From a virus, in the IMG/VR virus record IMGVR_UViG_3300030116_005302, positions 1-53,932 of that record: a stretch of 53,932 bases of DNA; one strand, 5' to 3'. The position numbers and the translations under genes were made by a program. The notes beneath the pieces were generated by a model that saw only the letters and a program-made list of their open reading frames with translations, was not told the origin of the DNA and did not search any database. How positions within the stretch are numbered: position 1 is the first letter of the stretch; every line of letters starts with the position of its first letter. Shown in pieces: positions 1 to 53,932 of this stretch.

Positions 1-473
1 TCCAACCTGATTTATTTGCTGCTACAGAAGCTGACGTTAAAGGTACTGGTCTTCAATCTACTTTAGGTAAAAACATTTATAGTATTACTGAAGGTGTTGG
101 GGCTTCTGGGGCTCGACTAGGCATGGATGTGGGCTCATATAAATCTATTCAAGATGCTGCTGCTAAACGAGCTGAGAGAAGAGCTGATATGGCTTTGTTT
201 CAGAATGTTGCTGGAGTGCTTGGTACTGCTACAGGACAAGCAATTAAAAATAAAAGGTCAGGTGGTACCTTAACAAGACCTGGAGTTTATGATGCTACTA
301 CAATGAGTAGAAGGCCAGCTCAAGGTATAGGTGAGCGTTTTGCTGGTGGGGTTTTTGGTTCTGGATACGTTAACCCTCCTTCTAGTTCTTTTTTTGGAAA
401 CTCTAATACTTCTTCTAATTTTGGTTTGAATTCTTCTTTTTTATATACACCTACAAATAAATTAACAAAGTGA
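1..473 (+). CDS. 3' part of a small virion-associated protein (5'-truncated by window edge)
   Basis: The frame is open from base 3, so the upstream part of the gene lies outside the window; an ATG at 123 is only an internal Met. The visible C-terminal ~157 residues are Gly/Ala/Ser-rich with a helical middle (KRAERRADMALFQNVAG) and a low-complexity Ser/Asn/Phe tail. It precedes two other putative internal virion protein genes, and the gene starting at 53664 has matching composition and position, so the two may be halves of one ~245-residue protein in a permuted genome. The direct join is out of frame. Function inferred from position only: a small internal virion or tail-interior protein. Confidence 0.6.
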   Translation, partial: QPDLFAATEADVKGTGLQSTLGKNIYSITEGVGASGARLGMDVGSYKSIQDAAAKRAERRADMALFQNVAGVLGTATGQAIKNKRSGGTLTRPGVYDATTMSRRPAQGIGERFAGGVFGSGYVNPPSSSFFGNSNTSSNFGLNSSFLYTPTNKLTK

Positions 474-481
474 AATAAAAA

Positions 482-1069
482 ATGGCTATTGGCGCTATAT
501 ATGATTTAAGTAATATTATAAATCAATCTAATGTAAATACGGCTAATCCTATAACTGGTATAGGTGACCCCGACACAGATTTATTAAGGCTTTTACAAGA
601 CAGGTACGATCTTTCAAGATCTTATAGTGACTTTAGAGCTGGGGAGATAGGTAAACTAAAAACTTTACCGGAGGATATGATTTCAAAAGCTAGGGAAAGA
701 ATACCTGGCCAGACTCAAAGATCTAAAGAAATGCAAGAACGTATGATGAGTAGATACGGTGGCCAAATGGATGGAGCTACAAGAGGGGATTTTTTAAGAC
801 GGCAAGATCTTGAAATTGCTAGGGGAGCTGTTGGGTCTGTTAATATAGCCGGTAGAATGGGTAGGGAATTACAAACAAAAGGCCTTTCTGATTATATTAA
901 TATAGCGCAAGGCATATCTTCTGATGCTATGGGCACTTTATCGCAAGGGGCAAAAATGGACGCTCGAAGGGATTCTGAGTATAGACAAGCAAAAGCTGCT
1001 AGAAAAGCTTCTATATATAATACTGTAGGCGGGTTTGCTACTACAGCTCTTATGGCTTTTGCTTTTTAA
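482..1069 (+). CDS. putative internal virion protein, 195 aa
   Basis: Not recognised by sequence. It has a largely helical, charged body with Met/Arg-rich stretches (residues ~60-115) and ends in a short hydrophobic segment (TALMAFAF), which could insert in a membrane. It sits 8 bases after the preceding gene and 13 before the 908-residue gene, in the block between head-tail adaptors and the giant protein. Podovirus-type phages keep their ejection proteins there. No clear Shine-Dalgarno site is seen; the leader is A-rich. A role as a small ejection protein is inference from position. Confidence 0.6.
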   Translation: MAIGAIYDLSNIINQSNVNTANPITGIGDPDTDLLRLLQDRYDLSRSYSDFRAGEIGKLKTLPEDMISKARERIPGQTQRSKEMQERMMSRYGGQMDGATRGDFLRRQDLEIARGAVGSVNIAGRMGRELQTKGLSDYINIAQGISSDAMGTLSQGAKMDARRDSEYRQAKAARKASIYNTVGGFATTALMAFAF

Positions 1070-1082
1070 GGAACTATAAATT

Positions 1083-3809
1083 ATGGCTAATGGTTATACA
1101 CGACAAAGTTTTGGTGCGTCCCCAGCTTTAGGTTTTTTAACAGCCGCTCTTAAAGCTGGAACCGGTCCGTCAACAAGAGAAAATTTACAAGTTAAGCAAT
1201 TAGCTGATTATGAATATAAACAGATGCAGAAGAAAGAAGGTATAGAACTGTTTAAAGCTCATGAAGATTTAGGACTTTTTAATGATGATGGTACTGTTAA
1301 TCCAGACAGAGTAAATATGTTGTTAAGTCCTCCAGGCGCAAAAACGTATACACAAACAATAATAGACGATAAAACTGGGGAAGAAAAAGAAGTAACGGTT
1401 CCTCTCGTATCTAAAGACAATGAAGATAAAAAATTATTCCAAAGGCTTCTTAAATATAGATTAAGTAAAATGCCGGGTGCAGGTAAAACTTTAAACGTAG
1501 AATCAGGCGAAGAAGAAGATTTTGAGTTTAACAGGATTCAGGAGTTTACAGCTGCTGATGGGACAAAAAAATATAATCTTTTTGGTAATAAATACGATAA
1601 AAGCGGTAAGTTTTTAGGTATTTTTCCTGTTACGAAACTTAGAACTAATTCAGACTCCGATATAGTAGCAGTATATGATCAATCTCAAATTATAAGTTTG
1701 CTAGAAGATTCTAGAAGACAGGCTATTAATCAAGGTGGCGCTGATACAATAGCCAATAGGGTACGATCCGCAAAATTACTTTACAATAATTATAAAGATC
1801 CAGCTGTAAATATGGTGGGTCCTTTAGAAGAAGCAATTAGAGATCTTCCTAGAGATTCTGAAGCTACAAAAACTATAATGATGGAAACTGTAAAACAAGC
1901 TGCTGCTACAGGAGATGTTGATCACCTTAGGAAAGAAGTGTTAGAAATGGGCATAGACGAAGCTGTGTTTAACGAAGCACTAGCTGACGCTATTAAAAAA
2001 TCAGAAGCAGCTAAAGCTATAGCGGCTAACCAAATAGAAGATACAACTGCAGGTAAAGCTTCTGCAGAAGCAGGTACTGAAAGTGGGCTTCCTGAAAATG
2101 AAATAGATGAAGAAAATACAAAGTTAGCAGAGGCTAGAACTTTACAAGTAAAACAATCCGTAGACTTATTTTTACCTACTAAACAACAAATAAATCCAAG
2201 AGGAAGATTTAAATCAAACGCAAAAAGGTCTTTTAGAACTGTCGTAGACCCTGAAAAAGATATAAGAGTAGTAGGCCCTAAAAGACAAGACGATAAAACT
2301 CCTTTATATAATGACCTAGTTATAAGTAAATTATCGGAAGAGTTTGCAGATAATGTCGATCTTAAAAATGAATTTCGAGCTACATTAGCGCAAGACCAAG
2401 CAAAAGGTTTACCTAGAGGAACTACTTTTGCTAATAAATATAATTTGGAAGAAGAACTAATTAAAGCAGATGGCCCTGATCAAAGATTTTTAGGGGGTGC
2501 AGGGCAATTAAAACGACAAGAGTTTCGAAGGTCTCAAGCTGCAGAAGCAGCTGACGCTGTATCCGATCAATTTCTTGGGGATGACCCTGAAAATATGGCG
2601 GCTAGGGATGCTTATGAAAAAGAAGTACTTCGTAGGCAAATGGCCGGAGAAGAACCTCTTACAGAATCTGAAAGAAGAAGTATGTTAGGCGAAGCTGGGG
2701 CTTTTGGTTTGCCTATGCTAGATAGAGTTGGGGGTGCACCAGAGACCGGAACAGGCCCAAGACGTGTAGCTGCTTTTTCTGCAAATTTTACAGACGATTC
2801 AAGGGGTAATATAGAAGCTTCATATCAACAAGGTATTGAAGCTTTAAAAGTTGATCCCAATAATCCTGAAGTACTTGGAAGAGTTGAAGAGTTTATGAAG
2901 GGTTATCTTGAAAGTGGCATACCTTTAGATAAATTCAAACCCGGTTCTCCAGACGCACGAAGAGTTTCCGCAAATCTACAAGCTAATGATGTTAGAACAG
3001 CTAAAGATTTATCTAGTATGAGTAGACCTGATGTTATAGAGGCAGCAGCTATGTTGTGGGCAAACTTACCTGCAGCTCAAAGAACTCCAGATAATTTAGC
3101 TAAATTTCAAAACTTAGCAGTAACAGGTGATCCAACTAAGTCTGGGGCTGCTATAGCTGTCGATGCAAGAGATGCTAGGATAAGTGCGCAAAATGCTAAT
3201 ACTAATTATATTAAAGCTATAGACGCTATACGAAAAAATACAAGAGAAGCTTTAAAACAAAAGGAACTTAGCGCTGGTGATGTTAAAAATATAGAAAGCT
3301 TGGTAAATGCTTTGTACCCTGTAGATATGGATCTTTCTTCTCCCTTAACAGGAGATAAAGCAGAAAAAGCTAGAAAGGAATTAACAAAAGCCCTTAATAT
3401 AAATTTGCAAGCTCTTAGAAATACTATAGGTTTTCCCGAAGAGCAAAAAAGAGCTATACAAATAAGGCAAAGTATTAATGCAGCTTTACCTAGTTATCTT
3501 GCTTTATTAAATAACGAATTAAAAGGTGCTAAAATTTTTTCACCTACAACATGGTTTAATGACTGGTTTAGTGGAGATGTATCAGCTTCAAGACTTGGTG
3601 GCGTGGAGGGTATAAGAATTATTTCAAATCCTAATGACCCTAGTAAAGTTAGTAAAATTATATTTATGTCTCCTGAAGGAAAAGAATATGCAGGAGAATT
3701 AGACTATAGCATAGTTAGTGAAGAAGTAGCATCTAGAGTTTTAGACCCTTTTATTAGGGCTGTACAAACTTTACAAAATAGTGCAAATCAAGCCCAGGTC
3801 CAAGAATGA
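1083..3809 (+). CDS. large internal virion (ejection-type) protein, 908 aa
   Basis: A long, charged, mostly helical protein with many Glu/Lys/Arg and few Cys, Ala/Gln-rich near residues 240-330 and 690-800, and without obvious catalytic motifs. An AAGGAA element 9 bases before the ATG supports the start. It lies directly upstream of the giant 2813-residue protein; its stop codon is one base before that start, so the two are probably translationally coupled. Size, order and composition fit the middle internal virion protein of podoviruses (analogous in position to T7 gp15), but no homology is asserted. Function inferred. Confidence 0.65.
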   Translation: MANGYTRQSFGASPALGFLTAALKAGTGPSTRENLQVKQLADYEYKQMQKKEGIELFKAHEDLGLFNDDGTVNPDRVNMLLSPPGAKTYTQTIIDDKTGEEKEVTVPLVSKDNEDKKLFQRLLKYRLSKMPGAGKTLNVESGEEEDFEFNRIQEFTAADGTKKYNLFGNKYDKSGKFLGIFPVTKLRTNSDSDIVAVYDQSQIISLLEDSRRQAINQGGADTIANRVRSAKLLYNNYKDPAVNMVGPLEEAIRDLPRDSEATKTIMMETVKQAAATGDVDHLRKEVLEMGIDEAVFNEALADAIKKSEAAKAIAANQIEDTTAGKASAEAGTESGLPENEIDEENTKLAEARTLQVKQSVDLFLPTKQQINPRGRFKSNAKRSFRTVVDPEKDIRVVGPKRQDDKTPLYNDLVISKLSEEFADNVDLKNEFRATLAQDQAKGLPRGTTFANKYNLEEELIKADGPDQRFLGGAGQLKRQEFRRSQAAEAADAVSDQFLGDDPENMAARDAYEKEVLRRQMAGEEPLTESERRSMLGEAGAFGLPMLDRVGGAPETGTGPRRVAAFSANFTDDSRGNIEASYQQGIEALKVDPNNPEVLGRVEEFMKGYLESGIPLDKFKPGSPDARRVSANLQANDVRTAKDLSSMSRPDVIEAAAMLWANLPAAQRTPDNLAKFQNLAVTGDPTKSGAAIAVDARDARISAQNANTNYIKAIDAIRKNTREALKQKELSAGDVKNIESLVNALYPVDMDLSSPLTGDKAEKARKELTKALNINLQALRNTIGFPEEQKRAIQIRQSINAALPSYLALLNNELKGAKIFSPTTWFNDWFSGDVSASRLGGVEGIRIISNPNDPSKVSKIIFMSPEGKEYAGELDYSIVSEEVASRVLDPFIRAVQTLQNSANQAQVQE

Positions 3810-3810
3810 T

Positions 3811-6800
3811 ATGGCAGTATCAGAATCCCCAAGAATGGGAGCACTTTTAGACCAAATAGCTAGAGCAGAAAGCAATAATCAACCAAATGTAATTTACGGG
3901 GGTGCTACTTTTAATGATTATTCAGATCATCCAAGACAATATGTTCCTATTGTATCAGGGCCTAATCAGGGTTTAAAAAGTTCAGGAGCAGGGGCATTTC
4001 AATTTATTGCTCCTACTTGGGATATTTATAAAGAAAAATTAAATTTACCTGATTTTTCTCCTGAAAGCCAAAGAATTGCTGCTGCTGAATTAGCCAGAGA
4101 CGATTATAAAAAAAGAACAGGTAGAGATCTTGATGTAGATTTAGAGTCCGATGATCCTAAAATTCAACAAGATATTTTTAGAAATTTAAATAAAACATGG
4201 ACTAGTATTCCTGGGGGTATAGAAGAACGGCCAGATTCTAATTGGGCTAGTGTTTGGGGGGCTCCCACAATTGGAGCAGGACCACAAATAGCCGCTGTAT
4301 CTCCAAGTGAAGAAAAGCCTTTTGATATTGCTGGTCTTGCCCTTAATTTTGTATTTCCTGAAGCACAAGCTGCTGAACCAGACACTACTCAATCTGTAAC
4401 TCAAGAACCCCCATCAGGTCCTATGACATCAAGAGATATTGATTTTGCAAGTAATGTAGCTGCTGCTACTAGTGTACTTGGCGATCCTATAATGACTCCT
4501 GAACAAGTAACACAAGACTTATATGAAGGTTCTTCTATAGGGTATGATCCTGTGTATACAGACGCTATTGATTCTAGGGGGGAGTTATTTGGTAGAGCAG
4601 TATCCTCTGGTAAAGCTGGGGTATTTTCAAGTTTCGATAGGCTTGGTGCTATTTATAATACTATATTAGGTGATGAAGAAGCTGCAGCTTTAAATCTTGA
4701 ACGAGCAAGAGTACGGGACGAAGAAGCTTCTAAGTTACTAGATGGTACTGCTACTTTTGATCAATTATTAGAAGAGCCTGATCTTGACACATTTCTAGAT
4801 GTATCGGTTAAAACTGTAGGATCAGCAGTTCCTTACGGTATTGAATCTTTAGCTGGTTGGTTTGTAGGGGCAACTTTAGCGACTATGTCTCCTGCAGTTG
4901 TAGCTGCTGGTGGACTTGCAACTGTAGCAGGAAAAGCATCTCTTAAAAAAATATTCGGTGATATTTTAACTAAAAAATTAATTAAAAAAGAAGCTCTTGA
5001 TACTGACAGTAAAGAGCTTATAGAAGGCGTACACACTCGTAGAAAATGGACAGATAGAGCTGAACTAGGAGGCCGTGTAGGAGGTTTTGGGGCTTCTTAT
5101 GCTATAGGTGCTCCAATGGCTCTTGAAGAATTTCAAGAGGCTGGCCAAGAATTAAATATTGATACCGCAATAAAATCAGCAATTTTAGGTGCGCCTATTG
5201 CTTTAATAGATACTTATACAGAAGATTATTTAAGAAAGACTTTATTTAAAGTAGCTAGGGCAAAAGCTGCTACAGCGCCTGGTAATTCACCTTTAAAGAA
5301 TTTTGCAAAAGCAGTAGGTGGTACTACGTTAAAAGGTGGGATAGGGGAAGGTGTTGCAGAAACTTCACAAGAAGCAGTTGTAGCAGCGCAGCGTTTATTA
5401 ATAGATCCCACTTATACTTTGCAGGATACCTATTTAAGATTAGGTGAATCTTTGTTTGGCGGCATAATGGCTGGTAAAGCTTTTGGGGCTGCTGGTGGCT
5501 CTCTTGCTGCTACACCTAAACTAGCCCGTGAAATGTTAAACAGGGTTAGGGAAAAATCTGTATTAGGTAAGATAAATACAGCAGAAACAGGGGTCGATGA
5601 TGAAACTGTATTATCTGGAAGGCCTACAGCAGAACCTAACGCTGATTTGGATCTTCAGTTAGAATTAACCGGCCTAGGAGCTAAAGATGCAACGTGGGTA
5701 TCTAATCGTGAAAACGTAAATAACATAGCACGTAAATACGGTATAGACCTTGACAGTTTAGGATACGACCCTGTAAAAGTTAAAAATACAAATCTTTCTG
5801 TAGCTAGGGTAAATAAAGCAGCTTCTGCGCAACCTGACGCTCAAGACGGCCTTATATTTTCTACAAACGAAAATATTATTAATGGTGTTTTAAAAGGCGG
5901 GGCTACACCTGAATCTTTAAAAGCTGCTCTTGGCTATAGCGCAGTTGCTCCTGCTAATGCAGATACTTCTGTACAAGTTGAAATAAAAGCTGAAGACGGC
6001 TCTTCTAGAGTTATTTTTGCTCAAGCTGTAGATGGTACAGATCCAGAAGCATTAGCTGCTGCACAAGAAGCTGCTGAAAGACAACGAGCTCGTTTACCTG
6101 AACAATATCAAAGAAGTGCTACAGTAGAAACTATTGCTTTAGCTGCTGCATTAACTGGCAGACAAATTGTAGAAACTAAATCTACTGGTGATGATACTTT
6201 AGGTCAAATAGCAGCTTATGAAGAAACAGGTGAAGGTGGAGTTGCATTACCTTTAGACCCTTTAGTACAAACTATAAACGATCTTTCAAAAGAACGAGAT
6301 GCAATATTAGATCAAGTTAGGGTTGATAATGCAGAAACTTACGACATTATTAAAAGAACAGAAAACCGAATTAAAGAGTTAGTAGCAGATAAGGTTCAAA
6401 TACTTAATCAAATACGGGCAGAACGTGATATAGCACAACCTATAGGAATTGAAGGGGTAGACCCGGAAATACGTGAATTTTTAGATAATGTTTTAAGAAA
6501 TAATGTTGCTGCTGGTATTCGTAATGAAGTAGATCTTTATAATAAATTATTTACTGGTGGGCTTAGAAGAGCAACCCAACAAGATGCATTACAGGTAACC
6601 CACCCTGAAGCAGTAGACCAAATACAAACAATTAATAACGATATAGAAAGTTTAGAAAATTCTATAACGGGTTTAGAAAATACTTTATCTTCTGAAATTC
6701 GAAATTCTTTAGATTCTGTTGATGTAAGATTACGAAATACTAAAAATGAATTACAAAGAAAATCACTCGAAACAGCCCGTGAAGAAATGGTCGGAGCTGA

Positions 6801-9800
6801 AGAACGTAGAGCTCCTGGGTTACAACCGTTTGCACCTGTTAATAGATCTAAAATTACAAAACCTGACGAAATAGAAAAATTTGAAACTAACTGGAAAAAA
6901 GCTGAAAGTTTAATTGTTGCTCAAAGCGATCCAGAAAATTATGTTAATCGCAATATTGATATAGATGCATTAATAAATCTTGGGGTTACTAATGTTGATG
7001 CTACTGCTCTTGGTGAGTTAGTACAAGAAACTCCTTCTGACATATCATTAGTAGAACAAACTGCTAATAATAAGTTTGCAAAAGTATCTCAAGCATATAC
7101 AGCTCTTTTAGCATTTCAAAAATATAAAGGAAGAAATAATAGTTTTGCTGAAAGAAATGTAGTTCCTATTGGACCCCAACAAACTTCAAAACAACTGCAG
7201 GATGCAGTAAGAAATACACAAAAAGATTATGAAGCTTATGTTGCTAAAAATAGAGCTGCATTAGCAGAAACTATGCATAGTAATCCTGAAGCAATGCAAG
7301 AAAGAATTACAACAGTATCAGAAGAAATAGCTAACGAATTAGATACTACTATTGTAGAAAACGTAGAGGAACAAGTAGCTACAGATCCGATTATACCTTT
7401 TGATGTCAGACAAAGGATTGCAGAGGATATAAATAACTTTAGGCGTTTTAAACAAACTGCTAGTGATGCTTTAGTAAAAAATTTCATAAGTTCTTTAGAA
7501 GCTAACCAAAGAGCAGGAAACCCTAATTTTATTTATATAAAACTTGAAGAAAATCAATTTAGGATTGTGTCTCAATCTAAAGATGTATTGGTTTCAGAAG
7601 CTATTACTGATCGTGTTAATGCACTAAATACCGATTATAAAGAAGACTCTTACAATACTACAGAATGGACGTATAGACTGGTTGGTGAATTGTTATCTCA
7701 AAGTGCAAGGGATTCTATTTTTGTATTAAAAGGTCCTAAAACAGATCATCAATCGTCTTCAACTAAAGATAAAGGTAAAAAAGCTACTTTAAAACCCGAA
7801 GGTAGTAAGATTACATTAGGTAATGTAATTAAATATGGGAAAGCTATAAATATAGCTACAGATACTGCTTTAGTTGGGGAAGGGATAACTCGTGAACAAT
7901 CAAATCAATTAGCATTAAGCAGGGCTGTAACAGAGTTAAAAAGCCTAGGGTATACTATAGAAGTAAATAATAAAGATATTTTTGATTTTTTAAGTGATAC
8001 AGAAACTCAAATTTATAAAAATAATGTAGGCAGGCTTAGGGTAAAACATGATATTAAAGACGGAGAAAAAGTTACAACTTATGTAAATGTTGCTAACAAT
8101 ATGCCTGTTGTAATGCCTAATGAGATAGTGCCTGGCCATGTAGGGACAAATGGGGAAATATTTTTAGCAAGGCTTGTAATTAGAAATGGGGTGTTACAAG
8201 ATTTTTCTAGGCTATCAGAAGCAAATAAAGAACTTTCTGACATATTAGAAACTGCTACTACATTTGAAACACGGGATGCTAAAGGCCAAGTAACTAATAA
8301 TCCATTTACTTTAGCTGATTACTTTCTTACCAAAGCCCCATTACCTGCTTCTTCTCCTCGTTACACTGTACCGGGAGAAACTCAGTATTTACGGTATAAA
8401 TCTTTTCTTAAACAAATTGAAAATCTTAAAAATGCAGAACCTGAAGTAGCTATTGATATGTCAGAAGAAGGTTTTGTAGGAGCCGCAAATTTAGAAAGAG
8501 ATAATAAAATAAGAACTTTAGAATTTGCTGCTAAAGAGCTTCTTGGAAAAGTTCATTTTATTAAATATAGCCCTGAATTTAAAGAATGGTATTTTGAATC
8601 TCGAAATATGGATTTATACGATTCTAGTGTTGAAGAGTCTATGGACTATACAACTATAAATAAAGCCATTATGGATTACATAGGCGAGGAAGTAGAAAAT
8701 AAACATATAAGAGAGTTAGATCAAGCAATAATAGACCCTACTAGAGATAAACTATATAGCAAACGAACGTATGATGTAGATGGAAATGTTGAATACCATG
8801 ATGTTGAGTTTATTGGCGAAGGAGATTTTGCTGATTTAACACAAGCAGAAATTGTAGAAGGTTTATTTACTAGTAGAAGTTATGACCCTACTTCAAAGCT
8901 TCAATACGATACTCCTGTAAATAAAATTATTAAACAAAATAATAGAAGTTTATATAAAGCTCATAATATAAAAAATAATTGGGGTAGAGGTATTCGTTTA
9001 TTTGGAAAGATTGAAGTCAATAAAAAATATGAAACATTTAAAGATTTTGCGTCAAGGGCATTTAATCTACTTAAACTTAAAACTCCTCAACATGTCATAT
9101 TATTATCAGACTTAATAGACAACAGGGATACGTATAAAGGTTTTTTTAGAGATACTTATGGGCATTTTAATGAAATTGTAAATAGGTATTTAAATCAAAC
9201 TAATGACGCTTTAAAAGATCAGCCTAATAATAAAAGTTTGTTAATATTTAAAGAAATACTTGAAGAAGGCGAAGTTACAGAAGCTATTACTAAAAAATAT
9301 ATAAAAACAAAAGACGCTGAAGTTTATCAAAATGCTGTAGACAGATTTGAAAAATTGGTAGTAGACGAGTCTTTAGGCGAAGTGCAAGCTAATGCCGATG
9401 CTCAAATAGATAGAGTAATAAATGATTTTGTAAGAAATAATGGGAAATGGCCTCTTGGTATGAATGTTCCTTTAGGCGATAGCAACATTATTGTTATGAG
9501 AGATTTTGCTGTAAAAGAAAATGCAGCCGGAGTTTATGTACGGGATAAATCTAAAGATGTATCTTTAGAATTAATGTTACCTGTTTTTGCACATGAACTA
9601 GGTCATACTTTTGTTCGAGAATCAATAGACACACTTTTAGAAGCAAGTACAAAAAATAGTGCAATTTGGAAAAATCTTAATAATTCTTTTGAAGCTAAAA
9701 AAGCAGAACTTGAAAAAAATGGCGCTACAGAACATCAATATTTTAATGGCGAAACAGGTCTTAATGAATATATAGCTGACCAAGTTGGTAGTTGGCTAAT

Positions 9801-12252
9801 GCGGGAAACTACTAAAGCTACAAATGTAGCAGAAAGCTGGGTTAAAGAAATTGCAAATAAACTAAAAAGACTTTTTAATAATCTTGCAAATGTTTTAGGA
9901 GAAGCTTTTCCAGCTTTTGAAATCAGGTTTAGAGCAGATGTTCAAACTCAAAAATTTATTACCCAGGCCATAGATAAATTAAAATTTAACCATGGTACAG
10001 AGCGTAGAATTAATAATGGAACAGGTATTCCTGGTATTTATCAAAATTCGTCTGCAGGAAAAAGTACTTTTCAGGCTTTTGAACTTGCAGGAGTTGGGCA
10101 GAGTCTTAAAAATACTTCTCCAAAAGCTATAGCCTATGCTAAAAACATGGGTAGAAAAATGTTACAAAGTGGTCCGTTTAGACTTGGAGCTAAATTTTTA
10201 GCATCAAGTGATAACTGGTTTAGAACACTTGGACCTTCTGGCGTAAAACTTGGTCAATTTTTTCATGCTCAATCTCAATCTAAAGAGATAGCAGGGTTTC
10301 ACCAATTAGCAGGTAATGCTGAAAGACGTTTTATTTATCGTGCTGAAACTATTCTTGGTTCTAAACTAAAAGAAGGTACTGAATGGCAAAACCCTGATAT
10401 CAAAGCAATTTTTGAAATTGCTGAAAATGAATCTATTGCTACAGAAGATATTATAAATCTGCCTTTTAATGACGAAATTAAAAATAAAGCAATTCGATTA
10501 CGTAAAAACTTACTAGAATATATTTACGATTCTTATATTTCAAAAGTTGATGGGGTTACTATTAGAAAAAGAGGGGATTATTTTCCAAGACAAATAGATA
10601 TGATTCTTTTAATGGAAAGTGTAGAAGCCCAAAATAAATTAGTACAAATACTTTCTGATCCTAAGTTAAATAAAAATCCTAAAGTTCCTACTGTAGATGA
10701 AGCCGCAATGATTGTTAAAGGTTTGATAGACAATCCTCTTGAAAACGGTATTGAAATTGCAAACATTTTAAACCAAGAACGATCTTTAGACTTTGATGGT
10801 ATAGATACTTCAACTTTACGAAAAGCCGGTCTTCTTCAAGAAGCTCCTCAAGCTTTATTAAGTTACATACATTTTATAACCCGTAAAGTAGAACTAGAAC
10901 GAAAAGGTGGCAAGAAAGCTTTAGACGTTATAGTTAAAGATATTGTTGATGAACAGTTTGGTCCTGAGTTTAACCCAGATGGAACTACAAGACTTCCAGA
11001 AGAATTTATTGATACTCAAACTGGAGAAGTAAATGAAGCTGGTAGAGATCAATATTTTGCTAATAGAGAAAAATTAGAAGTTGCTTTAAAAGATGCAATT
11101 AATAAACAATTTGGCCGGGTAGAACCTTTACCTAGTTACATGCGGCAGTTTAACAGCATATCTTCAGTATTAACTGTTATGACAACATTATTGTTTACAG
11201 TTTTTGCTTCTTTGCCGGATTTAGGCGCAGTTATACTAAGGCAAAAAAGTTTTGGTAATTTAATTTCTTCTATGCAGGAAATGCAGAATCGACCTTATGA
11301 AGAAAGAGTTGATTTTGCTAGAGCCGTAGGAGCAGCTACTTATGATGGATTAGAAGTAGCTTTTACTGCTGTAGGAGAAATGGATTTTGCAAATACTTGG
11401 GCTAGATCATGGATGAAAAACTGGTTTAAGTATACAGGTCTTTCTTGGTGGACTAGATTTACTAGAGTATTCGCAGCTTCTATGGGCAGGTCTTATTTAG
11501 TAAACCTTTCTAAAACTTTAGGTCCTGATAGCACAGCTACCCAAGAACAAAAAGCTCAAGCCCAAAGATGGCTAGAAGAGTTTCCCGGTCTAGAGTTAAG
11601 TGATATTTTAGCTTGGAACTCTGGCGATTCTAGCGTTGATAATGGTTTTGGTTTTGATACTCCAGAAGGAGAAAAGGTTAGAGATGCAATAGCAAGATTT
11701 GTAGATGAATCAATAATAAGACCTAATCCAGCACAACGACCTAATTGGGCAAACAATCCCTGGTTTTCTGTTTTGTTTCAACTTAAACAATTTTTCTACT
11801 CTTACGGTAAAGTAGTTATTGGTGGGGCTGGCAGAGAAATGAAAAACCGGTATTCAGAAGACGGACATTTTGGAGGAGCAGCTATGTTAATGTTAATGGC
11901 TGCTGGCACTATGTTGCCTTTAGCAGCATTGGGCATAGAAATGAAAGAACTCGCTAAATATTTACTTCAATTAGGTCTTGGGCCTATTATTCCTAATGAA
12001 GCTTTAGGAGTTAGAGAAGCTACTGGGCAAACATTTAGAAGTGATTATACTCCTACTGGCCAGTATACGTTTGAGTTAATTGAAAAAGCTGGGTGGCTAG
12101 GTCCATTATCAATGGGTGTTATGGCTGCAAATAGTAGTAGGTGGGGAGACAATCCTGTTATTGGGTCAATTCCGGTAGCTGATGCTGCTTGGGATTCTTT
12201 TGGTAAGGGGGAGTGGGTAAGATTAATGCCTATCCTTAATAATATAAGGTAA
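3811..12252 (+). CDS. giant internal virion protein with lambda-R-like transglycosylase domain and zincin motif, 2813 aa
   Basis: The start at ATG 3811 is preferred to a GTG at 3781, because the latter lies inside the upstream gene. Residues ~10-150 resemble the phage lambda R endolysin family (GH104 lytic transglycosylase): an ARAESNN segment with E20 at the catalytic Glu position, then FNDYSDHPR, a SSGAGAFQF segment, and LPDFSPESQ. Ala/Gly-rich hydrophobic stretches follow around residues 345-380 and 460-570. HELGH at residues 1928-1932 (bases 9592-9606), with a downstream NEYIAD, gives a zinc-metallopeptidase signature. Two hydrophobic segments lie near the C-terminus (bases ~11155-11245 and ~11875-11990). 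It probably enters the cell with the DNA: the transglycosylase domain would breach peptidoglycan and hydrophobic parts could line a channel. No single-subunit RNA polymerase motifs were seen, so it is not an obvious N4-type virion RNA polymerase. Confidence 0.85.
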   Translation: MAVSESPRMGALLDQIARAESNNQPNVIYGGATFNDYSDHPRQYVPIVSGPNQGLKSSGAGAFQFIAPTWDIYKEKLNLPDFSPESQRIAAAELARDDYKKRTGRDLDVDLESDDPKIQQDIFRNLNKTWTSIPGGIEERPDSNWASVWGAPTIGAGPQIAAVSPSEEKPFDIAGLALNFVFPEAQAAEPDTTQSVTQEPPSGPMTSRDIDFASNVAAATSVLGDPIMTPEQVTQDLYEGSSIGYDPVYTDAIDSRGELFGRAVSSGKAGVFSSFDRLGAIYNTILGDEEAAALNLERARVRDEEASKLLDGTATFDQLLEEPDLDTFLDVSVKTVGSAVPYGIESLAGWFVGATLATMSPAVVAAGGLATVAGKASLKKIFGDILTKKLIKKEALDTDSKELIEGVHTRRKWTDRAELGGRVGGFGASYAIGAPMALEEFQEAGQELNIDTAIKSAILGAPIALIDTYTEDYLRKTLFKVARAKAATAPGNSPLKNFAKAVGGTTLKGGIGEGVAETSQEAVVAAQRLLIDPTYTLQDTYLRLGESLFGGIMAGKAFGAAGGSLAATPKLAREMLNRVREKSVLGKINTAETGVDDETVLSGRPTAEPNADLDLQLELTGLGAKDATWVSNRENVNNIARKYGIDLDSLGYDPVKVKNTNLSVARVNKAASAQPDAQDGLIFSTNENIINGVLKGGATPESLKAALGYSAVAPANADTSVQVEIKAEDGSSRVIFAQAVDGTDPEALAAAQEAAERQRARLPEQYQRSATVETIALAAALTGRQIVETKSTGDDTLGQIAAYEETGEGGVALPLDPLVQTINDLSKERDAILDQVRVDNAETYDIIKRTENRIKELVADKVQILNQIRAERDIAQPIGIEGVDPEIREFLDNVLRNNVAAGIRNEVDLYNKLFTGGLRRATQQDALQVTHPEAVDQIQTINNDIESLENSITGLENTLSSEIRNSLDSVDVRLRNTKNELQRKSLETAREEMVGAEERRAPGLQPFAPVNRSKITKPDEIEKFETNWKKAESLIVAQSDPENYVNRNIDIDALINLGVTNVDATALGELVQETPSDISLVEQTANNKFAKVSQAYTALLAFQKYKGRNNSFAERNVVPIGPQQTSKQLQDAVRNTQKDYEAYVAKNRAALAETMHSNPEAMQERITTVSEEIANELDTTIVENVEEQVATDPIIPFDVRQRIAEDINNFRRFKQTASDALVKNFISSLEANQRAGNPNFIYIKLEENQFRIVSQSKDVLVSEAITDRVNALNTDYKEDSYNTTEWTYRLVGELLSQSARDSIFVLKGPKTDHQSSSTKDKGKKATLKPEGSKITLGNVIKYGKAINIATDTALVGEGITREQSNQLALSRAVTELKSLGYTIEVNNKDIFDFLSDTETQIYKNNVGRLRVKHDIKDGEKVTTYVNVANNMPVVMPNEIVPGHVGTNGEIFLARLVIRNGVLQDFSRLSEANKELSDILETATTFETRDAKGQVTNNPFTLADYFLTKAPLPASSPRYTVPGETQYLRYKSFLKQIENLKNAEPEVAIDMSEEGFVGAANLERDNKIRTLEFAAKELLGKVHFIKYSPEFKEWYFESRNMDLYDSSVEESMDYTTINKAIMDYIGEEVENKHIRELDQAIIDPTRDKLYSKRTYDVDGNVEYHDVEFIGEGDFADLTQAEIVEGLFTSRSYDPTSKLQYDTPVNKIIKQNNRSLYKAHNIKNNWGRGIRLFGKIEVNKKYETFKDFASRAFNLLKLKTPQHVILLSDLIDNRDTYKGFFRDTYGHFNEIVNRYLNQTNDALKDQPNNKSLLIFKEILEEGEVTEAITKKYIKTKDAEVYQNAVDRFEKLVVDESLGEVQANADAQIDRVINDFVRNNGKWPLGMNVPLGDSNIIVMRDFAVKENAAGVYVRDKSKDVSLELMLPVFAHELGHTFVRESIDTLLEASTKNSAIWKNLNNSFEAKKAELEKNGATEHQYFNGETGLNEYIADQVGSWLMRETTKATNVAESWVKEIANKLKRLFNNLANVLGEAFPAFEIRFRADVQTQKFITQAIDKLKFNHGTERRINNGTGIPGIYQNSSAGKSTFQAFELAGVGQSLKNTSPKAIAYAKNMGRKMLQSGPFRLGAKFLASSDNWFRTLGPSGVKLGQFFHAQSQSKEIAGFHQLAGNAERRFIYRAETILGSKLKEGTEWQNPDIKAIFEIAENESIATEDIINLPFNDEIKNKAIRLRKNLLEYIYDSYISKVDGVTIRKRGDYFPRQIDMILLMESVEAQNKLVQILSDPKLNKNPKVPTVDEAAMIVKGLIDNPLENGIEIANILNQERSLDFDGIDTSTLRKAGLLQEAPQALLSYIHFITRKVELERKGGKKALDVIVKDIVDEQFGPEFNPDGTTRLPEEFIDTQTGEVNEAGRDQYFANREKLEVALKDAINKQFGRVEPLPSYMRQFNSISSVLTVMTTLLFTVFASLPDLGAVILRQKSFGNLISSMQEMQNRPYEERVDFARAVGAATYDGLEVAFTAVGEMDFANTWARSWMKNWFKYTGLSWWTRFTRVFAASMGRSYLVNLSKTLGPDSTATQEQKAQAQRWLEEFPGLELSDILAWNSGDSSVDNGFGFDTPEGEKVRDAIARFVDESIIRPNPAQRPNWANNPWFSVLFQLKQFFYSYGKVVIGGAGREMKNRYSEDGHFGGAAMLMLMAAGTMLPLAALGIEMKELAKYLLQLGLGPIIPNEALGVREATGQTFRSDYTPTGQYTFELIEKAGWLGPLSMGVMAANSSRWGDNPVIGSIPVADAAWDSFGKGEWVRLMPILNNIR

Positions 12253-12257
12253 TTATT

Positions 12258-12653
12258 ATGATCGAATGGCACAAATATCCTAATTTTTCAGAAGACGAGT
12301 TTAAATGTTCTGCTTCTGGTACATGTATTATGAGGCCTATATTTCTTGATGCTTTACAAGAACTTAGGCATAAATACGGAAAAAGTATGGTAATATCAAG
12401 TGGTTACAGAAATCCTGAAAAGCACCCCATAGAGATGAAAAAGACTAGGCCGGGGGCACATGCACATGGATTAGCTGCTGATATTGTAGTTGCTTATCAG
12501 GACGCATATAATGTTTTAAATCTAGCAATAGAATTAGGATATTTTACTGGTATAGGAATTAGTCAAAAAGGGGATGCTGCATCACGTTTTATTCATTTAG
12601 ATATGATGGAACCTTCTGAACAGTTTCCAAGACCTACTATATGGAGCTACTGA
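12258..12653 (+). CDS. endolysin, M15-family peptidase (D-Ala-D-Ala carboxypeptidase-like)
   Basis: 131 residues, matching a single peptidase M15_3 domain. Visible features are SSGYRNP near residue 48, the zinc-binding H68-x2-G-x-A-x-D75 block (HAHGLAAD) and the third ligand His at 113 in FIHLDM. Members of this family cleave peptide cross-links in peptidoglycan (LD- or DD-peptidase). The gene follows the giant virion gene by 5 bases and precedes a 3TM holin by one base, forming a lysis pair. No signal peptide is visible, so it would need the holin for release. Confidence 0.9.
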   Translation: MIEWHKYPNFSEDEFKCSASGTCIMRPIFLDALQELRHKYGKSMVISSGYRNPEKHPIEMKKTRPGAHAHGLAADIVVAYQDAYNVLNLAIELGYFTGIGISQKGDAASRFIHLDMMEPSEQFPRPTIWSY

Positions 12654-12654
12654 T

Positions 12655-13029
12655 ATGCTAGGATTTTTAGGACCGATTGCTAATTTAGCTAACACTTTTG
12701 TAGAAGGACGTGTGGCTAAGTCAAAAGCTAAAGCAAAAGTACAAGTTGCAAAAGCTAATGCAGAAGCTGAAGTGATGAAAGTGGCTGCTACCCACGAAGC
12801 AGGCTGGGAAAAGATCATGGCTGAAGCATCAGCGGATTCATGGAAAGACGAAGCGTGGACTATTTTGTTTATAGTTATCATAGCTTTATCGTTTATTCCT
12901 CAGATGCAACCTTTTATAGCAAATGGATTTGCTGCGCTAGAAACAGCCCCTGACTGGTTCACGTATGCAATGTACGCCTCGATTGCTGCGTCATTTGGTA
13001 TTAGAGGCATAAAAGGGTTTAAAAAATAA
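12655..13029 (+). CDS. holin, GTA-type 3TM family
   Basis: 124 residues. An N-terminal hydrophobic start (MLGFLGPIANLANTF) is followed by an Ala/Lys amphipathic helix (residues ~20-60), a WKDEAW segment, and two clear membrane helices (about residues 71-90 and 100-116) before a basic tail. This layout matches the 3TM holin family first noted in gene transfer agents (GTA_holin_3TM). It starts one base after the M15 endolysin and its stop overlaps the next ATG (TAATG). Role: timed pore formation in the inner membrane at lysis. Confidence 0.8.
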   Translation: MLGFLGPIANLANTFVEGRVAKSKAKAKVQVAKANAEAEVMKVAATHEAGWEKIMAEASADSWKDEAWTILFIVIIALSFIPQMQPFIANGFAALETAPDWFTYAMYASIAASFGIRGIKGFKK

Positions 13030-13316
13030 TGCCAAAGAAAAAAGATCCAAGGCTAGCTAGAGCGGGGGTTAGTGGGTACAACAAACCCAAACGTACCCCG
13101 AATCACCCCAAGAAGTCCCATGTTGTTGTAGCTAAAGTAGGCGACAAAGTTAAAACTATAAGATTTGGTCAACAAGGTGTTAAGGGGGCCGGTAAAAACC
13201 CTAAAACAGCAAAAGATAAAGCGAGGAAAAAATCTTACTATGCTAGACATAACGCTCAAGATGCAAATCCTAGTAAATTAAGTGCAAGATATTGGTCGCA
13301 TAAAGTTAAGTGGTAA
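13029..13316 (+). CDS. small basic phage protein, 95 aa
   Basis: A strongly basic protein rich in Lys, with a short beta-like centre (VVVAKVGDKVKTIRFGQQG) and a C-terminal YYARHNAQ...LSARYWSHKVKW block. I recall similar small proteins from marine phages, but no function is known to me. Its start overlaps the holin stop. The charge suggests nucleic-acid or virion-interior binding, which is inference. Other Lys-rich small genes lie at 23549, 23752, 23919 and 48410. Confidence 0.7.
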   Translation: MPKKKDPRLARAGVSGYNKPKRTPNHPKKSHVVVAKVGDKVKTIRFGQQGVKGAGKNPKTAKDKARKKSYYARHNAQDANPSKLSARYWSHKVKW

Positions 13317-13322
13317 TTAATT

Positions 13323-13697
13323 ATGGCATATTCAGAAACAATTAAACTAGTAACCGGGGACCATTTACCGTTATTAACTTTTACTCTTAAAGACAGTAAT
13401 ACTGCAGCAAGTGGAGCTACGTTAGATGAAAACGACTCTACAACATGGGCTCCGATATCCTTATCAGGATCTACAGTAAAATTCAGAATACGGCAGGTAG
13501 GCAGCACTACAGTTAAGGAAACGATTACTGCTACGGTTACTGATGCTGCAAATGGTGTTTGTACAGTAGAATTTCCTACAGGGGCTTTAGATACAGCCGG
13601 TACTTTTGAAGGGGAAATAGAGATTACAAACAGTTCAAGTAAAATACAGACTGTTTACGATTTAATTAAGTTAAACGTAAGAGCAGATTTTGACTAA
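13323..13697 (+). CDS. baseplate/fibre protein, BppU N-terminal-like, 124 aa
   Basis: A beta-rich domain opening with GDHLPLLTFTLKD and containing the VKFRIR strand and GTFEGEIEIT, ending in LNVRADFD. This resembles the N-terminal domain of phage baseplate upper proteins (BppU_N) and similar small adaptor domains that attach receptor-binding fibres to the tail. It leads a run of adhesin genes, and its stop overlaps the next ATG. No Shine-Dalgarno site is seen. Assignment is by pattern recognition. Confidence 0.6.
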   Translation: MAYSETIKLVTGDHLPLLTFTLKDSNTAASGATLDENDSTTWAPISLSGSTVKFRIRQVGSTTVKETITATVTDAANGVCTVEFPTGALDTAGTFEGEIEITNSSSKIQTVYDLIKLNVRADFD

Positions 13698-14386
13698 TGG
13701 CTGGCAAAGTAGGCATAACACAAGTATCTGGTAAAGTTACTATTAGCTATAGTGAAGCTAAGTTAATTGCCAGTTACGCAAATGCTAAAGGTTTAACTTC
13801 TAGTGCTTTCGCTAATGTGTTAGCTACTTATTCTAATTTGACTGCTGCTGATATTTACCTTATAGCCAGGGTTCTTGACCAAGAATTTCCTGAAACAGTT
13901 ACAATGTCAGAAAGCCATGCTATGACTATAGCTAAAGCTTTAGCAGATACACCTACTGTATCTGAAAGCCATGCTATGTCTGTAGGTAAAGCTTTAGCTG
14001 ATTCAGCTACTATGTCAGAGTCTTTTGCAAGAGCCTTAACTTGGGCACGTACTTTTGCAGAAACTCCTTCAGTAGCAGAAGCTATAGCATTAGCTATTTC
14101 TCACCCTGAAGCAGATACTGTTTCTGTAGGAGAAAGCCATGCTGTGAATGTAGGACAAGCTTCTTCAGATGCATTTAGCATAAATGAAACAACTGTTTTT
14201 AGTTTAGGTATTGTTACTAACGCTGTTAACAATGTTGTAAATGTAGCTGAAAGTCATGCTGTAAATGTATCAAAAGCACTTTCCGATTCAGCTACTATGT
14301 CAGAAAGTTTTTCTGCTAATCTTATTCTTGGGAATAACTCTAAACTTAATGAGAGTCAACTTAATACGTATACGCTTAACGGCTAG
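13697..14386 (+). CDS. repeat-containing tail-fibre-associated protein, 229 aa
   Basis: After ~70 residues of a helical N-terminus, the protein consists of degenerate repeats of roughly 20-45 residues built on a core like MSESHAMTIAKALAD. Full ESHAM/ESHAV cores begin near bases 13909, 13963, 14131 and 14248, with partial copies (MSESFA, VAEAIA) between them. The DNA of the repeats is also similar, suggesting recent duplication. The TAATG start couples it to the preceding gene. It is probably a fibre or surface protein whose repeats set length or avidity; this is inference. Confidence 0.6.
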   Translation: MAGKVGITQVSGKVTISYSEAKLIASYANAKGLTSSAFANVLATYSNLTAADIYLIARVLDQEFPETVTMSESHAMTIAKALADTPTVSESHAMSVGKALADSATMSESFARALTWARTFAETPSVAEAIALAISHPEADTVSVGESHAVNVGQASSDAFSINETTVFSLGIVTNAVNNVVNVAESHAVNVSKALSDSATMSESFSANLILGNNSKLNESQLNTYTLNG

Positions 14387-14397
14387 AGGGTTTTAAA

Positions 14398-14838
14398 ATG
14401 TTTAATGAGAGTTTTAATATAACAGGTAACGTAAAGTTTGAAATGAATGGGGAGCTGATACGTGAAGTTCCTAATTTAGTAGTAACAGCGGGTAAAGAAT
14501 TTATTGCAGCTAGTATACTAAAAACAACTAGTAATAGCCCTGCGGCTATGACACATATGGAAGTGGGTACTAGTACTACTGCTGCAGCAGCTGGTCAGAC
14601 TGCATTAGTAGCCGCAGTAAGTGGTAGTAGAACTGCATTAGCTACTCCCAGTGTTTCAGGAGCAATAGTTACTTATGTTTGTACTTTTGCCGCAGGTACA
14701 GGTACTGGAGCATTAACTGAAGCTGGTATTTTTAACGCTAGTTCAAGTGGTACAATGCTTTGTAGAACAGTATTTTCTGTTATAAACAAAGGCGCTAGTG
14801 ACTCTATGACAGTAACATGGACAGTAACGGTATCTTAA
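14398..14838 (+). CDS. phage structural/fibre protein, 146 aa
   Basis: A beta-rich, Thr/Ser/Ala-rich protein: FNITGNVKFEMNGELIREVPNLVVTAGKEFIAASIL, then MTHMEVGTS and a C-terminal SDSMTVTWTVTVS. Many phage tail-fibre clusters encode a small protein of this kind (N-terminal GNVKFE..NG-type strand, end in TVTW), but no precise role is known. A good AGAGGG ribosome site lies 7-12 bases upstream. It abuts the next gene (TAAATG), consistent with a fibre or fibre-chaperone module. Confidence 0.6.
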   Translation: MFNESFNITGNVKFEMNGELIREVPNLVVTAGKEFIAASILKTTSNSPAAMTHMEVGTSTTAAAAGQTALVAAVSGSRTALATPSVSGAIVTYVCTFAAGTGTGALTEAGIFNASSSGTMLCRTVFSVINKGASDSMTVTWTVTVS

Positions 14839-16479
14839 ATGCCCATTACAGACATTAAATTTACTAATAATGCTAGGACACTACTTAGTACAAGTAGTTT
14901 AGCTGATGATGCTACTAGCGTTTCGGTAGATGATGGTAGCGTTTTTCCATCTTTATCAAGTGGAAATTATTTTTACGCTACTCTTGAACGGGCTAGTGAT
15001 TCTACTACTAGAGAAATAGTAAAGGTTACTGCGCGAAGCGGCAATGATTTAACTATAGTAAGGGCCCAGGATAATACGTCTGCAACTACATTTAGTGCGG
15101 ACGATATTATTGAATTGCGTGTAGTTGCAAAAGCTTTAGAAGATATAAGAGATGCTGTAATTACACAGGAAGAAGTAGAAGATCATGTAGGAGGTATGCT
15201 AGACGGAACAGAAACTTTTATTGACGTTTCGTATGATGACACAGACGGGAACATAGATTTTGTAGTGCCAGTTAAAGATGAAGATAACATGGCTTCTGAT
15301 AGTGCTACGCATTTAGCTACACAACAATCTATTAAAGCGTATGTAGATGATAAAATAGTACAAACTATTCTTACTTTATATAAATATACAGCTACAGCAG
15401 GGCAAACTACTTTTACAGGTTCAGATGATGGATCTACTACTTTAGCTTATACAGCAGGAAGTCTGTTTGTAACATTAAATGGTTTAACTTTAGAAAACGG
15501 TACGGATTACACAGCTACTAATGGCACAAGTGTAGTGTTAACCGATGCTGCAACAGTAGGCGATGAGTTAAATATCTATGCTTTTGGTGTTTTTAATGCG
15601 GCTAATGTTACTGGCGCTGGTGGGGATTTTAGTATTGCCGATGATTTAAGTTTTACGAGTGATGCTGCTGTTATTAACATGGGTGCGGATAGTGATGTGA
15701 CTATGACGCACGTTGCAGACACTGGCGTTACGTTATCTGCTGGAGACAATGCTACAGTTTTACAATTAGATTCCAACGACTCTGGCGCAAGCAGTGGTCC
15801 AAAAATTATTCTTAATCGAACCAGCGATAGTCCTGCCGATGACGATTATACAGGCACAATAATTTTTCAAGGTGAAAACGACAATAACCAACAATTTAAA
15901 ACTGCCCAACTTAGCGCACAAGCAAAAGATGTAAGTGATGGAACAGAGGATAGTCAGTTACAGCTTGCGACAATGGTAAATGGTACTTTGACAAATGGTT
16001 TAGTACTAGAAAATGGCAGAATAAACTCTAGTGCTTTCAGCCCTGCAGGTTCAATAGTTCAGGTAGTACAAAATACATCAGTCGGACAGGCATCAACAAG
16101 TTCTACGAGTGCGGTTGATATTACTAATTTTACTGTAAATATCACACCTTCTTCAGCTAGTAATTACATTATTGTCTGTTTTTCAGCAAACCAACAATAC
16201 ACTTTAGTTGCAAGTACAAATGTCAGATATTGGCACAAATTTGTAGGAGGTAACCTTGGTGTGAGTGGAAAATTAATTCCCGGCCAACCTTGGGCGGGTT
16301 TAGCCGCAGAGTCTGGTGGCGGTGGTTTGCAAGCTGTAGGTAGTTACGCATGGATAGGAATGGATAATCCAGAATCAACTAGTGCAGTAACTTATAAAGT
16401 ACAACATTATGTTACCAGCGGTTCTTCTACTGGTTATACTTATTACGGGCAAATTGTGGCTATGGAGGTGCAGGTATGA
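14839..16479 (+). CDS. tail fibre protein, 546 aa
   Basis: The N-terminal ~90 residues form a strand-rich unit with a REIVKVTARSGNDLTIVRAQ segment, common in phage fibre attachment regions. A helical connector follows (LATQQSIKAYVDDKI), then an LYKYTATAGQTTFT...SLFVTLNGL domain repeated in many marine phage fibres. The Gly/Ser-rich C-terminus (residues ~420-546) would be the receptor-binding tip. Its last codons overlap the tail-assembly chaperone-like gene. It likely acts as a trimeric receptor-recognition fibre, inferred from organisation and composition. Confidence 0.7.
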   Translation: MPITDIKFTNNARTLLSTSSLADDATSVSVDDGSVFPSLSSGNYFYATLERASDSTTREIVKVTARSGNDLTIVRAQDNTSATTFSADDIIELRVVAKALEDIRDAVITQEEVEDHVGGMLDGTETFIDVSYDDTDGNIDFVVPVKDEDNMASDSATHLATQQSIKAYVDDKIVQTILTLYKYTATAGQTTFTGSDDGSTTLAYTAGSLFVTLNGLTLENGTDYTATNGTSVVLTDAATVGDELNIYAFGVFNAANVTGAGGDFSIADDLSFTSDAAVINMGADSDVTMTHVADTGVTLSAGDNATVLQLDSNDSGASSGPKIILNRTSDSPADDDYTGTIIFQGENDNNQQFKTAQLSAQAKDVSDGTEDSQLQLATMVNGTLTNGLVLENGRINSSAFSPAGSIVQVVQNTSVGQASTSSTSAVDITNFTVNITPSSASNYIIVCFSANQQYTLVASTNVRYWHKFVGGNLGVSGKLIPGQPWAGLAAESGGGGLQAVGSYAWIGMDNPESTSAVTYKVQHYVTSGSSTGYTYYGQIVAMEVQV

Positions 16480-16853
16480 CAATACCAACGATATGTGATG
16501 CACTCCACGCTTTAGCACCAAATGCAGAGTGGAGTATCGGTGGGGAACAAGTGTACAGTAATATTATTTGGCATAAAGGTAATGGCTATGAAAAACCAAG
16601 TGAGTCTGCGGTAAATGCAAAAATTACAGAAATAGAAAATGCAAAGCCAATGGTAGAACTGAGGCGGCAACGTGACGCAAAACTTACCGATACCGATTGG
16701 GTTGTGACAAAAGCAGACGAAACAAACAGTGCAGTGGCGGATAATTGGAAAACGTATCGACAAGCTCTAAGAGATTTACCTGCAAGTGCTAGTCCACAAT
16801 TAGATAGTCATGGAAATTTAACTAACGTAACTTGGCCGACACAGCCTAGTTAA
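16476..16853 (+). CDS. tail fibre assembly chaperone-like (Phage_tail_APC-like), 125 aa
   Basis: The C-terminal half carries the typical LRRQRDAKLTDTDWV...YRQALRDLPA pattern and ends in VTWPTQPS, a signature of phage tail assembly chaperone proteins that sit next to fibre genes. A GGAGG ribosome site lies about 7-11 bases upstream inside the fibre gene, and the start overlaps the fibre stop (ATGA). It probably helps fold or attach the preceding fibre. Confidence 0.75.
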   Translation: MTIPTICDALHALAPNAEWSIGGEQVYSNIIWHKGNGYEKPSESAVNAKITEIENAKPMVELRRQRDAKLTDTDWVVTKADETNSAVADNWKTYRQALRDLPASASPQLDSHGNLTNVTWPTQPS

Positions 16854-16864
16854 TTGGAATAATT

Positions 16865-17923
16865 ATGCCTAGTAAAGCAAGAAAAGCAGCAGCCCAAGCG
16901 TCTTATCAACAAGGCCAACGCAAGAACATGATTTATAATGGTGATATGGAAATTTGTCAAAGGTCTACTAGCGTTTCAGGAATTGGAAATGGTGACGCAG
17001 GATACCATGTGCAAGACAGATGGAGAGTGGGAGAAGGTGGCGCACCAAACGCAGTAGTTACTATGTCAAAATCAACAACAGCACCAGATGGGTTTGCTTC
17101 TTCGTTAAAGTTAGATTGCACGACTGCATCTGGAACTGTAGCCGATGCTGATTTATTGGTGATATCACAACTGTTTGAAGGTCAAGATTTGCAGTCATGG
17201 AATAAAGGTGATGCTCAAGCAAGGGCAATTACAATTTCTTTTTGGGTAAATACTACAAAAACAGGAACCTATATTATTTCAATGTATGACAATGATAATA
17301 ATAGAGCTTGCGGCCAATCTTATACAGTTAGTTCTAGTAATACTTGGGAATATAAAACAGTTACTTTTCCACCAGACACTACGGGAGCTTATGATAATGA
17401 TAATGCAGTAAGTTTATATCTTTATTGGGGACTAGTTGCAGGAGCAGATTATGCAGGTGGGAGTTTAGCAACTGCATGGGAAAGTAACAACAATCCTGAT
17501 AGATTTACAGGTCAAGTAGATGCTTTTGATAGCACAAGTAATAATTTTCATTTGACTGGCGTACAGATGGAATTGGGAAATACGGCTACTGATTTTCAAT
17601 ATGAATCACACGCTGAAAATTTAGCACGATGTCAAAGGTATTATCAAATAGTTGGATTTTATGATACTTCAGGGATAACTTCTGGTAATTATTTATATTA
17701 TTCAGCAAAAAGTTTACCTACAGCAATGAGAGCTTCTCCATCAACTTTAGCGTCTTATGCGTTTAATACTACTTCTGGTAATTTTCAAACCCGTAGAGAT
17801 TCAACTTACACAAATGGCGTAGTACAAGTAGTGAGTTCGCCACGCACATATTCTTGTAGAGGAAATAATACTAACACCTATAACTGGATTTTAGGAGATG
17901 TTCATTTAGGAGCAGAACTGTGA
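16865..17923 (+). CDS. receptor-binding tail protein with carbohydrate-binding-like domain, 352 aa
   Basis: It starts with a short basic helix, then NMIYNGDMEICQRS and a jelly-roll-like beta domain (residues ~25-235) with WRVGEGG, ITISFWVNTTKTGTYI and FHLTGVQMELG. An LARCQRYYQ segment precedes a C-terminal beta region. This NGDMEI...GVQMELG...CQRYYQ architecture is frequent in marine phage and prophage fibres and resembles carbohydrate-binding modules, so it likely recognises host surface glycan. It follows the assembly chaperone gene after 11 bases. The ligand is unknown. Confidence 0.75.
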   Translation: MPSKARKAAAQASYQQGQRKNMIYNGDMEICQRSTSVSGIGNGDAGYHVQDRWRVGEGGAPNAVVTMSKSTTAPDGFASSLKLDCTTASGTVADADLLVISQLFEGQDLQSWNKGDAQARAITISFWVNTTKTGTYIISMYDNDNNRACGQSYTVSSSNTWEYKTVTFPPDTTGAYDNDNAVSLYLYWGLVAGADYAGGSLATAWESNNNPDRFTGQVDAFDSTSNNFHLTGVQMELGNTATDFQYESHAENLARCQRYYQIVGFYDTSGITSGNYLYYSAKSLPTAMRASPSTLASYAFNTTSGNFQTRRDSTYTNGVVQVVSSPRTYSCRGNNTNTYNWILGDVHLGAEL

Positions 17924-18108
17924 ATATTGTTTCAGCAAAATATGTTTATAATGAGTTAACAGAAACAAACTGTAGTATTGAAGTCGTAATCTCTAAGGGT
18001 AGTACCACAAACACTATTTACGTTCCATTTGATAAAGACAACACTGATTATGAAGAAATAATGAAACAAGTTGACGCAGGTACATTAACAATAGCGGATG
18101 CAGACTAA
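17920..18108 (+). CDS. small hypothetical protein, 62 aa (GTG start)
   Basis: Starts with GTG overlapping the preceding stop (GTGA). It has two beta-like stretches (SIEVVISKG, TIYVPFDKD) and an acidic C-terminus. Similar small proteins with a DNTDYxEIMxxVxAGTLTIAxAD ending accompany fibre genes in marine phages and may act in fibre assembly. It ends by overlapping the next ATG (TAATG). Function unknown. Confidence 0.65.
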   Translation: MNIVSAKYVYNELTETNCSIEVVISKGSTTNTIYVPFDKDNTDYEEIMKQVDAGTLTIADAD

Positions 18109-18314
18109 TGGAAAACACCGAAAGAATACATGAACTAACCGCTCGGCTTGAAGCTCATGTTGCACGTTGCGAAGAACGGGATAAAACTATATTTAATGAT
18201 TTAGCTGAGTTAAAAGAAGAATTAAAAGATTTTCGTATGCTAATGACAAAGATTGGTGTTCTGTTAACATCTGGTGTAGCGGGGACATTGGTAACAGTTT
18301 TATTGAGGGGATAA
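18108..18314 (+). CDS. XhlA-like small coiled-coil/membrane protein, 68 aa
   Basis: A helical, charged N-terminus (ERIHELTARLEAHVARCEERDKTIFNDLAELKEELKDF) is followed by one C-terminal membrane helix (IGVLLTSGVAGTLVTVLL). This matches the XhlA/hemolysin-like phage proteins, which are membrane-anchored coiled coils linked to lysis. It lies between tail genes, both ends overlapping neighbours by one base. It could alternatively be a small virion protein. The lysis role is inferred. Confidence 0.6.
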   Translation: MENTERIHELTARLEAHVARCEERDKTIFNDLAELKEELKDFRMLMTKIGVLLTSGVAGTLVTVLLRG

Positions 18315-20371
18315 TGGCTTATTTTAAAATTAATAGATTTAAAGGGATTGCTCCAGCCGTTTCTCCAAGACTTTTAGCAGAAGGCATAGGCCAAACTGCA
18401 GAAAATGTAGATCTTGAAAGTGGTAGACTTGTTCCTATTCAAAATGACGATAGTGATTTTGATGCTACTACTTCAGTTCCAAATGAAGTAGCTCTTCCAA
18501 ATGCAAATAAAAAAAGTATATTTGTTTATAATGATACTACTTGGTTAACTAATTTTGGTGATAATCTTAATATAGATTTACTTGATAGTCCTGTAATAAA
18601 TGATGCCTATGATCGTATTTATTTTACAGGGGATACTTTTCCTAAATATAGTTTTAATACTTCTATTACATCAGGCTCAGGAGCTAAACCTGATGTTGTG
18701 TACAGATTAGGTATCCCTGCTCCTGATAGTGCTCTTAGTGTTTCTGTTAGCGGAAGTGCTGATGCTGGAGCTCTAACAAATGATGTATCTTATGTATATA
18801 CATTTGTATTAGGTACTGGAGAAGAAGGGCCTCCAAGCCCTGCAAGCACTGTAACTCAATTAGCAAATGGGCAAACTGCAAATTTATCTGCTATTGATGA
18901 TACTCTTCCTACTCATCCAGGTGGGGGCAGTATTAATTATTATACTACTGGGCTTAAAAGAAGAATTTATAGATCAAATACTGGCTCTACTAATACCGAG
19001 TTTCAATTTGTAAAAGACATTAGTAGTGGTACTACTACTACAGATACTGCAGATGCTGATGCTTTAGGTGAAATTTTACCTAGTACAACATGGATAGGTC
19101 CTCCGGATGATAATTCTTCTGATTATCCTGATGGGCAAATGTTAGGTTTAACTTTTATAGCAAACGGTGTTTTTGCTGGCTTTTCTGGTAGAATGCTTTG
19201 TTTTAGTGAACCTTTTTTACCTCATGCATGGCCTGCAGATTACAGATTAACTTTAGATAGAAATATTGTAGGGCTTGGGGTTACTACTAATGGTATAGCA
19301 GTAATGACAGAAGGTTCGCCTTATTTTGTAGGTGGCACTGATCCGGGGTCAATGACTGCAATTAAATTAGATAGCGCCCAAGCTTGTTTAAACAAAAATT
19401 CTATTGTTGATATGGGTGATTATGTATTATATGCAGGGCCCGATGGACTTGTTGCTATATCGGGCAACGAAGTTCAAATAGTATCTAAAGGTGTTATATC
19501 TCCTGAACAATGGAAAGATGCTGCAGGTACTTTTAGACCCGCTGCTATATCCGCTTTTAGATATAAAGAAACTTATGTTGCATTTGATTTAAGTAGTTCT
19601 ACTGGTTGGGTGTATGATCCCAAAGGGCAAGAAAATATGTTTACTACTTTGTCTTCTGCTTCTGCAGTACGTGGGGGGTATGAAGATCTTACTAATGGAG
19701 ATTTATATTTAATAGTAGGTTCAGCTATACATAAATATAGAGAAGGCGATACTACTCAAACTTTAACTTATAAATCAGGTAAGTTTGTTACTCCAGCTCC
19801 TATGAGTATGAGTTATGTATCTGTTGATGCTGACTCTTTTGCAACAAACCCAGTAGTTGTTAAGGTTTTTGGAGATGGTACGTTAATATCTAACTATTCT
19901 CTTGTTCTTTACAAAGAAACTATAGCCGAAAGCGCAGTTAACGAATCTACTGATGTTATTACTATAGCTGCTCATGGTTTTGAAACCGGAGCTTCTGTTA
20001 CTTATAATGCTGAAGGAGGAGGAACTGCTTTAACATTAAGTACAGGCGCTGTATCTGATGGAGATGAACTTTTTGTTATTGTTGTTTCTTCTAGCACTAT
20101 TAAATTAGCTTCTACCAGGGATAATGCATTTGCAAATACCGCTGTTACTATAACTAATGATGGTAATGATTCTCAAACATTAACTAGCGGAAATCTTCTT
20201 CAACAAACTACAACTGTACCTAGCGGTATATCTACCAAAGCATATTTACAAGAGCCTATAATGCGGCTTCCTGCTACTATAGCCCAAGAGTGGGAAGTAC
20301 AAATTGAAACTAAACAAACAATTAATGATGTATGTATTGCGCAAAGTATTGATGAAATAAAGGCGACTTAA
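18314..20371 (+). CDS. tail nozzle / tail hub protein, 685 aa
   Basis: The N-terminus (FKGIAPAVSPRLLAEGIGQTAENVDLESGRLVPIQ) is typical of the large short-tail nozzle or stabilisation proteins of podovirus-like phages. WIGPPDD and a PDGQMLGLTF...GFSGRMLCFSEPFLPHAWP block follow, a pattern I associate with these tail tubular B-like proteins. Residues ~545-635 contain a likely inserted Ig-like unit (AAHGFETGASVTYNAEGG). The start overlaps the preceding stop with an AGGGG ribosome site. It probably forms the distal end of the short tail through which DNA and ejection proteins leave. Confidence 0.7.
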   Translation: MAYFKINRFKGIAPAVSPRLLAEGIGQTAENVDLESGRLVPIQNDDSDFDATTSVPNEVALPNANKKSIFVYNDTTWLTNFGDNLNIDLLDSPVINDAYDRIYFTGDTFPKYSFNTSITSGSGAKPDVVYRLGIPAPDSALSVSVSGSADAGALTNDVSYVYTFVLGTGEEGPPSPASTVTQLANGQTANLSAIDDTLPTHPGGGSINYYTTGLKRRIYRSNTGSTNTEFQFVKDISSGTTTTDTADADALGEILPSTTWIGPPDDNSSDYPDGQMLGLTFIANGVFAGFSGRMLCFSEPFLPHAWPADYRLTLDRNIVGLGVTTNGIAVMTEGSPYFVGGTDPGSMTAIKLDSAQACLNKNSIVDMGDYVLYAGPDGLVAISGNEVQIVSKGVISPEQWKDAAGTFRPAAISAFRYKETYVAFDLSSSTGWVYDPKGQENMFTTLSSASAVRGGYEDLTNGDLYLIVGSAIHKYREGDTTQTLTYKSGKFVTPAPMSMSYVSVDADSFATNPVVVKVFGDGTLISNYSLVLYKETIAESAVNESTDVITIAAHGFETGASVTYNAEGGGTALTLSTGAVSDGDELFVIVVSSSTIKLASTRDNAFANTAVTITNDGNDSQTLTSGNLLQQTTTVPSGISTKAYLQEPIMRLPATIAQEWEVQIETKQTINDVCIAQSIDEIKAT

Positions 20372-21994
20372 ATGGCTTCGACTCCTACTAAAGTTCCTGG
20401 GCTTCCTGCAATTCCATCTAATGCATCTCCTGATCTTAAAGCATACTTAAAAGCTTTAGGTGAAGCTCTTGAAATAAGGTTAGGTCGAAGAGGAGACCAA
20501 CGTGATCGGGCTATAACTTTAAGAGAATTGATTGATTCAGGTTTAGCAAAAGAACTTAAGTCAGCTCCTTTTAATCCTAATAAGTCTAGTGAAACACATG
20601 TAGGTATTTCTTCTATAAACGGACCACATTTACTTACCCCACCTACTCCTTCAGGTTTTACAGTTAGTGGGGCTTTTAAAAATGTAGTTTTAAACTGGTC
20701 AGACCCTAACTTTATTTATTCTAATCATTCTTATACAGAAGTATTTAGACAAAATGCCCAAGCAGCAGATCCTGATGGAATTGCTGAGTCTCAAACTTTA
20801 GGTAGTGCTGGTAATTTAAGTTTTACTGGAGTTCTTTCAACTCAAGATGCTACTAATGGAACAATTCAAAATTCTACTATTACATTTAATGCCCCTACTA
20901 AAGTAACTATTACTTCTTTAGGTAGTGATGAGTCTGGTAGAAATTTTACTGTTACAGGTACTAATGCAAGTGGGTCTTCTGTTAATAGTGGACCTGTAGC
21001 TGGCCCAACTGCAGGCGCTACTAAAGAATTTTCATCTACATCTGGGGATGGGTTGTTTAAAACAGTTACTCAAATAGCATGTAGCAGTAGCATTGTAGGC
21101 AATGTGTCGGCAGGTTGTGCTGAATCTGCTGATGCCATAGGTAATGCTACTTCTATAGGTACTTCTGGATCTATGGTATCTACTGATGCAGCTGTTGCAG
21201 CTGGCGAAGCTTATTTTTATTGGATACGTTTTGTTAGTGAAGAAGGAGTTGCCGGGCCTTTTAATTCTACAAATGGAACAATAGCTTCTACTGTACGTAT
21301 ACAGGAAACAGATATATCAGAAGACGCTATAACTACACCCAAATTAAAAGCTGGGGCTATAACAGCAGATAAAGGAATGTTTCAAAGTGCTGCAATAGAA
21401 TCTGCAGATATAGCTGATGGTAATATTACTACTGCTAAAATAGCTGCTGCTGCTATTACTACTGCTAAAATAAATGCTGCAGCTATTACAAATGCAAAAA
21501 TAGGTACTGCAGCAGTTGGTACTTTATCAATTGATGGTAATGCTGTTACTGTTCCTGATTTTGATACCTATTCAGATAAAGCTGTATTAAAAGCTAGTGG
21601 AGAACAAGATGTTTTTAACGAAACAAGTTTTGTTGTTTCTACTGGTGATTCTAGTATAACCGCTCCAATTTTAATAACTGTTACCGGTTATCATTCTGCT
21701 AGAGATGATAATAGCGATGAAGGTGATTCAGGTGTTATTTTAAAACTTTATGTTGATGAAGGATCTGGGTCTAGTTTAAAAGTCGAACAAATTTCTGGTA
21801 CAGAAACTGATAGCGGTACTAATTTTATTTGTGTTCCTTTTTCTATGACTTATAAAACAGCAGCTACTTATAGGACTAAAATAAGATTATCAGCTACACC
21901 TGTTAGAGTACAAACTACTAGTGGTATAGGTGCTTACACAGCAGATTGTAATATAATACAAGTTAAATCACTTAGAGTAGCAGTAAAAAGATGA
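20372..21994 (+). CDS. tail host-specificity-type protein with FN3-like domain, 540 aa
   Basis: A helical N-terminus (LKAYLKALGEALEIRLGRRGDQRDRAITLRELIDSG) precedes a fibronectin-III-like domain near residues 92-180 (VVLNWSDPNF...TEVFRQ) and a Ser/Thr-rich middle. Around residues 330-385 an ITTAKIAAAAITTAKINAA repeat occurs, as in the C-terminal part of lambda-J-like central tail proteins, followed by a beta domain. It directly abuts the nozzle gene (TAAATG). The role is probably receptor contact or a spike on the tail tip, by analogy. Confidence 0.65.
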   Translation: MASTPTKVPGLPAIPSNASPDLKAYLKALGEALEIRLGRRGDQRDRAITLRELIDSGLAKELKSAPFNPNKSSETHVGISSINGPHLLTPPTPSGFTVSGAFKNVVLNWSDPNFIYSNHSYTEVFRQNAQAADPDGIAESQTLGSAGNLSFTGVLSTQDATNGTIQNSTITFNAPTKVTITSLGSDESGRNFTVTGTNASGSSVNSGPVAGPTAGATKEFSSTSGDGLFKTVTQIACSSSIVGNVSAGCAESADAIGNATSIGTSGSMVSTDAAVAAGEAYFYWIRFVSEEGVAGPFNSTNGTIASTVRIQETDISEDAITTPKLKAGAITADKGMFQSAAIESADIADGNITTAKIAAAAITTAKINAAAITNAKIGTAAVGTLSIDGNAVTVPDFDTYSDKAVLKASGEQDVFNETSFVVSTGDSSITAPILITVTGYHSARDDNSDEGDSGVILKLYVDEGSGSSLKVEQISGTETDSGTNFICVPFSMTYKTAATYRTKIRLSATPVRVQTTSGIGAYTADCNIIQVKSLRVAVKR

Positions 21995-22476
21995 TTATTG
22001 CAGTGTTTGATGTAGATACAGGACAATGCTTACAGATAAGAGATACTGCATATGGTAATTTGTCAGATTATCCATTAGCAAAAGAATTAACTGAAACAGT
22101 AGATCCATCTTCTATTTGGTATAATAAAGCTTCTAATACTGTTGTAACTAGAACAGAAGTTTCTTTAGATTTACCAGATATTGTTTCTGTTGGGGATACT
22201 GTACAAGCTGCAATACCTGCAGATTGTTATGCTGAAGTAAACAATGTTAAACAAACAGATAATATTGTTATAGATACTTCAAAACCTGATAGTTTTTGGG
22301 TTCAATTAATTGGGCCTTCTAAGTTTGAAAAAAAAGTTAATGTTTTTTCTTATTTTCAAAAACGAAAAAAAGAATACCCATCTATCGTAGATCAATTAGA
22401 TGAACTTTATCACAACGGTATAGATGGCTGGAAAGCAAAAATTAAAGAAGTGAAGGATAAATACCCTAAATCATAG
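21991..22476 (+). CDS. tail assembly/fibre accessory protein, 161 aa
   Basis: Starts at an ATGA overlap with the previous gene. The first ~110 residues are strand-rich. The C-terminus contains a KRKKEYPSIVDQLDELYHNG block and ends KIKEVKDKYPKS, a motif seen at the C-terminus of many phage tail fibre assembly and adaptor proteins. It closes the tail cluster. Function inferred as fibre assembly or attachment. Confidence 0.6.
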   Translation: MIIAVFDVDTGQCLQIRDTAYGNLSDYPLAKELTETVDPSSIWYNKASNTVVTRTEVSLDLPDIVSVGDTVQAAIPADCYAEVNNVKQTDNIVIDTSKPDSFWVQLIGPSKFEKKVNVFSYFQKRKKEYPSIVDQLDELYHNGIDGWKAKIKEVKDKYPKS

Positions 22477-22481
22477 AGATA

Positions 22482-22502
22482 AACGTAATTATCTTTTAAT
22501 AG
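22482..22502 (+). terminator. weak terminator-like hairpin after tail cluster
   Basis: An AGATAA / TTATCT stem around an ACGTAA-like loop is followed by TTTAA just after the tail cluster. The stem is AT-rich and short, so termination would be weak at best. Confidence 0.3.
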
Positions 22503-22532
22503 AATGGATTCGTTATATGTGGTGCGTTAAGT

Positions 22533-23021
22533 ATGCCGGATCCATTAACAGTTACAGCTGCAATAACTTTAGCTGGTAAAGCAGTCAGTCAAGTTTCAAA
22601 GCTTGTGCAAAGCGGGCGTGAAATTGAAGACTGTATGGGTCACATAAGCCGTTGGTTTGAGTGTTGTTCAGATATAAACAAAGCTCGAGAACGAGCAGAA
22701 AACCCTCCATTTTTCAAGAAGTTAACTAATTCTAAGTCTATCGAAAGTGAAGCTCTGGATGCCATGATTGCTCAGAAAAAGATGCGTGACCAGAGGGCAC
22801 AGTTGCGTGAGCTCATCATGTGGCAGTGGGGCAAAGACGAATGGGATAACTTACAACGCCTAGAGAAAGAAATCCGTGAGAAACGGGCAAAGGCTATTCA
22901 TGACCGCATTGTGCTCAAACAGAAGATATTTGATTTTATTATTGGAATGATAGGAATAATTGCGATTGTAGGAATAATTATTGGATTTATTTGGATAATA
23001 TCATTGGGTGGCGGTGAGTGA
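22533..23021 (+). CDS. marine-phage type membrane-anchored protein, 162 aa
   Basis: An N-terminal segment with AITLAGKAVSQVSKLVQSG is followed by a long charged helix (residues ~65-130, REKRAKAIHDRIVLKQK) and a strong C-terminal membrane helix (about 133-156, IIGMIGIIAIVGIIIGFIW). This helix-plus-TM layout fits a spanin-like or virion-associated membrane protein. Function unknown. The following gene overlaps its stop (GTGA). Codons here are slightly more GC-rich than in the tail genes. Confidence 0.65.
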   Translation: MPDPLTVTAAITLAGKAVSQVSKLVQSGREIEDCMGHISRWFECCSDINKARERAENPPFFKKLTNSKSIESEALDAMIAQKKMRDQRAQLRELIMWQWGKDEWDNLQRLEKEIREKRAKAIHDRIVLKQKIFDFIIGMIGIIAIVGIIIGFIWIISLGGGE

Positions 23022-23227
23022 TATTGGTTTTTATGTTGACTACATTCCTTGATGGTGCACCGCAACCGGATAAGTTTTACTGGGAATCTATTGATAGATG
23101 CCAGTATTTTGCTAAAAGTTTACGTAGACAAAACTATCATTTAAGTAGAAAATATAATCAACCGGAGGTAGGTGCAACCTGTACTCCAGTTATGGTGAAC
23201 CCGGATAGAGTTAAAGTATGGAGGTAG
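23018..23227 (+). CDS. small protein, 69 aa (GTG start), possibly exported
   Basis: GTG start overlapping the previous stop. A hydrophobic N-terminus (ILVFMLTTFLDG) may act as a short signal or anchor. Two Cys residues (in DRCQYF and ATCTPV) could form a disulphide if exported. It sits between two membrane-protein genes, so a periplasmic or lysis-accessory role is possible; this is inference only. Confidence 0.6.
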   Translation: MILVFMLTTFLDGAPQPDKFYWESIDRCQYFAKSLRRQNYHLSRKYNQPEVGATCTPVMVNPDRVKVWR

Positions 23228-23228
23228 T

Positions 23229-23549
23229 ATGACTCCTAAAAATTTAGACCCCGGATCTATCTACGAAAAATATGATATTAACCACGATGGTACGGTGTCT
23301 GATGAAGAAATGAAACGTAGTTATGAGCTCATAGAGCTTGAATTACGTGAAGAAAAATCAGAAGCCCAGAAAAACATGGCATGGGTAGCTATGATTTCTA
23401 TGATAGTTTTTAGTGCCTTTCTTTTTGTTCCAATAGTTTCAGAAAGCCGAGTTACTGCATTAGGAGATATCCTTGGTTTATTTTACATTGCTCAGGCAGG
23501 TGTAGTTGGAGCTTATATGGGCGTAACAGCATGGATGAGTAGGAAATAA
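23229..23549 (+). CDS. EF-hand membrane protein, 106 aa
   Basis: Residues 16-27 form a complete canonical EF-hand loop (DINHDGTVSDEE: ligands D16, N18, D20, T22, S24, E27). A charged helix and two membrane helices (about residues 47-66 and 79-99) follow. Calcium binding is therefore likely, with the loop on one side of the membrane. A GGAGG site lies 4-8 bases before the ATG. It sits in a cluster of small membrane proteins near the end of the late region. A calcium-responsive holin or antiholin role is speculative. Confidence 0.7.
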   Translation: MTPKNLDPGSIYEKYDINHDGTVSDEEMKRSYELIELELREEKSEAQKNMAWVAMISMIVFSAFLFVPIVSESRVTALGDILGLFYIAQAGVVGAYMGVTAWMSRK

Positions 23550-23755
23550 TGGTAAATAAAAGAACATCAACAAAAAAAACTAAGTCTAAAAGCACGGTAA
23601 ATAAGGCAGGTAATTACACTAAACCGGGTATGAGAAAGCGTTTATTTGAGAAAATAAAAGCAGGGTCTAAAGGCGGTAATCCGGGGCAATGGTCAGCTAG
23701 AAAAGCGCAGATGCTTGCGCAGCAGTATAAAAAAGCTGGAGGAGGCTATAAATGA
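23549..23755 (+). CDS. Lys-rich small basic protein, 68 aa
   Basis: Starts at a TAATG overlap with the EF-hand gene and ends at an ATGA overlap with the next. Very basic, with a C-terminal GKAxxGGNPGQWSARKAQMLAQQYKK-like block (visible as KGGNPGQWSARKAQMLA). This block is shared with small proteins I recall from marine phages. Function unknown; DNA or RNA binding is plausible from charge. Confidence 0.65.
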   Translation: MVNKRTSTKKTKSKSTVNKAGNYTKPGMRKRLFEKIKAGSKGGNPGQWSARKAQMLAQQYKKAGGGYK

Positions 23756-23916
23756 AAGTAAATGCACCAAAAGGTTTTCATTGGATGAAACAAAAAAATG
23801 GTTCTTTTAAATTAATGAAACATACTGGGACTTTTAAAAAACATAAAGGTGCTAGTTTAACTGCAAATTTTCCAGTGCAAAAAGTACATACTAACGGTAT
23901 GAAAAAGAAAACCTGA
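23752..23916 (+). CDS. small basic protein, 54 aa
   Basis: The ATG at 23752 overlaps the preceding TGA (ATGA), with an AGGAGG ribosome site just upstream. It opens MKVNAPKGFHWMKQKNGSF and ends in Lys-rich NGMKKKT, about 25 percent Lys/His. The tight overlap on one side and two bases of spacing to the next gene argue that it is real. Function unknown. Confidence 0.65.
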   Translation: MKVNAPKGFHWMKQKNGSFKLMKHTGTFKKHKGASLTANFPVQKVHTNGMKKKT

Positions 23917-23918
23917 TA

Positions 23919-24164
23919 ATGGCTCTAGCAAAATCACAAAAAAGTCTTAAGAAATGGACTAAACAAAAATGGCGTACTAAATCTGGTAAAAAATCATCTG
24001 AAACAGGTGAAAGATATTTACCTGAAAAAGCTATAAAAAATTTATCTGCTAAAGAATATGCTGCAACAACTAGGAAAAAAAGAGAAGATACAAAAAAAGG
24101 CAAACAGCATAGCAAGCAACCGAAAAAAATAGCTAAAAAAACCAGACGTTATCGTAAGAAATGA
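23919..24164 (+). CDS. DUF5872-like basic protein, 81 aa
   Basis: The sequence pattern SLKKWTKQKWRTKSGKKS, ETGERYLPEKAIKNL, SAKEYAATTRKKREDT matches a conserved family of small basic proteins (which I recall as DUF5872) found in marine phages and some large DNA viruses. It is rich in Lys and ends in a run of basic residues. No catalytic residues are evident; nucleic-acid binding is a reasonable guess. The stop overlaps the ATG of a small membrane protein. Confidence 0.7.
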   Translation: MALAKSQKSLKKWTKQKWRTKSGKKSSETGERYLPEKAIKNLSAKEYAATTRKKREDTKKGKQHSKQPKKIAKKTRRYRKK

Positions 24165-24274
24165 AAAAATTTTTTAATAGTATTAATATTATTATAATAA
24201 TATTAGTGCTTTTAATGTGTATATGCGGGTATTTAGTAGGGTTATTAATCTGGTGGGAGCCCTGGGACATTTAA
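24161..24274 (+). CDS. tiny membrane protein, 37 aa
   Basis: The ATG overlaps the preceding stop (ATGA). One membrane helix is made of Ile/Leu/Val (residues ~8-30), followed by WWEPWDI. Its last 30 bases overlap the 3' end of the convergent nuclease gene on the other strand. Translational coupling and the clear TM segment support it; it could be a holin-like or lysis-timing peptide. No homologue is known to me. Confidence 0.55.
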   Translation: MKKFFNSINIIIIILVLLMCICGYLVGLLIWWEPWDI

Positions 24275-24661
24275 ACAAATAGTTTCTAACCGTTTAACAA
24301 ATTCTTTTCTTGATATACATTTTTCTATAAATTGATCTTTAGTTAAAGCTGCAGCATTCCATTCTTTATTTTCAAGTATTAATGCTTTATCTTCATGTCC
24401 GTATATGACCATGACCCGTTGTCCATGGTCTACGGCCCGATTCAACCATGACTTTTGTAAAGGTGACACTGTGTTTTTAAGTATTGAAGTCCCCTGGACC
24501 GGGAGCTTTTTAATATATTTATACTCAGCCCATATAAACGCTTTCGGGCCAGAGTAAAATGCATCAGGCACACCACCTGCATAGGTGTCGTGTATTTTCC
24601 ATTTAAATACTTCAGGAGATAGGGCTTTGTGCACAGCTTTTACATAACTGTGCTCGTTCAT
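24245..24661 (-). CDS. PD-(D/E)XK endonuclease, VRR-NUC/resolvase-like, 138 aa
   Basis: A compact nuclease fold: residues 30-33 GVPD and 46-48 EYK form the PD...(D/E)xK active site, preceded by a helix with conserved WKIHDTYAGG. This layout is that of VRR-NUC and phage Holliday-junction-resolvase-like enzymes. It follows the RecB/Cas4-like exonuclease gene directly (TAAATG) and closes the leftward replication operon. Probable role: resolving branched DNA during replication, recombination or packaging. Confidence 0.75.
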   Translation of the reverse strand: MNEHSYVKAVHKALSPEVFKWKIHDTYAGGVPDAFYSGPKAFIWAEYKYIKKLPVQGTSILKNTVSPLQKSWLNRAVDHGQRVMVIYGHEDKALILENKEWNAAALTKDQFIEKCISRKEFVKRLETICLNVPGLPPD

Positions 24662-25408
24662 TTAAACGCCCCATTGACAATCAGGCTCATCACCTTTTTT
24701 ATAGCTGCACCATTTACAATTGTTTTTACTTGGATTAGGTGCAAAGTCATCGCATGTTGTCATTTTAATAGCACGTTCGTGTATCCCTGGGAGAAACATT
24801 AAAGCCTCCTCCCGGGTATACGGTACAGTTGTTGTTTCACCATGGTCTAAATACCAAAGTTCAGAACTTACGTACTCTAATTCAGGGCTACGCATAAATG
24901 CTGCAAGTGCATACAGCAAGCATTGTTGGGAGTGAGGTATTTCGTTACCTATTTTTTTGCCTGTTTTATAATCAATAACACGGGCTGAAGTCTGGCCTTC
25001 TTGTATGTAAGCATCAAGTTTTACTCGGGCCCAGCAGTCTGTGCTCATCCATTTTGTTTGCCCCCAATCGACAGTAAATGCCCATTCGCCTTCAAGTTCT
25101 ACTTGCCCGTCTATATAAAGTTTTTTAAGTTGATGGAACTCATCTTCAAATTTAACTAGGCTACCTGGGAACTCCGTCAATTTACCATTAACAAAGTCTT
25201 CTGCTTCTTGGTGTATTTTTGAACCACGTTCAGCTGCTGGTCCGGAAGGTTCTCGTACTTTACGTACTTTAGATATGTATATGCGGTAAGGGCATTCTTC
25301 AAATGTTTTAAGAGTTGAATACGACCACGCGGGAACTAAACCAAATGTATCTGGTTTTTTAAGTGGCTTATCCTTGTCCGGTCTCGCTTCCTGCGTTAAC
25401 TTGATCAA
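24662..25408 (-). CDS. PD-(D/E)XK exonuclease, RecB/Cas4-like with Fe-S cysteines, 248 aa
   Basis: Motifs of the PDDEXK_1 family: WSYSTLKTFEECPYR near residues 28-42, H66 in RGSKIH, D132, D146-Y147-K148 (VIDYKTGK) and a Q-x3-Y helix (QQCLLYAL). Cysteines C39, C231, C234 and C244 fit the [4Fe-4S] cluster of AddB/Cas4-like nucleases. The start is uncertain: the best candidate is a TTG at 25408, right after an in-frame stop and without a good ribosome site. It overlaps the primase-helicase gene by 41 bases, so translation is probably coupled. Role: 5'-end processing or recombination. Confidence 0.85.
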   Translation of the reverse strand: MIKLTQEARPDKDKPLKKPDTFGLVPAWSYSTLKTFEECPYRIYISKVRKVREPSGPAAERGSKIHQEAEDFVNGKLTEFPGSLVKFEDEFHQLKKLYIDGQVELEGEWAFTVDWGQTKWMSTDCWARVKLDAYIQEGQTSARVIDYKTGKKIGNEIPHSQQCLLYALAAFMRSPELEYVSSELWYLDHGETTTVPYTREEALMFLPGIHERAIKMTTCDDFAPNPSKNNCKWCSYKKGDEPDCQWGV

Positions 25409-27902
25409 TTAAGACATTGTCTCTTGTATCGAAATATTGAGCCATTATATCCTTTAATTGAACACTGTCAACTTCCCACCTTATCAATACCCCACGTATG
25501 GGATTAGCTGATTGATCTCGAGCCGGGCGTTTCCTTTCAATTTGTAATCCATTTCTATCTGTCATTTTTCTAAATTGTTTAATTGCTATTGGCGGGGTTT
25601 GTTCTGTCTGTGTATGGTACACGGTACGTAGATGCTCAAGCGGAACTATTGAATACTGGTCCTGGGCTGCGTCTGCGATCCATGTTTTTACGAACCGCTG
25701 TGATGACATAATAGTATTTGCATTAAATGCATTATCTAAAGATATGTCTAAAACATCCATAAAAAACATTAAGTTACCAACTTTAATAGCTTCACAAAAC
25801 TCTTCGAATACTGACATCGTTACATTGCGCATTGTTATCTTAGCTTCATTGTTCATGCAGATCCGTGCCATACGTTTGCTAACTTTGTATTGAGATAGCG
25901 CCCCGGCAAAAGTACTTAATTCTTCGTGTATTGTGTCTATGTTTTCTACTATTTCTGGATGGGCATCTTCTAATTTAACCTCCTGCCTGGGGCCTACGTT
26001 GTATCGTCTATCACCTGTTTCTATTTTTACTGCATCTGACCTATTGGTAAGAAAGATAAAGTTTGTATAGCTGGGTAATTCAATTTGATTACTACGCATC
26101 CCACGGATAGTTAAAGTAGGTTCGGTAATCTGATTCTTTAGTTTATCTGCCATACGGAGACTACCTCCGTTAGCATCTGTCATTCTAAATTCATCAATGA
26201 TTAAGAACAGCGCTGATCTCATATATAAGTTAAATTGTTCTTCGATATTTTCTAGATTTTTCATTGGTACGTGTTCATTACCAAACAGGGGTTTTAATAC
26301 TCTGTTGATAAATACACCTTTACCTGTCCCGGGTATACCTGTAAGTATCCAAGCTGTCATGCTTTTGGTTTTATTCTGGTAAATATAAGCAAGCCAGTTT
26401 AGAAAGTGTTCCGTTTCAGGGTCTTTACCGCCCAGAATATGTTTAATTAGACCGTAGATCATGGGACACATACCCTTAAGATTTACTCCTGTACCATATT
26501 CAAGTGGTTCTCCTATCATGTTTTCATTAAGCATGTACTGTGATCTACGGTACATGTTCACATAGAAAGGAGTTTTATCCAGATTGACAGCTGTTTTAGA
26601 ACTCATAGGTTCAAATACAACCTGTGCGTCTGGTATAAAATCTGGTTGAGTTCTACCGTGGCTGCGCATAAACCCTTCAATACTTGTTTTATTGGTAGGG
26701 GTTAACGGGTAGTCATCACTGAATTGATTTAGGTTAGGATCAAATACACCGTTATAATAAGTATCAGTATAAAAGTCCCTAAGTACCACGGGTTGCGTTG
26801 CTTTATTTCCTGCAATATCTGTTTCGGTAAACCTATCAAATATTGATAAATAGAAGTCTTTGTCAGCTTTAGCGATTTCAAATATTGGTTCGTCTTTGAA
26901 ATTAAACATGTAAGTCGGGTCTTCAAGGTGGAAATAATATGCATTGCTGTCCCCTCCGTTTATATTACAACGTATAAATGGAGCAGAGCTCTCATCTACA
27001 ATTGTTATAGACATCTTGTCCGGGTTTACCAGAACTTCTGTAGCTTGGTTATTTATTGTCGCAGTGTGTACTTTAGCAGATCGTTTCTGTAATCCTGCTT
27101 TCTTGCGCAGCTCATCTTTAATAGATATTTCTGCTGCAAAATTCTTTTCAGGATTTACTTCGTACATAAGAGTAGCCAAATCTACTGTGGCTTTTTCTCT
27201 TTTTGTAAATATGATTCGTTCTTTTGCAGAGTTAAACGGGTCTATAGAAGTATCTACAAAGTCAGGAGCAGCAATAAAAATAATTTTAGTATTGTCTGCA
27301 ACTGAAGGATCGAGTGGATACTTGAGTGATTGTCCGTTACTGCTTAGTTCTAGTTGTGTTTTAAATAAATCGTTTGTGTAGTTAACGTGTTTAAGCCATA
27401 ACTTGATTGATGGTACCGGTAGTGGTATCTCAAGTAGCATGAATATGTGCAACGATACACGGTCACTTTTTAAACCAAGGCTTGATGAGGCCTGTGCTAT
27501 GTAGCTTACGTTATGAAATACTTTAGGTAAGCTGGTAATAATTGTTTCCGCAATACGGCCTACGTCTAAGTTGGTTAGAGTTGACTTAGATACGAAGCCA
27601 GGAATGCGAATGTTGTCAACATCAAATACAATGTACTCACAGAATGCATTTTTATCTCCTTGTCCTGCTCTACTTTGGTTATGTAATTGTTTCTTTAGGG
27701 GTCCTTTTAATAAACAATCACCTTTAGAGGAGTGAGTACGGATTAGAGATTCAAATTGTTTTAAACCTTTATTGGTTTTTTCTATTTGGTAATGGTGTGA
27801 ATTGACTTTTTTTACGTGGGGGTAAGGTTGAGTTTCCTTACTTGAGATTCTTTTTGTTAAACGTAAAGCACTAGCTGCTTCTAGAAAAACTATTTCCATC
27901 AT
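25368..27902 (-). CDS. primase-helicase (AEP-like primase plus SF3/D5-type helicase, DUF5906-like), 844 aa
   Basis: The N-terminal region contains YIVFDVDNI (D94, D96), the D-x-D metal site of archaeo-eukaryotic-type primases. The C-terminal half has a Walker A GIPGTGKG (near residue 522) and a Walker B LFLIIDEF (near 567), then IFLTNRSDAV and GDRRYNV, typical of phage DUF5906/SF3 helicases. It likely unwinds the fork and makes primers for the adjacent DNA polymerase. The ATG overlaps the stop of the CsrA-like gene (ATGA), with a GGAGAGG site upstream. Length fits fused phage primase-helicases. Confidence 0.85.
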   Translation of the reverse strand: MMEIVFLEAASALRLTKRISSKETQPYPHVKKVNSHHYQIEKTNKGLKQFESLIRTHSSKGDCLLKGPLKKQLHNQSRAGQGDKNAFCEYIVFDVDNIRIPGFVSKSTLTNLDVGRIAETIITSLPKVFHNVSYIAQASSSLGLKSDRVSLHIFMLLEIPLPVPSIKLWLKHVNYTNDLFKTQLELSSNGQSLKYPLDPSVADNTKIIFIAAPDFVDTSIDPFNSAKERIIFTKREKATVDLATLMYEVNPEKNFAAEISIKDELRKKAGLQKRSAKVHTATINNQATEVLVNPDKMSITIVDESSAPFIRCNINGGDSNAYYFHLEDPTYMFNFKDEPIFEIAKADKDFYLSIFDRFTETDIAGNKATQPVVLRDFYTDTYYNGVFDPNLNQFSDDYPLTPTNKTSIEGFMRSHGRTQPDFIPDAQVVFEPMSSKTAVNLDKTPFYVNMYRRSQYMLNENMIGEPLEYGTGVNLKGMCPMIYGLIKHILGGKDPETEHFLNWLAYIYQNKTKSMTAWILTGIPGTGKGVFINRVLKPLFGNEHVPMKNLENIEEQFNLYMRSALFLIIDEFRMTDANGGSLRMADKLKNQITEPTLTIRGMRSNQIELPSYTNFIFLTNRSDAVKIETGDRRYNVGPRQEVKLEDAHPEIVENIDTIHEELSTFAGALSQYKVSKRMARICMNNEAKITMRNVTMSVFEEFCEAIKVGNLMFFMDVLDISLDNAFNANTIMSSQRFVKTWIADAAQDQYSIVPLEHLRTVYHTQTEQTPPIAIKQFRKMTDRNGLQIERKRPARDQSANPIRGVLIRWEVDSVQLKDIMAQYFDTRDNVLIDQVNAGSETGQG

Positions 27903-28105
27903 TCCTCTCCATCGTACTTCCTTTGAAATACTTCTTTTCTGTCTATTGAAACTGATTTGTCTTCAGATTCTAGACTTAGTCTGACTTGTTTCCCATTTAT
28001 TTTAATGACTGTTATTGTAAGGAAGATATTTCCTTCTCTGTGAACTACAATAGCGCTGTCTTTATTATTAGTATTTTCTTTGCGGGTAAGTACGAGTTTG
28101 CTCAT
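27899..28105 (-). CDS. csrA: CsrA-like RNA-binding translational regulator, 68 aa
   Basis: Conserved CsrA pattern: LVLTRK at the N-terminus, an ITVIKINGKQVRLSLE core (compare VTVLGVKGNQVRIGV in E. coli CsrA), and VSIDRKEVFQRK (compare VSVHREEIYQRI). The Arg of the DRKEVFQR segment corresponds to the key RNA-binding Arg44 of E. coli CsrA. It has an insertion of ~7 residues between the first two strands (ENTNNKDSAIVVHREG). Known family members bind GGA motifs in mRNA leaders as dimers. Here it sits between the polymerase and primase genes, overlapping both by four bases, so it is made with the replisome. Likely targets are host or phage mRNAs. Confidence 0.85.
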   Translation of the reverse strand: MSKLVLTRKENTNNKDSAIVVHREGNIFLTITVIKINGKQVRLSLESEDKSVSIDRKEVFQRKYDGEE

Positions 28106-29961
28106 TTTGTATATGCTTTGTCATACCCACCTTCAGCTGATAATGGTAGTTCTTTACACCATACCGGTGGTTGTGTCATTGTAAATATTATATTGTCCAT
28201 AATATTACATGAATCTTTCTCTGTAGCAACAGCTATTATCTCATCGTGTACTGTTAAAACTACAGATCCACCGTTAGTATTTTGTAAATAATTATGCACT
28301 TTATTTATGGAATCAGTAATAATTATACGTGCTAAAGCTTGTACAATATTTTCTGCTATTTTTCCGCCATAAAGTTTAACTTGTTGTTTCTGGTTGAAGT
28401 ATACAAAATCAGACCCTTCAAAATATCCGTTACCTCGTTTGATTAAACCGGGGTATTTTAGGTACATACCATTTGGCAGCATTAATGCTCTATCAGCAAC
28501 TGTCAACGGTCCATATGTTAGTCCTTCAGAGTTTTTTTGAAGGGAACAAGTGATTAAGTATTCGCATTTTTTCCAGAAGTTAGCTATATCCGGATAGTTT
28601 CCTCGGTATGTATTTACTACATCTAATGCATCTTCATCTGATATATCTACTTCTGGGCCAGCCAGTCCATTTCTAAGCGTGAAAGCGAACTTTTTGTAAC
28701 CCATACCATACCCAAGGCCAAGTATTGCAGTCTTGCCTACAAACCTCTCTACTGGGTTGTCGTCCTTGTTTATAGGTTTCTTGTATATTTTAGAAGCAAA
28801 GTTACTGTATATATCTTCTCCGTTAGCAAATTCTTGTAGTAAGTCTGTTTGATTTGAAATCCACGCCAGGACACGGGCTTCAATATTTGATAAGTCAGCA
28901 ACGTATACTAGATGCCCTTCGGGTGCTTGTAATGCTTTACGTAACTCAGAACCCCTGGGTAGGTTTTGCATATTAAGTTTGTCAGTGCCACCGAATCTGC
29001 CTGTATGTGCCGCATAATATCTTAATGGGACACTTATGGACCCATCCTTGTTGATAACATTTAAAAACCTCTGGGCCCTGGTTTCTTCAATTCTTGATTT
29101 AACTGCTATCCGTGCTTCCCATAAATTTTTATGTTCTGGATACTTTCTAACCATTTGTTTGTAACCGGCATCATTTTTCCCAAGTGCGGGTATTTTATTG
29201 CCGGTAGTAGGGCTGGTCTTCATAGGTGGATTAATACCTATTGATTCAAGATAGGCGCTAAACTGTTGATTACTGGACAAAACTTTTTTATCTATTCCGC
29301 AAGCTTCTATTTTTTCTTTACTTTCCTGTGTTATGCGGTCACGATATTTGGTTAAGAGTTCACGGTCTACGGTCAGCTTAGGCTCAACAAACATCTTGGT
29401 TGTAAGGTCAATAATATGCAACTCTGTATCCGGGATCTTAGACTTCAATTTATTATAGATACTGTGAGTAAGGTCTACGTCCTGTTTGCAGTAACCTGCA
29501 ATCTGGTCTTCAATATCCGGAGGTAAGTCTACAATACCTTTTGCTGATACTAGCTCATCTCCTTTACGCATCTGTTCATCGTCAGGCCATAACCTTTTAC
29601 ATACTTCAGACAGCTTTGCTGATTGCATTGGGTCAATGCCGCGAGCCATAGCTGCAGTATCATAGTAAAAAGCAGGGTGTACGTTGTAGTATTGAGTTAG
29701 AATATAGCCGTCAAATAAAGCATTATGACAAACTACAGCTGTGTTATCCCAGTCAACATCTTGCAAAAAAGCTTCTATATCATTTTCATTTAGCCAATCT
29801 GCTTCCTGTTCTGAAAAGAAACGAACCCCCAGCCCCCATACTTTAAACTGATCTCCGTTAACATATTCTGCAGTCGTAAGTTTTTTCAGAGAATAATGAG
29901 GATCGAAGTAGGTTTCAAAATCAAGAACTAATACACTTAGCTTATCAAGATCTACTGTCAT
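28102..29961 (-). CDS. polA: DNA polymerase, family A, with 3'-5' exonuclease domain, 619 aa
   Basis: Exonuclease motifs are present: VLDFETYF (Exo I), CHNALFDGYIL (Exo II) and YCKQDVDLT (Exo III). Polymerase motif A is VADLSNIEARVLAW, motif B RFVGKTAILGLGYGMG and motif C LTVHDEI. The residue equivalent to E. coli Phe762 is Leu (codon at 28720-28722). At 619 residues it is short, lacks a 5'-3' exonuclease, and matches phage replicative Pol A. The downstream neighbours are the CsrA-like gene and the primase-helicase. Confidence 0.95.
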   Translation of the reverse strand: MTVDLDKLSVLVLDFETYFDPHYSLKKLTTAEYVNGDQFKVWGLGVRFFSEQEADWLNENDIEAFLQDVDWDNTAVVCHNALFDGYILTQYYNVHPAFYYDTAAMARGIDPMQSAKLSEVCKRLWPDDEQMRKGDELVSAKGIVDLPPDIEDQIAGYCKQDVDLTHSIYNKLKSKIPDTELHIIDLTTKMFVEPKLTVDRELLTKYRDRITQESKEKIEACGIDKKVLSSNQQFSAYLESIGINPPMKTSPTTGNKIPALGKNDAGYKQMVRKYPEHKNLWEARIAVKSRIEETRAQRFLNVINKDGSISVPLRYYAAHTGRFGGTDKLNMQNLPRGSELRKALQAPEGHLVYVADLSNIEARVLAWISNQTDLLQEFANGEDIYSNFASKIYKKPINKDDNPVERFVGKTAILGLGYGMGYKKFAFTLRNGLAGPEVDISDEDALDVVNTYRGNYPDIANFWKKCEYLITCSLQKNSEGLTYGPLTVADRALMLPNGMYLKYPGLIKRGNGYFEGSDFVYFNQKQQVKLYGGKIAENIVQALARIIITDSINKVHNYLQNTNGGSVVLTVHDEIIAVATEKDSCNIMDNIIFTMTQPPVWCKELPLSAEGGYDKAYTK

Positions 29962-29962
29962 A

Positions 29963-30340
29963 TTATATCTCGCACTTTGGTTTATCTATTTGCTTTTGGA
30001 AATATTCATCAACTTCCTGGTCAACTGTGTCTGGCATTGCTGCCATAGCAAAATCTGTTTCTGTTTCAAACTTTTCACGGACATGAGGTTTGATAGTATC
30101 TATAAAGTTGTAATACATAGTCATACCTATATCTGTAAAAAAAGAATCATTGTATGGATAAACAGCAGAACAGAGTCTTAGCATGTTATGTAAGTGTTTT
30201 TTGAATTTTTCATCGTAACTAAAAAAATCCATAATATGTTCATGTTGTACATGCTCTCTGGCCCAACGTATGTACAATGTATTTTTTTGGTCATCTGATA
30301 ATTCATCAAAACTTGTCGGTAATATTTCTTCGTCAGTCAT
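29963..30340 (-). CDS. hypothetical early protein, 125 aa
   Basis: An acidic helical protein starting MTDEEILPTSFDELSDDQKN and containing IRWAREHVQHEHIMDFFSYDEKFKKH. It lies one base upstream of the polymerase gene with a GGGG-type ribosome site 8 bases before ATG. No family is recognised. Position suggests an accessory replication factor, but nothing in the sequence proves it. Confidence 0.6.
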   Translation of the reverse strand: MTDEEILPTSFDELSDDQKNTLYIRWAREHVQHEHIMDFFSYDEKFKKHLHNMLRLCSAVYPYNDSFFTDIGMTMYYNFIDTIKPHVREKFETETDFAMAAMPDTVDQEVDEYFQKQIDKPKCEI

Positions 30341-30342
30341 TG

Positions 30343-30519
30343 TTAACCCCTCAGTAAATACAAGATGAGGCTTGCTAATGCAGCAAGCCCCGTTATGAAT
30401 GTAAAAGATATAGTAAACTTTTTATGTGGCCGTCCACCTTGTTCACCTAGATTTATAGGTATATGTTTATCTACACCTGGTTTTAAAGTTTTAATTTTTC
30501 GATGGCGTCTACAAGTCAT
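30343..30519 (-). CDS. small membrane protein, 58 aa
   Basis: A basic N-terminus (MTCRRHRKIKTLKPGVDKH) is followed by one C-terminal membrane helix (FTISFTFITGLAALASLILYLL). The start at 30519 is chosen over an upstream ATG at 30534 because a GGTGG site precedes it and it avoids overlapping the upstream gene. Topology would be N-terminus inside. Unknown function. Confidence 0.55.
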   Translation of the reverse strand: MTCRRHRKIKTLKPGVDKHIPINLGEQGGRPHKKFTISFTFITGLAALASLILYLLRG

Positions 30520-30521
30520 GG

Positions 30522-30971
30522 CTACCACCAGCATTCATACCATACTTTTTTATCTTCTTTTAACCATTCAAATGCTTTTTGTGTAAACTCAAAGTCCTGT
30601 TCGTAATAATCTTTTACGCTTTGTTCTTGGAACTGTTGCCCCCAAAAGAAACCATCATTACAAACGGGTAACTTTTCAGTTTGTATAGTACGTTGTAATA
30701 TATTTATGTCTTCCCAATCCAAAAATAATTTCTGGCAGTTAAAATCATCTGCCATTACTCCATAAGGAGCTTTAACATTAAGTCTGTGATGCCAAAGCTG
30801 TCGCATGTATTCATGTAGTCGTGCATGTTTGCGCCACTCGAATACCATTTCTTGTTCACAATCCCAATATGGATCTTCTTTGTCTGCTTCATATGTATTT
30901 ATATCTATAACTTTTTCATCTTTGTTTTTTGGTTTAACGATTAACCATCCTGCATATTGATCTAGTCCCAT
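30522..30971 (-). CDS. conserved phage protein (MGLDQYAG family), 149 aa
   Basis: The MGLDQYAGWL opening, EFEWRKHARLHEYMRQLW-like middle (here FEWRKHARLHEYM) and acidic C-terminus match a widespread phage protein family of unknown function; I recall database names such as phosphoglycerate kinase for some members, which are not supported by motifs here. An AGGAG ribosome site lies ~7 bases upstream, inside the end of the upstream 54-residue gene's trailer. Role unknown. Confidence 0.7.
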   Translation of the reverse strand: MGLDQYAGWLIVKPKNKDEKVIDINTYEADKEDPYWDCEQEMVFEWRKHARLHEYMRQLWHHRLNVKAPYGVMADDFNCQKLFLDWEDINILQRTIQTEKLPVCNDGFFWGQQFQEQSVKDYYEQDFEFTQKAFEWLKEDKKVWYECWW

Positions 30972-30988
30972 TCTTCATTCTCCTTTAA

Positions 30989-31153
30989 TTATCCAGCCTC
31001 CGCTAGGTTCCTTTCTCTCTCTACCGTAGAGAGCCAGTCTTGAAAATCCTGATCTAACCCTTTTGGCATATCATTCCAACAGATTTGTAGATTAGGATTA
31101 TCATTCCACTGTATCATTATCACTGAGGCTACTATTTTAAATTTCTTTTCCAT
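30989..31153 (-). CDS. small early protein, 54 aa
   Basis: ATG at 31153 with an AAAGGAG ribosome site 8 bases upstream. It reads MEKKFKIVASVIMIQWND and ends with an acidic helix (FQDWLSTVERERNLAEAG). It is the first gene after the 31154-31516 gap and lies 17 bases before the MGLDQYAG-family gene. Two CWND/QWND segments are notable, hinting at an internal duplication. Unknown function. Confidence 0.65.
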   Translation of the reverse strand: MEKKFKIVASVIMIQWNDNPNLQICWNDMPKGLDQDFQDWLSTVERERNLAEAG

Positions 31154-31350
31154 TTTCTTACTCCTTTTAATGGTGAGCCTACTATTCTTTGCAATATCAC
31201 TTTTTTTAACCGATGCAAAATCGCTTTACAGTTTATACAGACGATGAATCTTTAGGGGCATCTGTATAAAATGAGAATAGTGTAACCACACGGCTCTGAC
31301 ATGGTGTTTTTTGAGGTGTTGTTAGAACCTCGGAGATATGCATCGCCCCT

Positions 31351-31384
31351 TAGAAAAAGAAGCCAAACTACTAGAGTTTGGCTT
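31351..31384 (-). terminator. rho-independent terminator
   Basis: On the - strand a 9-bp stem AAGCCAAAC / GTTTGGCTT with a 7-base loop is followed by CTTTTTCT. It would stop leftward transcription coming from the SSB-like/helicase block. Confidence 0.7.
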
Positions 31385-31444
31385 AAGTCCTGTTGGGAAA
31401 CAGGGGGAGGAAAATTATATCCATAGTGTATACCCTTGTTAACT

Positions 31445-31505
31445 AAATTAAAAGAGGAGCCCCAGTTTGATGAGATACGGGGTCGGGGTTGGAACAAACT
31501 GAGGC
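31445..31505 (-). terminator. large hairpin terminator after SSB-like gene
   Basis: An 11-bp stem GCCTCAGTTTG / CAAACTGGGGC (one G-T wobble) encloses a ~25-base C-rich loop, then CTCCTCTTTTAATTT on the - strand. It lies 12 bases past the SSB-like stop. It could terminate transcription or protect the 3' end of that mRNA. Confidence 0.55.
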
Positions 31506-31516
31506 CCCCTGCGAGA

Positions 31517-32194
31517 CTAAGCTTCTATAGTTACATCCTTCATTTTTTCATAAAACTCTTCAGCTAGTTTGTAGTCGGCATCCTGTGCCCAGCCTTCAAA
31601 CGATACATCCAAGTTCATGAACTGTTGACCAGAACGATTCTGGGTTGCAACTGCAGACAGTTTCCATAAACCAGAGAACCTATCTCCTCCTTTAATATTG
31701 ATTTGAGAGTTCCAGCTTCGTGATACACGTAGCTTAGAACTTGCAAAATCCATTATTACAGGCATTGATAGTACACCGGTTTTAGGATCTTTTAAAAGCA
31801 AAACATGTGAATGAGTTTGCACAATGTCATACTCATCGGGTTTATCCTGCTCTTTTATAGCAGTTTCAGCTTCTGCTGCACTGCGATAAGTACCTAGAAA
31901 ACCACCGCCAGCTTCTCGCTTTTTCCATACAACATGGTCATCTTTGAAAGTGACACTGATTGTATAGAGGTCAGATCCATAGTTTTCATTAGTCAAACTA
32001 TTCAAGAAGTCACCCGGGTCAGCACCTTCAATAAAGTTTGCATGATGCTTATCTACTTCAGGAGACATTTTCTGTAGTAGTTTAATACGTGGTATTGTCA
32101 TGCTATCACTAGACACATTTTCGTTACCACGACCTGCACTTTGTTTAACATGCGCAGGCATTTTGTCAGTAGCTAATGCTATTTCATTTGCCAT
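31517..32194 (-). CDS. putative phage single-stranded DNA-binding protein, 225 aa
   Basis: A beta-rich core follows a ~30-residue tail: MTIPRIKLLQKMSPEV, DLYTISVTFKDDHVVWKKREAGGGF, HVLLL and WKLSAVATQNRSGQQFMNLDVSFEGWA. The acidic C-terminus (EEFYEKMKDVTIEA) is typical of ssDNA-binding proteins, though not diagnostic. Similar proteins sit between helicase and polymerase genes in other phages. An AAGGATAATG leader precedes the ATG. SSB assignment rests on context and composition. Confidence 0.6.
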   Translation of the reverse strand: MANEIALATDKMPAHVKQSAGRGNENVSSDSMTIPRIKLLQKMSPEVDKHHANFIEGADPGDFLNSLTNENYGSDLYTISVTFKDDHVVWKKREAGGGFLGTYRSAAEAETAIKEQDKPDEYDIVQTHSHVLLLKDPKTGVLSMPVIMDFASSKLRVSRSWNSQINIKGGDRFSGLWKLSAVATQNRSGQQFMNLDVSFEGWAQDADYKLAEEFYEKMKDVTIEA

Positions 32195-32206
32195 ATATCA
32201 TTATCC

Positions 32207-32599
32207 TTATAGTTTACGTAAGTTAACTTTGCGAAGTTGAGTGGCTTTTACACCGGGAACGTCTTTTATTTTGACTGATTCATTCCAAGCAGCTGAACTA
32301 ACTCTTCTGTGTAATAAAGAAAATTCACCAGTTTTCTGTATATGTTCATGAAGAACACCCCAGTCTTCTACTTCGGGTACTGATTCTTCTTTAATGGTTA
32401 CAGATGACATATCGTTTGCAGTCCGGGTTAGTCCTTGTGCATCCATCTTTTCAATCAGCACTGAATCCAGTAGCCGGTCTTTTTCTTTAATCTCTTTTAG
32501 TTGTTTATTTAATAGTTCTGTTTCATGTCTATGTTCTAGTTTTTGTCTAATCAAATTGTCTATATTAAATTGTTTGTATTTGTTTAGTAGGTCGTCCAT
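32207..32599 (-). CDS. conserved phage coiled-coil protein, 130 aa
   Basis: The N-terminal two thirds is a charged coiled coil (residues ~10-55, LEHRHETELLNKQLKEIKEK). The C-terminus contains PEVEDWGVLHEHIQKTGEFSLLHRRV and VPGVKATQLRKVNLRKL. This PEVEDW...LLHRR...PGV layout is common to a phage family found near SSB and helicase genes. A GAGG site precedes ATG. It overlaps the helicase gene by 35 bases. A helper role in replication or recombination is possible but unproven. Confidence 0.65.
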   Translation of the reverse strand: MDDLLNKYKQFNIDNLIRQKLEHRHETELLNKQLKEIKEKDRLLDSVLIEKMDAQGLTRTANDMSSVTIKEESVPEVEDWGVLHEHIQKTGEFSLLHRRVSSAAWNESVKIKDVPGVKATQLRKVNLRKL

Positions 32600-33941
32600 G
32601 TTTTTTCCTCAAAGTATTTAAAGTGCCTAACAAGTCTTCCATCCTTGTTAATTTCTTTTCTAGTTTTTTATACACTTCTGTTTCCCATGTATGACGGGCA
32701 GCAATGCATATCACCTCAGTTCTTTTAGTTTGCCCTGCCCGATATATTCTTCTATTGAATTGCTGGAAGTGTTCAGCGTTGTACGTAGGTGATGACCATA
32801 TAACTGTGTTAGCTTTTGTAAGAGTTAAGCCGTGGCTTGTAGACTGTGGATGCGCAAAGATACATTGCAATTGCCCAGCCTGGAATCTCTCTACAATATC
32901 TGCACGTTTGTTAGATGGAGTCTGGCCATCAATTACTGCATATTTTATTTTTTGTTTTTCTGCCAGAGCTACAAGCTGTTCTCTTTCATGTCTCCAGTTG
33001 AAAGCAACGAGTGAATGTCTACGCTCTACGATCAAGGACATAACCATGTCATATCTTTCTTTATGTATTTTTACGACATTACCGAACTCATCGTAGATTG
33101 CACCGGTACATAACTGCAGCAGCTTTTTAACTTTAGCGCCTGCATGTACTGCGTTAATAGTTGATTCTTCTGTATACAGTACAGACTCTTCTTCAAAGGT
33201 ATCGTACTCAAGCTGCACATCTTTATGTAAAGTTGTATACACAAACCTTCTGGATGTAGCTGGCATGTCAATACATTCTTCAAGCTTATACCGTATGTTA
33301 ATATCTTTAATTGCAGCAGCAACCAGGGTTTCTGCATTCGATTTATCAACCCATTCGTTAGCAAAGCCATTGTATCTGGATGTGCATACGTTAGACCTGA
33401 ATGTATAGAACTTGGGGCCAAGTCTTTTACCATCGTCAATTACATAGCACGGATGCCATAGGTCAAGTATTGTATTGCTGTTAGGTGTACCCGACATACC
33501 AATACGGTATTTGAAGTTGGATACAATTTTTGCAAGTGCTTTACTGCGTTGACTATCCTTGTTTTTAAATGCAGTAAATTCGTCAATGCATATAGTATTG
33601 AAATCCTTAAGGTGCACCTGGTTTTTAAGTAACCACTTAACCGCATCATGGTTTGTAATTACAACAGGTGTATCTGACTCAAATGCTTTCTGACGATTAC
33701 GTGCATAGGCAATTTCATACTGTAAGCCATTGGTAAACTTTAGTATGTCTTCCCCCCATGAAGCTTGAAGTATTGATAGAGGCGCAAGTACAAGCAAGCG
33801 ACCTTTATCTTCTTTACCTTGGACATAAGCATCAAGGACACTTCTGGTTTTACCAGTGCCCGGGTCTGAAGTTATCAAGCATTTGGGATTTTTTTGAATA
33901 AAGGCAGTAGTAGCCTTTTGATGTGCAAAAGCTTTCAACAT
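32565..33941 (-). CDS. SNF2-type superfamily 2 helicase, 458 aa
   Basis: Walker A SDPGTGKTR (residues 25-33), Walker B IDEF (residues 119-122), motif III SGTPNSN (150-156) and motif VI QFNRRIYRAGQ (near residue 395) define a SNF2/Rad54-like helicase. Length fits phage SNF2 helicases, which act in replication initiation or recombination. A weak AAGAG ribosome site lies upstream. It is followed by the coiled-coil and SSB-like genes, forming a replication unit. Confidence 0.9.
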   Translation of the reverse strand: MLKAFAHQKATTAFIQKNPKCLITSDPGTGKTRSVLDAYVQGKEDKGRLLVLAPLSILQASWGEDILKFTNGLQYEIAYARNRQKAFESDTPVVITNHDAVKWLLKNQVHLKDFNTICIDEFTAFKNKDSQRSKALAKIVSNFKYRIGMSGTPNSNTILDLWHPCYVIDDGKRLGPKFYTFRSNVCTSRYNGFANEWVDKSNAETLVAAAIKDINIRYKLEECIDMPATSRRFVYTTLHKDVQLEYDTFEEESVLYTEESTINAVHAGAKVKKLLQLCTGAIYDEFGNVVKIHKERYDMVMSLIVERRHSLVAFNWRHEREQLVALAEKQKIKYAVIDGQTPSNKRADIVERFQAGQLQCIFAHPQSTSHGLTLTKANTVIWSSPTYNAEHFQQFNRRIYRAGQTKRTEVICIAARHTWETEVYKKLEKKLTRMEDLLGTLNTLRKKHGRPTKQIQTI

Positions 33942-33999
33942 AATTCATTACTCTTTTTTCGTTTATCATTGTTCGTTGAGAACAACTATTATACACGGG

Positions 34000-34317
34000 C
34001 TACGTTCTAGGATCTATCTCTATCCATTCAAAATATGGAACAGGTAGTTCTATAAACTTAGCTACTTTTATCTTTCTGTTATTAAGCCTAAGTTCTTCTC
34101 GTACCATTGTTTTCTTCATAACAAATAAAATAATAGATACAATAAGACCACCTACAAGAGCAGCCATCATACCTGAATATGTGCCTGCAAGAGACCACAT
34201 AAGAAATGCAGTAATAGCTATGTCAATCGGGATGTCGTAACTTATTACTTTTCTTGGACCTAGTTTTAGTACTAGAAACAGTAACCCTGCGGCTGCGGTT
34301 ATACCTGCGATCATCAT
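34000..34317 (-). CDS. membrane protein with three TM segments, 105 aa
   Basis: Starts MMIAGITAAAGLLFLVLKLG. Membrane helices lie near residues 2-17, 28-45 and 48-66, followed by a ~35-residue basic/aromatic cytoplasmic-like tail (ELRLNNRKIKVAKFIELPV). An AAGGAGAAAAAATAATG leader supports the start. It follows another small membrane gene. Possibly a host-envelope or superinfection factor; nothing is proven. Confidence 0.6.
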   Translation of the reverse strand: MMIAGITAAAGLLFLVLKLGPRKVISYDIPIDIAITAFLMWSLAGTYSGMMAALVGGLIVSIILFVMKKTMVREELRLNNRKIKVAKFIELPVPYFEWIEIDPRT

Positions 34318-34385
34318 TATTTTTTCTCCTTAGTGAATCAATTAATGAAATAATTTTTAGGATTTGTAATACAAAAAATAAAGTT

Positions 34386-34562
34386 TTACTTACTTTGAAC
34401 AGAAGATGTTTCACTTAGTTTTCCCCATGAAAGATAAATAATAAATGCAATTGCAATCATAGAGATAATGCCTTGAACACCAATAGTTATTGCTTCCAAA
34501 GCCATAGTCAAACTAATAATTGCAACAAGAGTTAAAGCAATTTTTGCTGGTATATTTTTCAT
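34386..34562 (-). CDS. small membrane protein, 58 aa
   Basis: The ATG at 34562 overlaps the TGA of the VWA-metallopeptidase gene (ATGA). Two hydrophobic segments lie near residues 8-22 and 29-44, followed by a polar tail (WGKLSETSSVQSK). Stop-start overlap is the main support. No function is recognised; it may be co-translated with the upstream protein and could be its membrane partner. Confidence 0.6.
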   Translation of the reverse strand: MKNIPAKIALTLVAIISLTMALEAITIGVQGIISMIAIAFIIYLSWGKLSETSSVQSK

Positions 34563-35722
34563 TGTTCATCCTTGTTTTCTGGTAATAAATATACTGTTTC
34601 ACCCCATGGTGCTTCTTCATTCCGTACAGTAGATATCCATAAGACTGGTATTTCTGGTTCTTCACCGAACTCATCAGACCCCAAGTCAGTTAAATATATA
34701 ATTACTTCTACATCGGGAAACTCTTCAACAACTTTTGTAATTGCAGGATGAAAGCTGGTACCGCCTCTTCCTTTGATTACACATTCTGTTTCTTCTATAT
34801 CTTCATAGTCTTCAAATATTTTTACATCTTGTACTTCTGTATCACACTGCATAAGTATTAGTCTTTGTGGCATAGTCTCACGAGCTACGGCACATGTTTC
34901 TCCCCAGAACTGGGTAAACTCTTCAACACTTACAGACCCGGACGAGTCTTTAATTACTGCTACGGATCCAATTGCATCAGAGTTGAATGAAGGCAAGTAC
35001 TCGTCTTCACTTAGGTAAGCACGGTTTGGTTTCTTCCAAGTGTAGTCATCGCTGGCTACAGACTTGAAGAAACTCCAGAGTAAATCTTTCCAGTCAATAA
35101 GAGGATTAACTACATCCTTTACCAGTTCTTCAAGATGCCCGGGCAATTTACCTTGTGCTTTTGCAATGGACAACGCTTGGTTGATTGCTACCTGCCACTC
35201 AGCCTCTGTGTTTGCAGATACATTGTCCATTACAAAGCCCCATGTTGGACCTTCCTGTTCAGGAGGCAACTGATTGTAAATAGCTTCTGCTGACATATTT
35301 TTGAACTCTTCTGCTTTAAGTGCATTTTGAGGAAGTATATGTCCATGATCTAAAAGATGTAGATTGATTGCATAGTCACATGCAGCATTCCATCTTTGAT
35401 ATTCACGTTCCTGTCTCCTTGCTTGGTGACTGAATACAATGTGAAGTAGTTCATGTGCAAGAAGACCACGGGTTTCTTGCGGTGTTTGTTTACAAATAAA
35501 CCTGGGATTGTATATGAGGTCTACACCATTAGTAGCTGCAGTCTCTTCATCCCAAGTTGGTTTGTAGTTTAGTTTTAAAGCAAGAGTACCGTAGAAAGGT
35601 TCTTTAAGTAGTAAAGAAGACTTTGCTTTTATTATTAGTTTGTTTGCTTCTTGTTCATATAAGTCTCTTTCTTTGGGATCACTCACCTGATTTTGTTTTC
35701 GTTGAGGCCCGATAACAGTCAT
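34559..35722 (-). CDS. VWA-like metallopeptidase (DUF2201-type), 387 aa
   Basis: The N-terminal zincin signature HELLH is at residues 90-94, with a conserved WNAACDYAIN block at 111-120 following. The C-terminal VWA domain has a complete MIDAS: D-S-S-G-S at 259-263, T322 in GRGGTS and D346 in YLTDLG. Proteins of this type pair with MoxR-family ATPases, and one lies two genes upstream. The likely job is ATPase-driven remodelling or proteolysis of a target during early infection; substrate unknown. An AGGA site precedes the ATG. Confidence 0.8.
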   Translation of the reverse strand: MTVIGPQRKQNQVSDPKERDLYEQEANKLIIKAKSSLLLKEPFYGTLALKLNYKPTWDEETAATNGVDLIYNPRFICKQTPQETRGLLAHELLHIVFSHQARRQEREYQRWNAACDYAINLHLLDHGHILPQNALKAEEFKNMSAEAIYNQLPPEQEGPTWGFVMDNVSANTEAEWQVAINQALSIAKAQGKLPGHLEELVKDVVNPLIDWKDLLWSFFKSVASDDYTWKKPNRAYLSEDEYLPSFNSDAIGSVAVIKDSSGSVSVEEFTQFWGETCAVARETMPQRLILMQCDTEVQDVKIFEDYEDIEETECVIKGRGGTSFHPAITKVVEEFPDVEVIIYLTDLGSDEFGEEPEIPVLWISTVRNEEAPWGETVYLLPENKDEQ

Positions 35723-35724
35723 AA

Positions 35725-36483
35725 TTAATCCTCTAGTAGTGATGATATAAGGGCTGTTTGATTGTGCTCATCTAAATCAAAACCGATTTCCTGTTTGATT
35801 TGTTCAGCTTGTATTTTTCTTGTAGTTTTCTCATGCATTTTTGCAATTAATTCTGGTGGAACTAAAGACTCACCTGCAGGATACACATCAAGAAATTGTT
35901 TTAGGGTATTAACTCTGTTTAACAAGGTCTTCATTTGAACATTAAGGTTAGTTTTTTTCTTATCCCAGTTTGCAAGGGAATCGTAAGCATTGTTTAACAA
36001 AGGATTAAGTTCTTCTCTTGCTTTTGAACTTAAGTCATCTTCGTGTATATTAGCGCCACCATTATAACTTGAAGTAAGATAAGGCAAGTTGATATATGGA
36101 TCGAGTTCCACGGTAAACTCACGATATCCAGGTTCAACGTTTGATTTGAATTTCATCTCAATACGTTTTGTTACATTGTGGTCTTCTCCCAGATATCGAA
36201 AACCGTTTAGAAACTCTTTTACATCAGCTGAATCAGTAGCATCAGTCCATCTATCTGATGTTAATTTTGCTGAGTTATTGGATAACTGAATGTATTTTCT
36301 GAAGTAGTCATGATTAACAAGACTTTTAACTGCTTGCTGGAATGGTGATTCCATAACAGCTTGTCTTACTGCATTAGAAAGTTTTGGGTCTTTAGTAGGT
36401 TTGATATGACTTTTTTCAAACTGTTCTTCTGCATTTTTTACTATGGTAGCTCGTAGATCTTGTGACATACGTACATGTGCCAT
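35725..36483 (-). CDS. hypothetical protein between MoxR and VWA genes, 252 aa
   Basis: A helical N-terminus with RMSQDLRATIVKNAEEQFEK, weakly like the start of Nmad5-type phage proteins, then a beta-containing middle (FTVELDPYINLPYL) and a C-terminal NTLKQFLDVYPAGESLVPPE segment. Three bases separate it from the VWA gene, and an AAGGAG site precedes its ATG. Its fixed place between a MoxR ATPase and its VWA partner suggests a third component of that machine. I do not recognise a catalytic motif. Confidence 0.6.
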   Translation of the reverse strand: MAHVRMSQDLRATIVKNAEEQFEKSHIKPTKDPKLSNAVRQAVMESPFQQAVKSLVNHDYFRKYIQLSNNSAKLTSDRWTDATDSADVKEFLNGFRYLGEDHNVTKRIEMKFKSNVEPGYREFTVELDPYINLPYLTSSYNGGANIHEDDLSSKAREELNPLLNNAYDSLANWDKKKTNLNVQMKTLLNRVNTLKQFLDVYPAGESLVPPELIAKMHEKTTRKIQAEQIKQEIGFDLDEHNQTALISSLLED

Positions 36484-36495
36484 TGTTTATTCTCC

Positions 36496-37506
36496 TTATA
36501 TTACTACTGAAGCATTGTCTTGAATCCATTCCTGACATGCTTCATGGTTTTGAAGTGCTCGGTCTTTTGCAAGACTGTCTTTCATAAAGTAAACCTGATA
36601 CTCAGGATTTAACTTTCTCATATACTTAACAATGTTCTTGAATGTTGTACTATCAACTCGTGCAGCTAGTGCACCAGAGATTGCAAACATTACTGAAGTA
36701 TCGTCAGGTACATCGACCAGGTGTGGTGTTTTAATTATCTTGTCAATGTCAGGCAGACTATTGAACATTGTTTTATGTGCAATGAACTCACCTGCTGGTC
36801 CATCACCAATGATAGATGCAACACCATAGAACTGTTCATCGTTTGAACTACCCATATGAGGAAGCTTTTTGTCAACCATTTCCCAACCACGAGGAGTTGG
36901 AAATGCATTTTGTTTTGCGTCCATAGCATGAAGTAGTTGCGGTCGATAACGTATAAAGCTAGTTATCATTGGGCTGATATCATTTTGCATAGCCCATACA
37001 CACCAGTCATCTACGTTAGGTTCAACTGTGTAATGCGCAAACCGAGACTTAACTGGTGTTGGCATCTCGTGCACAGCTGCTCTATCTTTTGATCTGTTAC
37101 CAGCTGCAATGATTGTTGTATACGGTGGAAGTGTATAAGTACCAATCTTCTTGTCGAGTATCAATTGCAACAAGGCATTCTGTGTTGCTTTAGGTGCAAC
37201 GGGCAACTCGTCAATAAACAGGGTCACTGATCCTTGATAACTTGCATCAGGATAATCTTCCGGAATACCGTATCGAGTACGATATGTACCGTCTGCCTGC
37301 TCTACAACTTTAAGGCCACCACGTACATCGACTGGGTCAAACAGATTTGCACGTAACTCAAAGAGCTTTGAATCACGGGCATGTGCAGTTTGATATACGA
37401 TCTGTGATTTACCTAGACCGGGCCCACCCCAGATCATAGTAGGTATATCAGCTTTTGCATTGGCTGTTATCTCTTTGTATAACAGCGAGGGTTTTATTTC
37501 TCTCAT
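36496..37506 (-). CDS. MoxR-family AAA+ ATPase, 336 aa
   Basis: Walker A GGPGLGKS (residues 27-34), Walker B LFIDE (96-100), sensor 1 N137 in AAGNRS and an arginine finger candidate R155 in PVKSRF. This is the canonical MoxR/AAA+ arrangement. With the VWA metallopeptidase downstream it likely forms a chaperone-like complex that acts on a protein target. The ATG overlaps the upstream stop (ATATGA) with an AAAGGAG site. Confidence 0.9.
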   Translation of the reverse strand: MREIKPSLLYKEITANAKADIPTMIWGGPGLGKSQIVYQTAHARDSKLFELRANLFDPVDVRGGLKVVEQADGTYRTRYGIPEDYPDASYQGSVTLFIDELPVAPKATQNALLQLILDKKIGTYTLPPYTTIIAAGNRSKDRAAVHEMPTPVKSRFAHYTVEPNVDDWCVWAMQNDISPMITSFIRYRPQLLHAMDAKQNAFPTPRGWEMVDKKLPHMGSSNDEQFYGVASIIGDGPAGEFIAHKTMFNSLPDIDKIIKTPHLVDVPDDTSVMFAISGALAARVDSTTFKNIVKYMRKLNPEYQVYFMKDSLAKDRALQNHEACQEWIQDNASVVI

Positions 37507-38048
37507 ATGACTGTCTCCTTTTGTACAGAGTTCATGGTTATTGTGTAGTATCTTTTATATGGGTCATCTAATATTGCATTTTCTATTTTTTTCTCCAATT
37601 GTTTATGGGTATTAAGTCCGCACCAACGTCTAATTGTTCGTGCTGAAGAAGGCCCACGTTTAAATATTCTGTCATTAATTATCATAAGATCCATGTCTTC
37701 ATTAATGCATTGAAAGTTTGCAGCCAAGAACGCTACTCTAAATGGAATTTTTATATCGTATAAATTCTGTGAAGGAGCAGGTTCTCTTAATTTTTCTGCA
37801 TAATCAGGTAATACAGCTACTTCATACTGATAAGATGTAGCTATTTTATGTAAAATAGTAAGCCGTGCTTTATCTTTTGGATAATTTAAATATGTATCTG
37901 TATAACCATACTCCCACGGAGTAGTATAGGTTGTGACCATATCTTCTGGAGTTTGAAGTATAGGGTTTAGATCAATACTGTGTTCTACATACATGCAAGC
38001 ACTTAGCTCATTTACAAGACTGGTTATAAATTTGTTTTCATATTTCAT
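37503..38048 (-). CDS. hypothetical early protein, 181 aa
   Basis: A mixed alpha/beta protein with several Tyr- and Trp-containing segments (TTPWEYGYTDTYLNYPKDKARL) and a C-terminal RTIRRWCGLNTHKQLEKKI helix. A GGAAGGA site lies upstream and the stop overlaps the MoxR start. No family is recognised. The context suggests an early or accessory role linked to the MoxR cassette. Confidence 0.6.
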   Translation of the reverse strand: MKYENKFITSLVNELSACMYVEHSIDLNPILQTPEDMVTTYTTPWEYGYTDTYLNYPKDKARLTILHKIATSYQYEVAVLPDYAEKLREPAPSQNLYDIKIPFRVAFLAANFQCINEDMDLMIINDRIFKRGPSSARTIRRWCGLNTHKQLEKKIENAILDDPYKRYYTITMNSVQKETVI

Positions 38049-38482
38049 TCGTTCCTTCCTATTCTGATATTCAATTGTTCTCGATTAAATAAAGCCAAGT
38101 ACTCATCTTTTAATCTTTCTCCGATATTAGATATTTTTTTCGCTTTGAAACAAGCTTCTTTATAGTTTCTATCCTGGTCAGCCTTGTACAATTCTTTAAT
38201 ATGTTTTTGTAACTGGCACACAAAATGTGCGATATCTGTTTCTGGGAATTTATTTTTTCTTTCTAACTTATCTAACTCTCCACGTATTTTTTCAGTGGCA
38301 GCTGCTATGTAAGTATTCTCTATGTAAGCTTCAAGACTCTCTGGGTTACAACCGCCAAGAGTATCGCGCATGTTATTCAATACATCATTCATCTCTAGCT
38401 TTAGATTGGTTTCATCAAGATCAGGATGTAGTTTTGCAAACAAAGGCAGGTATGGTTCTGCCCATTCATTTACGAACGGCAT
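38045..38482 (-). CDS. hypothetical helical early protein, 145 aa
   Basis: Mostly helical and charged: ETNLKLEMNDVLNNMRDTLGG, then KIRGELDKLERKNKFPE and a Lys/Glu-rich C-terminus. A GAGGAG site precedes ATG 38482. The start lies inside the end of a 34-residue gene, so the two are probably coupled. Function unknown. Confidence 0.6.
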   Translation of the reverse strand: MPFVNEWAEPYLPLFAKLHPDLDETNLKLEMNDVLNNMRDTLGGCNPESLEAYIENTYIAAATEKIRGELDKLERKNKFPETDIAHFVCQLQKHIKELYKADQDRNYKEACFKAKKISNIGERLKDEYLALFNREQLNIRIGRNE

Positions 38483-38570
38483 TATCTATCTCCTCTATAA
38501 CTTTAATTAATTTTTCTGCGAGCTCAGTGTCTTCGTCTGTATCAAATTCGATGGTGATTTTAATTTTCAC
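38466..38570 (-). CDS. 34-residue early peptide (GTG start)
   Basis: The GTG at 38570 overlaps the preceding stop (TAGTG), with GGAAG six bases upstream. It reads MKIKITIEFDTDEDTELAEKLIK-like and is acidic, forming one strand and one helix. Its last bases overlap the start of the 145-residue gene. Stop-start overlap on both sides argues it is translated. Function unknown; it could be purely a coupling peptide. Confidence 0.55.
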   Translation of the reverse strand: MKIKITIEFDTDEDTELAEKLIKVIEEIDNAVRK

Positions 38571-38848
38571 TACATCTTCCTTATTTCTTCATACTCAGTG
38601 AACTCGTCAGGATCTTCATGCTTGTCGATTTCTTCTTCAATGATTACATCTTCTTGAATAGAAAAGTTTGGGTCCAGGTTTTCGATTGTAATTGTAGGCC
38701 CATACTTGACCATGATAGTTATAGTTTTAGTAGGATCTTTAGGGTCTCTTTCTTTAGTACTCCAGAGCCCACGAGGATCCAGCTTTTTAATTTCTCCGAT
38801 TACTGTAGTAGCAACCGTTTTAAATTTATCTGGTATTTGTATCCACAT
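38570..38848 (-). CDS. hypothetical protein, 92 aa
   Basis: A small beta-rich protein (TTVIGEIKKLD, TITIMVKYGPTITIENLD) with an acidic C-terminal tail (EEEIDKHEDPDEFTEYEEI). An AAAGGAG site lies eight bases before ATG. It sits in a tight leftward run of small early genes. No homologue is recognised. Acidic tails like this appear in phage DNA-mimic or host-takeover proteins, but that is only a possibility. Confidence 0.6.
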   Translation of the reverse strand: MWIQIPDKFKTVATTVIGEIKKLDPRGLWSTKERDPKDPTKTITIMVKYGPTITIENLDPNFSIQEDVIIEEEIDKHEDPDEFTEYEEIRKM

Positions 38849-38849
38849 A

Positions 38850-39089
38850 TCAATCTCCTTTTGTTATTTGCGATAGTGCTGTTTCATACCTTGCATAATT
38901 TTCGTTGTACATTTCCATTAGTTTTTCGATAGCTTTAACACCTTCTTCTTTACCATCACGCAAGCCACTTCTATATCCTCTATCAAAGGCCTTTGCTACT
39001 TCCAGTTCATATTGCTCCATGTCCTGTGCAATAGCATGTTCTGCTGCCTGCATAGTTTCATTGTAATGTTTATCTTCCTGATCACTCAT
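38850..39089 (-). CDS. hypothetical helical protein, 79 aa
   Basis: A charged coiled-coil-like helix (NETMQAAEHAIAQDMEQYELEVAKAFDRGY) with GYRSGLRDGKEEGV resembles the small helical proteins common in early operons. A GAGGAG site precedes the ATG, and its start overlaps the 67-residue gene's stop. Unknown function. Confidence 0.6.
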   Translation of the reverse strand: MSDQEDKHYNETMQAAEHAIAQDMEQYELEVAKAFDRGYRSGLRDGKEEGVKAIEKLMEMYNENYARYETALSQITKGD

Positions 39090-39289
39090 ACTAGATTCTC
39101 CTCGTGATTAACTGATTGATAAAGGGAATCAACTGTCTCCCTGTACTCTGCCCGATCATATCTTTCAATAGGTATCTCAGATACAAGCAAGCGAAACTTT
39201 GCAAGCTTAACTCTTTCACTTACTAATCTGGTTTTCATAGCAGCTAGTTCTTCCTGCAGTTCTACATTAGTCTTTCTGTTCTTCGGCAT
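39086..39289 (-). CDS. hypothetical small helical protein, 67 aa
   Basis: Helical throughout: NVELQEELAAMKTRLVSERVKLAKF. A GGAG site seven bases upstream supports the ATG at 39289, which lies 23 bases inside the upstream gene. Tight overlaps on both sides suggest co-translation. It is probably a coiled coil. Function unknown. Confidence 0.6.
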   Translation of the reverse strand: MPKNRKTNVELQEELAAMKTRLVSERVKLAKFRLLVSEIPIERYDRAEYRETVDSLYQSVNHEENLV

Positions 39290-39488
39290 AGTAATCTCCT
39301 TCAGATGTTACCCATCTGTTTCCAACTTCTAATGCTTCGTCTTTATCTTTACAGAACTCTACCCAAGGTAGATATGTTTCTTCTCCAGGGTACATGTACA
39401 CCTTGTACATATCTGCGGTTGATAAATACTCAACGTCTGCAGATTTTCCTGTGGTATAACAATGTAGTTTTATCTTCTTCATAGGCAT
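39267..39488 (-). CDS. hypothetical early protein, 73 aa
   Basis: The start is set at ATG 39488, because an AAGGAGG site lies 7 bases upstream and an earlier in-frame ATG (39554) falls inside a terminator hairpin. The sequence MPMKKIKLHCYTTGKSADVEYL is basic at first, then has many aromatic and acidic residues (YMYPGEETYLPW). Not recognised. It is the first gene after the 39531-39564 terminator. Confidence 0.65.
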   Translation of the reverse strand: MPMKKIKLHCYTTGKSADVEYLSTADMYKVYMYPGEETYLPWVEFCKDKDEALEVGNRWVTSEGDYYAEEQKD

Positions 39489-39530
39489 GGTAGTCCTCCT
39501 TTTTGCCGTGCAAGCTAGTCCCCCCAGTAT

Positions 39531-39564
39531 AAAAAAACCCCAGCTCAAATACATGAGCCAGGGC
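39531..39564 (-). terminator. rho-independent terminator
   Basis: On the - strand a 10-bp stem (CCCTGGCTCA / TGAGCTGGGG) with a six-base loop is followed by seven T. It lies upstream of the 73-residue gene and downstream of the 264-residue gene, so a further promoter or read-through is needed for the genes below. Confidence 0.85.
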
Positions 39565-39723
39565 TTCTCAAGGAGGACGCTACTTTGAACTCACGCAGGA
39601 GTAGCCAACCTACGGACACCGAGGGCCGTGTCATATTTACCGCTGTCTTCTCTGTGTCTAGGCTTATTACAGTTCGGTAGCTCACATATTTTTATAGTAG
39701 ACGGAGCACAACTACTACCGTAG

Positions 39724-40518
39724 CTAGCACTTGATAGTAAATGCTAGCGTTTCCTTACCAGTAAGACGCGAACCTTTGACAGTACGGTGATTCTCGTCAA
39801 TGTATGTAGCTGATCGTATCAACTTGAACACAATCTGATTACGTACTCTTTTGACAGTAGCATCAGACAGATAGTTTGGTTGCTTGTTCCAACCAGCTTT
39901 CTCCCATGCCATGGTATGCAACAGATACCATGTACCTGCTTCACGAGAACTGTTCATCATAGCTTCCTGGTACTTTTCCAAATACTCAGGCAGGTCACCA
40001 GACAAATCAGCCTTGGATGCTTGAGACTCGAACAGATACCTACGGTATGCCCGCTCTGCCAATGCAGACTCACAAGCGTTACCGATACCTGATACAAGAC
40101 CAAATACTTTTGGCTTGGAACAACCAGATATCATCGACTGGTAGGCATCGTCCATTACCTTGTGGTCTGGGTCGTTAGTACCAAAGTCAATCATACCTTG
40201 AAGGTTATCCGCTTCCATACCTTCACGGTACGCAGATACTACAGCTTCAACTGTAGCTTCAGTAGGTATCAGATGCATCTGACCATCAGGCCATTCCTTA
40301 CCCCAGTAGTCCAAGCTACTTGGCTTATAATCTCGAAGCGCCCACTCCGGGAACTCTGGATTATCGACTGCATCTTGTCTGGCAGTAGCTCCTTCAGGGT
40401 CAGCGATAGTATCGTCTCGCACTGCAACATTCAGGTCAGTCTTATCAGGTGCTACTAGCTCTTCACGATCACCTAGATCACGAGGGTCTATACTTGGTGC
40501 ATAATTAGTCAACGTCAT
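39724..40518 (-). CDS. hypothetical early protein, 264 aa
   Basis: An acidic N-terminus (DPRDLGDREELVAPDKTDLN) precedes a helical body with ATVEAVVSAYREGMEADN, ALAERAYRRYLFESQ and WYLLHTMAWEKAGW. A basic C-terminal segment (NYLSDATVKRVRNQIVFKLIR) may bind nucleic acid. An AAGGAGAATTACTATG leader gives a clear start; a 33-residue reading frame ends just inside it. No family is recognised. Its codon use is more GC-rich than that of surrounding small genes. Confidence 0.65.
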   Translation of the reverse strand: MTLTNYAPSIDPRDLGDREELVAPDKTDLNVAVRDDTIADPEGATARQDAVDNPEFPEWALRDYKPSSLDYWGKEWPDGQMHLIPTEATVEAVVSAYREGMEADNLQGMIDFGTNDPDHKVMDDAYQSMISGCSKPKVFGLVSGIGNACESALAERAYRRYLFESQASKADLSGDLPEYLEKYQEAMMNSSREAGTWYLLHTMAWEKAGWNKQPNYLSDATVKRVRNQIVFKLIRSATYIDENHRTVKGSRLTGKETLAFTIKC

Positions 40519-40606
40519 AGTAATTCTCCTTAAGATTAGGATTAACAGTTACAAGGACTAAGTCCTCATTAAATAAACTCTCTATAAAAATCAATATCTC
40601 TTCCAT
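40505..40606 (-). CDS. 33-residue leader peptide
   Basis: ATG 40606 follows AAGGAGG at optimal spacing. The product MEEILIFIESLFNEDLVLVT... is acidic and hydrophobic, and the frame ends 14 bases inside the following 264-residue gene. The upstream sequence (ACTTTTTATTGTTATTTTTT) resembles the repeated early-gene leaders. It is probably a coupling or regulatory leader; it could also be a genuine small protein. Confidence 0.55.
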   Translation of the reverse strand: MEEILIFIESLFNEDLVLVTVNPNLKENYYDVD

Positions 40607-40678
40607 GAAATACCTCCTTGATAGAAAAAAGAGAGAAAAAATAACAATAAAAAGTCTCCGATTAATATAAAAATATCT

Positions 40679-41035
40679 TTATGCCACCTCCTTTATCATT
40701 GGTAGATGTGCCCATGCACTTGCTACTTCTGCTATTAATACTTGTACATGTTCAATGTCATTTACATCGTTTAATTTTTTTGCACGGAAGCATTTCCTAA
40801 TACAATGCAGATACAAATCATTTAATTTCTCGGACAATTCATAACCTTTTTCTTTACCTTCCGTTAATGACGCCTGCAATGCGAACAATAACTCTACAGC
40901 TCGGTTGATTTCTCGGTCTTTATCCTCTAGTGCACCACTGCGCATTGCATCTTCTGCTTTACCGAGGGCTTCCAATAATGCAGTAAGCAATTGCATAATT
41001 AGTTCAATTCCGTCTTTCATTTCTTCTTTTTTCAT
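40679..41035 (-). CDS. fliS: FliS-like flagellar export chaperone homologue, 118 aa
   Basis: The start is ATG 41035 (AAGGAGG eight bases upstream); the longer upstream frame has no ribosome site. The helical protein matches the FliS pattern: an amphipathic helix with LLTALLEALGKAEDAM, EINRAVELLFALQASL, ELSEKLNDLYLHCIRKCF, then AKKLNDVNDIEHVQVLI and VASAWA, compared with SKAINIIENGLRVSL, ELTQNLIALYSYMVRRL, NDVSAVEEVEALM and IADAW of E. coli FliS. FliS binds the C-terminus of flagellin and stops it polymerising in the cytoplasm. Its N-terminus is shorter here. A preceding repeat leader may control it. Phage use could be to block flagellin export or motility. Confidence 0.8.
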   Translation of the reverse strand: MKKEEMKDGIELIMQLLTALLEALGKAEDAMRSGALEDKDREINRAVELLFALQASLTEGKEKGYELSEKLNDLYLHCIRKCFRAKKLNDVNDIEHVQVLIAEVASAWAHLPMIKEVA

Positions 41036-41069
41036 GTCATATCCTCCTTGAAATGGATAAATAATTAAA

Positions 41070-41118
41070 AAATACAATGGAAAATGCTCACTCGAAGACC
41101 CCGTGAGGGGGCTGAGTG
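41070..41118 (-). repeat. early-gene hairpin leader, copy A
   Basis: Read on the + strand: AATACAAT..AAAATGC, then a stem CACTC...CCCC-GTGA-GGGG...GAGTG. On the - strand this is a GC-rich hairpin followed by GCATTTTCCATTGTATTTTTT and the FliS-like ribosome site. Copies B-D are alike. Confidence 0.75.
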
Positions 41119-41135
41119 GTTAATTTTTAACCGAT

Positions 41136-41425
41136 TTGTGCCAGTAACAAGGCCTTGTGCCAGCACTGTGCCAGCAACTGTGCCATGTAAAACGAGCCTT
41201 AAGTATTTGTATTGCATAATGAATCATGGTTCTGTGCCACTTGTGCCACTTACTTTTACTAAGTTAAACATAGAACATATTTATTATTTAACGCCCGCAT
41301 ATTGTAAACCAACTTGAAAATGCTGGCACAGCTGGCACAACTGGCACAGATTTACGATTTATGGTTTACGATCAATGGTTTACGTCCGTGCCAGCAAGCA
41401 AATCCTGTCTGGCACAGGTGGCACG
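41136..41425. repeat. GTGCCA/TGGCAC iteron-like cluster (candidate origin)
   Basis: The core GTGCCA or its reverse complement TGGCAC occurs 12 times in under 300 bases. Forward copies begin at 41138, 41157, 41168, 41180, 41234, 41243 and 41388; reverse copies begin at 41324, 41333, 41342, 41410 and 41419. Three reverse copies form exact 9-bp tandem units at 41323-41349. An AT-rich stretch (41251-41290) separates the two orientations. This layout resembles iterons at replication origins. Function inferred. Confidence 0.7.
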
Positions 41426-41571
41426 AAGCGTTATTATGTGGTGCCTCGCGCTTGGACGTGGTTCTTGGAGCAAGAATGCTTGTCACTTGCAAGCAAGCAA
41501 CGCCCGCAAGCATAAACCTTGGGCAAGCAAGCATGGACCCCGATACAAGCCCGGCATCCATAACGCCCGCA
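41290..41571. repeat. accessory repeats AACGCCCGCA and GCAAGCAA
   Basis: AACGCCCGCA occurs at 41290-41299, 41499-41508 and 41562-41571. GCAAGCAA occurs at 41394-41401, 41489-41496, 41493-41500 and 41523-41530. ATGGTTTACG occurs once at 41361-41370 and again as part of 41375-41384. These interleave with the GTGCCA cluster and are unlike the flanking genes. Confidence 0.65.
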
Positions 41572-41573
41572 TA

Positions 41574-41606
41574 ATAAAAAAACCCCCCAGACTTTCGTCC
41601 GGGAGG
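41574..41606 (-). terminator. strong rho-independent terminator
   Basis: On the - strand a ~10-bp G+C-rich stem (CCTCCCGGAC / GTCTGGGGGG, two wobbles) capped by a GAAA tetraloop is followed by seven T. It ends leftward transcription of the 70-residue gene before the iteron-like region. Confidence 0.9.
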
Positions 41607-41623
41607 CTTCTCTAGGAGGAAAC

Positions 41624-41836
41624 TTATTCAAAGATATATACTTCACAGGCTATCCTCTTAACCTGGTATATCTGGTTCTGTCCATCAAACACTTGGCATC
41701 TTAAACCGTCTCTTTCCCACACTAACGCGAGAGTCGAGGCTTGACTGGCTGATACGTCAGACCAACCTGCAAAGTGGTCGTAGATTACTAACACTAGACC
41801 TGCAACAACAGCCCATAATACTATTTTAGTTTTCAT
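41624..41836 (-). CDS. small membrane/secreted protein, 70 aa
   Basis: An N-terminal membrane or signal segment (KIVLWAVVAGLVLVIYDHFAG) is followed by a polar region with two Cys (RCQVFDG, IACEVYIF). The start overlaps no gene; an AGGAGG site precedes ATG and the upstream gene's TAA abuts it (TAAATG). It ends just before the strong terminator. Possibly a periplasmic or inner-membrane superinfection-type factor; unproven. Confidence 0.65.
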   Translation of the reverse strand: MKTKIVLWAVVAGLVLVIYDHFAGWSDVSASQASTLALVWERDGLRCQVFDGQNQIYQVKRIACEVYIFE

Positions 41837-42013
41837 TTACTTCTCCTCCTTTAGCTTGGCTTCTTCCTCAGCTACTGCTTTGGCAAAGTCATTTCCTGCT
41901 TGCTTAACGTAAGCCACTGCTTTCGGAGTAACTCTCTTAAGCCAGGTGCCCACTACTCGTGTGCCAGCTACTGCTTTATCTTTTAACTCTTCAGTATTTA
42001 CTTCTACTTTCAT
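41837..42013 (-). CDS. small basic/acidic helical protein, 58 aa
   Basis: ATG 42013 lies six bases after AGGAGG. It reads MKVEVNTEELKDKAVAGTRV, then WLKRVTPKAVAYVKQAG and ends in EEEAKLKEEK. It is a helical protein, basic in the middle and acidic at the end. It directly precedes the 70-residue membrane gene (TAAATG). Repeat leader copy B lies just upstream. Function unknown. Confidence 0.7.
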   Translation of the reverse strand: MKVEVNTEELKDKAVAGTRVVGTWLKRVTPKAVAYVKQAGNDFAKAVAEEEAKLKEEK

Positions 42014-42048
42014 CTCTATCCTCCTAGATAGTTAAATTAAACTAAGAA

Positions 42049-42097
42049 ATACAATAAAAAATGCCGACTATCAGATTCCGCGAGGAACCTGATAGTC
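42049..42097 (-). repeat. early-gene hairpin leader, copy B
   Basis: The longest stem of the set: GACTATCAGATTCC-GCGA-GGAACCTGATAGTC on the + strand (14 bp with one wobble; GNRA loop). On the - strand, GCATTTTTTATTGTATTTCTT follows, then the ribosome site of the 58-residue gene. Confidence 0.8.
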
Positions 42098-42107
42098 AGC
42101 TGTTGGG

Positions 42108-42416
42108 TTATGACTCTAAGTCGAGCTCTTTGTCTGCGTCTGTAGCTTTCCTATGAATCCAAATACCACCTTTGAAGTCAAATTCTCCAGTGCTGTATGC
42201 AGATTCTATAAGGAGTTCAGCTTCTTGTCCGTTCTTAAGCATACCCTTAGACTCAACGACACATTTCACAATGCCTTTATCATCGTAAGACCATGCACAC
42301 CAGGCTCTAACTCTACCATTAGGTAGCTTGATAGCCTTGATTGTTACGGCATTGTGAAGCCTCCAATAAGGCCGTTCTTCCCATTGGTTAGTATTGTTTT
42401 GATTTTCTGTAGTCAT
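42108..42416 (-). CDS. hypothetical early protein, 102 aa
   Basis: The start is ATG 42416 (AGGAGG seven bases upstream); the longer frame runs back through a repeat leader. The product MTTENQNNTNQWEERPYWRLHN has a beta-rich middle (VTIKAIKLPNGRVRAWCAWSYD, IVKCVVESKG) and an acidic end. It is followed by the copy B hairpin, which may act as a terminator. No family is recognised. Confidence 0.65.
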   Translation of the reverse strand: MTTENQNNTNQWEERPYWRLHNAVTIKAIKLPNGRVRAWCAWSYDDKGIVKCVVESKGMLKNGQEAELLIESAYSTGEFDFKGGIWIHRKATDADKELDLES

Positions 42417-42446
42417 GATAGACCTCCTAGTTAAATTGAAATAAAA

Positions 42447-42491
42447 AATACAATAGAAAATGCAAACTACGGCCATCGTGAGATGGCCATA
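42447..42491 (-). repeat. early-gene hairpin leader, copy C
   Basis: The stem TACGGCCATC-GTGA-GATGGCCATA (10 bp, one wobble) on the + strand. On the - strand it is followed by TTTGCATTTTCTATTGTATTT and then AGGAGG before the 102-residue gene. Confidence 0.8.
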
Positions 42492-42512
42492 GAATGCTAG
42501 AAGATGCTTGGG

Positions 42513-42668
42513 CTAAGTTTCAGACTCTGGCATTGGTAAAACCAAAGTGTTTCCTTCGAAGCCTAGTGCTATTAGTTCTTCGAAAGTTTTATTAGCGTAT
42601 TTTTCGTTAAACTCCTTAAAAGACATATGTTTAGGAATTATTATAGTCTCGACTAGTTCTTCTTCCAT
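42513..42668 (-). CDS. small acidic early protein, 51 aa
   Basis: ATG 42668 with GGAGG five bases upstream. The product MEEELVETIIIPKHMSFKEF is acidic, with one helix (FNEKYANKTFEELIALG) and an LVLPMPESET end. It lies between copies C and D of the hairpin leader. Acidic early proteins of this size often bind host enzymes, but there is no specific evidence here. Confidence 0.65.
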   Translation of the reverse strand: MEEELVETIIIPKHMSFKEFNEKYANKTFEELIALGFEGNTLVLPMPESET

Positions 42669-42697
42669 AAGTTCCTCCATGGATAAGTAATTAATAA

Positions 42698-42744
42698 TAA
42701 ATACAATAGAAAATGCAAACTACGGTCATCGTGAGATGGCCATT
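42698..42744 (-). repeat. early-gene hairpin leader, copy D
   Basis: The stem TACGGTCATC-GTGA-GATGGCCATT on the + strand, with one mismatch relative to copy C. On the - strand, TTTGCATTTTCTATTGTATTTATTA follows before the 51-residue gene. Confidence 0.75.
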
Positions 42745-42763
42745 GATTGCGAGTGAATGAATT

Positions 42764-42849
42764 ACGATTGAGTGGACGAGTAACAAAGATAGAGAGCGTA
42801 TGCGAACGTGTGTCTAGACACATCTTTGTTACGTAGTCCACGATTGAGT
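42764..42849. repeat. large intergenic inverted repeat with flanking direct repeats
   Basis: Arms GTGGAC + GTAACAAAGAT (42772-42790) pair with ATCTTTGTTAC + GTCCAC (42822-42841), 17 bp interrupted by a small internal loop. The loop contains a perfect 14-bp palindrome TGTGTCTAGACACA (42809-42822). A direct repeat ACGATTGAGT flanks it (42764-42773 and 42840-42849). It lies between the 51- and 57-residue early genes. Confidence 0.75.
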
Positions 42850-42871
42850 AATGAGCGAGCAATGGAATGGA

Positions 42872-43045
42872 TTAGATTTCAGTGAATACGTTGTATCCAT
42901 CCATGAAACCCCTAATGGATTCAGAGATGATTTCCGATGTTTCGGCTTCTACCCATTTTCCGTTTTCCCAGGTTCGTTGTAAGTAGATGATTTTCGTGAG
43001 TGTTACTTCTAGTACATAGATGAAAGCTAAGAAGATGATAGTCAT
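42872..43045 (-). CDS. first early gene: small membrane-anchored protein, 57 aa
   Basis: The start is ATG 43045 with GAGG eight bases upstream; an earlier in-frame ATG at 43084 lacks a ribosome site. The N-terminal membrane segment (TIIFLAFIYVLEVTL) is followed by a basic/aromatic stretch (KIIYLQRTWENGKWVEAE) and an acidic end. As the gene nearest the divergent control region it is probably expressed first. No family is recognised. Confidence 0.6.
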   Translation of the reverse strand: MTIIFLAFIYVLEVTLTKIIYLQRTWENGKWVEAETSEIISESIRGFMDGYNVFTEI

Positions 43046-43327
43046 GGTACATACCTCATGATTGATTGAAGTTAAATAATTCATAGAAGTTGCTTACTGA
43101 CACAATGCGCGAGCGTTGGGTCCTCTTTGCAAATGGGGCCCCATACGTAAAATGCAAAACAAGGTTCCAATATGAAAATCGGGGGTTAGGTGTGCTGTGG
43201 AGGCAAGGTATAGATGAGTGACAGAGCGGTATATACAAAAAATTTTTTGAAAATTTTTTCAGCAAAAATTTGCCAAACAACTTGTTTATCCTGTATATTT
43301 CAGAAAATTAACCATAATTCGTAGGCC
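43046..43327. promoter_or_regulatory. divergent early/late control region
   Basis: 282 bases separate the leftward early genes from the rightward terminase genes. They hold a perfect 12-bp palindrome ATGGGGCCCCAT (43133-43144) inside outer TTTGCA/TGCAAA arms, and AT-rich runs near 43237-43262 (AAAAAATTTTTTGAAAATTTTTTC), likely curved DNA. The palindrome is a plausible operator. No leftward promoter could be fixed. Confidence 0.6.
43270..43299 (+). promoter_or_regulatory. candidate sigma70 promoter for terminase genes
   Basis: A -35-like TTGCCA (43270-43275) and a -10-like TATATT (43294-43299) are separated by 18 bases, ~30 bases before the small-terminase ATG. AT-rich DNA lies upstream. Read by eye only. 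Confidence 0.45.
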
Positions 43328-43837
43328 ATGGACAAAGATATCGAACCATCGGAACAGTACGAAGTCCCCGAGCATGTGGAATTCCAGTCCAAAATGCCGT
43401 ACATGGGGCTACATACTAATGAATTAACGGTCCAGGAAGAGCGTTTCATCAATTTAATAGCAAGTGGCATGACAATTACTGCTGCTGGACGTGCTGTCGG
43501 GTATAAAACACGGCATTATGCCAGCAGGGTTGCTAATAAACCCAAGATTAAACAAGCACTTGACTATCTCAAACAGGAATTACGTGAAGAAACCAAGTTT
43601 ACACGGGCTCATGCGCATAAAATGTACATGGATACGTACATTGCGTCTGCAAATGCTACAGAAATGAAAGGCACCGTGGATTCTTTGTGTAAGTTGCACG
43701 GATTACACCAGCCTGACAACGCAACTCAGGTCAATATTAATGTAAATGGGGTAAAACAGCTGGAAAGAATGAGTGATGAAGAGTTACTTAAGATAGCTGG
43801 GCACTCCGAAAACTATCTGGAGCCTGATAATGGCTGA
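43328..43837 (+). CDS. terS: terminase small subunit, 169 aa
   Basis: A helix-turn-helix-type N-terminal region (LTVQEERFINLIASGMTITA, AGRAVGYKTRHYASRVANKPKIKQAL) matches phage small terminases, with a C-terminal helical oligomerisation region. It precedes the large subunit by two genes and lies just after the promoter region. It overlaps the next gene by eight bases. Role: recognition of the packaging site and activation of the motor. Confidence 0.8.
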   Translation: MDKDIEPSEQYEVPEHVEFQSKMPYMGLHTNELTVQEERFINLIASGMTITAAGRAVGYKTRHYASRVANKPKIKQALDYLKQELREETKFTRAHAHKMYMDTYIASANATEMKGTVDSLCKLHGLHQPDNATQVNINVNGVKQLERMSDEELLKIAGHSENYLEPDNG

Positions 43838-44435
43838 AGAAAGAAGTACTTTTAATTTTAAAGAAGCCGATATAAAAAGTTTTTTGGATAATCCCTCAAT
43901 TGAGGGTTTTGGTAAACTTACTGCAGGTGCAAATGCTGCAAATGTCCGTCCTTCTACCCCAAATATGGAGGAATCTTCACAGCGTATGGAGATGTCTAAA
44001 CTAGGTAGAGGTGCTTCTAGTGAAATGGGCGGAAATTTACATGGCGCTCTTCCTAAATCTGACCCTCGTTATAAACGGAATAAGTTAAATACCAGTATAG
44101 GGGGGTCTATTGAAGACGTGCCCTTGTATTCTAATGAAAATATGGGCATAACAGGTTCGGCAAGAGCTAATATATCTAATTTAATCGGGGACCTTCCTCC
44201 TGTTTTAGCTACAATTGGCGGTGTAAATATAACTTTTCCCAAAAGCAGTTTTGGTATTGGTATAGATTACGGTGAAACCCGGACATTGGGCGGCATGCCT
44301 TCAAATACTTACCAAACAGGTAATATTTCTGCCAGAAAAGATGATGTGTTTGGGGGGACTCTTGGTGCTAATGTAAGGTTTGCTGAAAATCAAGACCCGT
44401 ATTTTGGCCTGACTTATAATAAAAGGTTTGATTAA
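43830..44435 (+). CDS. hypothetical protein between terminase genes, 201 aa
   Basis: The first ~90 residues are polar and low-complexity (MEESSQRMEMSKLGRG, NLHGALPKSDPRYKRNK). The rest is a strand-rich region (VNITFPKSSFGIGIDYGETR, FGGTLGANVRF) ending in YFGLTYNKRFD, a pattern of alternating residues seen in outer-membrane beta strands. No signal peptide is present. Its stop overlaps the next ATG (TAATG). Function unknown; it may be a virion or structural accessory protein. Confidence 0.6.
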   Translation: MAEERSTFNFKEADIKSFLDNPSIEGFGKLTAGANAANVRPSTPNMEESSQRMEMSKLGRGASSEMGGNLHGALPKSDPRYKRNKLNTSIGGSIEDVPLYSNENMGITGSARANISNLIGDLPPVLATIGGVNITFPKSSFGIGIDYGETRTLGGMPSNTYQTGNISARKDDVFGGTLGANVRFAENQDPYFGLTYNKRFD

Positions 44436-44572
44436 TGCAAATAGCACCGATAAACAGAAACCATTACCAAAAACCTTTGGTACCGCAAAATGAACAACGG
44501 CCTCAACCAGAGCCAAAAGAGCTTGTTGAGCGCAAAAAACCAGAGACCAATAAAGTGGATAAATACGTATAG
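44435..44572 (+). CDS. small Pro/Glu/Lys-rich protein, 45 aa
   Basis: The ATG at 44435 overlaps the preceding TAA (TAATG), and its stop abuts the large-terminase ATG. The product begins MQIAPINRNHYQKPLVPQ and continues Glu/Lys-rich. Stop-start overlap suggests it is translated. Too short for a function call. Confidence 0.6.
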   Translation: MQIAPINRNHYQKPLVPQNEQRPQPEPKELVERKKPETNKVDKYV

Positions 44573-46234
44573 ATGTCAGCAGTACCCGAGGTACAACTGT
44601 TTGAGTGTTATCGTTGTCACATATCGCGGCCGGTAACTCTTTTTGCAGAAAACGATAAGCTATGTGCGTATTGTAAAGCAGATATATCCGAGGCTTTACC
44701 TGCTCCTGAACAGAAGGTAGAGGAAAAGGTAGAAGAAGAGAAAGACGTATCGGCACAGGATAAAGCTCGTGCAGAACTGGCTTTACGTTTCCTTACAAGA
44801 AAAAGGATGTTGCCTTTTGTAGAAAGGTTTAACCCTGATTACAATGCGGGTTGGGTGCACAAAGACGTTTGTGCCCGTTTGGAAAAATTCAGTCGTGACG
44901 TAGTTGATAAAAAGTCACCACGGCTTATGTTGTTTATGCCTCCCAGACACGGTAAGAGTACACTTGCATCAGTGGCCTTTCCCGCATGGCATCTGGGTAG
45001 GAATCCCGCCCATGAGTTTATAGGTTGTTCGTATTCCGGATCGTTGGCCATGGGCTTCAGCCGTAAAGTACGGCAGTTGCTACGTGAACCGTCGTACAAA
45101 ACAGCATTTAAAACCAGACTTGATCCGGATTCACAGTCAGCCGAAGCATGGTTAACGGTCAATGGTGGGGGTTATGTAGCCGCTGGTGTTGGCGGGGGTA
45201 TTACAGGTAAAGGGGCCCATATTCTTTTAATAGATGATCCGATTAAAAACAGGGAGGATGCAGAATCCCAGAATAACAGGAGCGCTACGTGGGACTGGTA
45301 CACATCCACCGCTTATACCCGACTGGCGCCAGGTGGCGGTATTCTTGTTATTCTTACCCGATGGCATGACGATGATCTGGCAGGTCGATTATTGAAAGCT
45401 ACCACGGAGGGGGGCGACCATTGGGAAGTTGTCCGTTACCCTGCAATCGCGGAAGAGGACGAGAAGTTTCGTGAAAAGGGGGAGCCGCTGCATACAGAGC
45501 GTTATGGGCTCGATGCACTGGACCGGATTCGTAAAGCTATCGGACCAAGGGACTGGTCTGCACTTTACCAGCAGAATCCGGTAGCGGATGATGGGGAATA
45601 CTTTACGAGGGATATGATCCAGTACTTTGAGCCTGATGATATAGACCTTGACCGTATGCGGTTCTACTGTGCGTGGGACTTGGCTATCGGGCAACGGGAC
45701 AGGAATGACTACTCGGTTGGTATAGTTGTAGGGGTGAATGAGTACGACCAGATGTTCGTTGTTGATATAGATAGGGGTAGATTTGACGGCTTCGAACTGG
45801 TAGAAAGGATACTGGATTTGTATGAATTGTGGAGACCGTCTATTATAGGCATAGAAAAAGGGCATATTGAAATGGCATTAGGCCCTTTTCTGGAGAAACG
45901 TGTAAGGGAGCGGGGGCTCCATGAAGCGTATTTTAAAGATTTAAAAACTGGCAGGCGTGATAAAGAAGCCCGAGCCAGAGCTATCCAGGGACGGATGCAA
46001 CAGGGGATGGTATATATTCCGAAAAACGAAAATTTTTCCGGACCATTAGTTGCAGAACTTTTACGATTCCCTAATGGAGTACATGACGATCAGGTAGACG
46101 CATTAGCATGGATAGGACTTATGATGACAGAATTTAATACATTTTCTGAAAGAATAGTTCAACCCCCGTCCTGGCGTGATAGACTTCAACACTTGGCTAA
46201 AGAAACCCGAACTAAATCTGCGATGAGAGCTTAA
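44573..46234 (+). CDS. terL: terminase large subunit, 553 aa
   Basis: ATPase Walker A PPRHGKST (near residue 125), Walker B ILLIDDP (near 220), C-terminal nuclease acidic residues in WDLAIG and HDDQVDA (near 505) define the DNA packaging motor. The N-terminus has an added C12-x2-C15...C31-x2-C34 zinc-ribbon-like segment. No strong ribosome site is seen; translation is probably coupled to the upstream gene. Packages DNA into the prohead through the portal. Confidence 0.95.
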   Translation: MSAVPEVQLFECYRCHISRPVTLFAENDKLCAYCKADISEALPAPEQKVEEKVEEEKDVSAQDKARAELALRFLTRKRMLPFVERFNPDYNAGWVHKDVCARLEKFSRDVVDKKSPRLMLFMPPRHGKSTLASVAFPAWHLGRNPAHEFIGCSYSGSLAMGFSRKVRQLLREPSYKTAFKTRLDPDSQSAEAWLTVNGGGYVAAGVGGGITGKGAHILLIDDPIKNREDAESQNNRSATWDWYTSTAYTRLAPGGGILVILTRWHDDDLAGRLLKATTEGGDHWEVVRYPAIAEEDEKFREKGEPLHTERYGLDALDRIRKAIGPRDWSALYQQNPVADDGEYFTRDMIQYFEPDDIDLDRMRFYCAWDLAIGQRDRNDYSVGIVVGVNEYDQMFVVDIDRGRFDGFELVERILDLYELWRPSIIGIEKGHIEMALGPFLEKRVRERGLHEAYFKDLKTGRRDKEARARAIQGRMQQGMVYIPKNENFSGPLVAELLRFPNGVHDDQVDALAWIGLMMTEFNTFSERIVQPPSWRDRLQHLAKETRTKSAMRA

Positions 46235-46237
46235 TAT

Positions 46238-48400
46238 ATGGCAGTACTACCTAAACGAAGAAAAATTTCTGCTCAAGACGAAGAAACAATTAGCAGCCAT
46301 CAGTGGGATAGATATGTCCGAGCCCGTGACAATGGGCACGTAGACTATATTGATCTTGCTAAAAAATGTGATGCTTATTATCAAGGAGAGCAGTGGGACT
46401 CGGCCGATATAACTGCACTTGATGCAGAAGGACGTCCCGCGCTAACAATCAATACTATATTACCTACGGTAAATACTGTTCTTGGGGAGCAGGCCAGTAG
46501 ACGTGCAGATATAAGATTTAAACCTAGGCGAAAAGGTGACCAGCAAACAGCTGATACTTTGACTAAGTTGTTTATGCAGATTGCTGATAATAACAAACTG
46601 GATTGGATAGAACAGCAGGTATTTAGTGATGGTCTTATAATGGACGGCCGTGGATACTTCGATGTTCGTATAGACTTTAGTGATAACATGCAGGGTGAAG
46701 TCAGGATAACTGCTAAGGATCCGTTGGATATTATTCTTGATCCGGATGCTAAGGACTATGATCCTAAAACGTGGAACGAAGTTTTTGAAACCAAGTGGAT
46801 GACTCTTGATGAGATAGAAGAACTATATGGCAAGAAGCAGGCGGACAAGCTTGTATTTATTGCAGAAAACGGCCAGTCATTTGGCAGAGACTCAGTAGAG
46901 TATTATGAAACACGTTTCGGTGATACTGATGAGAGTGATAACTATATAGGCACTACCACTACTTCAGATGATGAATATAGAAGTATTAAAGCGCTTAGAG
47001 TAATTGAACGTCAATATAAAAAATTAACTAAAGTAGACTGTTATCTCGATCCGCAAAATGGTGACATGCGACCTATTCCTGAAAATTGGTCTGATACTAA
47101 AGCTAAAAAATTTGCAAAACAATATGGCCTGCAGATTTATTCCAAGATGAAAAAGAAGGTGCGCTGGACAGTAACATGCGACAAAGTAGTATTGTTCGAT
47201 GATTGGTCCCCATATGATGAATTTACAATCGTGCCGTTTTTTGCGTATTTCCGCAGGGGCAGACCGTTTGGCATGGTGCGTAACTTGCTGTCTCCGCAAG
47301 AACAATTGAACAAGGTTACCAGCCAGGAGCTTCATATTGTAAATACAACTGCTAACAGTGGTTGGCTGGTTGAATCAGGATCTTTAACTAGTATGCAAGT
47401 AGAAGACCTTGAAGAACATGGAGCAGAAACAGGTCTTGTTCTTGAATATAATCGGGGTTCTACACCCCCCGGTAAGATTCCACCAAACCAGATACCTACT
47501 GGTCTTGATAGAATAAGTCAGAAAGCAGCTGCAAATATAAAAGATATTAGTGGTATTAATGATTCAATGCTTGGTACTGACAGTGCTGAAGTATCAGGCG
47601 TAGCTATTCAGGCTAAACAGAATCGTGGAATTATAATGATTCAGGTTCCGTTAGATAACCTTAAGAAAACAAGACTATATTTAGCGGAGAAAGTATTAAA
47701 TCTGGTTCAGAATTATTACACGGAAGAACGAGTAATAATGATTACCAATGAAGAAGATCCTATGAAACCTAATGAGCCTATGGTTGTTAATCAAACTCTT
47801 CCGGAAGGAATTGTAGTCAATGATATTACTTTAGGTGAGTATGATGTAGTTGTTAACACTGCCCCTGCCCGTGATTCGTTTGACGAAGTACAATTTGCCG
47901 AAGCTCTTAACTTACGTACTGTTGGGGTTGCAATACCTGATGATGCAATTGTTGAGTATAGCCATCTTAACCGTAAAGAAGAACTCGCAACCCGTATACG
48001 TAGAATGACGGGACAAGAACCACCTTCGGAAGAACAAGCGCAAATGCAGCAGATACAACAACAAATGGCTATGCAGCAGCTGCAGCTTGAAATAGCTAAA
48101 CTTGAGGCCGAGGTTCAGAAACTGCAAAGTGAAGCGCAAGTTAATATGGCTAAAGCTCAGGAAAGTGCTAGTAAACCACAACTTGGCGCTGCAGAACTAC
48201 AATCTAAACTTGAAATGAAGCAGCGTGAACTTGATCTTAGAAGAGAATTAGCATCTCTAACTAATCAAACTAGACAAAATCAAGCTAGTACTCAAGCTGC
48301 ATCTAAGTTGGCTGTTACAGCTATGAATACAGCTTCTCGATCCGGTAATGTGACCCCACAAATGCCGGGCCCAGTAGATATACAAAACTTTAGAGGATAA
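46238..48400 (+). CDS. portal protein, P22-like, 720 aa
   Basis: The sequence pattern of P22-type portals: ALTINTILPTVNTVLGEQ, DPLDIILDPDAKDYDP, PYDEFTIVPFFAYFRRGRPFG and a NITDISGIND-like segment (here IKDISGINDSMLG). The C-terminus is a long Gln/Ala/Lys helix (residues ~600-690), as in portals that extend a barrel. It forms the dodecameric vertex for DNA entry and exit. It starts four bases after the terminase gene. Confidence 0.85.
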   Translation: MAVLPKRRKISAQDEETISSHQWDRYVRARDNGHVDYIDLAKKCDAYYQGEQWDSADITALDAEGRPALTINTILPTVNTVLGEQASRRADIRFKPRRKGDQQTADTLTKLFMQIADNNKLDWIEQQVFSDGLIMDGRGYFDVRIDFSDNMQGEVRITAKDPLDIILDPDAKDYDPKTWNEVFETKWMTLDEIEELYGKKQADKLVFIAENGQSFGRDSVEYYETRFGDTDESDNYIGTTTTSDDEYRSIKALRVIERQYKKLTKVDCYLDPQNGDMRPIPENWSDTKAKKFAKQYGLQIYSKMKKKVRWTVTCDKVVLFDDWSPYDEFTIVPFFAYFRRGRPFGMVRNLLSPQEQLNKVTSQELHIVNTTANSGWLVESGSLTSMQVEDLEEHGAETGLVLEYNRGSTPPGKIPPNQIPTGLDRISQKAAANIKDISGINDSMLGTDSAEVSGVAIQAKQNRGIIMIQVPLDNLKKTRLYLAEKVLNLVQNYYTEERVIMITNEEDPMKPNEPMVVNQTLPEGIVVNDITLGEYDVVVNTAPARDSFDEVQFAEALNLRTVGVAIPDDAIVEYSHLNRKEELATRIRRMTGQEPPSEEQAQMQQIQQQMAMQQLQLEIAKLEAEVQKLQSEAQVNMAKAQESASKPQLGAAELQSKLEMKQRELDLRRELASLTNQTRQNQASTQAASKLAVTAMNTASRSGNVTPQMPGPVDIQNFRG

Positions 48401-48409
48401 GGAGTTAAT

Positions 48410-48535
48410 ATGAAACATGCTAGTGGTAAGTCTAAAAATAACATGGCTAAAGGAAAGAAATCCATGGCTATGAAAAAGAAGAAAAAAACTACAAAGGCTA
48501 AAAAGCCTAAACCAAGTAAAGGGTACGGATATTAA
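48410..48535 (+). CDS. tiny Lys-rich protein, 41 aa
   Basis: An AAGGAG site precedes the ATG at 48410. The product is more than 35 percent Lys (MKKKKKTTKAKKPKPSKGY at the end). It sits between portal and scaffold, and like other Lys-rich small genes here it could neutralise DNA in the head. The function is speculative. Confidence 0.55.
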   Translation: MKHASGKSKNNMAKGKKSMAMKKKKKTTKAKKPKPSKGYGY

Positions 48536-48550
48536 TAAAAGGAGTTATTA

Positions 48551-49618
48551 ATGGCTGAAGAAAAAAGCGAAGAAAGTGGTATTGTACTTGGGCCTAATTA
48601 CCCAGGATCTGATCCTGTGGAAAAGGCTAAGTATGAGGTTGATTTAAATTTCCCTGAAGAAATAACAGATGAAGTTCTGAATGAGGAAGAAACAACTGAG
48701 GAAGTAACAGAAGAAGCTGTTGCTGAAACCGAACAAGATGAGAACAAGACAGATGGTGACATTACGGCAGAGGAGACTACTGAAGATGCTGAAGAATCAG
48801 CAGAATCAGAAGAAACAACTGAAGAAGCAGAACCAGAACTGGAAGAGGTTGCTGAACTGGAAGAAGAAGCAGAGCCAGAACCTAAAAAACCTATGGTTCC
48901 GAAGTCTAGATTGGATGAAGTCCTTGCTAAACAAAGAAAACTTCAAGAACAATTAGATGCTTTAACTGCAGAGCGAGAAGCTTCTGAAGCCCCACCTGTA
49001 GAACCGGCACCAGAACCTTATGATTTTGATACGAAAGAGCTTGAATATCAAGAACACGTATTAAATGGGGAAACTGATAAAGCTGTAGCTCTTAGAAAAG
49101 AGATAAGAGAAGCTGAAAAAACTCAACTTGAGTTTGAAATGGGGCAAAAATTTAACCAACATACTGAACATTCCCAGCAGTTACAGGCTTTACAAACAGC
49201 AGCTATAGAAATGGAAACTCAATATCCTGTTTTTGATAAAAATTCTGAAACTTTTAATCAAGAATATACTAATGAAGTAATACAATTAAGAGATGCTTTT
49301 GTTTCTCAAGGCAATAATGTTGTTGAAGCTTTGCAAAAAGCAGTTACTTATGTGGTAAAAACAAATGATATTAAATCTACTGGGGAAGAAACTACTTTAG
49401 ATGCCCCAGCACCCAAACAAACTACAGATCAAGTAGCTAAAAAACGTAAAGAAGTGTCTAAAAAACTTAAAGCTGCCGAAACCCAACCCCCTGATATGCC
49501 TGGAGAAAGTTCTTCTGCGCATGGTGAAAAGGTAGTTGATATAGCTAACATGACTGATGAAGAATTTAACGCTTTACCAGCAGCTACTTTAAAACGATTA
49601 CGTGGAGATGTAGGGTAA
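48551..49618 (+). CDS. capsid scaffolding protein, 355 aa
   Basis: A highly acidic N-terminal third (runs of Glu/Thr, residues ~35-115) is followed by a coiled coil (RLDEVLAKQRKLQEQLDAL, EIREAEKTQLEFEMG) and a basic C-terminal helix-turn-helix-like end (LKRLRGDVG). This is the profile of phage scaffolding proteins, and it lies directly before the capsid gene. An AAGGAG site precedes ATG. It would nucleate prohead assembly and then leave. Confidence 0.75.
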   Translation: MAEEKSEESGIVLGPNYPGSDPVEKAKYEVDLNFPEEITDEVLNEEETTEEVTEEAVAETEQDENKTDGDITAEETTEDAEESAESEETTEEAEPELEEVAELEEEAEPEPKKPMVPKSRLDEVLAKQRKLQEQLDALTAEREASEAPPVEPAPEPYDFDTKELEYQEHVLNGETDKAVALRKEIREAEKTQLEFEMGQKFNQHTEHSQQLQALQTAAIEMETQYPVFDKNSETFNQEYTNEVIQLRDAFVSQGNNVVEALQKAVTYVVKTNDIKSTGEETTLDAPAPKQTTDQVAKKRKEVSKKLKAAETQPPDMPGESSSAHGEKVVDIANMTDEEFNALPAATLKRLRGDVG

Positions 49619-49853
49619 AAGTTGCATAATTACAATTATGCGGTTATCCTTTTTAAAATTTCGTCTGCTTAAACGATATTAAGCCGAGTCGTTAACGTAA
49701 ATAACGTATTCGCCTGGTAGGGCGTTAAATATACAGAGCCCGCAGCTCGCTAAATATGCGAAACCGTTTCCCTACGATAGTGGGTACACGGACTATACCG
49801 CTCCAAAAGTCGGTTAAGTATGATAAATAGTTAATTATGTAAGGAGTTTAGCA
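49619..49853 (+). promoter_or_regulatory. structured leader of the capsid gene (235 bp)
   Basis: It opens with a GCATAAT-TACA-ATTATGC hairpin and CCTTTTTA (49624-49654), a terminator-like unit. Several further small stems follow (CGCC..GGGCG, GAGC..GCTC, CGC..GCG, CCTAC..GTGGG). Pairing is by eye. It may separate scaffold from capsid expression, or regulate or stabilise capsid mRNA. Confidence 0.5.
49624..49654 (+). terminator. terminator-like hairpin before capsid gene
   Basis: A GCATAAT / ATTATGC stem with a TACA loop is followed by CGGTTATCCTTTTTA. The stem is AT-rich with a short T run, so termination may be partial. Confidence 0.45.
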
Positions 49854-50978
49854 ATGGCTAATACTAATTTTGCATCATTGACTTCAAACCAACTTACGGC
49901 TTGGAGTCGTGATTTCTGGCGGGTGGCACGTAATATGTCATTCATCAACCAGTTCGCTGGAACTGGTTCCAACGCCATGGTGCAAAGAATTACAGATTTG
50001 ACCAAATCTGATAAAGGTACCAAGGCAGTAATAACCTTGCTCGCTGATATGACGGGTGATGGTATTACAGGGGATAACACTTTGGAAGGTAATGAAGAGT
50101 CTCTAAGAGCCTTCGATATTACCATCCAGCTTGATCAACTACGTTTTGCTAACCGTTTAGCAGGTCGTCTAGCTGACCAAAAGAGTGTTGTTAATTTTCG
50201 TGAAAATTCACGGGACGCACTAGCTTATGCTATTGCAGATCGTATTGACCAGTTAGCATTCCTAACTCTTTCCGGTGTTGCTTACACTGAAAAGACCAAT
50301 GGTGCTTCTCGAGCTACGTCTTCTACTACAGGACATGAGCTCGCTGATCTTGAATTTGCTTCAGACGTTTCAGCTCCTACTACAAATCGTCACAGACGAT
50401 GGGATGCTACAAATGGTCTAGTTGCGGGCGATACTTCAGCTGTAGTAGCAGCTGATACTTTAGCTTACAAATGTATTGTTGAAACTAAAGCTTATGCTAA
50501 AGACAACTACATTCGTGGAGTTAGAGGACCCGGTGGAGAAGAAATGTTTTATATGTTCGTTACTCCACAGCAAATGGCCGATCTGAAGCTTGACTCAGAC
50601 TTCCTAGCGAATGTTCGTCAAGCAAGCCTAAGAGGACCACAAAACCAACTGTTTTCTGGTACTTCTAGCTTGATGGTAGACGGTGTAATGATAAGCGAGT
50701 TCCGACACGTTTATAATACAGCTGGCGCTACCAGTGGTACGGACAAGTGGGGATCTGGCTCCGATGTAAACGGTGCTAGAGCATTGTTCTGTGGTGCACA
50801 AGCCCTTGCTATGGCTGATATTGGGTTGCCTGAAATAGTTGAAGAAAGCTTTGACTATGGAAACCAACAAGGTATCAGTATTGGTAAGATTTTCGGCCTC
50901 CGTAAACCTAAGTATAATAGTGATTATAACGACTCTGTAGAAGACTTCGGTGTAATTGCTGTTGATACATCATTCTAA
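49854..50978 (+). CDS. major capsid protein, N4-gp56 family, 374 aa
   Basis: Typical of the N4-gp56 capsid family: TDLTKSDKGTKAVITLLADMTGDG, TLEGNEESLRAFDITIQLDQLRFANRL, ADQKSVVNFREN and C-terminal EESFDYGNQQGISIGKIFGLRK. HK97-fold capsid proteins of this family form the icosahedral head. An AAGGAG site lies nine bases upstream. The GC-rich start of the ORF and its strong leader fit high expression. Confidence 0.9.
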   Translation: MANTNFASLTSNQLTAWSRDFWRVARNMSFINQFAGTGSNAMVQRITDLTKSDKGTKAVITLLADMTGDGITGDNTLEGNEESLRAFDITIQLDQLRFANRLAGRLADQKSVVNFRENSRDALAYAIADRIDQLAFLTLSGVAYTEKTNGASRATSSTTGHELADLEFASDVSAPTTNRHRRWDATNGLVAGDTSAVVAADTLAYKCIVETKAYAKDNYIRGVRGPGGEEMFYMFVTPQQMADLKLDSDFLANVRQASLRGPQNQLFSGTSSLMVDGVMISEFRHVYNTAGATSGTDKWGSGSDVNGARALFCGAQALAMADIGLPEIVEESFDYGNQQGISIGKIFGLRKPKYNSDYNDSVEDFGVIAVDTSF

Positions 50979-50992
50979 GGAGGATTTAGAAA

Positions 50993-51400
50993 ATGGCTAC
51001 ATATACTTCAGGCGCTGTCGATGGAAATTCATCATTTAAGCCGTTTCCAAGTGGAACTCTTGGTGTTCGTTACGCTAAGTTTACAGCAACTACTGCAATC
51101 GCACTAAATGATGTGATTCAAATGGTAGATGTTTTTGCTGGTGAAACAGTTCACAATATTGTGCTTAAAACTGGTGATTTAGACACAGGTACTGCACTTG
51201 TGCTTGACGTTGGCGATGGTTCAGATACTGACTACTACATTGATGGATCAACGATTGGTCAGGCCGGTGGTACAGATACTCTAGATGCTAATACCGCACC
51301 GAGGACTTATACAGCTGATGACACAATTGATGTCTTGGCTCAAGTTGCCCCCGGTGGTGGTGGTACTGGAGATATTGAGATTTGGGTAACTGTATCTTAA
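50993..51400 (+). CDS. capsid decoration/head fibre-like protein, 135 aa
   Basis: A beta-rich small protein (GVRYAKFTATTAIALNDVIQ, TGDLDTGTALVLDVGDGSD) directly after the capsid gene. Small beta-sandwich decoration proteins often occupy this position in N4-gp56-type phages. An AAGGAGG site supports the start. It probably stabilises the head; inferred from position. Confidence 0.7.
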   Translation: MATYTSGAVDGNSSFKPFPSGTLGVRYAKFTATTAIALNDVIQMVDVFAGETVHNIVLKTGDLDTGTALVLDVGDGSDTDYYIDGSTIGQAGGTDTLDANTAPRTYTADDTIDVLAQVAPGGGGTGDIEIWVTVS

Positions 51401-51427
51401 TTTTATAAAATGTACCTCTCTCAACTA

Positions 51428-51459
51428 AATATGACCTCTTCTTCGGAGGAGGTCATATT
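51428..51459 (+). terminator. UUCG-capped hairpin after decoration gene
   Basis: A 14-bp stem (AATATGACCTCTTC / GAGGAGGTCATATT, one wobble) is capped by a TTCG tetraloop. It has no T run after it, so it more likely blocks exonucleases or read-through than terminates fully. Confidence 0.55.
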
Positions 51460-51475
51460 AACTAAGGAGTAGTTA

Positions 51476-51877
51476 ATGAAAGTTGTAAGTACAGAAAAAG
51501 ATATGCGTGTTGCTAGTATGAAAGGACATGCTATTATTTTAAAAGCTAATGAGCCTAAAGAGATTAGAGAAGATTTAGGACTTATTGCTTTAGAACAAGG
51601 CGCAAAACTTGTTTCAGACGAACCTAAAGAAGTTATTGAAGAAGTAACTGAAGTAGCTGATGAAGAACCGGAGATAGTCATTGAATCCGCAGAATCGGAA
51701 GATGATGGGTTTGAAGAATTGGTTGCTGTAATGAAAGGACTTATTGATAAAGGTGATCCTGATGATTTTAAAGCAGATGGAACTCCTAAAGCAGCCGTTG
51801 TAAATAAACTTAGTGGCTCTACCATAACTACAGAACAGCGGGAAGCTGCATGGGAAGAGGCTCTTAACGCAGGTTGA
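51476..51877 (+). CDS. head-completion-type protein, 133 aa
   Basis: The C-terminus DGFEELVAVMKGLIDKGDPDDFKADGTPKAAVVNKL is a small helical module seen in phage head-joining-region proteins. The N-terminal part carries a basic beta stretch and an acidic middle (SDEPKEVIEEVTEVADEEPE). An AAGGAG site precedes ATG. It sits between decoration and adaptor genes, so a structural role is plausible. Confidence 0.6.
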   Translation: MKVVSTEKDMRVASMKGHAIILKANEPKEIREDLGLIALEQGAKLVSDEPKEVIEEVTEVADEEPEIVIESAESEDDGFEELVAVMKGLIDKGDPDDFKADGTPKAAVVNKLSGSTITTEQREAAWEEALNAG

Positions 51878-51885
51878 GGTAGCCG

Positions 51886-52575
51886 ATGGCTCTGACAGTT
51901 AAAAACATTCTAGATAGAGTACAAATAACTCTACAAGATACTACAAACATACGTTGGACACAGGCAGAGCTATTAAATTATCTTAATGATGCCCAACGCG
52001 AAATAGCGTTATTAAAACCTGACGCTACTTCTATCAATACAAATATCCAGTTAGCGACTGGTACTCAACAATCTTTACCAAGTGGCGGTAATAGAATTTT
52101 ACGAGTACTTCGTAATATGTCTAGTGCGGCAGGAGATGCTACAGGAGGCCGTGCTATACGCCAAGTGTCTCTAGAATCTTTGGATGCACAAGATCCTAAT
52201 TGGCATGATCCAACCGCTACTGGTTTATCTAAACATACTACTATAGTAAAACATTGGGTTTATGATGAGTCAGACCCAAAAGTATTTTATGTGTATCCCG
52301 GTGTAGCAGGTAATGCTTTTGTTGAAATAGTTTACTCAGTAGTTCCTGGAGTTCTTGATTACTCAAGTAATGGGTCTTCTACTTTAGGAGTAAATGATAT
52401 TTATGGGAGTGCCATAATGAATTACATTTTGTTTATGGCTTATATGAAGGATGCAGAAACTGCTTCTAATCAATCCAGGGCTAGTTCTCATTTAACTTTA
52501 TTTCAACAAGCCGTTAGCCTTAAAGGTGAAATGGATCAAGTTAATTCACCTTCTATTAATAAACAAGTAGGATAA
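51886..52575 (+). CDS. head-tail adaptor, DUF6682-like, 229 aa
   Basis: The N-terminus TVKNILDRVQITLQDTTNIRW matches a family of short head-tail adaptor proteins (which I recall as DUF6682), followed by QAELLNYLNDAQREIALLKP and YPGVAGNAFVEIVYSV. These connect portal to tail in podovirus-type phages. A GAGGT site precedes ATG. It forms a pair with the next gene. Confidence 0.7.
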   Translation: MALTVKNILDRVQITLQDTTNIRWTQAELLNYLNDAQREIALLKPDATSINTNIQLATGTQQSLPSGGNRILRVLRNMSSAAGDATGGRAIRQVSLESLDAQDPNWHDPTATGLSKHTTIVKHWVYDESDPKVFYVYPGVAGNAFVEIVYSVVPGVLDYSSNGSSTLGVNDIYGSAIMNYILFMAYMKDAETASNQSRASSHLTLFQQAVSLKGEMDQVNSPSINKQVG

Positions 52576-52577
52576 TT

Positions 52578-53264
52578 ATGGCAACTACATACGAGTCTTT
52601 AATACCAGAAATTATTCCTATAGTACCTTCTTGTCCTGATAGTCTTATACATCAGCATATCAGGTCTACAGTTATAGATTTATGCGAGCGTTCTACTATA
52701 TACCAAAAAGAACTTGATCCTATTACTACTACATCTTCTATTTACGAATATGATTTCGATGCTCCATCAGGAACTATAGTTCATAAAATAGTGTGGGCTA
52801 TATATGATGGAAATGTTTTAGAGCCTGTTACAAGTGGTTTATTAGAGCAACGCCAACGTGACTGGAGAAATACTACAGGTACTCCAGAGTATATAATTAA
52901 ACAAAACCAGGAAAATTTTTGGATTGTTCCTGTACCCTCAGTTTCTAAAACTGAAGGTTTGATTTTACGAGTAGCTTTAAAACCTACTCATACATCTACG
53001 TCTTGTGATTCGACAGTTATGTCGGATAACAGAGATGCCATAGTAAATGGCGCTTTATCAAGATTACTTCGTATCCCCTCAAAAGATTGGTCTGATCCTC
53101 AGTCAGCTTCTCTTTATTTTACTTTATATGCAGAAGCTACCGCTACTGCAGAAAAAAGAGCCCGTCTTGGAGATACAGCAGTAGCTGGTAAAGTAAACTA
53201 CGGAGGGATTCACTCTACCAGACGGAGCGTTAAAAAATATGCAGGAAGAAGAACCTTTTTCTGA
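52578..53264 (+). CDS. head-tail connector / tail adaptor protein, 228 aa
   Basis: A helical-to-beta protein: SLIPEIIPIVPSCPDSLIHQ, STVIDLCERSTIYQKELDPI and LRVALKPTHTSTSCDSTVM near the C-terminus, ending in a basic tail (RSVKKYAGRRTFF). It follows the DUF6682-like gene by two bases and overlaps the next gene by 26. By position it is the second short adaptor between portal and tail nozzle. Assignment from order and pattern. Confidence 0.65.
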   Translation: MATTYESLIPEIIPIVPSCPDSLIHQHIRSTVIDLCERSTIYQKELDPITTTSSIYEYDFDAPSGTIVHKIVWAIYDGNVLEPVTSGLLEQRQRDWRNTTGTPEYIIKQNQENFWIVPVPSVSKTEGLILRVALKPTHTSTSCDSTVMSDNRDAIVNGALSRLLRIPSKDWSDPQSASLYFTLYAEATATAEKRARLGDTAVAGKVNYGGIHSTRRSVKKYAGRRTFF

Positions 53265-53664
53265 TTTAAGATTAGGAGATATTAAGAAAGAATGGGACTG
53301 GGTAAAACCCGAAATTGAAAAATTATTAATAAATACACCTCAAAATAAATATAGGCTTGAAGATGTTTATGCAGCTTGTGTATCTAAAGAAGCTTATTTA
53401 TTAATATCAAAAAGTGGTTTTGCAGTAGTAACTATTAAAGGCGATGAGTATACAGATGAAAAAATATTGTTTATCTGGATTTTATGCTCAGTTAAAGTAC
53501 ATACAAAATATGAGTTAAAATGCGGTTGGGACAAATTGGAACAATTTGCAAAAGAAGCAGGGTGCCAGATTATGGAAACAGGGTCTCCGTTACAAAAAGT
53601 AGGATCTTATTTAATGCGTACCGGCTGGTCTTTAGATAATATTGATTATAGTAAGAGAATATAA
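53239..53664 (+). CDS. small virion-region protein, possibly GNAT-fold-like, 141 aa
   Basis: Starts within the connector gene. Features include IKKEWDWVKPEIEKLLINTP, SKSGFAVVTIKGDEYT and a C-terminal LMRTGWSLDNIDYSKRI. The pattern resembles GNAT-fold small proteins that lie near tail adaptors in other podovirus-like phages, but the acetyl-CoA motif is not clear. The stop overlaps the next ATG (TAATG). Low certainty about function. Confidence 0.55.
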   Translation: MQEEEPFSDLRLGDIKKEWDWVKPEIEKLLINTPQNKYRLEDVYAACVSKEAYLLISKSGFAVVTIKGDEYTDEKILFIWILCSVKVHTKYELKCGWDKLEQFAKEAGCQIMETGSPLQKVGSYLMRTGWSLDNIDYSKRI

Positions 53665-53932
53665 TGAGTAAAAAGCCAAAAAAAGATAAACCTAGTCCAT
53701 ATGAAATAGCTTCTAGACAATTTGCGGCTATTCAAGAACGTGAAAACTGGAATGTAGCTACCGACTTGTTACCTGTATTTAAAAATTTTGCAGAAACTGA
53801 TTATGGAAAAGAACAAGCTGCTTTAGCAAATGCTGAATTAGCTCAACAACGTGCTCAAATGAATCCAATAGGTTTAGCATTAAGCCGTGGTAGTCTAGGG
53901 GAAGGTAGTACAGCTACTTTGGATTATATTCA
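53664..53932 (+). CDS. 5' part of a virion protein gene (3'-truncated by window edge)
   Basis: The ATG overlaps the previous stop (TAATG). The 89 visible complete codons read MSKKPKKDKPSPYEIASRQF, then helical and charged (NVATDLLPVFKNFAETDYGKE) and a QQRAQMNPIGLALSRG segment. It sits directly after the head-tail adaptors, where small internal virion proteins lie. Composition and order make it a candidate N-terminal half of the gene that ends at 473. Confidence 0.6.
   Translation, partial: MSKKPKKDKPSPYEIASRQFAAIQERENWNVATDLLPVFKNFAETDYGKEQAALANAELAQQRAQMNPIGLALSRGSLGEGSTATLDYI

Follow-up and report, generated by a model that had tools for sequence, protein, structure and literature searches.

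A two-sided array of short repeats in a tailed-phage genome is probably the replication origin of the phage, served by a sequence-specific phage initiator. Judging from the letters of the DNA and those of its relatives, we put the probability of this reading for positions 41138-41424 at roughly 0.82. The window, that is, the stretch of DNA analysed, is the whole 53,932-bp virus record IMGVR_UViG_3300030116_005302, a tailed phage called marine, whose TerL, primase and head protein place it nearest, among cultured phages, to the Aeromonas phage phiA008 and the Pseudomonas KPP25 group. An earlier, sequence-only reading had proposed an iteron-type candidate replication origin here, and this proposal is supported by the sequence features present (directly repeated sites, an AT-rich element and an IHF-like site), by the plan of the array and by its conservation in relatives. 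Origins are unmapped in most environmental tailed phages, and the array signature would allow their prediction throughout a large lineage of marine phages, as well as in KPP25 and other cultured relatives.

Genomic setting and organization of the array

The array lies in a non-coding interval (41078-41623) between two leftward genes. In agreement with the sequence-only reading, we found no credible gene there, only short overlapping ORFs, and searches of the stretch for tRNAs and Rfam families returned no matches. The same reading had placed the stretch in the early module. Its flanking genes are indeed both leftward, but the position is more exactly the edge between the leftward early/replication block, which encodes PolA, a D5-type primase-helicase, an SNF2 helicase and nucleases, and the rightward block of TerS, TerL, portal and head proteins, which starts at 43328.

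Several features of the leftward genes were recorded alongside. The gene directly left of the array (40679-41077, minus strand) encodes a FliS-like flagellin export chaperone (Pfam FliS, E = 2.4e-17, above cut-off; TIGR00208, just below cut-off), and a FliS-like gene is missing from 12 related genomes. Two minus-strand genes lying close together, 34559-35722 and 36496-37506, encode a DUF2201 metallopeptidase/VWA-like protein and a MoxR-type AAA ATPase; annotations of the former conflict, Pfam giving DUF2201 and PHROGs an HNH endonuclease. Similar hairpins with T-rich tails stand ahead of several small leftward genes (42063-42100, 42467-42492 and 41083-41122, minus strand) and are perhaps terminators or processing sites.

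Twelve GTGCCA/TGGCAC sites fall within 287 bp, as had been counted before, while the remaining 53.6 kb of the genome hold 14. The array is the densest 6-mer cluster of the genome, second to poly-A, and none of 200 simulated genomes (first-order Markov) held more than 3 sites in a 300-bp stretch. Written with > for GTGCCA, < for TGGCAC and gaps in bp, the order is > 13 > 5 > 6 > 48 > 3 > 75 < 3 < 3 < 40 > 16 < 3 <, comprising four outer and two inner rightward sites, three inner and two outer leftward sites, and one extra forward site that forms an inverted pair on the right (Table 1). The core is as AT-rich as had been claimed, and its first 42 bp (41249-41290) have a GC content of 17%. Three exact 9-bp tandem units had also been described; these read CTGGCACAG/CTGGCACAA/CTGGCACAG, so that one differs by one base, whereas the other tandem, TGTGCCACT twice, is exact. 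The cumulative GC-skew plot, proposed earlier as a check, does turn near the array: it reaches its lowest point at 42317, ~0.9 kb to the right, which would fit an origin. This position also coincides with the divergence of transcription, so that the minimum is weak evidence.

Table 1 Positions of the array elements and of landmarks in the window
Feature	Position	Strand	Basis or remark
Candidate initiator: D5/P4-type primase-helicase, 844 aa, C-terminal winged-helix-like domain	25368-27902	-	Profile and fold matches; putative array binding
Hairpin left of array, upstream of leftward gene 40679-41077	41083-41122	-	-15.1 kcal/mol, z -3.0
Outer left iterons, four GTGCCA (41138, 41157, 41168, 41180), gaps 13-5-6 bp	41138-41185	+	Exact sequence; many relatives with the same gaps
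Inner left iterons, two GTGCCA in tandem, 9-bp period	41234-41248	+	Sequence
AT-rich core, 75 bp, candidate DNA-unwinding element	41249-41323		28% GC overall
Accessory repeats AACGCCCGCA (41290, 41499, 41562) and GCAAGCA/GCAAGCAA (from 41394)	41290-41571	+	Lineage-restricted
Inner right iterons, three TGGCAC in tandem, 9-bp period	41324-41347	-	Sequence
IHF-like site GATCAATGGTTTA, right arm	41370-41382	+	12/13 consensus positions; several relatives match the consensus perfectly at the corresponding offset
Inverted pair GTGCCA-16 bp-TGGCAC	41388-41415		Many relatives keep a 16-17 bp gap
Outer right iterons, TGGCAC at 41410 and 41419	41410-41424	-	Sequence
Strong intrinsic terminator bounding the array on the right: 16-bp stem with GAAA loop, T tract	41573-41612	-	-25.1 kcal/mol, z -5.5
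Small terminase subunit TerS	43328-43837	+	Landmark; counterpart identical in two relatives with different iteron dialects

The conserved element ends at 41424. The part to its right (41430-41571), with AACGCCCGCA and GCAAGCA, is GC-rich and common to close lineages only. The three copies of AACGCCCGCA noticed earlier are the only ones genome-wide and all lie in the stretch, and the four copies of GCAAGCAA were likewise found, with 1 further copy elsewhere in the genome. Because the AACGCCCGCA and GCAAGCA repeats, mostly right of the conserved element, recur only in L006, L008, L078, L158 and L159, we treat them as accessory. A second repeat family, of roughly 7/14 bp, flanks or interrupts the arrays: GGTTTACG in the window (41351-41384), and GTGGTCC or CACGATT types in the flanks of L158, L159 and L154.

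Conservation of the plan in related phages

Near and distant relatives alike show strong conservation of the repeats, their spacing and the AT-rich core; the sequence-only reading had staked its proposal on conservation of the repeats in near ones. In a comparison with L006, the nearest relative that bears an array, the 72 site bases show 0 differences and the 252 bases outside the sites show 79, which argues for selection on the repeats. Array-bearing relatives were located from TerL relatives in viral contigs, and a pattern search (two forward sites, a 60-90 bp gap, two reverse sites) returned 30 viral stretches. The same plan, with outer and inner repeats pointing right, an AT-rich core and then the mirror image, stands at the same place, 1.3-2.8 kb upstream of TerS, in the arrays of about 40 further phages, although most of these relatives are metagenome contigs and some are short.

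The lineage's stretches closely share the gaps 13/5/6 - 46-48 - 3 - 75 - 3 - 38-51 - 16, and loci with this pattern reach up to 57% GC. Core length is 74-77 bp in most arrays, and mean GC is 0.30 in the core versus 0.48 in the locus, with the core lower in 38 of the 39 arrays in which it was measurable; the core sequence itself is not conserved among relatives. The IHF consensus WATCARNNNNTTR occurs in 33 of 78 arms (0.63 expected), an enrichment whose factor is approximate because the expectation comes from a single-base shuffle and some arrays are related. In several arrays the consensus falls exactly 38 bp past the second inner reverse site, where the window has its 12/13 match.

Unlike the array, the flanking genes are not conserved, and since none is common to all array-bearing phages we rejected them as candidates for the initiator. 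Endonuclease VII-like genes lie near the array in many relatives and are absent near that of the window. One 55380-bp contig (G017) has array sequence at both ends (179-194 and 55160-55375); an exact end overlap was looked for and none was found, and the contig may represent a genome, circular or redundant, that was cut at its array. Among cultured phages, phiA008 has an AT-rich gap at 2.8-3.2 kb, where a clear array was not found, and a DNA similarity search of the region gave a single spurious 45-bp match. Core-pattern matches in bacterial genomes (n = 21) were set aside as unrelated: none has a TerL or capsid relative, and L119 has a distant primase match only. In Prevotella-type bacterial contigs (L113, L118, L122, L131 and L132) GTGCCA/TGGCAC sites also cluster, at different spacings, and L131 and L132 each have the cluster twice in tandem; these contigs are unrelated by the proteins tested.

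Iteron dialects

Across the lineage the repeats are spelled in different ways, including TGTGTGCCA, TGTGTACCA, TGTGTTCCA, TGTGTGTCA, TGTGTGCAG, TGTGTGTCG, GGTGTGACA and TGTAGCA, and phages of other dialects carry about 10-14 repeats at the same place. Most arrays keep a single spelling throughout, and a few mix two (for example, L057 and L082). When L078 and L158 (ACC) are compared with L159 (TCC), all 12 of 12 dialect positions differ and 0 of 84 other iteron positions do, with surrounding bases ~13-15% different. L078 could in principle be a chimera; the ACC/TCC contrast recurs between L158/L163, L162 and L166 on one side and L159, L173, L175 and L177 on the other. That a dozen copies, lying on both strands, have changed in step suggests a single trans-acting protein that would read all iterons. 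Arrays such as these, differing at one base per iteron with the 84 other iteron bases unchanged, make the dialect series a natural experiment in which an initiator changes specificity jointly with a dozen binding sites.

Alternative functions of the array

The repeats could instead be operators for a phage regulator, with the core holding an early promoter for the leftward genes, a reading that we consider unlikely. Given the strong terminator on the right, transcripts reading leftward through 40679-41077 and beyond probably originate within the stretch, and a weak sigma70-like match lies in the core on the minus strand (41329-41301). However, promoter-like matches are no commoner than in shuffles, a two-sided symmetric array of 10-14 sites would be unusual for an operator between co-oriented genes, and the array is conserved where the adjacent genes are not. 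An operator role may exist alongside origin function.

Less likely still is a pac- or cosB-like packaging initiation site, at which TerS would bind the repeats, IHF would bend the DNA and TerL would cut nearby. The constant place of the array upstream of TerS fits such a site, and lambda cosB likewise combines repeats and IHF. For KPP25-like phages, headful packaging is predicted (PMC13119210). Yet L061 (TCC) and L078 (ACC) differ in 12 of 12 iterons with TerS identical over 157 aa and TerL ~99% identical, a comparison on which TerS was also rejected, in the simple form of that idea, as the reader of the dialects; L050 and L057 share TerS and nevertheless differ in repeat mix. A conserved cleavage sequence was not seen in the core, and a pac site needs no fixed-length AT-rich core. 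In a partial Mantel test of TerS against dialect given TerL, r was 0.09 (p = 0.08).

A centromere-like segregation site or an attP-like recombination site is very improbable: such sites also have direct-repeat arrays and IHF sites, and 4 of 13 related genomes encode a tyrosine integrase, but the window and most relatives lack one, a ParB domain was found in 0 of the 13 genomes, and with the core sequence unconserved no crossover site is apparent. The integrases themselves (G011, 5681-6232; G017, 17585-18136; G028; G062) suggest that part of the lineage may be temperate.

The candidate initiator

For the replication origin that we favour, we lean slightly towards the phage's own D5/P4-type primase-helicase as the initiator, because of its D5-like core, its winged-helix-like C terminus and the precedents of SaPI Rep and P4 alpha. 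SaPI Rep helicases recognize their iterons through the C-terminal domain (PMC7581432), and P4 alpha binds origin repeats via a winged-helix domain (PMC4234260). The D5-like helicase core of the window protein matches DUF5906 (E = 1.9e-19) and NrS-1 primase (E = 2.4e-37; fold E = 4e-23); the latter is also the closest solved structure, poxvirus D5/E5 and SaPI PriRep1 ranking lower, and there is a below-cut-off match to TIGR01613, 'phage/plasmid primase, P4 family'. In the predicted structure the C-terminal domain has a beta-alpha-alpha-beta-beta topology (mean pLDDT 84.5), with weak fold matches (best E = 0.05; NrS-1 E = 0.18, prob 0.97). The early proteins present in all or nearly all genomes examined include the primase-helicase, an exonuclease, the SNF2 helicase and PolA.

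Two observations weigh on the other side. The array lies 13 kb from the primase-helicase gene, with a similar separation in relatives, which counts against the origin reading; and the putative recognition helix is identical in ACC and TCC phages, which counts against the primase-helicase as reader. A contig from the same metagenome overlaps the end of the ACC phage (86 shared 21-mers) and probably carries its primase. This presumed ACC-phage primase is 92% identical to that of the TCC phage, with the differences mostly in residues 1-300. Comparing 22 primases with dialect in 27 sliding windows gave best p values of 0.008 (aa 677-736) and 0.016 (aa 229-288), both weak and uncorrected, and close primase pairs were contradictory, with a C-terminal excess in G055/G046 and G015/G028 and none in G022/G023. 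One primase-helicase frame (G039:C1:10399-12882) has a single in-frame TAG, which could reflect an error in sequencing, stop-codon recoding or a damaged gene.

We infer iteron binding, IHF binding, core melting and bidirectional initiation, together with the identity of the initiator, in a mechanism in which one phage initiator would bind the two facing iteron sets and host IHF (or HU) would bend the DNA between outer and inner iterons, folding both sets against the 75-bp AT-rich core. The core would melt, initiator/helicase hexamers would load outward in both directions, and phage PolA (28102-29961) would then extend.

More tentatively, and with more doubt than belief, we suggest that a PICI-like two-sided origin of 10-14 iterons is lineage-wide, its central bases changing in concert as 'origin dialects'. 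The reader would be neither TerS nor simply the recognition helix of the primase-helicase C terminus, and satellites, or nucleases directed at origins, would perhaps drive dialect change by exploiting the previous spelling, in the way that Odn does with PLE satellites.

Comparison with known origins

The counterpart in KPP25 (Kochitakasuvirus), whose TerL, head protein and primase-helicase are related, likewise surrounds an AT-rich core (26219-26894 of its record) and differs in its iteron, TGTTACGA/TGTCACGA, and in its longer core; the literature that could be searched contains no description of this array as an origin. Phage P4, with its alpha protein, ori and crr, also relies on a multifunctional primase-helicase. 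However, P4 alpha has a TOPRIM primase, whereas the N-terminal region of the window protein looks archaeo-eukaryotic from its motifs, and P4 uses ori plus crr in place of a single two-sided origin. At iteron plasmid origins and ori-lambda the iterons lie on one side of the unwinding element, whereas those of the phage arrays face each other across the core. Iterons, an AT-rich unwinding element and assistance by IHF/HU are common to both (PMC10797057). The origins of the Vibrio PLE satellites, which the phage nuclease Odn exploits, similarly diversify their iterons with function kept, but have ~30-bp semi-palindromic iterons in three copies and a RepA_N initiator (PMC8263062).

The closest likeness is to the origins of phage-inducible islands (PICI/SaPI, for example, E. 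coli EcCICFT073), which are described as having, in every case, an AT-rich region with two sets of iterons around it, an organization 'shared by ... no other known bacterial replicon' (PMC6092414). As in the phage arrays, the iteron sequence varies between elements, and the initiator relatives are D5/SF3-type Rep or Pri-Rep helicases. In contrast to the phage arrays, which have IHF-like arm sites, a 9-bp iteron and a 4+2 : 2-3+outer plan, PICI/SaPI origins sit directly 3' of rep/pri-rep; in the window the array is at 41.1 kb and the primase-helicase at 25.4-27.9 kb. PICI/SaPI are, moreover, integrated satellites, whereas the phages described here are 50-60 kb tailed phages with their own terminase, portal and head genes, and the window has no integrase. 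By analogy, the array would work like a PICI origin without being a PICI, and a two-sided layout described, within the literature searched, as unique to phage-inducible islands is now found in full-size phages.
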